64,000 nt of DNA from Anadara kagoshimensis (taxonomy: Eukaryota > Mollusca > Bivalvia > Arcoida > Arcidae). The position numbers were made by a program, and so were the translations under genes. The notes under the pieces are model-generated. The model saw only the letters and a program-made list of their open reading frames with translations. It was not told where the DNA came from and did no database searches. Below, piece after piece: positions 1 to 64,000 of the stretch; position 1 is the first letter of the stretch; each line of letters starts with the position of its first letter. Location: the NCBI GenBank assembly GCA_021292105.1, contig CM037873.1, positions 12,191,489 through 12,255,488 on the forward strand, written 5' to 3'.

Positions 1-640
1 ATACCGGTCCATGTCCAAATTACAATGTCAAGAGTCAAACAAAGACATACTGGTCCATGTCCAAATTACAATGTCAAGAGTCAAACAAAGACATACCGGT
101 CCATGTCCAAATTACAACGTCAAGAGCCAAACAAAGACATACCGGTCCATGTCCAAATTACAATGTCAAGAGTCAAACAAAGACATACTGGTCCATGTCC
201 AAATTACAATGTCAAGAGTCAAACAAAGACATACCGGTCCATGTCCAAATTACAACGTCAAGAGCCAAACAAAGACATACTTGTCCATGTCCAAATCATA
301 ATATCAAGAGTCAAACAAAGACATACCGGTCCATGTCCAAATTACAATGTCAAGAGTCAAACAAAGACATACTGGTCCATGTCCAAATTACAATGTCAAG
401 AGTCAAACAAAGACATACTGGTCCATGTCCAAATCATAATGTCAAGAGTCAAACAAAGACATACCGGTCCATGTCCAAATTACAATGTCAAGAGTCAAAC
501 AAAGACATACCGGTCCATGTCCAAATTACAATGTCAAGAGTCAAACAAAGACATACTGGTCCATGTCCAAATTACAATGTCAAGGGTCAAACAAAGACAT
601 ACTGGTCCATGTCCAAATTACAATGTCAAGTCAAGCACAA
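1..640. repeat. 46-bp minisatellite, about 14 copies
   Basis: Head-to-tail units of 46 bp, each with the core CCATGTCCAAATTACAA, start before the window edge and run to about 635. Units differ by a few substitutions (CCGG/CTGG, GAGTC/GAGCC). Several frames are open across it, but 46 is not a multiple of three, so the frame rotates from unit to unit and coding is unlikely. The same unit occurs once near 15.72 kb and about six times at 17.2-17.5 kb, so this array is an internal expansion of a dispersed element. Confidence 0.95.
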
Positions 641-895
641 GCATACATGTCTATGATCAAATCTCAACCCAAAAGTCAAACTCGTGTTCAAATGACATTC
701 CCAAAAGCAAAACACAAACATACTGTAGCTGTTTTATGCAATAAAATAACTCCATGTTTCGAATGTCTTTAAAATTATTTGATGTTGAATTAGGACAAGG
801 GTGTAGGGTTACATCAAATCTCAACCCCAAAAACAAAGCAAAAAGTTCGAAAACTGGCAAATAAGATTAAACATGTGAACGTCCACCAGGGAAGT
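641..895. mobile_element. Flank of the minisatellite-bearing dispersed element (locus A)
   Basis: The segment after the 46-bp array ends in a stretch around 868-890 containing GTGAACGTCCACCAGGGAA. This closely matches GTGAACTTCCACCAGGGAA near 15.80 kb and is more weakly recognisable near 17.52 kb. It is therefore part of a dispersed element, not a gene. The element's left end is outside the window, and I see no transposase. Confidence 0.6.
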
Positions 896-1734
896 AAGGC
901 TGTATGCCCAAGAGTAAACAATTCCGTCTAGTATTGTGCTAGCCTTTAAATTTATCATTTATAATGCTAGCTTTTAAATTCATGATTTTATTCGGTTCTC
1001 CCAAAACTTCTGGATTTTTTTTTCGCCAAAGACGTCATGGCCAATTCCTCTGGACAAGATCTAAACTAGATTTTTCCTCATTTGCTATAATCTGAAAATT
1101 CTTTGCTTATGGTAGATCATTTCACTCGTTAGTCAGATATATAATGGTGGGGTAAATAGGAGTACCCTGAAAAACAACTGGCTTTATATCGAGTAGGAAT
1201 GGAACTCAGAAGAGAGACACCGTGATCTCGCCCCAAATAAGAAAGCCATTTTATCTGGACAACATATAAGCTAGCACTTTGATTTGCATAATTTACATAG
1301 TTGTGAGAATCTCTCACCTGAGAGAGATATCAATAATGTGTAATTGACGAGCAAATTAATATCCCCTTTGTGTAGATTTCAAAGGGTTATCTATGAGAGA
1401 TAAAAGGGTCAAAGGTCATCAGTTGAACATTGGAACTTTTTATCTATATGAGTATTTTCAACAGGTATCTATTGTTTATGTGTAGATTTAAAATCAAATT
1501 GGGGATTTTAATGTCCAATAAAATAAATAATTTCGGGGATGACGAGTTAATACCGTATTTATGTGGTGATATGAAAGAATTTTTGTTTGTGGTTCAAACC
1601 TTACATGTAGTAATTATGTCCAGAAATGAAGGCCAGATATCTCGTGTAATGTCCCTACAGTATGAAAGGAACATATTAAATGACATGAATTGTTTTATCT
1701 TTAAATCTTCAAAGAAATTTTGTTCTATTAAATG

Positions 1735-1735
<1 letters not shown>

Positions 1736-1783
<48 letters not shown>
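1736..1783. repeat. (GT)n microsatellite
   Basis: Uninterrupted TG/GT dinucleotide run of about 48 bp. Confidence 0.98.
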
Positions 1784-1784
<1 letters not shown>

Positions 1785-2294
1785 CGCCTAGAAGATGTTC
1801 ATTTTTGTTCTGCAATAAATTGTTATCACGTTCAGGGTGTGTGCTTACTTTTGTGATTTTGTTGCTAAAAAGTTGTCATAAACTCTTAAGTACATGCCTT
1901 TTTCAGTATTGTGGGCCAAAAATTTAGCTAAGCTAAAGCTAAGAAGCACACTTACTGGATGTGTCTTTGAGATGAAATTTTCCAACAGGGACATCATGTG
2001 ACGACTTTAGTGCTATGTGGGTCATAATCGTGATGCTTCGGAGCATGTGACAATGAAACAAACTTTTCCTGGTTTACGCCTAGTTTCAGCTCACTTCCGA
2101 GTTATAGGTTTACAGATATTTTGGTAATGTGATACTCCTCACAGTTACTCCTATTTTATTGTGGTCCTTTGTGTTTTGCTGTATGACATGTTCTCTTCCT
2201 GGTACGTTTTAATATAATTAAAGAACCTACTGCCGTAATTCCACGGTCAAGGTTTTACAAACAACAACGTATAAAAACGAAAGTAGGGTCTCTT

Positions 2295-2409
2295 ATTTAT
2301 TATTATTATTATTATTATTATTGTTGGTGGTGGTGGTGGTGGTGGTGGTGGTGGCGGTGTGGTGGCGGCGTTGTTGTTGTTGTCGTTGCTGCTGCTGTTG
2401 CTGTTGGTG
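2295..2409. repeat. Compound trinucleotide microsatellite (TTA)n-(GGT)n-(GTT)n-(GCT)n
   Basis: A TTA run passes into GGT/GTG, then GTT and GCT triplets. This is a typical step-wise mutated trinucleotide tract. It is not inside an exon I can recognise. Confidence 0.9.
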
Positions 2410-2503
2410 CCGAAGAATGTAGTTCAGATAGGATTCTTCGTTTCAGAAGTTCTTTTTTTCTAATCGCGAAAAAATAATAAACTAGCAATATGTTATGTTA
2501 TAT

Positions 2504-2504
<1 letters not shown>

Positions 2505-2537
<33 letters not shown>
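2505..2537. repeat. (GT)n microsatellite
   Basis: GT dinucleotide run of about 33 bp. Confidence 0.97.
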
Positions 2538-2538
<1 letters not shown>

Positions 2539-3079
2539 TGTTAACCATAACCTATGTTTTTCTATCATTATTATTTCAATACATAAGATTTATCATCGTG
2601 TTATGGCCCGAAGTAAGGTCATACCCCCAATCCTCCTTACTTTGTATATAATTGTCCCTGCTTGATCTGTTATATAATGTATTGTTATACATAAATATTG
2701 ATTTAGAGGTCTTAACTCTGTGACCTTACATTGATTTATTGATCGTTAACAGAGCATTTATAATATATATACACTATGTTCTAAATTTAATTATCACCGT
2801 CAGCTAATTATAAACACAATAAGATCAGTATGACAGATAACCCTTTACCAAGTTAAATCGGTAGCCCGAAAAAAACGAGATTATAGAAATATCGGACCCT
2901 GGTGCTGACTTGACCGTTCATATTTTTGACATTTTTGGTTGGTATTAAAGCATAAAATGCAATTCTGAAATTATGTATTGTTCCGTAATTTTGGAATCTT
3001 GTGCTATACCTAAATACATGTATATATAATTTTCCAGCGGTTATTTTGTCTATAAAATGTGTGTGATTGTTTCGGCAAC

Positions 3080-3084
<5 letters not shown>

Positions 3085-3127
<43 letters not shown>

Positions 3128-3135
3128 CTCTCTCT
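3085..3135. repeat. (CT)n microsatellite
   Basis: CT run of about 51 bp with one dropped base in the middle. Confidence 0.97.
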
Positions 3136-3469
3136 GGCAGTTGAGAACATTTCCACATTAGTACATTTCGCCCTATTATCTAGTATTCCTTTCTCACCGG
3201 TCGTTTACAGCGCGCACTATGTACAATTAATAGTATGTATAAGAAAGGTTCTAAAATTAGTGACTCAACAAATAAAAGTAAGACAGGCATACAATTACGT
3301 ATGTGTTATGTTCAAAATCAAAGATATTCGTTACATGTTTAATCGAGCTTGTCAGTGACTATCATTGAACATATCGTTCATTTGTTTTACAAAAATCAAA
3401 TAATATGTCACAGGAATGATAAAACTGTTCAATTAAACTCTGACAATGCACTCTACAGCTTGAACCTAT

Positions 3470-3472
<3 letters not shown>

Positions 3473-3500
<28 letters not shown>
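3473..3500. repeat. (AG)n microsatellite
   Basis: AG run of about 28 bp. Confidence 0.97.
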
Positions 3501-4104
3501 TATTTTCTATATGCGTATAATTTAGAAATTTTTACATAAAATATCTGCAGGTGAAGCGAAGCGAGCGCATAACCGCGGCCATGTGTCATGTTTTTTACAC
3601 GACAAATGTCAAATGTCACCATCAAATATTTCTAAATTTGAAAATTAATAAAACATAACACGATCAAATACCACGTGTGAATAATTAGGTTATGATTTTG
3701 GAACACATTTCCACAGTAGGTAATAATAAATATTTTATTCTAATTATAGAATGAATATTAATTAAACTAAAACAAGTCGTGACATATACACTCCTATGAG
3801 AGTGTTAAAAACTTTAAATAATTAATTCACCAACCTTGGGTCCTAATGAGATTACCCAAATGACCCGCTCTTGTGGGGATTAAGGCTTTTTAAAAATTCA
3901 ATTAAACCCGGAGAGTATGTAAACTTACGATTTAATTTGATTGAAGAATGTGTAAATGAACTTAACAAAAATGCTGGACAGAACAGAGACATAAATATGC
4001 ATGTTAAATCTCTTAATATCTACATAAAAAATAACAGATGTTTCTCGCATTGTAAATTTTCTGTTCGTCTGTCCGTCTATATGTAACCGTATTCTATAAC
4101 TTAC

Positions 4105-4614
4105 TTCTCCATCTTGATGGTTCAAGAACGTGGCAATTCCAGCCCGGACCCTGTTTTTAAAACCCCTGACAGTTCCACGTCTACTGACTATTTCCTTCTC
4201 CTGAACGGAGGAGGGATCGGAAACATCCCTCCTTCCTGCGAAAGTATCTGATGTTAAAATCAAATTTCCACTTTGATTTTCTTGTTTATCTCTGAAAGGT
4301 TCTGTCACAAATTCTAACCCACTGATTGGTAATTGTTTTAACTGTTCTGTAAATTCCTTAGGAATAGTCCGGTGTCCATTTCTCCCGAATTTTGAATATT
4401 TTTTGTCTAATTTTTCCCAATCTAACTGAAATGTAGCTTCTGACATACTCCGTTGTAAGCACTTAGAATGTCCGTTCAATCTGAGGTTTATCAGGTCATT
4501 ATCATTGATATCTTTATCACTTATTATCTCATCGCCGCTCTGCTGATAATGCGCTATTTTATCATGTCCATTTTGTAACATAAAGTCTCCATTTAACGCT
4601 GTTTCTGTTTCCAT
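4105..4614 (-). CDS. 5' coding exon of a GRXCR-like (glutaredoxin domain-containing cysteine-rich) protein, partial
   Basis: A 170-codon exon starts at ATG 4614-4612 (Met-Glu-Thr-Glu-Thr, G at +4) and ends at a strong donor, GAA|gtaagt, at 4105. The N-terminal part is polar, acidic and low in complexity. Residues ~145-165 hold GTVRGFKNRVRAGIATFL. As I recall the family, this resembles the conserved segment just before the glutaredoxin fold of GRXCR proteins, which act in actin-rich protrusions such as stereocilia in vertebrates. The catalytic glutaredoxin domain and Cys-rich C-terminus must lie in later exons at lower coordinates, and I do not find them in 1-4104, so the first intron exceeds 4 kb or the gene is broken. 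The family call rests on this one motif. The exon itself is well supported by length, start and donor. Confidence 0.55.
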
Positions 4615-5154
4615 TAGTACGGGATAAGATGTTCGATTTCTCTAGAAAAAAAGTGCCAATCAAATATGACAGCACTGATCAATAAAAACAATAATACAAC
4701 TACATGCAATAAATCATGTGAAATTGATTTTGATATGAGTGGCACGTCGGGGTGTGGTTGATATTCCCCACATCTAGATAAAAATGATAATGATAACTTA
4801 TGTTTGATATTGGTGAACATATACGCATGCAGGTATATAAGGATATATATCGACCGACTGTGTATAATGGTAATATTACTGTCATTCACAGGTAAAACAT
4901 TAACTCAGGTAATAATACAAGTCACGTGATATGTTTATGACGTCAGACAAGGTGCTATATACAAGGGAATCCCCATAAATAATTGATTTTTTTCCGAATC
5001 AATACGAAGCATTCTGTAATTATGATATATTACAATAGCATTTTTGTTTAAATGTTCAATAAGTTTATTCATTATAAACATCATTTTTTACATGCCAAAT
5101 TAAACTGTATTGATATTAAATAGTGAACAAAAACACACCTTTAATGCTGATATG
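4615..5154. other. Upstream region of the GRXCR-like exon
   Basis: Sequence 5' of the minus-strand start codon at 4614, so it probably includes the 5' UTR and promoter or an upstream intron. No TATA-like element or further exon can be called with confidence. Confidence 0.4.
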
Positions 5155-5390
5155 TAGGCAAACAACATTGACCTGTCCGTTTGACCTTTAATTAGGAATA
5201 TTCATATCGGAGGGTCCACTCAATACATAGGTAGCGTTTAGATCCGCAGTTAATACATATACACATTGCCCATGATAAGTGCTCACATCAAGTAGACGAA
5301 ATATACACGCATGATCCCTATTACATTTCTTCATCCATAATAAATATTTAAATCAAAGGTCAAACGGACAGGTCAATGTTGTTTACCTTA
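5155..5390. mobile_element. Short inverted-repeat element (MITE family A, copy 1)
   Basis: About 236 bp with terminal inverted repeats. The left end contains CATTGACCTGTCCGTTTGAC, and the right end contains its complement around 5356-5380. A diverged second copy with the same ends sits at 42856-43168 inside an NFRKB intron. There is no coding capacity, so it is a non-autonomous DNA element. Confidence 0.8.
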
Positions 5391-5846
5391 TACCTGGTAC
5401 ATGGAACATTATATAAACAATAAAACTGAAGTTTAAGATGTTTTATATACCCCGATGAATGAGTTAAATTTCCTTAATGTGAACATCTATTGTTCCCACC
5501 ACGTAATAACTATTTATGTCTAAAGCATCATCACCCTGTATGCATGCGAGTTAAATGTCATTATATAATAAAACAATGGGCTAGCACTATGTATAATAGG
5601 CTACAAGTAAGGGTTAGAAAGTTAGCTATTGCATGCTTAACACATCAAGAAAATAGAGCTTTCTAATTTTAAATTAATGGAACAGTTCAAGAGTTCAACT
5701 TTAGATTGAGGTAATCTTATGTCAACCACCAATCACATTGCTAGTTCTTAATCTAGACTGAAGATTTTATATTTTACACCCATGTACAATATGACATTTT
5801 ATTTTAGACAGTTAACACTAACTGTCATATTGATGTAAATGATAGT
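5391..5846. other. No recognisable feature
   Basis: AT-rich intergenic sequence between two inverted-repeat elements; I see nothing to annotate. Confidence 0.5.
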
Positions 5847-6393
5847 ATACAATTATTGACTTTTGATGAGGTAAACATAAGGATTTATCAACCTCTACAG
5901 AGGCCGTAGGCCGAGGTTAATATTATGTTTTTGAGGTTGATAAATCCTTATGTTTACCGAATCGAAAGCCAAATATTGATTTATTATATGACTAATAATT
6001 TTTATCACCATATTATGTTTTATAGTACAAAACTTAAAAAAGTGTCCTTTTCTTTTTTCAATGCTACATCACATAACGTCGCGTGCGTTTTTGCGCGGTG
6101 AACATTACCCATTGTTACGTCACATAACGTCGCATGCGTTTTTGTGCAGTAAACATTGCCCATTGTTACGTCATAAAAACGTCGCGTGCGTTATTGCGCG
6201 GTTAATATAGCGATTTATCAGGCTCGCCAATCGCCTTCTCAACCAATCAGAAATTGACTTTCGATTCGGTAGACATAAGGTTTTATCAACCTTAAAAACA
6301 CAATATTCACCTTGGCCTACGGCCTCGGTAAATATAATGTGTGTGAGGTTGATAAATCTTTATGTCAACCTCATCAAAAGTTTATAATTGTAT
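5847..6393. mobile_element. Foldback element with ~150-bp inverted arms and nested dyads
   Basis: The left arm (5847-5995) and right arm (about 6240-6393) are inverted complements, starting ATACAATTAT and ending in its near-complement. Each arm also contains an inner hairpin (AGGATTTATCAACCTC against its complement) around a GGCCGTAGGCCGAGG core. The spacer holds three CpG-rich units with TTACGTCA and AACGTCGCGTGCG. No protein is encoded. It looks like a foldback/MITE-type DNA element. Confidence 0.85.
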
Positions 6394-6394
6394 A

Positions 6395-6560
6395 TTGTTA
6401 CGTCACATAACGTCGCGTGATTTTTTGCGCGGTGAACATTGCCTGTTGTTACGTCATAAAAACGTCGCGTGCGTTATTGCGCGATGAATATAACGATATA
6501 TTGGGCTCGCCAAACGCCTTCTCAACCAATTAGAAAAAGGCAAAATCCTTGGTCATATAA
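6395..6560. repeat. Duplicate of the foldback spacer
   Basis: Two more units with TTACGTCA and ACGTCGCGTG, followed by CTCGCCAAACGCCTTCTCAA, repeat the spacer seen at about 6060-6250. The foldback arm may have landed in, or been amplified together with, this sequence. Confidence 0.75.
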
Positions 6561-6739
6561 TAAACTTGTTTATTAGTTCGATTTCTCTTACTTTACTCCA
6601 GCATAAAACACTGACCAACTCCAATCTTGACCGAGGGATAAAACAACGTTACTCAACTGAACGGTCGATTTCGATTTTGCTACATTATGACAACCATAAC
6701 CATTAAATACACCTACTCTCCAGCGATTGGGGTGGGGGA

Positions 6740-6820
6740 GCTCTGTGACCAAGTGGTCTAGAACACCGGATTAAGGCCCACAGCAACTCTCACCGCCTGT
6801 TCGAATCTGAATCTGGCTGA
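6740..6820 (+). pseudogene. tRNA-derived sequence, tRNA-Leu-like and degenerate
   Basis: It carries an A-box-like GACCAAGTGGTCTAGAAC, an anticodon-loop-like GGATTAAGGC as in tRNA-Leu(AAG), and a B-box-like TGTTCGAATCT. The acceptor stem does not pair. I read it as the head of a SINE or a tRNA pseudogene, not a working tRNA. Confidence 0.5.
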
Positions 6821-7460
6821 AGGTTGTTACATTATGTTTATATGTATCATGTGACGAGTATGTGAACTACGTCACTGCTTTATGTGGAACCTCGCAAATA
6901 AAATATGTCAGCCTATGCGATGCCTCATGTTGTTCTGTAACTGCCACGATGCCGGCAAACTAGCAATCATAACAAAGGTGTGTAGTTTTCTCCGGTTTCA
7001 TCCATTATCCAAGAATTTACCACCTCCGGATAGAAGTTGAAGAATCTTGATTGGATCGTAAAATACAATTGCTGCACCCTTATTCTTCGGCGATAATTAC
7101 ATGTCGTCACTCTTCATGCCGTGGTGACATTGAAGACAAGAAATTGTACGTTAATGATGAACATACCCGATAACACTAAATAAGTTCATTTAAACATCAC
7201 TTACTTTGCGTTTCACAAGAAACTTTTCGTATGCTTTATTCTTTGTTTTCTGGAAGTACAACTTTATTGAAAAGAAATACACATACACTTATAAATTTAT
7301 TGACTTCAAGAACAGGTTATTAATATGTTTATCATAGTTCACACGTTACTAAAACATATATAGAAACACTTACTCTCACTGACCAATAAGAAAATTTGTT
7401 TATGAAGTGTACGTGTTAGGACTTAGTTACTTCCTTTTCTTATGTTTATTTTTTTTCTAA
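6821..7460. other. No recognisable gene
   Basis: This may contain the body of the SINE headed by the tRNA-like sequence at 6740. I see nothing else to annotate. Confidence 0.4.
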
Positions 7461-7950
7461 ATACTACTGTCGGAACCACTGTGGTTGTGACAGTGACATT
7501 CTCTTTATATCCATAGAAAATCAAATTAATTTGATTAAAGATCGATATTTTCATTTACTTGTACCTAGTCGTAACAGGAAATCTGTATGCGCATCCGCGA
7601 TAAGCCCAAAATATATCTACATAGGGTACAACGTTGGTGCTATGGGAATTTAACATGTTGAAAAACCAGGCAAATGGCGGATTCTGTTGCGCATATGACG
7701 TAAAACGTCACAAAGGACATCACTTCCGGTGTAAACATCGTCATTTTCGCATGTGTAAAATCCCCATACCGCCAACATTTTCCTTTCTGCAGACATACTT
7801 TATGACAATCACGGATGCGCATACAGAGTTCCTATTGCGACTAGGTACAAGTAAGTGAATAAAATCTAACTTTATTCAAATTTATTTGATTTTCTAGGGA
7901 TATAAAGAGTATTTCACTGTCACAGTCACAGTGGTTCCTACAGTAGATAT
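7461..7950. mobile_element. MITE family B, ~490 bp with ~140-bp terminal inverted repeats
   Basis: The left end has ACTACTGTCGGAACCACTG and the right end has the near-complement, CAGTGGTTCCTACAGTAG. The inversion continues through TTGTACCTAGTCGTAA to CTGTATGCGCATCCG near 7600, matched at 7812-7860. The middle (7600-7810) is unique. A degenerate inner fragment of the same family is at about 30222-30320. The short reading frames here are not a gene. Confidence 0.85.
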
Positions 7951-8034
7951 GACTTATGCACTGTAACAGTTGTTTTGCAAACAATCTTTTGTTGTCATAT
8001 TTTAGCTTGTTCATGGTAAAGCCACATTATTGAT

Positions 8035-8165
8035 TTGATTGAACGGACTTTACGCCCCAGTCAATGATATTTCACTCATATCGAGACATACCAGTGGTCA
8101 TAGCCATGAAGTGGTAGAGTTTTGACCTTTGTATTGCGCTCAGGGAATTGTGCAGGGAATGGTAA
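8035..8165. mobile_element. SINE-like dispersed repeat fragment
   Basis: It contains the CCCCAGTCAA...ATTTCAC...ATATCGAGAC block that recurs near 31.19, 49.31, 54.57, 37.63 and 62.37 kb. Confidence 0.5.
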
Positions 8166-10235
8166 TGTGTCTTTAGATACATGTTTTATCTACATGGTCT
8201 CATCAAGAGATCACTTATTATGTCCTGTTTTTCTGCTTACTATAGACATTAGTCTTCCCAGTCTTTAGATATTTCCTGCTTTTGTTTTGAATCCTTTTAA
8301 CCGATAGTCTTTAAGTTTACTTATTGGCTTGGTGATAAATAATTTTGTGTTGTTAGTTGGCAACGTTGCTAGTATTCCAGGCAACAAAGTTCCAAAGTTC
8401 GAAACTAGACCCATTTTGTGCATTGCTGCGGGAAACACTTGCTCAAACTGACCAAACAAACACCAGTGCCTAGAATTATCCTTTGGAAAATTACTCATAA
8501 CCAAAAACATATCAGCAATGCAAAAAATGTTTGTGTAGTAATATGTTTCTCGAAAAGGTATGGGATTAGTAGGTTCGTAATGCGTTGTACACCTTGGATA
8601 TTGTATTTTAATGACCCAAACTAAATACAGTTACAACCTGTGTTACCAAAATACTGCAATTTTTCTTACAGCGTGTATTTTAGAAGCATCAAATTTTCCC
8701 GTAAAGGTTAACTCTGTTTGAAATGACACACAATCCGGCGTGTTATTTTGTGTGTGGGTGTTACTTTGGATGTTATATGTTAAGTTTCACACGTATTTTT
8801 ATGCTTTTTTGATACGGATGGGGAAACATTGTAAATAAATTAAAGCATTAGTTATCTATAAATGGGTATAATAGCCGAAAAATCGATGATGCGAACGAAA
8901 TATTGTAATGTGGGGTCGATAGGTTTGCACGAAAATTTACTTTGATTTTTTAAAATTGTTTAGATGCTAAGAAAAGTAGATTATAACATGAACGCTAGTG
9001 ACGTAATTTATTATGTACGTAATCATTCTACTATAATATGGTCTTACAATCAAAGTTAATAGCTGTGTTAAAATTCACAATAACAAAATGTACAAAATAA
9101 AATAAGAGAGAGAGATTCTTTTAAGATGTTTGTTTCTTCATCAGTCTTTACAGACGTTGCACATGAGCGCTTCCTTTGGATAATTGGATAAACAGAATTA
9201 TAAATGCAGTGTCATCAAATGTTGTTTAAATTAAATGAGTAAACTTGGGTAAAGTTAAAATTGAGTGATTATCACCTTTCTGTAGAAGGGTACTCCGAGT
9301 TATATACATTTGTGGCAAATTTAATTAAAAACCCACCAATAGATGTGGAAGGTATGGAGCGGTATGTTATTTGGATAGCGACACTAATATTTGACCTTGA
9401 ACTTTGACCCCCACACCCAAATGCAGTATGCTACATATCATCTCATGTTGGTAAACATTATGTTCCAATTTTAAACCAAATCCATCCATACATAAACGTT
9501 TTGGAGCAACACAACATTTGGACACTGAAATGAAGATTAGAGCTTTGACCTACACACCTAAATGTACGCAACAAAAGTTGCAAGTTTGATGAAAATTCAT
9601 CCATAGATGTGGAAGTGGACACGAACAGAGGGGCGGACAGTCAGATATACAGACAGAGGTACCGATTTCGTATATAACTAACCCCCCTTAAATTAAGTTT
9701 GCGGAGTCAAACTTAGTTTATGAAACGCACAGTATCAATTAAAGAAAAAAATGCTTCAGTGGTTTCGCAGAATGATGCGCGTTGTGCATTTTGGGTTGGA
9801 CTTTGTCTACGAGAGATAAAAGGGCATATCAATTTCTCTTAAAATGTCTGTCTTGTCCTGTGATAAAGTCATCGATGTTTACAACAAATAAATGTATAAA
9901 GTATAAACAGTGACATTGTCCTTTTGCCAGTAACACATCTAATCACATCTTCGTTATATCGTTATCTTACGGGACCGGACAAACTCTGTACGAATTCTTC
10001 CGTTGATCTAAGTTAATGTCTCCATCTGACCCGATGTTTGGTAACAATAATGTAATTAGTAATCACTGATTTATGGTGTATACATACAACATATCAAAGT
10101 TACTTACAAGTACTCTGTAGAATTACAATAGAAACAGTTTCTGATACTGCCTTGTGCTAAGTTATGCTGAATTTATCTGAAATAAAGTATTCAAAAATAG
10201 CACATGACGTAAAACAAAAACATCAAGTAAGACCG
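8166..10235. other. Gene-free stretch with one old transposon remnant
   Basis: I see no exon here. About 9345-9720 resembles the 3' part of a decayed dispersed element: repeated TTGACC motifs, a GGGGCGGACAGTCAGATA block and a CCCCCC-containing end. A similar style of ending recurs near 62.8 kb. The remainder is unannotatable AT-rich sequence. Confidence 0.4.
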
Positions 10236-10449
10236 AACTAGTATATCACTTCTGCCCCCTGGTCAATTTGAACCAGTATATCACTTCTGTCCCCTGGTCA
10301 ATTTGAACCAGTATATCACTTCTGTCCCCTGGTCAATTTGAACCAGTATATCACTTCTGTCCCCTGGTCAATTTGAACCAGTATATCACTTCTGTCCCCT
10401 GGTCAATTTGAAATTTGAACCAGTATGTCACTTCTGTCCCTTGGGCATT
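10236..10449. repeat. 35-bp minisatellite, 6 copies
   Basis: Units have the core CAGTATATCACTTCTGTCCC followed by CTGGTCAATTTGAAC. Copies 2-5 are nearly identical and the first and last are diverged, which suggests recent expansion from the middle. An extra 8-bp slip (AATTTGAA) precedes the last unit. Confidence 0.95.
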
Positions 10450-12031
10450 TCTTCACTGTAAAGTTAAGTTTCACTCAATCCCCTCATTAACTTTATGAAA
10501 GTGCACGGCAAACATTATGGCAAATATCTATGCATGCTTTGAATTTAATGTATAGACTCCTACAGAAGTACATGTACTTTCACGACACCATTGTCCAAAT
10601 TACTGATTTTCACATTCGGTGACCATATATTTATATTGTACTTTTTTCATTTCTTTTTCATGCGTTTTACTACATCGCGTTCCTGGTACCTATGGGTTTT
10701 ACCCAATTACCTGTTCATTTGACAGGTACATTTCTACACTGTATTTTTATAAATGGGTTAAACTGTAAAGATTCGGCTGCGTTTATGCTTAAGTCATTCC
10801 AGTTTGGATTTCCAGTCCTTGTTCCGAAAGTTAGCTATCACGTTTTAGAATGAAAACAAAATTTATTTCGTATTTCCTTTGTGTTCTCTGTATGATATTT
10901 ATCTTCTTAAACCAGAGTTGTAAAGTATATGTTCTTTCTAAACATACGACACAATAACGCATGTACATGTATTTTACTTAACATCGCCATTCATTTTGTA
11001 AAACTAAACTATCACGTAAATGTACGATGACCGATATATGAGCCAAAAAAAGTATACAAACAAATTTAAAATTTTCCCTACAAAAATTCTACCAGGGACA
11101 CAATTCTATATAAGACAGTTTGTCCCTTCAAAAATTTTATTTTGTGTCCAAGGAGCCAAAGAAACAGATAATGGTCTGTTTTTTAATAGTTCTTATGTTG
11201 TTAGACTCGTATGCAATGACACTACCGCAATATATAAATCTCGAGATTCAATGCCTATATATCAAAATTATAAAAGAAGAACATAGGATATGTCATGAAA
11301 ACGCATTTACCACACAATTGTTATATGCAAAGTGCAAATTTTAATAAAAAACTATCGGACACTCTACATATTATGGTATTATAAATGTGTTGGGATTACA
11401 AACATTATATTTTGTTTTGAACACTTATTGGGAAATATGGACCAAAATAATGAATTTATGACATTTTCGTATTTTGGGGTAGGGGAACATATTTATTTGC
11501 TATAGCATTAAGGTTCCATATTTCCGATTTTGTGTAACACTTTTTGCTACAGGACGATCAGAGCTTTATAAAAATATATAGTTTGTCATAAACGACAAAT
11601 ACAAGAATCGAAAGACGGTAGATTTGTTAAAACACATTTTCAGCACCTTATCGCTTATTTCAAAATTTTGACACAAAATTGGAAAACTGTTAGGATGTTT
11701 TGCATATTAATCTATCATGTGTCCACAATGAAAGATAGAATGAACATGTTTGTGTTGTTTTTGCCACAGGACACTTCAAAATTTGTAATATTTATTTTTT
11801 CCAAAAATTTAACATTTGCAGAAACTTTTCTTCAAAAATTGTTTCAGATTGAATAATCGGAAACGATTTGACGCACAAGAAATTGTTTTTCATATCTAGG
11901 GGCATTTTCCTACAAGAATCAACCTTCAGACATTTTGGCCTCGTTCACCCGGATTTTAGTGCATGATCTTTTGGCATGACTAACTGATTATGATACAAAT
12001 TGCTATTTCGTGAAACCTTGCATTAAAATTT
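10450..12031. other. No recognisable gene
   Basis: AT-rich, with only short unsupported reading frames. I found no splice-bounded exon or known repeat. Confidence 0.45.
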
Positions 12032-12086
12032 TCATGTGCTGATTTTGAATTTTTATTTAAATATTCCATTCAAAATCAGCACATGA
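12032..12086. repeat. Perfect 19-bp hairpin
   Basis: TCATGTGCTGATTTTGAAT (12032-12050) and its exact complement (12068-12086) are separated by a 17-bp AT-rich loop. It may be a tiny foldback element or the ends of a collapsed MITE. Confidence 0.85.
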
Positions 12087-12249
12087 CACAATTCATTTTT
12101 CTGAATGTTGAATAAATCTAGTTATATTTAAAAGGATAGCATATGCTTAATTAAGACAATAATTTGCTTTTGGAGAAAATTCAAAACTCTCAACCATATG
12201 GATGACTTGACACTGTCCATTATTTAAAAAGCTTTAACATTATTTGCAT

Positions 12250-12469
12250 TACAATACTGTCGAAAGTATTACACCAAGCTAACGAAAACGGCTTGAATTT
12301 CGACTGACGAGTGACCGAGTTATGTAAACCTAGTGGTCGAAAAACTGCTGAGAGAAAGATAGTCATTATCAGCTGCTGAGATAAGAGGGGTAACGAGGAC
12401 CGAACTGAGCTGCCGATTTGGTACTCAATTGTCTGCATACTGTTAAACTTTCGACAGGTCTGTACTGTA
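12250..12469. mobile_element. MITE family C, copy 1
   Basis: The right end GTTAAACTTTCGACAGGTCT...TGTACTGTA is the complement of the left end of the element at 32403-32626. The left end here is more decayed (CTGTCGAAAGTATTAC). About 220 bp, non-coding. Confidence 0.65.
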
Positions 12470-12868
12470 TGGAATAATAATAATTATATCTCAGCCGGGT
12501 TGTAGCACGGGACTGGAGGGTTTACTAAACGCCAAATGTGTTTTGAGTGGTACCTAGGACATGCTTTTCTCTAAAAGATTTGGGAAAGAAGTAAAATGGC
12601 ACACACTGACGACAGCCGTATGTGGGAGTAAGGACACGAACTGAGCTCGATATATGTTTTGTACCTGCAACAATGTGGTATTATTTAAAGATAACGACAA
12701 ACATCTGTTATAAGTAAATAGCTTGTGACTTATACCATTTTTAACATTTTTATTATTAAATACAAATTGGCATTTGACACAGGCATTGCGTACAAGTTTT
12801 ACGTTTAATGAGACTTTACACAAACTCATAGAAGATCTTCATAGGATAAATCTAAAACTAGCAAAGAC

Positions 12869-12870
12869 AA

Positions 12871-12905
<35 letters not shown>

Positions 12906-12906
12906 A
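12869..12906. repeat. (AATA)n microsatellite
   Basis: About nine tandem AATA units. Confidence 0.97.
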
Positions 12907-13512
12907 AATAATCCGTCAATGTTAAAGATGACAAAGATACATTGTATAAATACAAATACAGCCTGTCTCTGATAAAACAACAATATATTTCAGGCTCTGA
13001 ATTTACAATTTGTTGCGCCAAGAGCTGCATCCGGGTACTGTTGGACTATATACATATGTTGATGATCCGTGTGACTGGCATTGATCTTACTGAAATTAAT
13101 AAACAGATAAACTTAAAATTAAACACTCGAAAGGAACAACTAAATTGAAAATCTTATGACAGTTAACATAATTTCAAATACGAAATAGTATAGTACGCTG
13201 GAACATCATTGCACAAGAAATACGAACAACAGACATTTTTGTCTCCAAGGAATATATAACCTCATTTTTTTAAATGACCAAGGGGTGCTTACCCTTCCGG
13301 GCCGAGCACCAAGTTTTATTTCTCTGGCGAAAATGTAAACTTTTTATAACAGTTTTTAAAGTTTGCTTTTGGCATTGTGATTTTGACATAGCAGCATGTT
13401 AACACGTTTTTTGCAGAAATATAGGATCTTTATCCACTGGCAAGGGTGGATATTTTGTCATATATGCAATGAATAAACGGAAAATTCTAGACTGTTCATT
13501 GTAGCTTAGTGC

Positions 13513-13518
13513 TTTATT
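13513..13518 (-). terminator. Putative polyadenylation signal of the vWA-domain gene
   Basis: AATAAA on the minus strand, about 48 nt after the stop codon of the vWA-domain gene. Position and sequence suit a 3' end signal; no transcript evidence is available here. Confidence 0.5.
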
Positions 13519-13565
13519 ACTTGGCTACCACTGGTAAAACATGAAATAAATTGGATCTGTTTATA

Positions 13566-16500
13566 TTAACATAGTGTAAAAGTCTGGAAATGTTGATCAT
13601 ACCATTTTTCTTTCACCTTTGCATTTGCAAAAACCAAGATAGCTGAGATAGCCACAACTAGTGTACAAGCTGCCACCGCTGCCGCTATTATTACCGCATC
13701 ACCTAAATAAAATATTAACCATAGTCTATGTCAGCATAATGTTACAATTAAAATTAAATCAGTCAATATTGGCTTTTAAATATTAAATCCAGCGTTTATG
13801 ATATATTAATACTTTATACACTTTCTTTTTCGAGAAAAATGTTAAGCAATCCGTGTTGTTAGTTCAGTGGTTCAGTAAACTCTATAAAAAGGATTATATT
13901 ATAATCAGAATACGTGAGGCGCCTATGATTACCATTATGATGCTAATATATCTCTAAAACCAAGACACTTCTATATGTGGAAAATAAAAGGAATTAAATA
14001 TGTAATCTGCAAACTCTTAAAGGTATTTTCATTTTACACAACGTTTCAGAGTCTAATTATGGTTAAAATTGCCAGAAAAATACCAAAAATACCTACAGGA
14101 GTCAATTTTGCATACATGCTTTTTGGACATAGATGATGGTGTTTTAGCTGAATACAACTGTTAAACACAGAAAGATGGCATTGGAGGCCTAAACTTACAA
14201 TTACGAAATACAAAAATAAATCATTAAAATATTGATTACGCAGTTTCGGTTGAGAATGCAAGGATGTTTTTATCTTCGAAAAGTTTTGTTATTTTATAAC
14301 TGTGCCATATATTTAAAGGGAGATAACTCCCAGTGAATTTATGGAAATAAGATAAGATAAAATACTTTGTGCCTTTACAATAGCATATACAGTTATCATA
14401 TATAAGCCAGAAAGATAAAATTATATGACAATGACATATTCTAAATTGAATTGTTTTTGTATGATACGGATACACAGTGAAAATGGTTATATAAACTCTT
14501 GTTTATCTATGTTGGTCTTTTCTTGCAAAGTGGTGTTAATGATTTATTTGAAGTCGAGTTTTAAAAACATAAACATAAGCTCTAGAGAGATTTTGATTGA
14601 CTAAATACATTTAACACAAAATGACAGCACATGCAAACACAAAATTGACATTTACAGACATTGTAAGCAAAATCAATCATAAAACAAACTCGAAAGCATG
14701 CAGCACATAATATAAAAATAGCTGAAGCAACACAGCAGACAGCACTAAAATAGCAGAACTGGAGCAACACAATAGATAGCAGTAAAATAGCAGAACTGGA
14801 GCAACACAACAGAAAGCAGTAAAATAGCAGAACTGGAACAACACAACAGATAGCACTAAAATAGCTGAACTGGAGCAACACAACAGATAGCACTAAAATA
14901 GCTGAACTGGAGCAACACAACAGAAAGCACTAAAATAGCTGAACTGGAGCAACACAATAGATAGCACTAAAATAGCAGAACTGGAACAACACAACAGATA
15001 GCACTAAAATAGCTGAACTGGAGCAACACAACAGAAAGCACTAAAATAGCTGAACTGGAGCAACACAACAGATAGTACTAAAATAGCTGAACTGGAGCAA
15101 CACAACAGAAAGCACTAAAATAGCTGAACTGGAGCAACACAATAGATAGCACTAAAATAGCAGAACTGGAACAACACAACAGATAGCACTAAAATAGCTG
15201 AACTGGAGCAACACAACAGAAAGCACTAAAATAGCAGAACTGGAGCAACACAACAGATAGCACTAAAATAGCTGAACTGGAGCAACACAACAGAAAGCAC
15301 TAAAATAGCTGAACTGGAGCAACACAACAGAAAGAAGTAAAATAGCAGAACTGGAGCAACACAACAGAAAGCAGTAAAATAGCAGAACTGGAGCAGCTAA
15401 AACTAATGTTTTTAATGTTTTAAACAAATTACCACTTGAATCTTTCAATTCAGTTATCTCTGTCGATGTGGTAGAGATTGATGTCGTGGTGGTGACTGTG
15501 TCACTTGTTGTTCTAGTTGTGGTTGTGGTGGGTGTGGTAGTTGTGACCGTGGTAGTTGTAACAGTAGTAGTGGTAACACAAGTATTCTCCACATCAATAT
15601 TACCTAAAAATAGACATTTCATTGATCCCACAAAGCCCTCGTTATCATGGGACTAAGTTAATGACATCGCCATTACTATACACGTAGGTTTTTATTTTGC
15701 TAGGGATTTTATATAAATCAAAAACAAACATACTAATCCATGTCCAAATCACAATCCAGAAGCAGATTAAAAACTTTGGAACTGACAAGGTTAGACACGT
15801 GAACTTCCACCAGGGAAATGAGGTCGGGTATCCCGGAAGGGTAAGCACCTCCTGTTTAGCTACACCCGCCACTTGTGTAATCAAAATTGTTTGAAAGGAA
15901 CATGGAATTATGGGACGTCAAATATATACATGGCAATCCTGGACACAGAGACATCAAACTTATCAACAATACTGTGATGACGACCTTTTAACTTTTTAGG
16001 GGCCTTGATAAGCCTAGAATTGCCGTGAATATCTCTGAGTCAACAATTTATTTGGAAGCAGCTAACTAATAAAAACTGACCGCGATGTCATTATAATTTA
16101 TTGACTAGGAATTTCCTTAATTCTTGAAATCTGAGCTGAAATTGGGGTTTATTTAAAAGCAACACTGGTAACTTCCTGTGATTTATACTAACTATTCGAT
16201 CTTTTCAACACCCTTAGTTAAAAACCGCCTCAAAAATTTATGATAAATGCACAATAAAATATACTGGTAAACTCTTTGGCCTTTTTGAAGTTATTTAAAA
16301 ACTGAAAAATGATGGAAGGGTACATTATATACATATTCAGAAACTGGATAATGTTATTGTCCTGCTTTTTCCTGTTATTTATACTGCTCATAAACTTAAT
16401 TTATGATTGACCCCCCCCCCCCTAAGCAAAACTCAGTGATGAAGTCGTCACAAACTTGATCGGAAAACAACCTTTTTACAATATCCCTTGTGCTACACTG

Positions 16501-19108
16501 AAGCAAATTTGTCATATACCGATTATTTTATCATTTAATACATTCAAAAATGGTATATGACAAAGAGCTTAAACAAAACCATTACCTATGACTCTGGTTA
16601 TATCAGGAACTTTGTTGCACAACTCGCTACCAGAACTAACTTTATACAGAGTGGAGGCATCTGTGGCAATGGCGTCCATTTCTTGATCATTTACCATTGA
16701 TCCAACACCGATGACGTAAACGGTTAGATCAGTAGCACCATTCTTCAGATTCATGGAGGCTAAAATCGTGTTTATCTGTGTGTCTGACTGTCCGTACAGA
16801 ATCACAAACACTAAATTATCAACACCAGACCTGTCGCCATTTTCGGCTGTTAACGACGTTTGTTTGACGTGAGTTAATGCGTCTTCCGTTTTTGTACTGT
16901 CCTCGCTAGAGACTGTTACTATACACTTAACTGTGCCTAACTCATTTTGTACACATACCAGATTAGTACAGTTGTTTAGTACGAAGTGGTCAGTCACATC
17001 AGAGTTAAAAGTCACCAATGATATTTGTGTATCGTTTGGACCAACGGTCAGAGATTTTGTGACGTCATAGATGAAGTCGATGGTGTAATTGAAATCTTCT
17101 TGATTGACGTTGTTTGACGACTCAACAACAAAAACAACATCTGAAATTAAGAATGCTTTATAATTAATTATCAATGCATATAAAAAAATCAAAAGAAACA
17201 TACCAACCCAGGTCCAAATCACAATCTTAAAGCAAAGTTAGAACAAACATACCAACCCAGGTCCAAATCACAATCTTAAAGCAAAGTTAGAACAAACATA
17301 CCAATCCAGGTCCAAATCACAATCCCAAAGCAAAGTAAAAACAAACATACCTTTCCATGTCCAAAATCACAATTCCAAAGCAAAGTAAGAACAAACATAC
17401 CAATCCATGTTCGAATCGCAATCGCAATCCCAAAGCAAAGTTAAAACACACATACCTTTCCATGTCCAAATTACAATTCCAAAGCAAAGTAAAATCTTTG
17501 AAACTGTCAAATTAGCTTAAACACATGAAGCGAGACCGGGTGCTCCAGAATAGTAAGCAACTCCGGTTAAGATAGCTACAACCGCCACGTGTGTAATTAA
17601 ATTGAGATGAAATGAACATAAAACTATGAGACGCCAAATATGCCCAGGCTAACCATAGACACAGAGACAAACAATACTGTGATTGCGGGCATAAAACTGT
17701 TTGATGGCCTTTATAATCCTTGCAATATCCATTTGTCAACAATTTATTTGCAAGCAGCTTGCTTCGTTGTATGAAGTTCCCGTTGTGAGAACCAGTCATA
17801 ACGTATTAATTGCGAAATAAATACACCATAAGCAGGCATATTGCTGCATAGAAAAAGAAAGTTGATAATAGAAAAATTTAAGTCATCGCGTTTGTCATCG
17901 TGACAGATTCAAACAAAACATATTGAATTATTCAGGCCAGGTATGTATTCGTTATACTAGAACGAGATTAATAAAACAGAGCCGCTGGATTGAAATCGGT
18001 CATTAGTACAATGTATTCTTAATACGGATGCTCGTTTTTGGAACTTGTCGTTGCATGTAGTTATATGCATCAATTCCACAAATTTTGAATAATTAGTAGC
18101 AAAATTTCCAAATTTGTTGAACAAATCGACTTTTTCAAAACATGTTTCACAAATTTGCTTAAATAGTTCATTTTTTGAAAGAATTTATAAGAAAGTAGTC
18201 GCCAGTTGCTATTTTGGCTAACGAGAATAGCCTAAACATAGCCCCCAAACCTACCCCCACCCAAAAGTATCCCTTTATATGTTTTGTTGTCTGTGTACAG
18301 TAGGTTTAGTTACAAGTCCAACAATGTCAGACGTAACAGGAACCCGTTCTTTTTTGGACATTTATTTATGTATCGTATGACATAAGTAAATGTTCCAATA
18401 AAACACTTGACCATAGCTTGACACAAGTTACTTTAAGGACTTCCTGAGTATACGTTGTAAATGTCATAATTATTATAACCATGTAATATGTTTTATAGAC
18501 AATAAGCTAATACCATTTTTATACAACAACTAGATTTTGCTAATGGTGTTTATTTTGTGCTTTTTAAGTTTTAACTCAGTTTGATTTTAATTGCTCAGTT
18601 GTTTTGTTTTTCTTTTTAATTATTACCCTTGTGTACTTTTCGCTAGAAAAAATTGGCTTTGGAGAAATTAAACTGTAATATAACAATGACTTTGAAAATA
18701 AAGTGTCCATATATAACGGTCAATTGCACGTGTTGGCGGCATTATTACCACTGCGTCTTTATCGTTTACCGATTCAAGAGCCAAAATATGAGCATTCGGT
18801 GGTCTAGTGGGTTAAGGCGCACGCTTACAGATTTACGGTGCCTCTCATCTCCTTATTTCCGATCTTTGCCAACGGTCGGTGGCACTCCGGTTTCCCACCT
18901 TGATATTACTGTACTCCATTCTGGAGCCAAAAGATCGCAAAGAGTGCGCAAAACTATTTTTCTTGTTCTTAGTACCAAGAGAGTTTCTTAAATATTTGGT
19001 TATAAAATAATAAAGAATTGACTACTTACCCTTAGCTCCTGATACAGATGTAGTAATTATTATAACAATTATAAATATTGATATGGAAAAACTTTGAAGA
19101 AACAACAT
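13566..19108 (-). CDS. von Willebrand factor A domain, single-pass membrane protein (4 coding exons, 313 aa)
   Basis: Exons (minus): 19030-19108, 16586-17140, 15433-15603, 13566-13702. All have GT-AG borders with phase 1, total 942 nt and end in TAA. Residues 1-24 are a strong signal peptide (MLFLQSFSISIFIIVIII...). Residues ~27-210 are a vWA domain: DVVFVVESSNNV, TQISLVTFNSDV, NGDRSGVDNLVFVI and VYVIGVGSM. Residues ~217-260 are a Thr-rich, mucin-like stalk (TTTTVTTTT), probably O-glycosylated. Residues ~271-294 form one transmembrane helix before a short KVKEKW tail. The metal-binding (MIDAS) motif is altered: DxSxS reads ESSNN and the usual TDG aspartate is missing, so metal-dependent ligand binding is doubtful. 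Extra cysteines occur in the middle (NNCTNLVC...KC). It probably acts at the cell surface in adhesion or recognition; the ligand is unknown. Confidence 0.85.
14715..15394. repeat. 37-bp minisatellite in intron 3 of the vWA gene, about 18 copies
   Basis: Units read CAGAACTGGAGCAACACAAC then AGATAGCACTAAAATAG, with alternating AGATAG/AGAAAG, GCAC/GCAG and AGCTGAAC/AGCAGAAC variants arranged in a partly regular order. The array stops about 40 bp from the donor of the Thr-rich exon (15433). It is open in some minus-strand frames because it lacks stops, but it lies between exons whose splice sites and phases fit without it. Confidence 0.95.
15715..16075. mobile_element. Dispersed element, locus B (one minisatellite unit)
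   Basis: Starts with a single 46/49-bp unit (CCATGTCCAAATCACAATCC). It continues through GTGAACTTCCACCAGGGAA and CTACACCCGCCACTTGTGTA to TCAACAATTTATTTGGAAGC. The whole block is homologous to 17190-17765 in the same orientation, so two copies bracket exon 2 of the vWA gene. Confidence 0.8.
17190..17765. mobile_element. Dispersed element, locus C (about six 49-bp units)
   Basis: About six tandem units (17195-17490) with AACAAACATACCAATCCA, GTCCAAATCACAATC and AAAGCAAAGT are followed by the same flank as locus B (CTACAACCGCCACGTGTGTA, then TCAACAATTTATTTGCAAGC). It lies in intron 1 of the vWA gene. The element has no visible protein; internal tandem repeats of this sort are typical of non-autonomous mollusc elements. 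Confidence 0.8.
17766..19029. other. Remainder of intron 1 of the vWA gene
   Basis: No exon is seen. A degenerate tRNA-like block (TGGTCTAGTGGGTTAAGGCG, about 18797-18816) suggests an old tRNA-derived SINE at roughly 18780-18990. The 112-codon frame covering it belongs to that repeat. Confidence 0.5.
18785..18900 (+). pseudogene. tRNA-derived SINE head, degenerate
   Basis: The A-box-like TGGTCTAGTGGGTTAAGG is intact, but no proper B box follows and no cloverleaf can be drawn. Confidence 0.4.
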
Positions 19109-19832
19109 CCTCTAAGTTATATTTTGACATAAGTCCATTTTGACAAAAATTTAAATGTATTGTTCTATAAGTATTTGACTTTTTAACTGATAGTTTTCAA
19201 CTTAAAACATTTGAAAATGAGTTTAAAATGAATTAAAGAAGTTAATGAAACAGAACTTAATCCATTGTGTCCTATTCTTTGTTTTCGTCTGTCATAGGGT
19301 TTAGAATTACGCACTTGTATTTAGACTGAGCCGATAACAGTTTTTTTTACTGTTATGTTGTCTAAACAAGTCCACGTTGCTTGAAATATTATTTTTTCAA
19401 TCTTTTAATGAACACATAAATTTTAAAACTATGAAATGCCATAATAATAATGATGAAAATTCGAGAAATAGATCTAAAATATTTAAACAATAATTTATTT
19501 ATTCACTATAGACTATGTACGTTATTTCTGTTATTTTGTCCGACAGATTGTTGTACGAGATGGCACTACTCGGCTACCATACAATAATTAGGTTTTATCT
19601 GATATTTTTTATCTCTGGTTTAGGGTCGTCCTTTATGAAAAACTATAATTATTTTAATAAAGAAACGTCAGACTTCGATCTGATTACTTTCACTTTTATC
19701 GCTAAATTGCATTTCTGGTATTAATGTAAAAATAAAATAACAATGAAATCACGCAATGTTTCGTCTCTTTAAAGTCTCTCTAACTTAAAGTTTAATTACA
19801 GTACAATTTGAACAATTTAAACTTAACATAAA

Positions 19833-19884
<52 letters not shown>

Positions 19885-20490
19885 CGGTATGTTTCCATTC
19901 TTCGGCGCTAATTAAAATTATGAGCAAAATTGGGATGATGGTTGCCGGGGTCGAATGATACTTTGCAATTCAGCGAAGATATGATAGAAGAAATAAAAAC
20001 AAGTAATCATACAAACACACACAATTAAGTTAAGTATTACGCTCAGTGTGACCTAATCTTTAGTTATTGTCTTTTCATAAGATCTCGCGGCCGTTTCCGT
20101 CTCACTCTGTTCCGATGCATTTAGGTCTATTCGAAATCTTTTCAAGTTCTTTCCAACCCATTACATCTTACTTGTCGATGATTTGCCAAGAAGAGCCAAC
20201 AAGTGGGTAAATTGGGGCTTTGTAATGTGCTCAGGGAAATGTACAGGGTTCTGTTATCGTGCAAAGCTTTGCCGTGGTGGTTTCGGGCAAGAGCAGGATG
20301 GGTTCTTCAACGTGCCACGCCTGCAGTAGTGGTTTCGGGCTTTTGTGACCGATTCTGAACACGGCCCTGTCATGGTAAATTTTTTATCGAGCCTCAGCCT
20401 GGGGGGCATTCTCATGTTGTTCTTGAATTTACTGCGTAACGGTTGCTCAGATCATTAGAAAAAAAGCACTGGTGAAGAAAAATTAAAGCG
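19109..20490. other. Intergenic: vWA gene promoter side and dispersed repeat
   Basis: This region is upstream of the vWA gene start (minus strand) and holds a (GT)n tract. About 20180-20430 contains TGCTCAGGGAAATGTACAGG and two GTGGTTTCGGGC blocks. Its GTGCTCAGGGAA motif also resembles 8140-8160, so I read it as a decayed dispersed repeat. No gene is seen. Confidence 0.4.
19835..19883. repeat. (GT)n microsatellite
   Basis: GT run of about 49 bp. Confidence 0.98.
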
Positions 20491-20563
20491 CACCTCCGAC
20501 GGGACTCGAACCCGCAATCCCCGGCTTAGGAGGCCGGTGCCTTATCCATTAGGCCACGGAGGC
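20491..20563 (-). tRNA. tRNA-Arg (anticodon CCU)
   Basis: A 73-nt cloverleaf on the minus strand: acceptor GCCTCCG pairs with CGGAGGT (one G-U), D arm GCCT...AGGC, anticodon arm CCGGC-CTCCTAA-GCCGG with anticodon CCT, and T arm GCGGG-TTCGAGT-CCCGT. The A box is TGGCCTAATGG and the B box GGTTCGAGTCC. A T5 run just downstream (near 20480) would stop RNA polymerase III. There is no intron; CCA is added after transcription, as is normal in eukaryotes. All stems pair, so it looks functional. Confidence 0.97.
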
Positions 20564-20921
20564 ATTGTTCTCTCCAATGAATTTTAAAGATATAATTCAA
20601 AACTCTACAAATTAAGAAATCCAGACAATAAATGGTTTGGTTAAACTTTCAACATGACACTAACCCTTTCAATGACTAAGAACTTGATTTTTGACCTTCT
20701 AAACAGCAGAACACCTGGTCAACAGACCCGATAAAACTAGTGACCTCCCCTTTAGACTACTCTTTTAGATTAAAGGTAATAAAGCACTGTTACTTCCTGG
20801 GTGTAGAAAAATTTTTGTGCAACAACCGATTGAGAGTATATGTTGTAAAGCCGAGTGCATTCTTGATTTGTCACTTTTATAGTCTTCAAGAATGATATTG
20901 AGTTAAAGGTGCATCATAAAA

Positions 20922-22956
20922 ATGGATACGTGCTGGTTACTTGTTATTTTCCTATCTTTATTCAGTTTTAAAGGTAAGTAATCACATGATCAGTGACAAG
21001 TGATTCATTCAGTTAAGATGCTCTTTGATGCTCTCCAGTGTTTGGCAATATCCAAAAGCTCATTGTATGCTTATTCCCAGAATAGCAAGCACATTTCATT
21101 CAGGTTCGGCTAATCTGTAAACATGGCCCTTCACGTTACAGAATAAATACTTTAACTGTTTAATGATTGGGCTATTGTAGTTTCTTCTGTCTATAGAAAA
21201 AGCAACTTGGCTAATACAGGTGTAACAAGAAAGGGTGAAAATGCAGCATCCAAACCGAGACTCGAACACAAGACTTTCCCAAACTATACTAGTGGGATGC
21301 TCTATCCACTGAGTTACCCAGCCACCTATCGAGTCCGGTCTGTCACAGGTCCATATAATTTATAACAAATGAAAAAAAAAAAAAAATAAATAACACCTTT
21401 GATTAAGTTAGGCATACAAATATACAAATATAAAAATACACTGTTAGGAGCCAAGTGAGGGCCTTTTTGTAAGCAGAAATTTGCATCTACTAAAATTCAA
21501 ATTGGCCAATTAGATGAACATCTCCAATAAAGCAGTGTATGGGTATGATCTATCAACCATTTTTCAGCACCTTTTAATTAATTCCTATATTAAGTTTAAT
21601 TATTGATGGTATGCTTTGTATTATTTTTTCAGAATGCTATGGTATTAGGTGCTATATTTGTAGTTATCCAGATAACAAAAGATGTGGTGATCAGTTTCTC
21701 ATGACAAATCAGGATGCTGTTGAATGTGGAGGAGGGACCTGTACCAAGAAAAGGGGCTATAAAGGTAAGATATACCAAGAACATGGGTTTATATAAAAAA
21801 GATATACTAAGAAAAGGATTATATAAAGGAAACATATATAATGTACTAAGAAAAGGGGTTTTACTGTTTATAACTAAGAACAACGGAAAGACAGAAAGGT
21901 GTTTGGATTTTGCATTTTAAGTTTATTATTCCCATGAATAAGGTTATATTATAATCTTGCCAAAGGTTGCTGGTTTTCTTGGGTACTCAGGTTTCCTTCA
22001 CCATCCTAGAACTGATCACCTCAATATAAGTGAAAGAATCTTGACTGGGACATGAAATGCTATTACTCCACTCTATTCCTTTGGCCTTTTGATTGCAATA
22101 TAAACCAGTTTCTTTCATTAATATTGAGACAAACAGATGAAGGAAGAAACACGAATACCAGGAGCATACCACATGCTTTCTGTAAGGAAACTGACAATTT
22201 TTCGCAAACTGTGATCTAGCTGAGTGGGATTTAATCTTAAATGGTAAAAGGTGCTGTGACCAGTAAACACATAAATGTTCTAGGCCACTCAACTACTGAG
22301 GCTTTCCCATACAAGTGTTACTGCAAGTGAGAAAAGTTATCTTTCCTAAACATGTCTGGTTAACACACATTACATGCACTATAAATTAATCCATGACAGA
22401 ATTTCATTTCTAATACATGTACTAATAATTTGACAACTTGGAAAATTGTTGATATAAAATTATGCAGTTACATAATCAACCAATAACTTGTGCATACAGT
22501 AAATACGTTTATCAGGAGGCCCTGGGGACTCTATTTGTAACTTTGCTATAAAGCAGCATCATTATATTGCTATATACAATATATATACTAATATAGAGAA
22601 GTGGTTGGGTCCAGTATTTGACTTTGTACTGTCCATGTATATTGTACATGTATTTGGTTTAAGCATGTTACTGGGTATTTATATTCATGTATTACTGTAT
22701 TGCATTCTTTATAAACTTACTTTCTGTTACAGGTGATGCTTCTCTTGTGAAGAACTTATATGTAGTAAGAGGTTGTGATTTAAAAACTAGAGAAGATTGT
22801 TACCAAGATGACAGTTCCCATGGTTTCTCAGGAGAAAAGTGTACATGTAACAGAGATTATTGTAATGGGACTGTGTCACTCAAACACTTTAATTATATAA
22901 CAATATTACTGGCTGTATTTACTTCTATATTCATAAGTTTTAAATCCAATTTTTGA
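20922..22956 (+). CDS. Ly6/uPAR (three-finger) domain protein, probably GPI-anchored (3 exons, 135 aa)
   Basis: Exons: 20922-20973, 21633-21764, 22733-22956. All have GT-AG borders, phase 1, 408 nt, TGA stop. Residues 1-21 are a signal peptide, giving a mature protein that starts IRCYICSY. It has ten cysteines (24, 27, 35, 49, 54, 76, 84, 98, 100, 105) and ends with the family hallmark CTCNRDYCN, enough for five disulfides of a three-finger fold. The last ~22 residues (FNYITILLAVFTSIFIS) are hydrophobic, and the short tail after a polar N-G-T-V-S suggests GPI-anchor processing. CYICSYPDNKRCGDQF resembles invertebrate quiver/sleepless-type Ly6 proteins, which act at the cell surface, for example on channels or receptors. 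The orthology and partner are not settled by this sequence. Confidence 0.9.
21255..21340 (-). pseudogene. tRNA-derived sequence in Ly6 intron 1
   Basis: The minus strand reads GTAACTCAGTGGATAGAGCA (A-box region), then TGTTCGAGTCTC (B box). A large insertion-like variable region and weak acceptor pairing indicate a tRNA-derived SINE head, not a working tRNA. Confidence 0.55.
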
Positions 22957-24828
22957 CATATTTTATTTAAACTATAACAGAAGGAATCCATGATATAGAT
23001 TTACTAATGAAGAGGGATGAGTATAGTCTATTTCAGGATTGCATTGAGTATAATTTGTTTCAAACTAAATACAAGTTAATTGGTGTAATTTCAGATCATT
23101 TATTTTTCACAGAGAAACTTTAATATGAAATGAGTATATTTTATCTGTGACTTGCCAATTTAGTGGAAACTGAGCTTAAAAACTATGTTCAAATTTTACA
23201 TCTACCATATACACACAATTTCATTTTTTTAGGAATCAGGAGGTGCATTGCCAAGTATCAAAGAAAAGCCCTAAAACTTTAAAAGAGGATTATCAGTAAA
23301 TATTATTCTTTGTGTAATTTCATGTACCAGAATGGTTGTGAAACAATTTAATTTTACAAGAGCAAAACCATGTCAGTAGTCTCAAAACTTAGTTAAGAAA
23401 TCTAACAATTTATATGATACATAATTCAGGTTTTAGTGTTATGAAATCCTATTTGTGGTTATCCATTATCAGTAATAAATTGATTTCTTACAATCATTTG
23501 TTCAGATAAAATTTGGTGCTATAAGGGGATGTGGCAATACATCTAGGCAGGTCTAAATAGTCGTAAAAATGAGTTGAAACAAGGGTTGACTTTATATTCA
23601 GTTATTGTCTCATTATGATGTTAATGTGATTTGTGTTAATATGGCACCACTATTAAGCTCAAGTATAAGGTCTTAATCATCATGATACCTGCAGTGTTAA
23701 CTGATTTCTGGTTAGAAGAACAATCAGCATGATTGGGAATTGTGTTAAATGATTCTTGTCTTAATATTACTCAGAATTACGTTTTTCTTTGGCATCAAAT
23801 TGTGGGGAATATTTTTATGCCTGGCCACATAATGAAAGATTTAAGACGAGAACTGCAGTCAAATTATTTTTGACATGTTTTAACAGTGTTCATTGTATGA
23901 TTTTTCTGTAACTATGGAATATAGAAAATGTCAAAATCTTTTCTGAATGAGCATTTCGCCTTGAATAAGATAGGTTTGCACAATCTGGAAAATGAAGCAT
24001 TGTAAAATTTAGATAGAAAAATCGTGAAAATTTCGAATTGAATCTCTTATAAATAAAAAAAAAAAAATAAGGGATTAAAAACCTCACTGATTATAGTAAG
24101 TAAAATTTACACATGTATTTGTTTGTGAATTTTTAGAAACCATTACCATACTAAGTATTATGATTAGATTTTAGGAATTTACCTGTAAAATAATTTAAAC
24201 TCCCTTTTAAAAATATACAATGTATTGTGTCTGTTTTATATATCCAAATTGTAATTATCTTTGCCATATTTTACATATCATGATAAACATTCCATTTTAA
24301 ATAATACATGTATATTTATATGATTTTTATAAATTTTGAATTATTATTCTTTTATTGAATGTTTAGAACATATCACATGGTTATAAACCATACATAATAT
24401 ATACATGTATATACATAAGTGGTTGTAAATCTTTATATAGGTGTTTTTATACAAATAACTTATGTATCAAATTTTTTTGGTAAAAAAATTTAATGTGGAA
24501 TAAAAAGGTATGTTGTTGAAAATTTTGGTCGAATGATTTAGACAGTTTTCATTATTCAAGAGATTCAAGGGCTTAGATAACACTGGTAAATGTACAAATT
24601 TTTTTGCCATCAAATTATTAAGATGTTTTCTTAATAATATTTTTATTTTGATTTTTGAGATATACAAATTATTAACAAATGATTTCAGTCAGAACCAGGA
24701 TGTGTTCAAGTTCATACATGATTTTAAAAGAAAATTTAATGGGCAGAAATGGGTGTTCAAATTATTTTGGCAATTGAATTATTAAAATGTTTATGTCTAC
24801 ATGCTGTCTACTGTCCACGGCTGATTAG
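22957..24828. other. Ly6 3' UTR and intergenic sequence
   Basis: Sequence after the Ly6 stop codon. AATAAA at 23474-23479 is a possible polyadenylation signal about 520 nt past the stop. Beyond this it is AT-rich with no exon or known repeat that I can support. Confidence 0.45.
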
Positions 24829-27800
24829 CCACAAAAATACTTTGACAAAGTAGACAAGCCTTGCAAACCACAGAAATACTTTGACAAAGTAGGCAAGCCT
24901 TGTAAACCACAGAAATACTTTGACAAAGTAGACAAGCCTTGCGAACCACAGAGATACTTTCACAAAGTAGACAGGCCTTGCAAACCACAAAAATACTTTG
25001 ACAAAGTACATGTAGACAAGCTTTGTAAACTACAGAAATACTTTGACAAAGTAGACACGCCTTGCAAACCACAGAAATACCTTCACAAAGTAGACAGGCC
25101 TTGCAAACTACAAAAATACTTTGACAAAGTACATGTAGACAAGCTTTGTAAACTACAGAAATACTTTGACAAAGTAGACAAGCCTTGCAAACCACAGAAA
25201 TACTTTGGCAAAGTAGACAAGCCTTGCAAACCACAGAAATACTTTGACAAAGTAGACAAGCCTTGCAAACCACAGAAATACTTTGACAAAGTAGACAAGC
25301 CTTGCAAACCACAGAAATACTTTGACAAAGTAGGCAAGCCTTCTAAACCACAGAAATACTTTGACAAAGTAGACAAGCCTTGCAAACCACAGAAATACTT
25401 TGACAAAGTAGGCAAGCCTTGTAAACCACAGAAATACTTTGACAAAGTACATGTAGACGTTGCGAACCACAGAAATACTTTGACAAAGTAGACAGGCCTT
25501 GCAAACCACAGAAATACTTTGACAAAGTACATGTAGACAAGCTTTGTAAACTACAGAAATACTTTGACAAAGTAGACAAGCCTTGCAAACCACAGAAATA
25601 CTTTGACAAAGTAGACAAGCCTTGCAAACAACAGAAATACTTTGACAAAGTAGACAAGCCTTGCAAACAACAGAAATACTTTGACAAAGTACATGTAGAC
25701 AAGCCTTGTGAACCACAGAAATACTTTGACAAAGTAGACAGGCCTTGCAAACCACAGAAATACTTTGACAAAGTACATGTAGACAAGCTTTGTAAACTAC
25801 AGAAATACTTTGACAAAGTAGACAAGCCTTGTAAACCACAGAAATACTTTGACAAAGTAGACAAGCCTTGCAAACAACAGAAATACTTTGACAAAGTAGA
25901 CAAGCCTTGCAAACCACAGAAATACTTTGACAAAGTAGGCAAGCCTTGTTAACCACAGAAATACTTTGACAAAGTAGATAATCCTTGTAAACCACAGAAA
26001 TACTTTGACAAAGTAGATAATCCTTGTAAACCACAGAAATACTTTGACAAAGTAGACAAGCCTTGCAAACCACAGAAATACTTTGACAAAGTAGACAAGT
26101 CTTGCAAACCACAGAAATACTTTGACAAAGTAGACAAGCCTTGCAAACCACAGAAATACTTTGACAAACTAGACAAGCCTTGCAAACCACTAAAATACTT
26201 TGACAAACTTGACAAGCCTTGCAAACCACAGAAATACTTTGACAAAGTAGACAAGCCTTGTAAACCACAGAAATACTTTGACAAAGTACATGTAGACGTT
26301 GCGAACCACAGAAATACTTTGACAAAGTAGACAGGCCTTGCAAACCACAGAAATACTTTGACAAAGTACATGTAGACAAGCTTTGTAAACTACAGAAATA
26401 CTTTGACAAAGTAGACAAGCCTTGCAAACCACAGAAATACTTTGACAAAGTAGACAAGCCTTGCAAACAACAGAAATACTTTGACAAAGTAGACAAGCCT
26501 TGCAAACAACAGAAATACTTTGACAAAGTACATGTAGACAAGCCTTGTGAACCACAGAAATACTTTGACAAAGTAGACAGGCCTTGCAAACCACAGAAAT
26601 ACTTTGACAAAGTACATGTAGACAAGCTTTGTAAACTACAGAAATACTTTGACAAAGTAGACAAGCCTTGTAAACCACAGAAATACTTTGACAAAGTAGA
26701 CAAGCCTTGCAAACAACAGAAATACTTTGACAAAGTAGACAAGCCTTGCAAACCACAGAAATACTTTGACAAAGTAGGCAAGCCTTGTTAACCACAGAAA
26801 TACTTTGACAAAGTAGATAATCCTTGTAAACCACAGAAATACTTTGACAAAGTAGATAATCCTTGTAAACCACAGAAATACTTTGACAAAGTAGACAAGC
26901 CTTGCAAACCACAGAAATACTTTGACAAAGTAGACAAGTCTTGCAAACCACAGAAATACTTTGACAAAGTAGACAAGCCTTGCAAACCACAGAAATACTT
27001 TGACAAACTAGACAAGCCTTGCAAACCACTAAAATACTTTGACAAACTTGACAAGCCTTGCAAACCACAGAAATACTTTGACAAAGTAGACAAGCCTTGT
27101 AAACCACAGAAATACTTTGACAAAGTACATGTAGACGTTGCGAACCACAGAAATACTTTGACAAAGTAGACAGGCCTTGCAAACCACAGAAATACTTTGA
27201 CAAAGTACATGTAGACACGCTTTGTAAACTACAGAAATACTTTGACAAAGTAGACAAGCCTTGCAAACCACAGAAATACTTTGACAAAGTAGACAAGCCT
27301 TGCAAACAACAGAAATACTTTGACAAAGTAGACAAGCCTTGCAAACAACAGAAATACTTTGACAAAGTACATGTAGACAAGCCTTGTGAACCACAGAAAT
27401 ACTTTGACAAAGTAGACAGGCCTTGCAAACCACAGAAATACTTTGACAAAGTACATGTAGACAAGCTTTGTAAACTACAGAAATACTTTGACAAAGTAGA
27501 CAAGCCTTGTAAACCACAGAAATACTTTGACAAAGTAGACAAGCCTTGCAAACAACAGAAATACTTTGACAAAGTAGACAAGCCTTGCAAACCACAGAAA
27601 GCTTGGACAAAGTAGACAAGCCTTGCAAACCACAGAAATACTTTGACAAAGTAGACAAGTCTTGCAAACCACAGAAATACTTTGACAAAGTAGACAAGCC
27701 TTGCAAACCACAGAAATACTTTGACAAAGTAGGCAAGCCTTGTAAACCACAGAAATACTTTGCCAAAGTACATGTAGACAAGCCTTGCGAACCACAGAAA

Positions 27801-29720
27801 TACTTTGACAAAGTAGACAAGCCTTGCAAACCACAGAAATACTTTGACAAACTAGACAAGCCTTGCAAACCACTAAAATACTTTGACAAACTTGACAAGC
27901 CTTGCAAACCACAGAAATACTTTGACAAAGTAGACAAGCCTTGTAAACCACAGAAATACTTTGACAAAGTACATGTAGACGTTGCGAACCACAGAAATAC
28001 TTTGACAAAGTAGACAGGCCTTGCAAACCACAGAAATACTTTGACAAAGTACATGTAGACACGCTTTGTAAACTACAGAAATACTTTGACAAAGTAGACA
28101 AGCCTTGCAAACCACAGAAATACTTTGACAAGTAGACAAGCCTTGCAAACAACAGAAATACTTTGACAAAGTAGACAAGCCTTGCAAAACAACAGAAATA
28201 CTTTGACAAAGTACATGTAGACAAGCCTTGCGAACCACAGAAATACTTTGACAAAGTAGACAGGCCTTGCAAACCACAGAAATACTTTGACAAAGTACAT
28301 GTAGACAAGCTTTGTAAACTACAGAAATACTTTGACAAAGTAGACAAGCCTTGTAAACCACAGAAATACTTTGACAAAGTAGACAAGCCTTGCAAACCAC
28401 AGAAAGCTTGGACAAAGTAGACAAGCCTTGCAAACCACAGAAATACTTTGACAAAGTAGACAAGTCTTGCAAACCACAGAAATACTTTGACAAAGTAGAC
28501 AAGCCTTGCAAACCACAGAAATACTTTGACAAAGTAGGCAAGCCTTGTAAACCACAGAAATACTTTGACAAAGTACATGTAGACAAGCCTTGCGAACCAC
28601 AGAAATACTTTGACAAAGTAGACAAGCCTTGCAAACCACAGAAATACTTTGACAAACTAGACAAGCCTTGCAAACCACTAAAATACTTTGACAAACTTGA
28701 CAAGCCTTGCAAACCACAGAAATACTTTGACAAAGTAGACAAGCCTTGTAAACCACAGAAATACTTTGACAAAGTACATGTAGACGTTGCGAACCACAGA
28801 AATACTTTGACAAAGTAGACAGGCCTTGCAACCACAGAAATACTTTGACAAAGTACATGTAGACACGCTTTGTAAACTACAGAAATACTTTGACAAAGTA
28901 GACAAGCCTTGCAAACCACAGAAATACTTTGACAAAGTAGACAAGCCTTGCAAACAACAGAAATACTTTGACAAAGTAGACAAGCCTTGCAAACAACAGA
29001 AATACTTTGACAAAGTACATGTAGACAAGCCTTGCGAACCACAGAAATACTTTGACAAAGTAGACAGGCCTTGCAAACCACAGAAATACTTTGACAAAGT
29101 ACATGTAGACAAGCTTTGTAAACTACAGAAATACTTTGACAAAGTAGACAAGCCTTGTAAACCACAGAAATACTTTGACAAAGTAGACAAGCCTTGCAAA
29201 CAACAGAAATACTTTGACAAAGTAGACAAGCCTTGCAAACCACAGAAAGCTTGGACAAAGTAGACAAGCCTTGCAAACCACAGAAATACTTGACAAAGTA
29301 GACAAGTCTTGCAAACCACAGAAATACTTTGACAAAGTAGACAAGCCTTGCAAACCACAGAAATACTTTGACAAAGTAGGCAAGCCTTGTAAACCACAGA
29401 AATACTTTGACAAAGTAGATAATCCTTGTAAACCACAGAAATACTTTGACAAAGTAGATAATCCTTGTAAACCACAGAAATACTTTGACAAAGTAGACAA
29501 GCCTTGCAAACCACAGAAATACTTTGACAAAGTAGACAAGTCTTGCAAACCACAGAAATACTTTGACAAAGTAGACAAGCCTTGCAAACCACAGAAATAC
29601 TTTGACAAACTAGACAAGCCTTGCAAACCACTAAAATACTTTGACAAACTTGACAAGCCTTGCAAACCACAGAAATACTTTGACAAAGTAGACAAGCCTT
29701 GTAAACCACAGAAATGCTTG
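24829..29720. repeat. 4.9-kb satellite of 39-bp (and 45-bp) units, roughly 120 copies, with 839-bp higher-order period
   Basis: The basic unit is CCACAGAAATACTTTGACAA plus AGTAGACAAGCCTTGCAAA (39 bp). A 45-bp variant carries an extra ACATGT before GTAGAC, and rarer variants read CGTTGCGAACCAC, GATAATCCTTG or AAAGCTTGGAC. Blocks of units recur in the same order: 25551-25778, 26390-26617 and 27229-27456 match at exactly 839-bp spacing, then less regularly (844 and 804 bp). Reading frames of up to 542 codons arise because the minus strand is nearly stop-free in all three frames. They drift between frames, so I do not call a gene. Edges are at GATTAGCC (left) and a decayed unit, CAGAAATGCTTGGGCAAG (right). 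Confidence 0.95.
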
Positions 29721-30090
29721 GGCAAGTTGGAAAAGCCTGGCAATGGATTGGCATCTAATCCAAGGGGAGCCTTAATAAAAATACTCTCACTTGTTTTGTG
29801 TCATGTAAAAAGTGATAGGTATTGAAGCCCAGCATGTAAACTTGAGTCATTTTTTACCATTAACACAAAATGGATTTAGTAGGTAGTTTCTTAGTTATAT
29901 ATGTATAGGATAGCTGTTGGTATTATTTAAACTAACATAGATTATGAGATTATTGGTGCTGAATGATATAGAGGATTTGATATCAGGGATCATAATCAGT
30001 CATTCATATAATTAAATTGTATGTTTTCTTTTTCTGTGTGTGCATGCTGAATGTTATGAATGATTTTATATCAATGATATTAATCAGTCA

Positions 30091-30092
<2 letters not shown>

Positions 30093-30134
<42 letters not shown>
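30093..30134. repeat. (GT)n microsatellite
   Basis: GT run of about 42 bp. Confidence 0.98.
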
Positions 30135-30137
<3 letters not shown>

Positions 30138-30221
30138 GTATTAACAAAAATGTCATTTGCTGTGTTTGTGGCAGTAAATTATGCATACTTTTCATTGAAA
30201 AACAAATTAACTTGAATATAG

Positions 30222-30320
30222 TTCGATATTCTTCACTTACTTGAGCCTAGTCGTAATGGGAAACTGCTGAATGAATTGTTGTTGCTGTTCGGATTTTACA
30301 TGTTGAAAAATTTGGCAAAA
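30222..30320. mobile_element. Fragment of MITE family B
   Basis: CACTTACTTGAGCCTAGTCG, then TACATGTTGAAAAATTTGGC, matches the inner part of the element at 7461-7950 around 7555-7675, with gaps. Confidence 0.6.
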
Positions 30321-30953
30321 GACAGACCTTTTTAACACTGACAAAGTGGCTCCTATTAGCTCTACATGCAAGACATTTATAGGTGGCATAGTGTAAGCGA
30401 GATGTATAAAAATGTAGTAAAAATGTAACAGTCCAATAATCAAATTAATGTACTACTGTTTTAACAATTGTTAATTAAATAAATATTTTCATAAAATGGA
30501 AAAAATTGTTAAATCTTGTTTTATATGAGGTTTTATAACCAGTAATCTCATTATGTGTGTTGATCTTGTTTGAGAATCTGAACTGGATACATGTAATAGA
30601 TACATGTTGTATTACCAGTTTCATGTTTTTAGTTGCAAATATTTTTATTCACAGTTCCATGTTCCTTTCTTTCTCAATTTGATTCAACATGTGGCAGGTG
30701 TAGCAAGACAGAAGGTGCTTACCCTTTCAGATCACCCAGCCTCACTTCCCTGATAAAGTTCATTTGTTTTAACTTGCCAGTTTTCAAAATTTGCATATTC
30801 CAAGGTGAGAATGTTTATCAGTTCACCTGCCAAAGATTGATGGTTTTCTCAAGGTACTCTGGTTTCAAACCCAACCACGTCAATATGATTAAAATAAAAC
30901 ACTATTCAACCTGAAATAGCTTGATCTTATTCTAAGTTTAATAGTTACCAATA

Positions 30954-31131
30954 CAGTCCAACCTGCCTTAAAGGCCACATGCTATATAAGGTCCATCTGT
31001 TTATAAAGGCCAGTAAATTTGTATCCCAATTGCAATTTTTCATATTATTTGAACCTGTATGTAAAGGTCACCTGCCCATAAAGGTAATTTCATTGGTTCC
31101 CTTAGGTGGCCTTTGTAGACAGGTTTAACTG
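30954..31131. mobile_element. Small TA-flanked MITE (family D, copy 1)
   Basis: Begins CAGTCCAACCTGCCTTAAAG and ends with the inverse GACAGGTTTAACTG. It is flanked by TA on both sides, as expected for the Tc1/mariner-pogo superfamily. A shorter copy is at 45406-45529. Confidence 0.75.
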
Positions 31132-31164
31132 TACATAATTTGTGGTTAAATAGTTTGAGAGTGG

Positions 31165-31650
31165 ATTGGAGTAATGGTGCTTATCACCCCAGTCAAGATT
31201 CTTTTACTTATATCGAGGTTGGCCATTCTGGGATGGTGGAGGAAACCAGATTCCATGGAGACAAGTAAATTCAGTGAATCAGGATCTCCTGCCAGCAGAA
31301 TCTTTTTTTTTTGTGACTTGCACTTATATTCAAAGAAAAACAACTCCCAGGAAAATGAGCAAACCAACACACCTATTGATATACACATCTCCTATCAATG
31401 TTGATGCTTTGCATGAAGTTTCATGAAATGGTGCTTCATAGTTTTGGAGAATTTCGCACAGAAGGATGGACAGACAGAAACTCCAAATTGATATCCCCCT
31501 TTTTCTTAAAAAAAAAAAAAACGGCTGATCTTTGGCAAGGTAATTAACAACTTTTTTCATATTATGTTCTGCTCCAGTGAGATTTGAACCTCTGCTGCGA
31601 GAGGCACAATTATCCATAAGGCAATGCTCTAGACCACAGTGTTGCAGAGA
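31165..31650 (-). mobile_element. tRNA-derived SINE
   Basis: On the minus strand a tRNA-like head (TGTGGTCTAGAGCATTGCC, then GGTTCAAATCTCACTGG) lies at about 31565-31645. The body runs to the shared block GTGCTTATCACCCCAGTCAA...TTTTACTTATATCGAGG at 31175-31220. The same body block recurs at several sites in this window. Confidence 0.6.
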
Positions 31651-32402
31651 CACCTAATTTAAGAGATGTTAATAAGTAATTGAATGTCTAGCTAACTTAT
31701 TGCCGTACATTGTGGTTGGTTTTATGAGGTTTTACAACTTGGTTTATTTATTTCATTTGATTACATGACATCACAAACTGCAAAATTGTCGACAGTAAAA
31801 CCTAGACACTGTTATAATGCAACATTGGAATATTATTGTGTAATGTCTGTCAAATTTGATAACTGTGGAATTTATATTGTGAAAAATCCAGATATGACAT
31901 GGTTTAAATTATCCCCCATTGAAACTTTCAGTGAGGGGGATATAGTAATGATGTTCATTTGTCTATAGAGTTTTGACTGGACCCGTTCTCTCTAAACTGC
32001 TTTATTGATTTTGTTGACAATTGGAGGAAAAGTTCATATGACTTAACAATATGCACATTATAGTATATTCCTGATCAATGATTTTTCAAAAATTTAGAGT
32101 CCTTTGAAGATTAACATTTACGTCAAACTTTTGTGTCTTCTTAAACCTCTGAATGGATTTTGATGAAACTTTGAAGAAATAGTTATGAAGTAATGTGCTT
32201 ATTGTCATTTTGTAATGGCTCAATGATTTTTTTGAGTTATGGCTATTTTGATGTTTAATATTCCATAACATTATTTTTCTCTAAAACCAAACATTGGATA
32301 TTCATGAAATTCTGTGAGAATAGTCAAAATGAAGTCATAGTGCCTTTTTGGGGCTCATGAATTTTCAGTTTCAGAGACAATGTATTGAGAAAAAAATGTA
32401 CA

Positions 32403-32626
32403 TGTACAGTACAGACCTGTCGAAAGTTTAACACTTAGGCTAACAAATTAGTGCCGGATTGTCAACTCATTTCGACCCCCTCCAATGGAAGATTTTTGTC
32501 AACAGCTTCTTTCTATCTCTAATTAGCTTTTCGTCAGTAACTATCCATATTTCGCACACTCGGCAACCAAGCTCTGACTTTTTTCGTTTGCTCATTGTTT
32601 AACTTTTGACGGGCCTGTGCTGTACA
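32403..32626. mobile_element. MITE family C, copy 2
   Basis: About 224 bp with inverted ends: TGTACAGTACAGACCTGTCG at the left, and AACTTTTGACGGGCCTGTGC...TGTACA at the right. Homologous (inverted) to 12250-12469. Confidence 0.8.
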
Positions 32627-34880
32627 TTGTTTTTTTTTTATATATTATTATGTTCTCTTCTGGCAGGGGCACTATATTACTAAGACAATGCTATAAAGAA
32701 GCATATACATCCTTTGGGGACAACATATAAGTAAATATTTAGTACATCACATGACACAAAGGTAGTGATATGAAAGGTACTATATTTGTCAAGAGACCCA
32801 AAGTAACCACCAATCATTTTCCTACAATGTATCATGTGATGTACTGAATCAGAACACTTTGCAAAAAGAACAACTTTGACCATATTTAAAATTAATAACA
32901 TTATTTTAATATTTTTGCATGTTTTCCAAATGTACAAATTAATATAGAGATTCTGTTGTATTTAACACAACATAACAACTACAGACATAAACACTAAATA
33001 TAAATGATTCTCATTAAATATCACTCCATACAACAATCTGTACCATCATTATTGTACCCATGATTAGTCAAAACACTATATGTAACTATAAATGACACTA
33101 AAAGTCTCACTAACCAGTTTCAGTAATTTAACAACCAAAATCTGGTTATGTGAATTATTTTCATGTGAATAAAATACCGGTATTCCATATACTTTGGAAT
33201 TTTACAGCAATGATACTGTTAGAAATTGCACCCATATGAAATAAAATCAAAACCTAGAAAAAAAGGACAATAACTCTTCACAAAACCCCAAAAATATTAA
33301 TTTTCTTGCCAAAATTTCATAAAATCAGATACTAATTAGGAAATATCATTTATGTTTGTTTAAAGTAACATTAAAAGAGCTTTTATTTTTTTGTAATGAA
33401 AATCAAAAGTCAAAATGCCAATATGTTAGTTTTTGAGATAAAATAAACTTTAAATAGGGTCCTAAAAATCATTACGGAAAAATCACCAGGGGCTATCAAT
33501 ACAGCCTGAAATGTTACTGTAATTCTATATTACATGTATATCCACACTGATTTAGAGTCTGCTATTTTCATCAACATTTACAATCAACCCTGCATTTTAA
33601 ATACAGTTTAGTTTCAAATGAAAAACACAGAAGCGGTTGGTGAATATATGTTGCCAAGACAATTTTTGTCGGATAAATTCAGGGTTAAAAAACGGACAAA
33701 AATACCAAACTGTATAGTGTAACCATAGATGATTCTCATAATGTTTCACCTCATACACCAATCTGTATCATCAATTACTGTACCCATGATTTGTCAAAGC
33801 TCTGTGAGATCAAGAACATATCAGTGTTTTAGTAATACACTTAATATTATCAATAACAGAATACATTCTACAAAAGTCTGTACCGAGATTATTCTGGAAA
33901 AAGCTGTAGAATTGGTATATTTCTTTTCATATTATTTTAAACAATGTTTTTAAGATAAACATATAAATTGACACATTATAAATTATTTAATCATTTGTGC
34001 TGCAGTAAGTTTCTTACAGGTGCCCAATACTAAATACATGCACTTTCTCTTAAAAGTGCCATGTACAAAACTTTACAATGTACCGGTACTTGCATCTTAG
34101 AAGAAGCTAAATGCACATCCCGAACATGTTAAGAATGTAAGACATACTAATTACAGGCAATAACATCATATATCTGAACTGTCATTTTCAAAAGCTGAAT
34201 ACTACCGGTACTTTACTTTCTTAATTCATTACCATTGAATTACATGTGCCAGTTAGCTTACAAAAATCCTGTTGAATTCATTTTTCTTTTCATGATGTCC
34301 AATTTTTGTGATTCTTAGAAAAAAATACCATTTCTTGGGGTGATAAATTTGTTATTTGTGATTACCGTTGATCAGCTGGTAGTGTAAACCATTTCATTGA
34401 CATGCAAATTTGTGGATCTAGAAATCTAGAGTGAAACATGTCTAAACTGAAATACCTAAAGAATTTGTTCATATTATAAAACACATATTAGTTTATACAA
34501 TTTTTAACAACAAATTACAAATGCATATTTGGTTTTTTAAGGTTCCAATGTGCATATATCAGTGCTTTGCTGTTTCATTATTATAATTAGAATTATAATT
34601 AATTGAAACTGTCATGAAATGGAACAACCGCAATGTGATATATTCTGTTGCATGTAATTGACATCAACTAAAACAATTTATAAGTATAACTGAAATGGGA
34701 TATCATATCAAGTGTACCCCAAACTGGGAAATCTATATTTTCCTAACCATGGCCATGTGCATGATCAAAATACATTAGCCATCCAAAGATTGTTTCTGTA
34801 AAGTTTTATATAGATTGGTTCAATAGTTGTCTAGAAAAGTGGTGGAATAAATGTTGGCAGAAGAAATTGCATAAAGACTA

Positions 34881-34907
34881 TATGTCCCCCACTTCATTTG
34901 GGGGACA
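34881..34907. repeat. Short perfect hairpin
   Basis: ATGTCCCCCA and TGGGGGACAT form a 10-bp perfect stem with a 7-nt loop, extending imperfectly outward. It resembles the joined ends of a collapsed inverted-repeat element. Confidence 0.8.
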
Positions 34908-35040
34908 TAATTATTAACATAAATGTAATAGGGATGTACATGTACACCAAATTAGAAATACTGTGTGAATTCTATGCTTGTGCCAAATTTAAATTTCTGT
35001 ACATTTATATTGAAAGGCTGTAAAAGGTGAGAAAGAATAT

Positions 35041-35243
35041 TTCTGCCCTAATTGTTGGTGCTAAATAAATTTATTTTAGCCCTAAGGTGTCCAATATTTG
35101 TCCTTCCCATGTGAAGGTTTACTGGCCCCAGTTTTACAATATTTCTGCCCTCATTGTTGGTGCTAAATAAATTTATTTTAGCCCTAAGGTGTCGAATATT
35201 TATCCTTCCCATATGAAGGTTTACTGGCCCCAGTTTTACAATA
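35041..35243. repeat. Two-copy direct repeat, 102-bp period
   Basis: TTCTGCCCTAATTGTTGGTG...CCAGTTTTACAATA occurs twice in tandem (35041 and 35143) with only a few differences, so it is a recent tandem duplication. Confidence 0.92.
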
Positions 35244-36026
35244 ATTTCTTAACAAAGATTTTTCTTAACTTAAAATCTGGCTTTGAAATCATAAATTTCA
35301 GGTATCATTTTGAAGACCACTCTAAGCTTATTAAATCTATTTTCTAATTTTGTTGATTTTTTTTTTATAACAACATAAAATATTGTCCAAAAACTGCCAG
35401 ATTTAAGTTGAGGAAAATCGTAGTTAAAGAATGATTGCGCAACTGCAGCAAGAGGTATCAAGATTAGACACTCCCAGGTTCCAATTACCGTAATCAATCC
35501 CACACCAGAATAAGTAACTTTTGTTTTTGTTGGAGCCTAATTAACATTATTGTCTCTAATCATGATACCCCATCAGAAGAGTCATTTACACTATTACATG
35601 CTTAAAACTGATTATCTCACTAGAGACTGAAATAATTTGTTTTATCAATATATCTTTCTGTTTTAGTTAATATTTTAAGACTAAATTAGTGTGTTTTATA
35701 AAAAAAAACCATTTCAAGTTTTCTTAAAAAATTGTGATTTATTTTATTTTTTTATTTAAAAAAAAAATCTAAATTTGATCAAGTGCTTAAAATCTCAAGT
35801 TATTTAATGATGGCAACATGTATATCTCACAAATATTGATGAATTTTTCAATCACACATTTTCAGTCTCATCCGGGTACAAGTTTTAATTCCTGTAGTAT
35901 TCAAACTGTAACAAATTTGTTACAATTTTTCTTTTACAAATAATGGTACATGTAAGTTAAAAAGGTAAAAAAAACATTGCTATGGTAACACTGTATAAAT
36001 GATTTAAATAATTCTTTTGAAAACTA

Positions 36027-39000
36027 TCAGGATTCTCCACTTGGTTGAGATGTTGAGCTTGTAGTCAGTGTCACTGAACTTTGTGTTGTATCTGTAGCAG
36101 TCATATGTGGATCTGACAATACCATGGTCCCAGAAGTCTGGGTCCCAGATATAGTTGGCACTGATATTAATTTATTAACAGCAGTTTGTAAAACATTAAC
36201 ATTAGGCGCTGCTTGAATAGCTTGTCCTGCAGCAGCGCCAACCGTTGCTAACTTCATTCCCGGGGGAGGTGTAATTATCCTTGCATATACAGGTTGTTTG
36301 GTTTTTTGTGAGCCTTTAGTTTTTGGTATATTTTGTATAACTTGTCCTGTTGACATCATAGACGCTGTAGTTTGTTGTAAAGGAGGTTGAGATATCAAAA
36401 TTGTAGCTTGACCAGGTTTTAACCCGGCCTGCTGCCCAAGTACAGTCCTAACTACTTGAATATTTTGTCCTGGTTTACCAGCCCCACCACTAACAAGAAG
36501 TTGTGTTCCACTGGCTAAACTGAAACAGAAAATTAAATGAGGTAAAATAAAATCACTTAATTACTAAATAAATTCAATACCACTTTCAAGTCATGATCAG
36601 ATTGTTGTAGACTTGGTACAAATTAGTGAAAAGACATCTTTAAACAATATGTTTGTAAATAGCAGATACATGTAGTGTTCTATTTATATGTTTAAAGTTT
36701 AAGAATTGTAGCTGTTTTTTTTTCAGACTTAAAACATTTACAAATTAAAATGATATTATTGATACTGTAAATATTAGTAAAATTCAGCCAAAAACACACA
36801 GAAATGCTCCTTGACAACATTTTCGTACAGGTAATTTAAAATGTCATCTAAATCGGTTTGTTGAAAGAAAGGAAATACACATGGACTAATTCTAAAAGCT
36901 GATCACATCTGGATTATTAGAAATATTTAATAAGCTCACTTTCAACACTTACAAATAAAACGACACCCAGTTTTGGAAAAAGGAAAATGTATTAAGTTGT
37001 CTGAAAGGTATGATGCAAAAAAGTTATATAAAGCCTTAAACGTACAGCCCTAAACTTATTAAACCTGTTTGAAGTTATTCTAACTCCATATGAGGCACTG
37101 AAGTGATAACAGAAAGTTGAAATAAGTAGTATACTAAAATAAATAGTACCTACTTTGAGTAACTGTAGTATTACCAGCAGACATTAAATCTGCTGTTTGT
37201 TGAACGATAAACTGAGCAGGAAGTAGCCCTGCTTGACCAGCAGTGACCACTTTAGCATGCGATGAAGCAGGTGTCCCTCCTGGACGTAGAGTTATACTTC
37301 CAGGAGCTAGCTGTGTTACAACGATCCCTCCCTGAGAAGGTGTTACAACTTTCTGCTGATTGGCAGTTTGTTGTGATACCCCTGCAGATGGCGCTGTTGT
37401 TGTCATGATAACTTGGGTTTGATGAGCGGTTCTGGCAATGGTAGTTGTACCTGTTGTCAATGGAGATGGACTTCCTGTTCTGACTGACATTTCTGCGATA
37501 GCTGAAAAATATCATTTATACAAAAATTACAACCAATTACCCTTTTTTACGAGTATGTGTATTTCACATGGATGCCACTTTTCATGGAAACCCGAGTTGA
37601 GTTTGAGTAATGGTGTTTAACCTCCCGGTCAAGAATATTTCACTTCTTATATTGAGACGTCGCCAGGTATAGGCGAAAATGCAGAAATTTTGCCTGTGTG
37701 TTGCACTTATGGCATTATACAGCAGGGTTCTTTAGCGTGCCAAGCCAACCATGACAAGGGACCTTGTTTATTTAAGTTCCCATCCGAAAGAACCATGATT
37801 TTCATTTTGTAATGTCGAGTGCTTGGCTTCGAGTGCTACCCACTTTCAAGTCTTTGGTCAGGGCCAGTCGGGGTTTGAACCCACAACCTACCACTTACAG
37901 AACGAGCATACTACCAACTGAGCTACCACAGTGGTCATGGAAACCTTATATTACGAGACTATATTCTCAGGGGTTAAAGATTCATTTATGTCAGTTGAGA
38001 AGAGTAAAACCTGTTGTAGTGACCACCTTTACATAATGACTTTCTTGGTGCAAAGAACACTTATTTGATCCATTTGCTCAACATTTTAATTGAATTAAAT
38101 CTCTTATTAAAAGAGAATCTGCCTATAAACTCCAAAATTATAACATTAATTGAATGTTTTACTCATATGCAAAATTTTTATTAAAGTTTTTCATTCCTTC
38201 TTTTAATGTTACTGGCATTTTCTGTTTTATACACTTTCTAAAACTATTACAATAAAGTCGTTTGTTGAAATGAACTGAAAATTTTCTTCTTTATTTCCAG
38301 TCTATATACCAGTATACCCCAAAATAAATACTGCCCCATGGAAAATTCCAGGTGCTCTAAATACACAGATGACAGAGTGAACTTAAAGGTCTTACCCCCA
38401 CAAGGACGGTTTTTTCCCTTAGTTTTATACAAAATGATTTTAAAAGGTACTTTATAAAGGTACATGTATTTCTTACCAATAAATGTTAATGTACCTGAAG
38501 TAGGTGTTCTGGGCTGTGTTAGATTAATAGCCCCCAGTATTATCGGGTTGTAGTTTATACCAACATGCCCAATATAAAGTATTTCTTATTAACAGATTTT
38601 AATGTACCTGAAGTAGGTGTTCTGGGCTGTGTTAGGTTAATAGCCCCCAGTATTATCTGGTTGTAGTTTTATACCAACATGCCCAATATAAAGTATTTCT
38701 TATGAACAGATTTTAATGTACCTGAAGTAGGTGTTCAGGGCTGTGTGCGGTTCATAGCCCCCAGTATCATCTGGTTGTAGTTTCATACCAACATGCCCAA
38801 TATAAAGTATTTCTTATGAACAGATTTTAATGTACCTGAAGTAGGTGTTCTGGGCTGTGTTAGGTTAATAGCCCCCAGTATCATCTGGTTGTAGTTTTTA
38901 CCAACATGCCCAATATAAAGTATTTCTTATGAACAGATTTTAATGTACCTGAAGTAGGTGTTCTGGGTTGTGTAAGGTTAATAGCCCCCAGTATCATCTG

Positions 39001-42000
39001 GTTGTAGTTTATACCAACATGCCCAATATAAAGTATTTCTTATGAACAGATTTTAATGTACCTGAAGTAGGCGTTCTGGGTTGTGTAAGGTTAATAGCCC
39101 CCAGTATTATCTGGTTGTAGTTTATACCAACATGCCCAATATAAAGTATTTCTTATTAACAGATTTTAATGTACTTGAAGTAGGCATTCTGGGTTGTGTA
39201 AGGTTAATAGCCCCCAGTATTATCTGGTTGTAGTTTTATACCAACATGCCCAATATAAAGTATTTCTTATTAACAGATCTTAATGTACCTTAAGTAGGTG
39301 TTCTGGGCTGTGTTAGGTTAATAGCCCCCAGTATTATCGGGTTGTAGTTTATACCAACATGCCCAATATAAAGTATTTCTTATGAACAGATTTTAATGTA
39401 CCTGAAGTAGGTGTTCTGGGTTGTGTAAGGTTAATAGCCCCCAGTATTATCTGGTTGTAGTTTTATACCAACATGCCCAATATAAAGTATTTCTTATTAA
39501 CAGATTTTAATGTACCTTAAGTAGGTGTTCTGGGCTGTGTTAGGTTAATAGCCCCCAGTATTATCTGGTTGTAGTTTATACCAACATGCCCAATATAAAG
39601 TATTTCTTATGAACAGATTTTAATGTACCTGAAGTAGGCGTTCTGGGCTGTGTTAGGTTAATAGCCCCCAGTATCATCTGGTTGTAGTTTGATACCAACA
39701 TGCCCAATATAAAGTATTTCTTATGAACAGATTTTAATGTACCTGAAGTAGGTGTTCTGGGCTGTGTTAGATTAATAGCCCCCAGTATCATCCGGTTGTA
39801 GTTTATACCAACATGCCCAATATAAAGTATTTCTTATGAACAGATTTTAATGTACCTGAAGTAGGTGTTCAGGGCTGTGTGCGGTTCATAGCCCCCAGTA
39901 TCATCTGGTTGTAGTTTCATACCAACATGCCCAATATAAAGTATTTCTTATGAACAGATTTTAATGTACCTGAAGTAGGTGTTCTGGGCTGTGTTAGGTT
40001 AATAGCCCCCAGTATCATCTGGTTGTAGTTTTATACCAACATGCCCAATATAAAGTATTTCTTATGAACAGATTTTAATGTACCTGAAGTAGGTGTTCTG
40101 GGTTGTGTAAGGTTAATAGCCCCCAGTATCATCTGGTTGTAGTTTATACCAACATGCCCAATATAAAGTATTTCTTATGAACAGATTTTAATGTACCTGA
40201 AGTAGGTGTTCTGGGTTGTGTAAGGTTAATAGCCCCCAGTATTATCTGGTTGTAGTTTTATACCAACATGCCCAATATAAAGTATTTCTTATTAACAGAT
40301 TTTAATGTACCTTAAGTAGGTGTTCTGGGCTGTGTTAGGTTAATAGCCCCCAGTATTATCTGGTTGTAGTTTATACCAACATGCCCAATATAAAGTATTT
40401 CTTATGAACAGATTTTAATGTACCTGAAGTAGGCGTTCTGGGCTGTGTTAGGTTAATAGCCCCCAGTATCATCTGGTTGTAGTTTGATACCAACATGCCC
40501 AATATAAAGTATTTCTTATGAACAGATTTTAATGTACCTGAAGTAGGTGTTCTGGGCTGTGTTAGATTAATAGCCCCCAGTATCATCCGGTTGTAGTTTA
40601 TACCAACATGCCCAATATAAAGTATTTCTTATGAACAGATTTTAATGTACCTGAAGTAGGTGTTCAGGGCTGTGTGCGGTTCATAGCCCCCAGTATCATC
40701 TGGTTGTAGTTTCATACCAACATGCCCAATATAAAGTATTTCTTATGAACAGATTTTAATGTACCTGAAGTAGGTGTTCTGGGCTGTGTTAGGTTAATAG
40801 CCCCCAGTATCATCTGGTTGTAGTTTTATACCAACATGCCCAATATAAAGTATTTCTTATGAACAGATTTTAATGTACCTGAAGTAGGTGTTCTGGGTTG
40901 TGTAAGGTTAATAGCCCCCAGTATCATCTGGTTGTAGTTTATACCAACATGCCCAATATAAAGTATTTCTTATGAACAGATTTTAATGTACCTGAAGTAG
41001 GTGTTCAGGGCTGTGTAAGGTTCATAGCCCCCAGTATCATCTGGTTGTAGTTTCATACCAACATGCCCAATATAAAGTATTTCTTATGAACAGATTTTAA
41101 TGTACCTGAAGTAGGTGTTCTGGGCTGTGTTAGGTTAATAGCCCCCAGTATCATCTGGTTGTAGTTTTATACCAACATGCCCAATATAAAGTATTTCTTA
41201 TGAACAGATTTTAATGTACCTGAAGTAGGTGTTCTGGGTTGTGTAAGGTTAATAGCCCCCAGTATCATCTGGTTGTAGTTTATACCAACATGCCCAATAT
41301 AAAGTATTTCTTATGAACAGATTTTAATGTACCTGAAGTAGGCGTTCTGGGTTGTGTAAGGTTAATAGCCCCCAGTATTATCTGGTTGTAGTTTATACCA
41401 ACATGCCCAATATAAAGTATTTCTTTGTAGTTTATACCAACATGCCCAATATAAAGTATTTCTTATTAACAGATTTTAATGTACTTGAAGTAGGCATTCT
41501 GGGTTGTGTAAGGTTAATAGCCCCCAGTATTATCTGGTTGTAGTTTTATACCAACATGCCCAATATAAAGTATTTCTTATTAACAGATCTTAATGTACCT
41601 TAAGTAGGTGTTCTGGGCTGTGTTAGGTTAATAGCCCCCAGTATTATCGAGTTGTAGTTTATACCAACATGCCCAATATAAAGTATTTCTTATGAACAGA
41701 TTTTAATGTACCTGAAGTAGGTGTTCTGGGTTGTGTAAGGTTAATAGCCCCCAGTATTATCTGGTTGTAGTTTTATACCAACATGCCCAATATAAAGTAT
41801 TTCTTATTAACAGATTTTAATGTACCTGAAGTAGGTGTTCTGGGCTGTGTTAGGTTAATAGCCCCCAGTATTATCTGGTTGTAGTTTATACCAACATGCC
41901 CAATATAAAGTATTTCTTATTAACAGATTTTAATGTACCTTAAGTAGGTGTTCTGGGCTGTGTTAGGTTAATAGCCCCCAGTATCATCTGGTTGTAGTTT

Positions 42001-45000
42001 TATACCAACATGCCCAATATAAAGTATTTCTTATTAACAGATTTTAATGTACCTTAAGTAGGTGTTCTGGGCTGTGTTAGGTTAATAGCCCCCAGTATTA
42101 TCTGGTTGTAGTTTATACCAACATGCCCAATATAAAGTATTTCTTATGAACAGATTTTAATGTACCTGAAGTAGGCGTTCTGGGCTGTGTTAGGTTAATA
42201 GCCCCCAGTATCATCTGGTTGTAGTTTGATACCAACATGCCCAATATAAAGTATTTCTTATGAACAGATTTTAATGTACCTGAAGTAGGTGTTCTGGGCT
42301 GTGTTAGATTAATAGCCCCCAGTATCATCCGGTTGTAGTTTATACCAACATGCCCAATATAAAGTATTTCTTATGAACAGATTTTAATGTACCTGAAGTA
42401 GGTGTTCTGGGCTGTGTTAAGTTCATGACCCCTGCAGCTCCACCTGCTTGTGGTATAATACTTATTGTTGGAAGTGCTCCTTGTTGGGTCTGAATCAGTC
42501 CCATCTGTTGTTGACCTTTACCAGCAATCTGTACTAACTGACCTCTAGCGGTAGTAGCTAATGGTTTACCAGTCAGATGTACAGGGTTAGCAGTAGCTGA
42601 TGTAGTGTTACCTACAATATACAATTATTGGATATACATTATTAAAGATTAATTCTTGATATATATATATACAAAAATAAAACCTGATTTTGGCAGCCTA
42701 AATGCAAAAAAAGGGCAATAATGTTAGTAATACGATAAAATATTTAACTTGACCCACCATTTATCTTGAAAAACATACATGCAAATATGAATAAGATCCT
42801 ATTATTTACCGGTAAACAGATAAATTCAAAAAGGGCAATAACTCTTGAAATAAATATAGACAAACAACACAGACCTGTCCACTTGACCTTTCATTAAGAT
42901 TATTCATTTAGGAGGGTCTACCCAAACATGGGTAGTGGTAAGATTTGCAATTAATACATAAAGAATACACAAACTTATACCTTTAGGTTATTTCCCTTTC
43001 TGTCTTAACCACTCAATCATTAACTCTACATATGGATATAAGTATTTAAAATGGGTGTTTCCCATTATGAGACAAAATAACACTAACATGTGTTCCCTAT
43101 ACATAAATGTACTGATCTGTAATAAATATTTAAAGGCCAGAGGACAGGTCAATGTTGTTTGCTTATAGTAGATAGTAGCAAATGTCAATCATGAGCTTTG
43201 TTTTGTCATGAAAAGCATATGTGCAAATATATGTATGAAATCCATTGAGTCTTTGAAAAGCCAAATTTAATGTGGAGAGATAAAAAATGTCATAACATTA
43301 TACACCAGCATTTTGGTGTTTAAATTTTTTTCTTAAAAAAGATAAACATTCCAATATGGTTACCTTTTATGTGTACAGTTGAGCTCATCTTGGTTTGACT
43401 TTGAGCTTGCATCTGTGCTCTTTGAGCGGCTAATAAATTACTAACAGAGATCTGACTCCCAGCAGGCATTTGTTGAACAAGCCTTGCCACAAGAGGTGTA
43501 GTAACTCCTGTAGTTGAAGACACATTCTGGATAGTGTTGGTAGAGATGACTGGACTCTGAGGTTGAGAGGTTATGACCTTTGATATCACAGGTGAAGCAG
43601 ACGATGGGGTTCCAGCAGATGACTGAGGATTAGATGTGGATATAACAGAACTTTGACGTTGAAAGAGCTCGGGTCGAATTGCTGCTGCTAAATTTTGTGA
43701 CAAAGTTTGTGATATGTTTGGATTTGATCCAGCAACAGTCATTCTTATACTTTGTAATAATCCTAAAGGCAGTGTTTTAGCAATTCCAGTGGCAGTAGTT
43801 TCTTGTCGGGGGAGAGAAGATGAAACAGCAGGTGATGATGGATTAGGTGAATGAACTCCTATAAAAGAAAAATAAAATGTAGAACATTTACGATTTAACA
43901 ATCAGAAACGTTTATCTACAACATTATATTTGAAATTTATGACTTCATGTAACACTGTAAAATGTATGAATATATGTACATACAGTGCATTAAGTGAAAA
44001 AACATGCAGTTACCAAGACCTGTAAAGGAGAGACTAGGGCTTAACTCAGATTTCAGTTAAGATGGCTGCATTCAAATTTTAAAATGCTTAAAACATGGAG
44101 TTTTTTCCTGAAACTTGTGATTTTGAAACATCGCCTTTTTAAACTTGTATAAAACATCACCTGTCTTTATATAAAGTCACTTTTAATTTTCCTCTAAAGC
44201 CATTTTATTCTTGATCAAGCCTTCATAGAAGATTCAGATAGCTAGGACAGAACAGTTGGAGCAGAACTACAAGAACTGAAACTGGCATGGTGAGAGGCAG
44301 AGGCTAAAGCCAAGAATACAGCTGAGTGGCAAAGTCGTGTGTTGACTTTATGCTTCAGGGGGAACGAAGAGGATAGGTAGGTAGAAGCCTCCATACAGAT
44401 ACAATGTATCTCTGTTTAACTCAGCCAAGGATCAACCTACCTGTATTTCGGTTCTACATTGCTCCTGACACACTTAAGGTCCCTTACATGTTATTACATA
44501 TATGTCCTTTGATTCGAACATGGATGGGTTTGTTTTAGATAAACTTAAATAAAAGTTCTAACTGTGTGTTTTAAGAGTAAAAATGCTTTTAAGATTTAAC
44601 TATCCAAGCTTTGTAGTAAAATCTATGTTTCCAAAATGGCCACTGGCTAATGACTTCTGGGAAATTCTTTCAAAATGTAACCTATTTTGGCAACTTTGTG
44701 AAAAATACTTTACAAAAGCCTAAATTTTTCACAATTTTTTTAATTGAATCTTGGCTACTAATAATTTTGATTTTTTAGAAACCTACCGTATATCATGGTT
44801 ATGAGCAGGGTTAATGAATTGCCACCTACATGATGATTATAAGAAGGTTGATGAATTGACACCTACGTGACTTTGTAGATCATGATTATAAGAAAGGCTG
44901 ATAAATTAACACCTACCTGACTTAGTAGGAGTTCCTGGTAAGCTGTTCCCGGTTTGTTGCTGCTGCTGCTGTTGTTGTTGTAAGTTCTGTAAGTGTTGTT

Positions 45001-45337
45001 GTTGAAGTTGAAATCGTATTGTAGCCTGGGAGGGTAAAACATTGGGACTGGATACCAGACTAGCCGTGGCTGCCTGGTTAACATTTTTTAAAGTAGTTGT
45101 AATAGAAGCTAAGGCAGATGTCCTTGGACTATGTGATGTCACATGTGGACTAACTTGAGCCACAGCTGGGCTGTTTGGAGTCTTTTTTGGACTATTAGTC
45201 ACAGATGGACTTGACGGTGTTAGTGATGAAGGTGTCTGATCGTCAATACTGTCCGAGCTAACACTAAGAGATGTTGTAAGTTTAGGACTGACAATGGTTG
45301 AGGTAGGTTGTGTTGATTGATTTGTTTCTTTTGCTTT
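36027..45337 (-). CDS. NFRKB exons for the low-complexity C-terminal half
   Basis: Five exons (44917-45337, 43364-43858, 42393-42611, 37150-37501, 36027-36519) encode about 660 residues rich in Ser, Thr, Pro, Gln and Ala, including a run of about nine Gln near 44960-44985. The vertebrate C-terminal half has the same composition but little alignable sequence, apart from motifs such as PAGSQI. It is probably disordered. The 4.9-kb intron between 42393 and 37501 contains a satellite made from the end of the preceding exon. Confidence 0.85.
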
Positions 45338-48300
45338 CTGAAAGAAAACAAGTTAAATAACATATAAAAAATAATTAGTTATAACAAATGAAAAATTTTC
45401 AAATGCAGTCAAACCTGCCTTAAAGGCTACCTCTATATAGGGTCACCTGCTTTTAAAGGACAGTAAAATTTATCCCAACTACTTTTCATTCAGGTTCTTT
45501 TGGGTGGCCTAAATAGACAGGTTTGACTTTATGTCAAAATTTAAACTTCTGGAAAACTTTTTTTTAATGAATTAAGTACAATGTAATATACAGTTGACTC
45601 TCGTTATCTCGAACTCGACGGGGAAATGCAAAAAGTTCGACTTATCCGGTGTTCGAGATAACCAATGTTAAAAACGGCAACAAAAGGGAAGTAACTCGTA
45701 CACGCCTACCGGAAGTCACTTCCGGTTTTATCTTGTCAAACTGTATGTCATCCGCATTGACATTTTAAGATGCAATGATAAATGATTTGATTATGCATTT
45801 TGTTTTATAAGATTTTCTTTAATTACTCAAATCTGTCAATAACTGATTGCGCTATTGTTATTAGCCGACAAATAGTGGAGTCCGCTTTGGTCTCCATACC
45901 AGTTTCGCTTTGTGTACTTTAATCACCCCAAGCTTCCGGTTGTATTGAGTAATGTTCACATCACACGCTTTCGGCAGCCATGCATGTTCAGCTTGGCAGT
46001 AATTATAACACCTGCTAATCTCCTTAATGGTTTAATTGCTTATGCAAGGGATAATAATTCAGTGCTTAAGGAAATTGGGAGGTCAGGGTAATGTTGTAAT
46101 TTTAAAATCAACACGAGGCCGACAGTCAAATATTTTATTTATGTCGGAATGTGTTTTTTCTACCAAAAATCTGTAGGCGTCGACAAATTTGATTTTCCAA
46201 ATTTTTTTGTTCGAGTTAACAAATTAAATTTCCTAAATTTTTTGTTCCGAGTTAACAATTTAATTTTCCTAAATGTTTTGTTCGAGTTAACAAATTAAAT
46301 TTTCCTAAATCTTTTGTTCGATTAGCGAGTGTAATTTTCCTAGGATTTTCATTCAAGGGGACGAAAATATTGTTCGACATATCCGATAATTCGAGATATC
46401 CGAGTTTGAGATAACCGGAGTGATTTTGGTTTAATAAAGAACAACTCTGTTCGGACTTTTTAAAAAAGTTCGAGATATCCAAGTTCGAGATAACGAGATT
46501 CAACTGTACATGTAAATTAAAACAAACTCTTTACCTAGAATCTGTCACTTTACCTATAGCTGGTGGTGTCTTGATATAAGTGAAATATTCTTGACTGGGA
46601 AGTAAAACCCCATTCAATCAATCAATCATAAAGTAATGAACTTTAAACTTTCTAAGTAATTTTATGTTACTTACTGTTTTGGGGGTTTTTGGTTTCTGTA
46701 AGGATTTTTTAGCCCTCTGAGCCGCACCATGTGCTTGATGAATTCTTTCTGCAATTTAATAAGGCACACAATTGATAATCAAATATACATGTAACTAGTG
46801 ATTATGTATCAAAATAGTTCTACACTATTGTCCCCTTTACCCCAGCCTCCAGGATCAGTGCTATTGCACACAAGGGTATCAGCAACTACCATAAAATACA
46901 TCAAGTGTTTTTAAAAAGGGATGAAGTAACAGACAGAGAGATTGTAACATTCAACTGTAAGTAACTCTCTAGGATAGAAAAATATCATCTAAGAGGTTGT
47001 AGATTTCTTTTTGAATTCCAATGTTTGACTTCTTATATGATTTAAATTTATATCTTTGTGCCATGCTAGTAAAATCTAACTTTGTTACTGTAAACTGAGA
47101 AATTTTAGCAGTAGTTTTAATTTGGCACTTTTAAGTCTGATCTATTTGTTTGTAACACAATGAAAATATCTAAATTTTGGAGGTCCAGCTGTCATTATCC
47201 TGTAAGATGATGTCCTCTCCCCAACATGATAATAACATGTGATTGTCCCTCAATTATAAAGCAACATCAATGAAGAATGAACCAAAGAGAGAAGATCCAG
47301 TGACACTTTGCATGCACAGCTTATGTAAAATAGTAATATTTCTCAAGACTATCCCTATATTTTATTTTTTTTTTTACTTATCTCTAGTTTAAATAAAACT
47401 CTCACCAAACTCTTCTTCAGTCCGACTTCTATGTAAATATATCCATAATTTTCTGTTGACATCATATTTAACACAAGGATCTTTTTCTGAATGAAGACGA
47501 TCTAAAGCTCCACTTACAACCACATTTATCTGTAATATAACAAACATTAAAATTTCACATTAAAAAACAATTGTCTTCTACTTTTATACACTTTTTAAGC
47601 AGAAATTTTTCAGTGTATTAACATATTATAGAATAAAAATAAAGAACCTTGTTTTCACAGTCATCGATCAACTATGAAAATAAATCCACCCTAAAATTCA
47701 ATATGTATACCAAATATTGACACCATCATAGGACCACAACAGTCTATACTAGAGATATTGCTTATACCAGTCAAAATTTTTACATATACTGCAGCAGTTT
47801 ATATCAGAAATGCATTAATCTTCAGTGGAATCCATGACAAAGAATTAAACATGAAATACAAGATACTGTAAAACATCAATAATGCCAAGTACAGGAACAT
47901 TGATTGTAGGCATAATGTTATCCAAGAGTTAGAGTTACAAATTTAACCTACCTACTCACCACCAAACCCAAATGTTTAAAATATGTACCAATCCATTGTC
48001 ACATAAATTACTCTCTGGATCTCTGGTCGCATTTTGAGATGAAGTACATGACAGACTTGTTAACATGTTTGTGGTATTCTATTTTGATAAAAACAAACCT
48101 GTGCATCAGATACACCTGGAGCTAAGAACTGTGAATCTTTTAACAGCTCACATATATCACCTCTAGTACCCTCACCATTAGGTAACCTAGCTGCTGCATC
48201 TCTCACTAGTAATTAAAACAAATATATAATAAATTACAACAATTACTTGTACTTAAATATCTTCCATCTTCACTTTGATAGTAAGTAAAATTAAACATGG

Positions 48301-51300
48301 GTGGTAGAAAAAACCAGAGTACCCAGAGAAAACCAACAACCTCTGGCAAGTGAACTGACAAATTTCTCACATTAGGATCTATCCTATGTAGGATTCAAAC
48401 CTAGGTGACAAGAGGTGATGTGATCCGTAAGTTCATCTGTTAGACAACTCTGTCACAGACTCTGCCCTCATCAGCATTATTTATAGCCAAAAGAGATGGA
48501 AAAATGGTTTTACATGGACAGATTAATCTTTAGTCAATGGTTGCATAGAATTTTAATAAATATGAAATGTTGTGTTTGAAATTTTAGTTTTGTATTATTT
48601 TATATCACTCAATGTGTCGGTGTTTATCCAAAGTCAGAAACTTCAATGATTTTATTTATGTTTATCTTGTGACTTGTTTTTTATTCCTTTTGCTTATGAT
48701 GTTGATTCTTGATTGCTGTTGCTATTGCCAAGTACACACTTTACCAACTCTAAACTTCAAAATGTACATTAAAATAAGTAGGAGTGGCATTCATATTTTC
48801 AGCTGAAAATTTCTTTATTACATGATTAGGTGTGGTTTTCATGCAGTAAGTTATCAAAATGATAATAAATATTCCTGAGCATAGTAAAATTGGCAAAAAA
48901 CAATATTTTTTTCCCATTAACTAACCACTTACCAAGTGTTAAAATCGTTACAAATGATGGTCTAGTAGACACTAATAATGCGTGTTCTCTGGCTTTGGTC
49001 ATTGCGTTTTCTTTTGTATAAACCCCTTTGACTGGTCCGACCACAGACTCGTAACCATGCATCTTGTACGTGAAGCTTTTATGTGGATTTTCAAATCTTC
49101 GTTTTTCCTATTAACATATTACAAATACACAAATGTAAATCAGTTGCACTTATTTTTGGTGTTTTCTCTCGATTATTGTGATATAAACAGCTGTATATTT
49201 AGTGCTAATTTCATGAACTACAACACACAGTAACATAAAAAATTTTAAATGATAAATTCAAATTGATGCATAGTTTAGATTGGATGTTTTAATGGTGTTT
49301 TCCACCAGTCAAGATTCTTTTACTCATATCAAGGCAGTCAGTTCTAGTATAAGAGAACAAGAGGGCCATGGGCCTTAACGCTCACCTGAGGAAGAGTACA
49401 TATCTTATGCAGAGGTTCAATGGTCAATGACATTAATAAAAGAGAATATCAAAATTTTCAGCAGTAAGGGCCAATAATATGCAAGTATTTTTGCAAATTA
49501 ATTATAATAATTATTATATAAGGATGCTATATATAACATATTTAAAGTCTAGCTACAATATATAATATAAACAGCTAAAACATCTGAATATTAAAATGTG
49601 CATTAGGCCAATACCTACAATATTCCAATATACATGTACATGCCTATACAAAGAGTTTATAGTTTTTGAGATAATTAACCATTGAAGTATTCGTTTGCAT
49701 CTATGACCTTGACCTTTGAACCTATGACCTTCATTCATATATCAAAATGATTGTTGTGCAAACGCCTACAATATTCCAATATACATGCCTATACAAAAAG
49801 TTTATAGTTTTTGAGATAATTAACCATTTAAGTATTCATTTGCATCTATGACTTTGACCTTTGAACCTATGACCTTCATTCATATATCAAAATGATCGAT
49901 AGGCCAATACCTACAATATTCTAAAATACATGCCTATACAAAAAGTTTATAGTTTCTGAGATAATTAACCATTTAAGTAGTAGTTTGCATCTATGACCTT
50001 AACCTTTGAACCTATGAACTTCATTCATGCAAATGCCTACAATATTCTAATATACATGCCTATACAAAAAGTTTATAGTTTTTGAGATAATTAACCATTT
50101 AAATATTCGTTCGCAGCTATGACCTTGACCTTTGAACCTATAACCTTCATTCATATATCAAAATGATCGTTAGGCCAATACCTACAATATCCAATATACA
50201 TGCCTATACAAAAAGTTTATAGTTTCTGAGATAATTAACCATTTAAGTAGTAGTTTGCATCTATGACCTTGACCTTTGAACCTATGAACTTCATTCATGC
50301 AAATGCCTACAATATTCTAATATACATGCCTATACAAAAAGTTTATAGTTTTTGAGATAATGAACCATTTAAATATTCGTTCGCAGCTATGACCTTGACC
50401 TTTGAACCTATGACCTTCATTCATATATCAAAATGATTTTGGCAAATGCCTACAATATTCCAATATACATGCCTATACAAAAAGTTAATAGTTTTTGAGA
50501 TAATTAACCATTTAAGTATTCATTTGCATCTATGACCTTGACCTTTGAACCTATGACCTTCATTCATATATCAAAATGATCATTAGGCCAATACCTACAA
50601 TATTCCAATATACATGCCTATACAAAGAGTTTATAGTTTTTGAGATAATTAACCATTTCAGTACTTGTTTACATCTGTGACCTTGACCTTTGAACCCATG
50701 ACCTTTATTCATATATCAAAATGACCATTGTGCCATTACCTACAATATTCTGATATACATGCCTATTCAAAAACTTCATAGTTTTGCAGATAATTAACTT
50801 TTTTGGTATTCTTGGACATCTGTGACCTTGACATTTGAACCCATGACCCTGATCTATGTATCAAAATGATCGTCATGTCAATACCTACAAATAACTGAAA
50901 ATCCTATGCATTATCACAAGAAATGTTAAAAAAATAGCATTTTTTATCAAAGGTCAAAAACTGGGACATGACCTTGACCTTCGACCTTGACATCAATTGA
51001 AAAAAATTGCAAGACAAATCAACAGTGAAAACTCCATACAATTATCTTCAGCCGTTATGAAGTTATAACAATAAATGTCTCATTTAAAAATTACATAATT
51101 TTACGCAAAAAACGCGTAACCCATTTTTCGTCTAATTTTCATGAAAAACACAATTTTAATGTTCCTAGGTATGCTAAATCCAAATATCCAATCAAAATTT
51201 GCCTGCACCTTTTGGTTTCAGAGATTTTTTTGTCTTTTTGCTATTTTTAGTAACAGCGGCCATCTTGTTGGGCGTGGCCAAACCCGAACACAATTTTGAA

Positions 51301-54300
51301 AGGCTGTTACCTAGGCATGATAATCACCAAGTTTCATCAAATATGGCCCAGTAGTTTTGGAGGAGAAGATTAAAATGTAAAGTTTACACACGACGGACGG
51401 TGATAGATTGCAATAGCTCATCTGAGCCTTTGGCTCAGGTGAGCTAAAAATGTAGTGCCCAGAGAACCACTGACCCTCAGCAACTGACACACTTTCTCAC
51501 ACTAGGATCTGCATGAGTGAAAGGCTTGTGTTCTTTACACCACTCAACAATCCAGGTTACAGAGTTCTTGTCTAAAGAATAATAATGGATTAAGGAGTTT
51601 TACACTCCAATCAAGATTCCTCCACTTATATTGACGATCATTTTATAGTAGTAACGGAAACCATAATGCCCAGACAAAACCAACAACCAGCAAGCAACTT
51701 AGGATCTGCCTGAGTGGGATTTCAACTTAAGCGGTGAGAGGCAATGTGATCCATAAGTATTTGGTTTATACCTCTAAGTCTTGTAGATCTATAATATAGA
51801 GTTCTTGTCTGTAAAATGATCTAATTGTCTAAATAATCAAAAACTAAGTGTTGTATGCATGTATGACCAACAAGAATTTTCTTCTATTATTTCAAAAAGA
51901 AATCTTGCATGAATACAATTACGAATGTATTGACTTACTTGTTCTCTAAACATAACTTTTTCATCTTCTGTAGTTGCCCTTACAACAAAAGACGTTCTCC
52001 TGAAAAATGAAAACACAATCATTGTGTCATTAGCAACATTAAGCTTATAGACCATCATCCAACTACATGCATCATTTTTTTTTAAATCATCATAGATGTA
52101 CATGTAGGAGGGCAGAGGAATGGCAGATTTTGTATGAAAGGGCACAGAGGTTGCTCTCATTTGGGCTAGAAAACTCTCTATGTAATTCAAATACTTGTAG
52201 GCTAAACATTTTTGTACGACAACCTGACCTTAATCTTTGTATCAGTATTTTTGTTCAATTGGGTATATAGTATTTATACAGAGGTTTCACTTTAAACATT
52301 AAAACATAAAGCAAAGTCCAATACTGACTGAGTAAAACCTCATGGTATGTAAATTCTTAATTTTTGTTTTTAATTTTACCTACATGTACATGGATGTTAT
52401 ATATGAAATATTAAATAAAATGTGTCTACAATAGTTCAGATGAAGAAAATGACTGACATGGTATTAAAATTTGTATTTAGTTTTCGTGAAAATAAAATGG
52501 AAGGACCCTAGGATGCTTGCATGTAAGACAGGTTGCTGTAGCAGTTTTATGTTTTTGTTTTTGTTTTTTTTTTTTTTTTTGAGAATTTTATGCTAAATAA
52601 TGGTACTATGTTTTAAACTTACGTTCTTGGGTGGTGGAGGTGACCCTTGACCTAAATCACCAGAATCTGAAGCTTTATCTTTCTTGTTAGCTAACCATGT
52701 TTACAAAGCTATTTAAATTATCATCAGAATCTCGACCAGCTCCTATCCATCTCCATTGCTGAGCTCGTTCTTTGTAATCCACAAATGGCACAAAATTATC
52801 TGGTATTCCACCTAAATAAGATACAAGTAATCATAAGACATCTATTTTCAGAATACACGGCTCATTTAGTTTTACACTTTATGATCACAATCCTCAAAAT
52901 GCAGTAGAACTAAAGCTTAAAAATTTTGATATTCAAATCTGACTAGTATAAGTCAATATAGTAATAATCAAAGGGAGTTCACTGAAGTTCAATTAACAAA
53001 TTACTTTACATTCAAACCTTGTTATAATGCCCTTGATAGCTCTGTCTCTTTGCTTATGCCCCACTATTTAGAAGTCCTGAAGTCTATTTTTTTATGCTTT
53101 GCTTCATAAATCCCCCTTAATTTATCACCAAACCACTTAAAAATGCCAAAATCTGAGCAAATGGAGGCAATGAGTCAAGGTTTTACTAAAGGTTTTACTA
53201 AACTTATATTTCTAATTGTCTCTAACTTGATAAAACTTTATGGTCATTTGAATAATTAATGAAATCTTTAATGTCAAATCATTGAGAAGGAAACCCCTAA
53301 TATTTATAGGAAACAACAAAATACTGGTAGTACTATAGGTTATCCATGATCTAATGGCAGAGTGTTTATAAAATAGAGGAGTCTAATCTACACAAATACT
53401 GTAAAGGGAATTATTTCACAATTTCTGAAATCTCGCATTTTGCATGGGTGTAATTTTCACGTAACCAATGTAAGTGGGTGTATATTGTATATATATGATA
53501 TATTAACCTGTATGGTAGATATTTTCGTGTGGGTAAAATTTTCAATTTTCGCAGTAATTTCTTTAGCGCGAAATAAGCAAAAATTTTACCCACGCAAAAA
53601 TTTTTCCCTTTACCGTAGGTATCAATACCTTGTTATCATAAATCTATGTTCATGCTTTACCCTTTATATGATTCCCTGTCTATATCATATAGACTTCATG
53701 TTTATAAACACTCTTGTCAATATTGAGGATGGACTATACAGACATTTCATTGCTTAATAAAGCATTTTTCCTATACCATCAACTAAAGTACTATGAATCA
53801 TTCAGTTTATTGGTAAAATAGCTAGACTTAAATGAAGCAATGTAACTGCTGACATTATAATAATTACCAATCAAATCTCCAGATAAGAATTTTAAGGCTG
53901 ACATGACACTATCTACCCAGTTTGACTGTTGGGAATACCAATTATTTAATGAACTTGTAGGAGATTCCTTCCATTCTCTTACTTTCTCTTCCAACTGAAA
54001 CAAAATACAAACAGTGAAAAATATTTATCGTTGTATTTCATTTCAACACCTCAGAATATCTTCCAATCAATGTTTCATCCTAAATATTAATTGAAATTAG
54101 TCTGTCAAAACCACAAGAATTCATTAGGTCAAATGTCATTGGTCTGGTGCGATTGAGAGTAAAAGTGCCCATTTGGATGGGATACCTACCTCAGTACCTG
54201 TCTATTAAAAAAAATAACCCCAATAATTTTATAATGTTCTATCTATTATACTAATGGTGTAAACTGGAGCATGTGAACTGAAGTTTCTTTATCATTGAGC

Positions 54301-57300
54301 AAATAGTCAAGACTATTTCACTTATATTTAGGCAGTCAGTTCTGGGACTTAGACAGAAACCAGAGTATCCACAGAAAATCTTCAAACTTTGGCAAGTCAA
54401 ATGACAAACTTTCTTACACTAGAAACTGCCATATTTTTAATTCAAACCCAAAACGTTAGAAGTGGTGAGATCCCTAAGCCCCTTTATCAATGATAGCATA
54501 CAAATTACATGTATATAAGTAACAAGTTCTATAATAAAATTTTGAGTGGAATGCAGAAGTTTAATGACCCTGTCATGATTCTTTCACTTATATCCCGGCG
54601 ATCAGTTCATGGATAGAGGAAACTGGAGTGACTGGTGAAAATCACAGACCTTTCTCAAACAAGAATCCGTCCAGGCGATCAGTTCAAGGATAGAGGAAAC
54701 TGGAGTGCCTGGTGAAAATCACAGACCTTTCTCAAACAAGAATTTGTCCAGGCGATCAGTTCAAGGATAGAGGATACTGGAGTGCCTGGTGAAAATCACA
54801 GACCTTTCTCAAACAAGAATCTGTCCAGGCAATCAGTTCAAGGATAGAGGAAACTGGAGTGCCTGGTGAAAATCACAGACCTTTCTCAAACAAGAATCTG
54901 TCCAGGCGATCAGTTCATGGATAGAGGAAACTGGAGTGCCTGGTGAAAATCACAGACCTTTCTCAAACAAGAATCTGTCCAGGCAATCAGTTCAAGGATA
55001 GAGGAAACTGGAGTGCCTGGTGAAAATCACAGACCTTTCTCAAACAAGAATCCGTCCAGGCGATCAGTTCAAGGATAGAGGAAACTGGAGTGCCTGGTGA
55101 AAATCACAGACCTTTCTCAAACAAGAATCCGTCCAGGCGATCAGTTTATGGATGGAGGAAACTGGAGTGCCTGGTGAAAATCACAGACCTTTCTCAAACA
55201 AGAATCTGTCCAGGCGATCAGTTCAAGGATAGAGGAAACTGGAGTGCCTGGTGAAAATGAGACCTTTCTCAAACAAGAATCTGTCTAGGCGATCAGTTCA
55301 TGGATGGAGGAAACTGGAGTGCCTGGTGAAAATCACAGACCTTTCTCAAACAAGAATCCGTCCAGGCGATCAGTTCATGGATGGAGGAAACTGGAGTGCC
55401 TGGTGAAAATGAGACCTTTCTCAAACAAGAATCTGTCCAGGCGATCAGTTCATGGATAGAGGAAACTGGAGTGCCTGGTGAAAATCACAGACCTTTCTCA
55501 AACAAGAATCCGTCCAGGCGATCAGTTCATGGATGGAGGAAACTGGAGTGCCTGGTGAAAATGAGACCTTTCTCAAACAAGAATCTGTCCAGGCGATCAG
55601 TTCATGGATAGAGGAAACTGGAGTGCCTGGTGAAAATGAGACCTTTCTCAAACAAGAATCCGTCCAGGCGATCAGTTCATGGATGGAGGAAACTGGAGTG
55701 ACTGGTGAAAATCACAGACCTTTCTCAAACAAGAATCCGTCCAGGCAATCAGTTCATGGATAGAGGAAACTGGAGTGCCTGGTGAAAATCACAGACCTTT
55801 CTCAAACAAGAATTTGTCCAGGCGATCAGTTCAAGGATAGAGGAAACTGGAGTGCCTGGTGAAAATCACTGACCTTTCTCAAACAAGAATCTGTCTCAAT
55901 TGGGATTTAAACTTAGGTGTGAGAGATAATAAATTTATGAGAACAACTAACAAATACATGTTCATGTAGAAAATGTAGATGCGTGTATACTATTAACAAC
56001 AAACCTTTACAGTTGTGGCTCGACCGTCACTAAAACTGCATAATAAATCTCTGACAAGGCTGAAGAAATTATCATGCTGACCAAATGAAATCTTTGGTGG
56101 ACAAGTTCTACTTAAAAGAAACAATATTTAACATTTAGTAAATAATACAACATATTTCAATTAAGAAATGACATTCTGCTCATGGTTTTTCAAGGGGTAA
56201 TGCAAGATAAAGTGGCGCGTGCCAAATTTGGCACACATCACACTATTTTGCATTACCCCTTGAAATACCATGAGCAGTAAATGTCATTTCTTATATTTAC
56301 AATTCTTTCTTTTAATATCTATTTTGTACCTTGGCGCTATTTTTTCCATATCTGTGTGATATATGGTTTTTAGCCATGCGAGATCGGCATATCTCCGATG
56401 ATCTTGTGACCCCCTGTGTAGGACATGACGTAATATTGCGGGAAAATTGATACACATCAAGGGTCATAACCCCTATTGTCTTTCAACAGGAATTACAATA
56501 CAATTGCTTCTGTATGTTTCATCAAAGACAGGTACAGCCATATTGTAAATATTCTCACATCATCATTTCAAATTTTAGTGCCATTAATGGTGACATCTAA
56601 TGTATATCTAAGCAGATTAAATAATATCTGCTGCTATAAATAATAATTATATGTAACAAAGATATAATGGAGTTAGCCAGTATATCAGGTGATCAAATTG
56701 TGCAAAATGATGATATGGAAAACCTTCAATTTCCCAGTAAATAAACACATTTCATACGAAAACATAAATTTTTATCATTTCATATCCAGTGGAAATAATA
56801 ATTCAACACAGAAGTTATCAGGTATCACTTGGTATGCTGGTTATATCCATTGCATAAAATGCCAATTGTCTGTGTAGGTGAATCAAATTTAGGTCCATAT
56901 ATCTAAGTAAAACATGGATATCGAGTCCATTTCTACATAAAAAATAACTGGCCTTACTATCTTTGAAGAAATTCCCTGAAATAAGATGTCTTGCCTTGTT
57001 ACTATAATTATCATAAGACTGGACTCATACATTTTACTGAAGCTTATTTGTTACATCAAGGATCCAGTGAAAACCCACATTAAGTTCCATTGTGTGAATA
57101 AGTTGTTGGTATCTCAGCAATGTGCATGGCTAGGTTAATGTTTAGATCCCGATTGAGATCAATTTTTGAATTCTTGACAGAATCATACCTAAGACGAAGA
57201 ATGGATTTAAGATTCTATTTAACTTACTCTGGCAGTGGAAAGTCTGGAACTTCATCCTCCTGCTTCATAAAATTATCTTGAAGTCCAGATGAGTTTTCTG

Positions 57301-60300
57301 CATCTGCGAACTGTGAATTGGAGTGAGCTGAACCTTGACTTTCTTGTTTTATATCTTCTGATTTTATTTTTACTGATTTCTTTATTTTTTTATCATTCCT
57401 GTCTTTAATCTTATCTTCTTCTTTTTTGAAATAGGAGCATTTCCATTTTGTGGGGCTATAAATAAAATAATGAATGTTTGAATTAAATCACAAAATGATT
57501 AATTTAATACTTCAACAAGACTTACTATCTCTACGTTCCTATCTAATGTTTCAGACAAACATTCCTTGTTATTTATCATATTCATACAAAATATTTACTG
57601 TTAAAGAACACTATATGTACAACATGTATAATAAATATATAACTTTACATGCAATCAAAAGTCCAGGAAATATTTTGGTTGATTGATTGAACAGGGTTTA
57701 TGTTCTACTCAGGAATATTTCCCTTATATTAGGATGTCACCAGCCATAGGTGAGGTGACAGAAGCACTCAGAATGCACTCAGAACAAGCAGAGAGGGTTC
57801 TTTACCTGTCACACCTATCGTGACACAGAGCTTAAGTTTCCTCTGAAGAACCCTGTGACTTTCATTTCTAATTGATGAGTGCTTAGTGAAAGAACAGTCA
57901 TTATCCATTATTTCAAGTCTTGATCAGTACCCGACCTCCAACATATGGAGGGAACGCATTTCCGAGTTACCATAATAATTATTAAAATATGACTTACATC
58001 AAAATACAAAGTAAAAAAGCATCATATTTTATAGACCGATACTTACAATTAGTTTGTTGCTGCTGTTTAGGACTTTTTCTTGCTGCTTGACATCTGGACA
58101 TGATATCTTGTAGAGATATATTTTGGGTATTTAACTCTGGATACATCTATAAATAACAAGTGTCATCACATAATATCAAACCTCATCCAGAATGAAGCAT
58201 AAACAAGACAATGAGAAGGGGACTTTTTCCTTCTTCCCTATCAAAATTTGAAAAAAAAAGTTTCTTTTTATTCATCTATTAAAAATAATTTTGTATACTA
58301 CAGTGCAAAAACATTTGATTTATAATTTAATTTAATTTTGTATCCTCATGGTTTCTTACTTTTCTTTCTATAAAAATATTGCTATGAGGAGGTTGTCTAT
58401 CTTAAGACCTATCTATCTTCTCATGAGACCAGCATGACTTTACAATTTCTGGGTGCAAGGACAGTAGGTGTGATTACAAACCATGTCAAATGGTATCATC
58501 AAACAACTGATTATTTAATATAACCGATGGTATGTTGGAGGAACACTTTCAAACAAGACTTGTAGACCCTATTATTGTCCCTTTGACTTAGTGAAACTGT
58601 GATGGCATCATTTACAAATAAGACAAATACCTCGACATCATGTTTCCTCCTTTTGTGATTTCTGATCATCTGAACATAATCTTCCTCTGTAACTTCTACA
58701 GGACTAAATGGTCTTTGTCTCTTTGGTTGTTGTACTGGGTTACTACCATCATCCCCAGGTACAGGAGTTGTCGGTAATGGTGCTGAAAGGTGAAAGGTAT
58801 TACCAGTTTACTTAATAACAGATGAAACTAATCTTAGGTAGAATTATTATATTTATAATAATATATCAAAGACAATTGTATAACTGGAAAATTATCATGA
58901 CAGTTAATTTATTATGTAGCATTTTATGTTATTCCCATACCTTTATGTTTTTGCACTGTTGAATGACAGTCAATGCTAACACAAATGAACCACATCTAAA
59001 TTAAATATTCACAAAAGTTTTATTTTTGGACATGAACAAGTTTCAATGTTTAAAATAAAAACAGTGTTATTTTTTCTGAATTAAAATTTTTACTGTGTTT
59101 AATAAAAACCAATGGAATAAAATACAACAAATCCAGCTATATTTGAACTTGGAATATATTTAAATTTATAACAACTTTTTACTAATTGAAAAAAATACAC
59201 AGCAAATCCAACTACTAGTATATTGAATATTTGTAAATTTATAAAACCACTTAACAAAATAATATTTTAAAGTTCAACTAAGTTAAACATATGATGGAGA
59301 TAACTAATCATCTATGGTTAATATATGAAATGTTATGACAACTTACAAGTTATATCTCCATTAACTGTAGGTTTAGCTGCAAATGTAGACACAACACTTG
59401 GATGAGTAGGTTCAGGTGATGGTATAGGACACAGTGATTTAAATAACTGTTTTTTACTTCTCTGTACAAGATCTGAAAGTAGATTTAAAGTTTATATAGG
59501 CTTTAAAGTTTGATAATTGCATCAATTACAATAAGGCACCAAATGCAATAAATGTTGAGTTTTGTTCCAAGTAGTTGGCCTTATTTAAGAAAGTTTTGCA
59601 AATAGTGGTTGATGAAATAGTTTTCTATCACTAATTAGATCCGATTTCCAAATCAGATGGGTCTTTGTGATTTCCATAGTCCATAAATGTCTTATTATGA
59701 ATGAACAAGGTATCACTTTATATAACAGGCATCACTGTTGCCAAGTTGTCTAAATTGCATACTTCTGGATCACAGCCCCTTTCAACACCTAGGTTCAAAT
59801 CTTACTCAGGACAGATCCTAGTATGAGAAAGATGTCAAAGGTTGATGTTTTTTAGCACTGTGGTTTCTTCCGGTATTCATGAAATGACAGCTAAAATATG
59901 GGAAGAAATTTTGAGTGGGTAGGGTTGGGGTGGAGTGGGGGGTAAAACTCCATTACTCCATTCCACTTTATGCTAGAAGTAACAATCATTTATACATGTA
60001 TACACTTTCCAAATTTTTAGTTCAGGAGCAATATCTAGCCTATGTAAACTCCATTTAACATAGCGTCAGCTCACTACCCTTGGCCTTGAGGCCTTAACCG
60101 TACTCAAGCTAAGTAGAATTAATCATAATACACATACTTGTATATTCCTCCTCTTCCTCAGATGATGTGTCTTCTACTCCACATTCTTCTCTAGCTTCCT
60201 TTAACAATCTACAATAAAACATAATACAAATCTATCAATGTCTAATTAATTATTTGTTTCATAACCAATGCTCATATTTGATTTATTTAGTTAAATTTCA

Positions 60301-63300
60301 TTTTTTAAGAGAATCATATTTACCTCTTAATGTTTATTACAAAATGAAAGTGTCACAAAAAATAATAGCCCGACTGCATATAAGTCCATTAAAAACTGCT
60401 ATATTTTATATTAGTGCTTATATTTACCATGTCACTGATGCTAATGCCAAGTGTAAAGGTTGAAAAACATAATGATTCATGAAAGAATAACTAGATTAAA
60501 TTCATCCTAGAGCTAAAATAGAGGTGTTTAAAAAATCTGAAAAAAAAATGTTATTTTCAAAAAAAACTTTCAAAAGGACACACATTAATGTTTTGAAGCT
60601 AAAGGATGTAAATTTCATTTATTAGATCATATATTCAAATTTTAGCACTAGACACTTTTTACTGATCATTTAACTCACCTAAATCCATTTTTCTTACCTG
60701 ATATATTTTTTCTTGACCTTGTGTTCAATTGATTTTTCTTTTGGTTGTCGTGGTGCATAATCTATTTTCACAGGGGCATCAACTGGTAATTTTTTCATCT
60801 GCTCAAAAACTTTCTGTAAATTGAAATATAAGAAGCAATGTTAAAAACTCACAAAATGTAATCATCTATGATTTAACCTAGTAACCCATTTACTGACCAA
60901 ACATGACCCATATATGAATGTGACTTAACCTTTGTAAGGAGAATCACTTTGCAAGTTTGATAAACATTGCTTCAAATCAACCAAGTGATCTACATATTTT
61001 CCCAACATGACCAATATGTGTTTAAACTAGCTTTTGTAAAGAGGATCACTCTGGGCAAATTTGACGCTGATTGAGCAAAAATTGTAGCCTCAAGTGTGTT
61101 AATGACGTTCTCCTTTGGGTTTTTGCAACAAACACTTTTCTTTAGGTTTTGACCTAGTGACCTACTTATTAATCATTATGACCCACAATACTTGACATAG
61201 CTTTTGACAAGATGATTACTTTAGGCAAGTTTGATGAAGATTGGATAAAAGTTGTGGCCTCTTAAAGTGTTAACAATCAAATGTTGATGTAGAACACAAA
61301 ATGTATAAAGCACAAAGGACAAAGACTAATCATAATATCTCACATGAGAAATTTGTGTTCAGGTGACCTAAATAAGAGAAATGAGAAGATAGATAGATTT
61401 TTTATTCCTCTGTTATATACATAAAACTGGGTAAATGGTATTCTTACTTAGGTTTCAACAAATTTAAATATTTAATAAACATTTTGTAAAAATTTGCTAA
61501 AATAGGCTACTTTTTAAAAGAATTTCTCAGAAATCAGTGGCAAATGGTGATTGATTTTGGCTACAAGGAATGAAAACACACGATTCTTGATTTAGCAAGC
61601 TATCCGTGGCAATATTTCAGTATTTACCTGTCTACTTAGTAGTATTTCTTTAAGGAGGTTGGAGTAATATCTTTGTTGTCTATGTTTATACTCTCTTTGT
61701 TTGACTGTCTGACATAAACTGGAGTACTTAGATATATCTGGTGAATAAAACCCATCTGAAAAAGTGGAGAAAATTGTTAGATGTATGTAAACTTTACATT
61801 ACATAAACTGCTCAACAGCAACATTTTGAAGAAGAGCGGGGTATACTGGTTTAACTCTGTCCTTCTGTTCAAAACAAAATTTTTTGTCAGTTTTCTCAAC
61901 AACTACTAAACATGGCCAATTGAAATTTTGAGTGCGAGTTCGATATGAGGTCCCATGCTGCAAGTAACAATTTCAATTCTGCCAGGCATCTACTTCCTGT
62001 TTACTGACTTAGTTTATTTTTCGACATTTATGGTCAATGGTTGAAGTTAAAAGCGGGGGTTATACTAAGTGAGAAGTAGCTCACAGATGTTTTGTTTTTT
62101 CTTCTTGTATTGCAGGGAAATCAATGAAATAGATTAGATTACTAGACAAATTAGTGATTGGTTCACAAAAATTTGATAACATCATCAGAAAACACCATGT
62201 CACTGAAAAATGCCATAGTAGAAAATACTGTCAAGAATATCATGGACATCAATGTTTAAATTGTACTGATTTTAATGGGGCTCAATTAAGAGTTGTGTGG
62301 ATCATAAACAAGATAACAATTTTTCCTGTATGCAAAGCAGCAGAGTGAAATAATGGTGATTATGCCCCAGTCAAAAATATTTCACTGATATCAAAGTAGC
62401 AAATTCTGGAATGGTGGAGGAAACTGGAATATGCAGAGATATACATTTTCTTTACTTGACAAGAGAAATAATAAGACTTTTAGCTCTAATATCTGCAAGA
62501 GTGAAATATGAATCTAAATTGAAGCATGAGTTATTCAAGCATTATATGTCCTGAGAGGTGGAACTTCAAAATAGAAGGTATCTTATAAAAAAAATTTTCC
62601 TAGAAAATTTTCAGGCAGCAATTTATTAAGCATTGTGGGATGCGAGTGCTGAGTTTAGAATTTTATTTAATGTTTATCCATGACCTTGACCTTTCCGATA
62701 TGACTTTGGTTTCAAGGTCATGATACACCTTTGGACCATGAAGATTAAACATGTGAAGTTTTATTACAGTCGTCCAAAGCAGCTATGAGATATGGCCCAG
62801 ACCGATTTTACACGGACGGACGGATGGACGGACAGACAGACATGATGATGCCTATATACGCCCTCAAACTAGTTTGTGGGGGGTATAATAATATGATGGC
62901 AAAGATTATAATATAACAGAGAAAGTTATAATGTTAAAATGATTTATAAGATTCTTACCTTTTAATTTGGTGTGAAACTGAGTCAATGGATTTCCAAATT
63001 TAAAATTTTCGCCTTCAAACAATCTCCTACAAAATATGTCACATACCCATACAATTTACAATTACACATACTACTATGGTAAAAATTACATTCTATCTTT
63101 AATTAATGTACACTAGAATCATGAACATAAATTGTAACATAAGGTTTTGCTGATTTATAGTGAATATGAAAATACAAGATGATCAATATCTAAATTAAGG
63201 AAGATGAGAAATAAGGAAGTTCTAACCTTACAGTTTCCTCTTTTTCTTTTTTGTCACTTTCTGGAAACTTTGGTAAATATTTCTGAAAAAAGAAAATAAT

Positions 63301-63770
63301 TTTGATTGCTAGAGACAAAAATTTACAATTTTCCACATATTGATAAAAACTTACCAGTATACTCAAGTTTAATGAGAAAAGGACCAAACACTATGACTAT
63401 TCATAAACTTTTTCAAAGATGAGAATCCACAAAAACATAATCCATCCTGTTCAAGTGAATTCAAACAAATTTAACATGCTATATAACAAGCAACATTGAC
63501 ACTTTTAGACTATCTAATATAAAAAAAGACATATTTATTACATTTTCGATTACGTGAAAACCAAAAAAGCTTTAAATATTCTTTAGCATTGGACGAAAAT
63601 TTGTTAATACCATACACTAAACGGAAAAATTCCTGTTGTACTCTGTACAGGTGAAATGAACAAATATGAAATAAGTGGTAGGTCAATATTACCGTTAGAT
63701 GTGTCTTTTGTGTGTCTGTCAAAATATTACTCCATGTATCAACACTTAGGACATCTCTGAATATGTGAGG
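36027..63770 (-). CDS. NFRKB, INO80 chromatin-remodelling complex subunit (23 coding exons seen; 5' end outside window)
   Basis: Exons (minus): 63693-63770, 63227-63282, 62959-63026, 61628-61755, 60698-60813, 60138-60208, 59347-59472, 58631-58782, 58047-58146, 57228-57455, 56005-56110, 53868-53994, 52623-52811, 51939-51999, 48933-49107, 48099-48205, 47406-47529, 46675-46748, 44917-45337, 43364-43858, 42393-42611, 37150-37501, 36027-36519. All borders are GT-AG and the phases chain. About 1,355 codons, against roughly 1,300 aa for human NFRKB. Segments such as GYESVVGPVKGVY, KAREHALLVSTRPSFVTIL and GALDRLHSEKDPCVKYD match human NFRKB strongly. It is nuclear; known roles are as a metazoan INO80 subunit and as the inhibitory partner of the deubiquitinase UCHL5. 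The first ~45 residues lie beyond 64 kb. Three apparent single-base shifts (one in exon 57228-57455, two in 52623-52811) break the frame. Every other exon and splice site is intact, so assembly error is likelier than a pseudogene. The ORF ends TGA TAG. Confidence 0.93.
37625..37940 (-). mobile_element. tRNA-derived SINE in an NFRKB intron
   Basis: On the minus strand the head reads GTGGTAGCTCAGTTGGTAGT (A box) and GTGGGTTCAAACCCCG (B box). The body includes GGTTCTTTCGGATGGGAAC and ends in the shared block TCAAGAATATTTCACTTCTT...GAGACG (plus strand). Related to the repeat at 57664-57975. Confidence 0.8.
38488..42392 (-). repeat. 113-bp satellite, about 34 units, derived from an NFRKB exon-intron boundary
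   Basis: On the minus strand each unit holds AACCTAACACAGCCCAGAAC, then ACCTACTTCAG followed by GTACATTAAAATCTG and about 60 bp of intron. The true exon (42393-42611) ends AACTTAACACAGCCCAGAAC, then ACCTACTTCAG|gtacatt, directly abutting the array. Thus the last ~45 bp of the exon, its 5' splice site and the start of the intron were duplicated and amplified. Variants (GTGCGGTTCATAG, CCTTAAGTAGG) recur in order with a ~795-bp higher-order spacing (39576 and 40371). One unit near 41425-41460 has a 44-bp partial duplication. Only the first donor gives an open frame into exon 37150-37501. Confidence 0.95.
42856..43168. mobile_element. MITE family A, copy 2
   Basis: Ends CAAACAACACAGACCTGTCC and GGACAGGTCAATGTTGTTTG are inverted, with inner GGAGGGTCTAC as in the copy at 5155-5390. 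It lies in the NFRKB intron between exons 42393-42611 and 43364-43858. Confidence 0.8.
45406..45529. mobile_element. Small MITE (family D, copy 2)
   Basis: Begins CAGTCAAACCTGCCTTAAAG and ends GACAGGTTTGAC. It is a shorter and more decayed relative of 30954-31131. Confidence 0.7.
45591..46506. mobile_element. Non-autonomous pogo/Tigger-like DNA transposon, ~916 bp
   Basis: Left end CAGTTGACTCTCGTTATCTC; right end GAGATAACGAGATTCAACTG, its near-complement. It is flanked by TA target duplications (45589-45590 and 46507-46508). The interior holds repeats of TTCGAGTTAACAAATTAAA and TTCGAGATATCC, with no transposase frame. CAG ends with a TA target fit the Tc1/mariner-pogo superfamily. Confidence 0.85.
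46675..51999 (-). CDS. NFRKB exons for the second conserved domain
   Basis: Five exons (51939-51999, 48933-49107, 48099-48205, 47406-47529, 46675-46748) encode RTSFVVRATTEDEKVMF, the nearly invariant GYESVVGPVKGVY block, AAARLPNGEGTRGDICELL, DSQFLAPGVSDAQ, KLWIYLHRSRTEEEF and RIHQAHGAAQRAKKSL. This is the best-conserved part of the family and anchors the orthology. All five stay in frame with each other. Confidence 0.95.
48300..48480. mobile_element. SINE-like repeat
   Basis: Shares AGAGTACCCAGAGAAAACCA...CTCACATTAGGATCT...GATGTGATCCGTAAG with copies near 51.5, 51.7 and 54.4 kb. It lies in an NFRKB intron. Confidence 0.65.
49355..51446. mobile_element. 2.1-kb dispersed element with internal tandem array
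   Basis: Begins GAGGGCCATGGGCCTTAACG then CTCACCTGAG, and ends GCCTTTGGCTCAGGTGAGC, an inverted match over CTCACCTGAG. The right part (about 51300-51420) includes GGCCCAGTAGTTTTGGAGGA and GACGGACGGTGATAG, features I recognise from widespread bivalve repeats. No transposase is seen, so it is non-autonomous. Confidence 0.75.
49614..50890. repeat. ~145-bp tandem array inside the element, about 9 units
   Basis: Units contain CCTACAATATTCCAATATAC, AGTTTTTGAGATAATTAACC and ATGACCTTGACCTTTGAACC. Two shorter (~125-bp) units lack the TATCAAAATGATCGTTAGGC segment. Similarity falls toward the right end, where GACCTTGACC blocks continue in decayed form to about 51000. Confidence 0.92.
51590..51765. mobile_element. 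SINE-like repeat
   Basis: GTTTTACACTCCAATCAAGA...AGGATCTGCCTGAGTGGGA...GAGGCAATGTGATCCATAAG is one of the fuller copies of the family that also seeded the 77-bp array. Confidence 0.65.
52623..56110 (-). CDS. NFRKB exons for the winged-helix-like domain
   Basis: Exons 56005-56110, 53868-53994 and 52623-52811 encode FGQHDNFFSLVRDLLCSF, LEEKVREWKESPTSSLNNW, NWVDSVMSALKFLSGD and VPFVDYKERAQQWRWIG. These align with the human NFRKB winged-helix-like domain (about residues 370-495). The last exon is broken: the frame giving DDNLNSF runs into a stop, while the conserved WLANKKDKAS lies one frame over. A second shift is needed before the next exon (RTSFVVRATTEDE). The intron between 53868 and 52811 is ordinary; the one between 56005 and 53994 holds the 77-bp satellite. 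Confidence 0.85.
54290..54495. mobile_element. SINE-like repeat
   Basis: Carries CAGTCAGTTCTGGGACTTAG, CAGAGTATCCACAGAAAATC and GGTGAGATCCCTAAGC, matching other copies of the family in this window. Confidence 0.6.
54563..55925. repeat. 77-bp satellite built from a SINE interior, about 17 units
   Basis: The unit is CAGGCGATCAGTTCAAGGAT, AGAGGAAACTGGAGTGCCTG, GTGAAAATCACAGACCTTTC, TCAAACAAGAATCTGTC; a 74-bp variant lacks the CAC of ATCACAGACC. The array is flanked by the two ends of one SINE copy: TCATGATTCTTTCACTTATA on the left, and CAATTGGGATTTAAACTTAG then GTGTGAGAGATAA on the right. So an internal SINE segment was amplified in place. It lies in the NFRKB intron between 53994 and 56005; frames through it are not coding. 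Confidence 0.93.
56162..56293. repeat. 132-bp near-perfect palindrome (foldback)
   Basis: Arms TAAGAAATGACATTCTGCTC...CAAGGGGTAATGCAA and the inverse TTGCATTACCCCTTG...GAGCAGTAAATGTCATTTCTTA enclose a perfect 16-bp palindrome, GTGCCAAATTTGGCAC (56219-56234). It lies within an NFRKB intron; probably a small foldback element. Confidence 0.88.
57664..57975. mobile_element. SINE-related repeat in an NFRKB intron
   Basis: TCAGGAATATTTCCCTTATATT...GATGTCACCAGCCATAGGTG...AGGGTTCTTTACCTGTCACA parallels the repeat at 37625-37940 block by block. The tRNA-like head is lost or decayed. Confidence 0.6.
59765..59960. mobile_element. SINE-like repeat fragments
   Basis: CACCTAGGTTCAAATCTTAC (a B-box-like motif) and GACAGATCCTAGTATGAGAA match the reverse-oriented family, followed by TAAAACTCCATTACTCCATT, also seen near 22.06 kb. 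Confidence 0.5.
60138..63770 (-). CDS. NFRKB exons for the N-terminal DEUBAD region
   Basis: Six exons encode DVLSVDTWSNILTDTQKTHL, KYLPKFPE, LFEGENFKFGNPL, DGFYSPDISKYSSLC, YYSNLLKEILLSRQ and LLKEAREECG. They align in order with the human DEUBAD domain (about residues 39-156), the part that binds and inhibits UCHL5 within INO80. The conserved FxFGNPL motif is intact. The acidic end (DTSSEEEEY) matches the human acidic patch after the domain. Confidence 0.9.
60875..61285. repeat. Diverged three-copy repeat in an NFRKB intron
   Basis: Three related blocks start near 60878, 60975 and 61148, each with a GTGACCTA-like start, ATGACC, AGCTTTTG, GATCACT and GGCAAGTTTGATGAAGATTG or diverged forms. 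This looks like an old internal array of a decayed dispersed element. Confidence 0.55.
62345..62520. mobile_element. SINE-like repeat
   Basis: GGTGATTATGCCCCAGTCAA...ATTTCACTGATATCAAAG...TGGTGGAGGAAACTGGAA matches the family body near 31.19 kb. Confidence 0.6.
62640..62890. mobile_element. End of a decayed dispersed element
   Basis: TGACCTTGACCTTTCCGATA, then TATGGCCCAGACCG, then a GACGGACGGATGGACGGACA run and CAAACTAGTTTGTGGGGGGT. The composition and ending resemble the remnant at 9345-9720 and the right part of 49355-51446. Confidence 0.5.
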
Positions 63771-64000
63771 CTAAATCAAAAATAAAACATTAATATTAAT
63801 TAAAACAAAGGATAAGTACAAAGGTATGACATTAATGATTAAACTGGTATCAATTATATCAGAAATATATATACACCATTACATGTACTGATTTAATTCA
63901 TCTTTTGACAATTCCATCAAATATTCAAAAGTGTGAATGACAATGCAATCAAGAAATTTTAAATATAAACAAATGATACGAGATATTGATTTTTCATGTC

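What the first reader, a model, noticed from the sequence alone, without database searches (positions are those of the whole stretch)
38488..42611. A satellite made from an exon's own 3' end and 5' splice site
About 34 units of 113 bp follow NFRKB exon 42393-42611 directly. Each carries a near copy of the exon's last ~45 bp, the CTACTTCAG|GTACATT donor and ~60 bp of intron. The intron therefore offers roughly 35 near-identical 5' splice sites in a row, most preceded by the exon's own sequence. Using any donor but the first would read into a stop (...GTA TAA) about 17 codons on, so the array could act as a donor decoy or trigger decay of mis-spliced mRNA. Alternatively it is a neutral by-product of unequal exchange.
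Basis: partly seen in the sequence, partly recalled or inferred. Interest (0 to 1): 0.75.

Follow-up and report, generated by a model that had tools for sequence, protein, structure and literature searches.

The report
Exon-edge satellite with copied splice donors
In one intron of an animal gene (NFRKB), the end of the neighbouring exon with its splice-start signal has been copied about 34 times in a row; it looks like a locally grown repeat array, probably tolerated rather than useful, but a good natural test of how cells choose among many equal splice sites.

Summary
On the minus strand of an NFRKB gene, exon 42611-42393 runs straight into a tandem array: 35 matches to CTACTT[C/A]A[G/A]|GTACATTA, one at the exon's own end and 34 after it, spaced 113 or 114 bp (one of 152). 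Homology to the exon covers its last ~41 bp (27 of 28, then 9 of 13), not a clean 45. The unit was found nowhere else in the 1.1-Gb genome by the search used. The exon-derived half has coding-like composition and the rest is intron-like, switching at the donor, so the array most likely grew out of the exon-intron junction. A 422-bp block that includes the exon's last 15 bp and donor is exactly repeated twice inside the array, so the exon edge takes part in recent exchange. 33 of 35 donors, the real one included, score alike; donors beyond the first all lie past one stop codon. No RNA was available: decoy or decay function is untested, and nothing in the sequence requires it. Most likely a neutral, recently churned junction satellite with the first donor used. 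A human precedent exists (IFI6 repeat donors). Ordinary origin, useful natural experiment.

The parts
42393..42611 (-). NFRKB exon (219 nt, phase 1 at both ends) whose last ~41 bp are copied in the array
   Evidence: AG before and GT after; phases fit the neighbouring exons 43858-43364 and 37501-37150; last 51 bp coding-like
42391..42392 (-). the exon's own 5' splice site CAG|GTACAT
   Evidence: sharp composition change at this point; no RNA
38466..42392 (-). tandem array, 113/114-bp units, 34 copied donors after the exon's own
41386..41464 (-). 39-bp duplication inside unit 8 (the 152-bp spacing)
41986..42407 (-). 422-bp block from the exon's last 15 bp into unit 3, exactly repeated at 40665-40244 and 39870-39449
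39340..41006 (-). 872-bp exact repeat at an offset of 795 bp (41006-40135 and 40211-39340, overlapping)
38466..38494 (-). last, diverged unit: intronic side 24 of 29 alike, then the array ends
42442..42443 (-). alternative in-frame donor candidate GCAG|GTGGAG inside the exon, phase 1
   Evidence: sequence; score 0.93 against 1.48 for the donor at 42392
37150..37501 (-). next NFRKB exon, acceptor side of the intron

Best explanation
A short tandem duplication across the 3' end of this NFRKB exon and the start of its intron founded an array that grew and was homogenised by unequal exchange, partly in blocks of several units. Its left edge is the working exon, held by selection on the protein; its right edge decayed. 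Most likely the first donor is the one used, because it pairs with the exon's acceptor 219 nt upstream and is transcribed first; the 34 copies are mostly silent, and slips to them would yield an mRNA with an early stop. Shown: structure, no second locus found, coding-like exon half, exchange block reaching into the exon. Inferred: direction of origin, order of events, donor choice, decay.
For: The 51 bp before the donor score 11.8 bits coding over intron (order-1 model; 1 of 1827 intron windows scores as high) and unit 1's exon half 7.2 bits, while the intronic part of the exon copy scores negative in all three frames. Mean GC is 51% in the exon-derived 41 bp (34 copies) and 27% in the 61 bp after the donor. 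The unit was found only at this locus in 1.115 Gb, one candidate region, while the nearby 77-bp array gave 173 first-look candidates, 40 scored, on many contigs. Exact 422-bp repeat reaching 15 bp into the exon; 872-bp exact repeat. Ordered unit types. Both array edges are diverged. Tandem arrays in general are common here: 12 of period 30 or more and 5 or more copies in a 200-kb sample, about 60 per Mb.
Against: No orthologue was available, so exon-to-array direction rests on composition and gene structure. The exon's 13 bp at -41..-29 differ from the consensus at 4 places, which a very young array seeded as it stands would not show. The exon halves of units vary more than the intron halves (13 of 53 columns against 4 of 61, Fisher p 0.009), which plain neutrality does not explain, though the columns are not independent events. 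The intron windows were scored by a model trained on those same introns, which lowers the null.
Confidence: 0.7

Rival explanations
1. Donor decoy or poison-exon device: copied donors bind U1 snRNP and are used at a rate that depends on copy number, so that part of the NFRKB transcripts gain an early stop and are degraded; array length tunes gene output.
For: 33 of 35 donors keep CAG or AAG before GTACAT, scoring 1.48 or 1.31; apart from one TTG|GTAAGA they are the only GTs of 142 in the array at 1.3 or above. Copied donors checked (1, 2, 5, 34) all lead to the same TAA, 60 nt or more before the junction. Human IFI6 is reported to use repeat-unit donors (passage in PMC4526556).
Against: No RNA. 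No excess conservation of donors over the rest of the intronic half: the whole half is nearly invariant. The donor is middling (7th of the 11 donors I placed in this gene, scores). Exon definition should favour the first donor (recalled).
Confidence: 0.1
2. The exon really ends at 42444 with the donor CAG|GTGGAG; the array, first copy included, is purely intronic and CAG|GTACAT is no splice site.
For: That site is in the same phase and scores 0.93 against 1.48; homology to the array begins just inside it.
Against: The 51 bp in between are coding-like: 11.8 bits, matched by 1 of 1827 intron windows and at or above 85% of 704 exon windows of the same gene.
Confidence: 0.07
3. The array came first, as an intronic satellite, and its edge unit was captured by the exon (exonisation).
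For: Exon and array share sequence; direction is not polarised by an outgroup.
Against: The exon half of unit 1 has coding-like composition unlike intron DNA, with the switch at AG|GT; the unit was found nowhere else.
Confidence: 0.08
4. Recursive splicing: each CAG|GT serves as acceptor and regenerated donor, so that the array is removed in 113-nt steps.
For: 33 of 35 sites have juxtaposed AG|GT, and 4 of 5 units looked at have a YTNAY branch-like word about 24 nt before the AG.
Against: The acceptor scores -9.3 to -10.0 in the five units checked; 0.63-0.69 of 647 intronic AGs score as high or higher; it has little pyrimidine tract and other AGs lie in between.
Confidence: 0.02

Closest known systems
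Human IFI6 (6-16) minisatellite providing multiple splice donor sites (Turri et al. 1995; seen only as a reference title and a one-sentence account in PMC4526556, and as a reference title in PMC2572611)
   Same: Tandem repeat at an exon end that offers repeat units as splice donors
   Different: There the use of two downstream repeat units as donors is reported. Here the unit is 113 bp with exon and intron parts, later donors bring a stop, and use is unknown. The short 12-bp unit of IFI6 is recalled, from no call.
Intron gain by tandem genomic duplication (potato RdRp case, PMC4974935; title and start of abstract seen in a listing)
   Same: Tandem duplication inside a gene; the role of AGGT segments is recalled
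   Different: Here the duplicated piece already spans a donor, the AG acceptors look weak, and no new intron is evident
Satellite-like arrays carried by Helentron elements in the oyster Crassostrea gigas (PMC7492417; title and start of abstract seen)
   Same: Short tandem arrays scattered in a genome; that the host here is a bivalve is my guess, tested by no call
   Different: Those are dispersed by mobile elements; this unit was found at one locus only

Membership tests
IFI6-type junction minisatellite with multiple donors | Tandem units begin at an exon end and each carries a GT donor in exon-like context | tested here: met
   35 sites (pattern requires GT; regular spacing leaves no unit out): 27 CAG, 6 AAG, 2 CAA before GTACAT
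IFI6-type junction minisatellite with multiple donors | More than one repeat donor is used in mRNA | not testable with these tools
   no RNA data held
Dispersed or transposon-borne satellite | Same unit at other loci | tested here: not met
   only this locus in G000; the 77-bp array as contrast gave many; the tool warns that its counts are lower bounds and that very common words are skipped
Recursive splice (ratchet) sites | Pyrimidine tract and acceptor joined to a donor, AG|GT | tested here: not met
   AG|GT present in 33 of 35, but the acceptor scores -9.3 to -10.0 in five units checked, no better than most of 647 intronic AGs
Functional donor decoy | Donors conserved beyond their surroundings, or used | tested here: inconclusive
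   the intronic half is nearly invariant as a whole (4 of 61 columns vary), not the donor specially; -1 and -3 vary; use not testable
NFRKB gene | NFRKB winged-helix domains encoded by exons on this strand | tested here: met
   PF14465 6.9e-11, PF25793 3.6e-16; 3u21 2e-10; PF25793 in three places of the window

The most novel reading that the evidence does not exclude
A copy-number rheostat: U1 binds many of the 34 copied donors, a fraction of NFRKB transcripts splice from them into an NMD-prone form, and recurrent unequal exchange at the exon edge makes array length, hence NFRKB output, vary among individuals while also rewriting the real donor by exchange.
Probability: 0.07. Interest if true: 0.75.

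Novelty: new member of a known kind. Interest (0 to 1): 0.35.

Why it matters
It offers 33 near-equal donors, preceded by near copies of the exon's last 28 bp, at regular distance from one acceptor in a native gene: a natural competition assay for exon definition, first-transcribed and intron-proximal rules. It also shows that a real splice donor can lie inside the exchange tract of a tandem array.

Tried and rejected
Dispersed-satellite origin: rejected by the genome search. Retrocopies or second exon copies: the exon search found only this locus, so no spliced retrocopy could confirm the junction. Exact 30-base unit word: 0 in viral contigs, 0 in genome contigs; neither is a collection of animal genomes and near records may be left out, so this is weak. 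Recursive splicing: weak acceptor. Donor at 42443: disfavoured. Papers: eight searches answered; among the titles and abstract starts listed I saw no account of this array. The lists were cut (20 of 23; 12 of 20; 10 of 36; 10 of 1,342), so absence from print is not shown. Turri 1995 and PMC343271 are not held.

Rows dropped and limits: two donor rows with wrong offsets (E57, E61; E61 corrected, E57 only); two of 13 acceptors (offset by one, not ending in AG). The intron set contains NFRKB exon pieces found only later and another tandem array, which can only add high-scoring windows; on the other side, the intron windows were scored with a model trained on them. The donor-score frequencies are recalled human-like values, from no call; the 11 donors are those I placed by eye, not all of the gene's. 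One search ended in an error after printing the rows used; its missing part was run.

Full report
What is there. On the minus strand, an NFRKB exon (42611-42393) is followed without a break by a tandem array to about 38466. A search with CTACTT.A[AG]GTACATTA in this region found 35 sites; the first is the exon's own donor at 42392, the last lies at 38494. Spacings are 113 (16 times), 114 (17 times) and 152 (once). The pattern requires GT, but the regular spacing leaves no unit uncounted. Units 1-33 without unit 8 are 95.7% alike on average. The gene is NFRKB: PF14465 and PF25793 hit two of its exons, PDB 3u21 is the one relevant solved relative, and the three genome hits to PF25793 lie in this window.

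How much exon. Against the unit consensus the exon matches 27 of 28 bases before the donor and 9 of 13 in the next stretch (8 to 10 of 13 across 34 units), with no clear homology beyond. So the copied exon piece is about 41 bp. The chance of 9 or more of 13 is about 0.002 under a simple binomial model. The intronic side of the exon copy equals the consensus but for a 1-bp indel that also varies among units.

Is the exon end right? A second in-frame donor, CAG|GTGGAG, lies 51 bp upstream. A codon-position model trained on 2,622 coding and 13,213 intronic bases of this gene gave the 51 bp in between 11.8 bits for coding (order 1); 1 of 1827 intron windows reaches that, and none reaches the 15.9 bits of the order-2 model. 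The intron windows were scored by the model trained on them, which lowers the null; they also contain some exon pieces found later, which raises it. The intronic piece after the donor scores negative in all three frames. I therefore keep the exon end at 42393, without RNA proof.

Origin. Unit 1's exon half is still coding-like at 7.2 bits. Mean GC is 51% in the exon-derived 41 bp and 27% in the 61 bp after the donor. The unit was found only at this locus in the 1.115-Gb assembly, while a neighbouring 77-bp array gave 173 first-look candidates and matches on many contigs. This points to a duplication at the junction rather than an imported satellite.

Turnover. Unit types run in repeated order. 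The longest exact repeat is 872 bp at a 795-bp offset. A 422-bp block starting 15 bp inside the exon is exactly repeated at 40665-40244 and 39870-39449. At the mean divergence between units some 18 differences would be expected over 422 bp (inference), so copying here is recent and includes the exon edge and its donor. Both outer edges are diverged, as unequal exchange predicts (recalled).

Splicing. 27 donors are CAG, 6 AAG and 2 CAA before GTACAT, the exon's own included. With recalled human-like frequencies CAG|GTACAT scores 1.48, AAG 1.31, CAA -1.86; the exon's donor ranks 7th of the 11 donors I placed in the gene, and 6.1% of 691 intronic GTs score as high. Within the array, 34 of 142 GTs score at least 1.3: 27 CAG, 6 AAG and one TTG|GTAAGA, in the last unit. 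Use of copied donor 1, 2, 5 or 34 gives the same TAA, 60 nt or more before the junction; the other copied donors lie beyond that TAA too. Decay of such mRNA is inference.

Against function. The intronic half as a whole hardly varies (4 of 61 columns), the exon half more (13 of 53; p 0.009, columns not independent); the donor stands out neither way. Why the exon halves vary more is unexplained.

How surprising? A sample of 20 stretches of 10 kb held 12 arrays of period 30 or more and 5 or more copies, about 60 per Mb. With tens of thousands of arrays and, by assumption, some 200,000 donors in 1.1 Gb, many array seeds should span a donor by chance. The kind is known from human IFI6, two of whose downstream repeat units are reported to serve as splice donors (one sentence and a reference title in PMC4526556).

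Verdict. Observation confirmed; origin from the exon end likely; regulatory role untested and not needed. Interest is mainly as a ready-made competition experiment among equal donors.

Noticed in passing
14722-15395: A 37-bp array (18 copies) runs straight on from an open frame (minus-strand ORF 15652-15263) next to a VWA-domain exon (17237-16569), so that array units may encode a hydrophobic C-terminus; possibly a second array here with an edge in coding sequence. The genome search for it did not complete.
   Followed up: partly
24829-29719: 39-bp array of about 122 copies, open over long stretches in several frames on both strands, the unit being a multiple of three.
   Followed up: no
54593-55895: 77-bp array (17 copies) in another NFRKB intron; its unit resembles a repeat dispersed on many contigs.
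   Followed up: partly
38466-42392: Exon-derived halves of the units vary at more columns (13 of 53) than intron-derived halves (4 of 61); unexplained.
   Followed up: partly
37600-37930: tRNA-like stretch with A- and B-box-like words in the same intron, probably a SINE (label recalled; not called by ARAGORN or Rfam).
   Followed up: no
45590-46510: Element with inverted ends (ACAGTTGAATCTCGTTATCTCGAAC ... GTTCGAGATAACGAGAGTCAACTGT), probably a small DNA transposon, in an NFRKB intron (read by eye).
   Followed up: no
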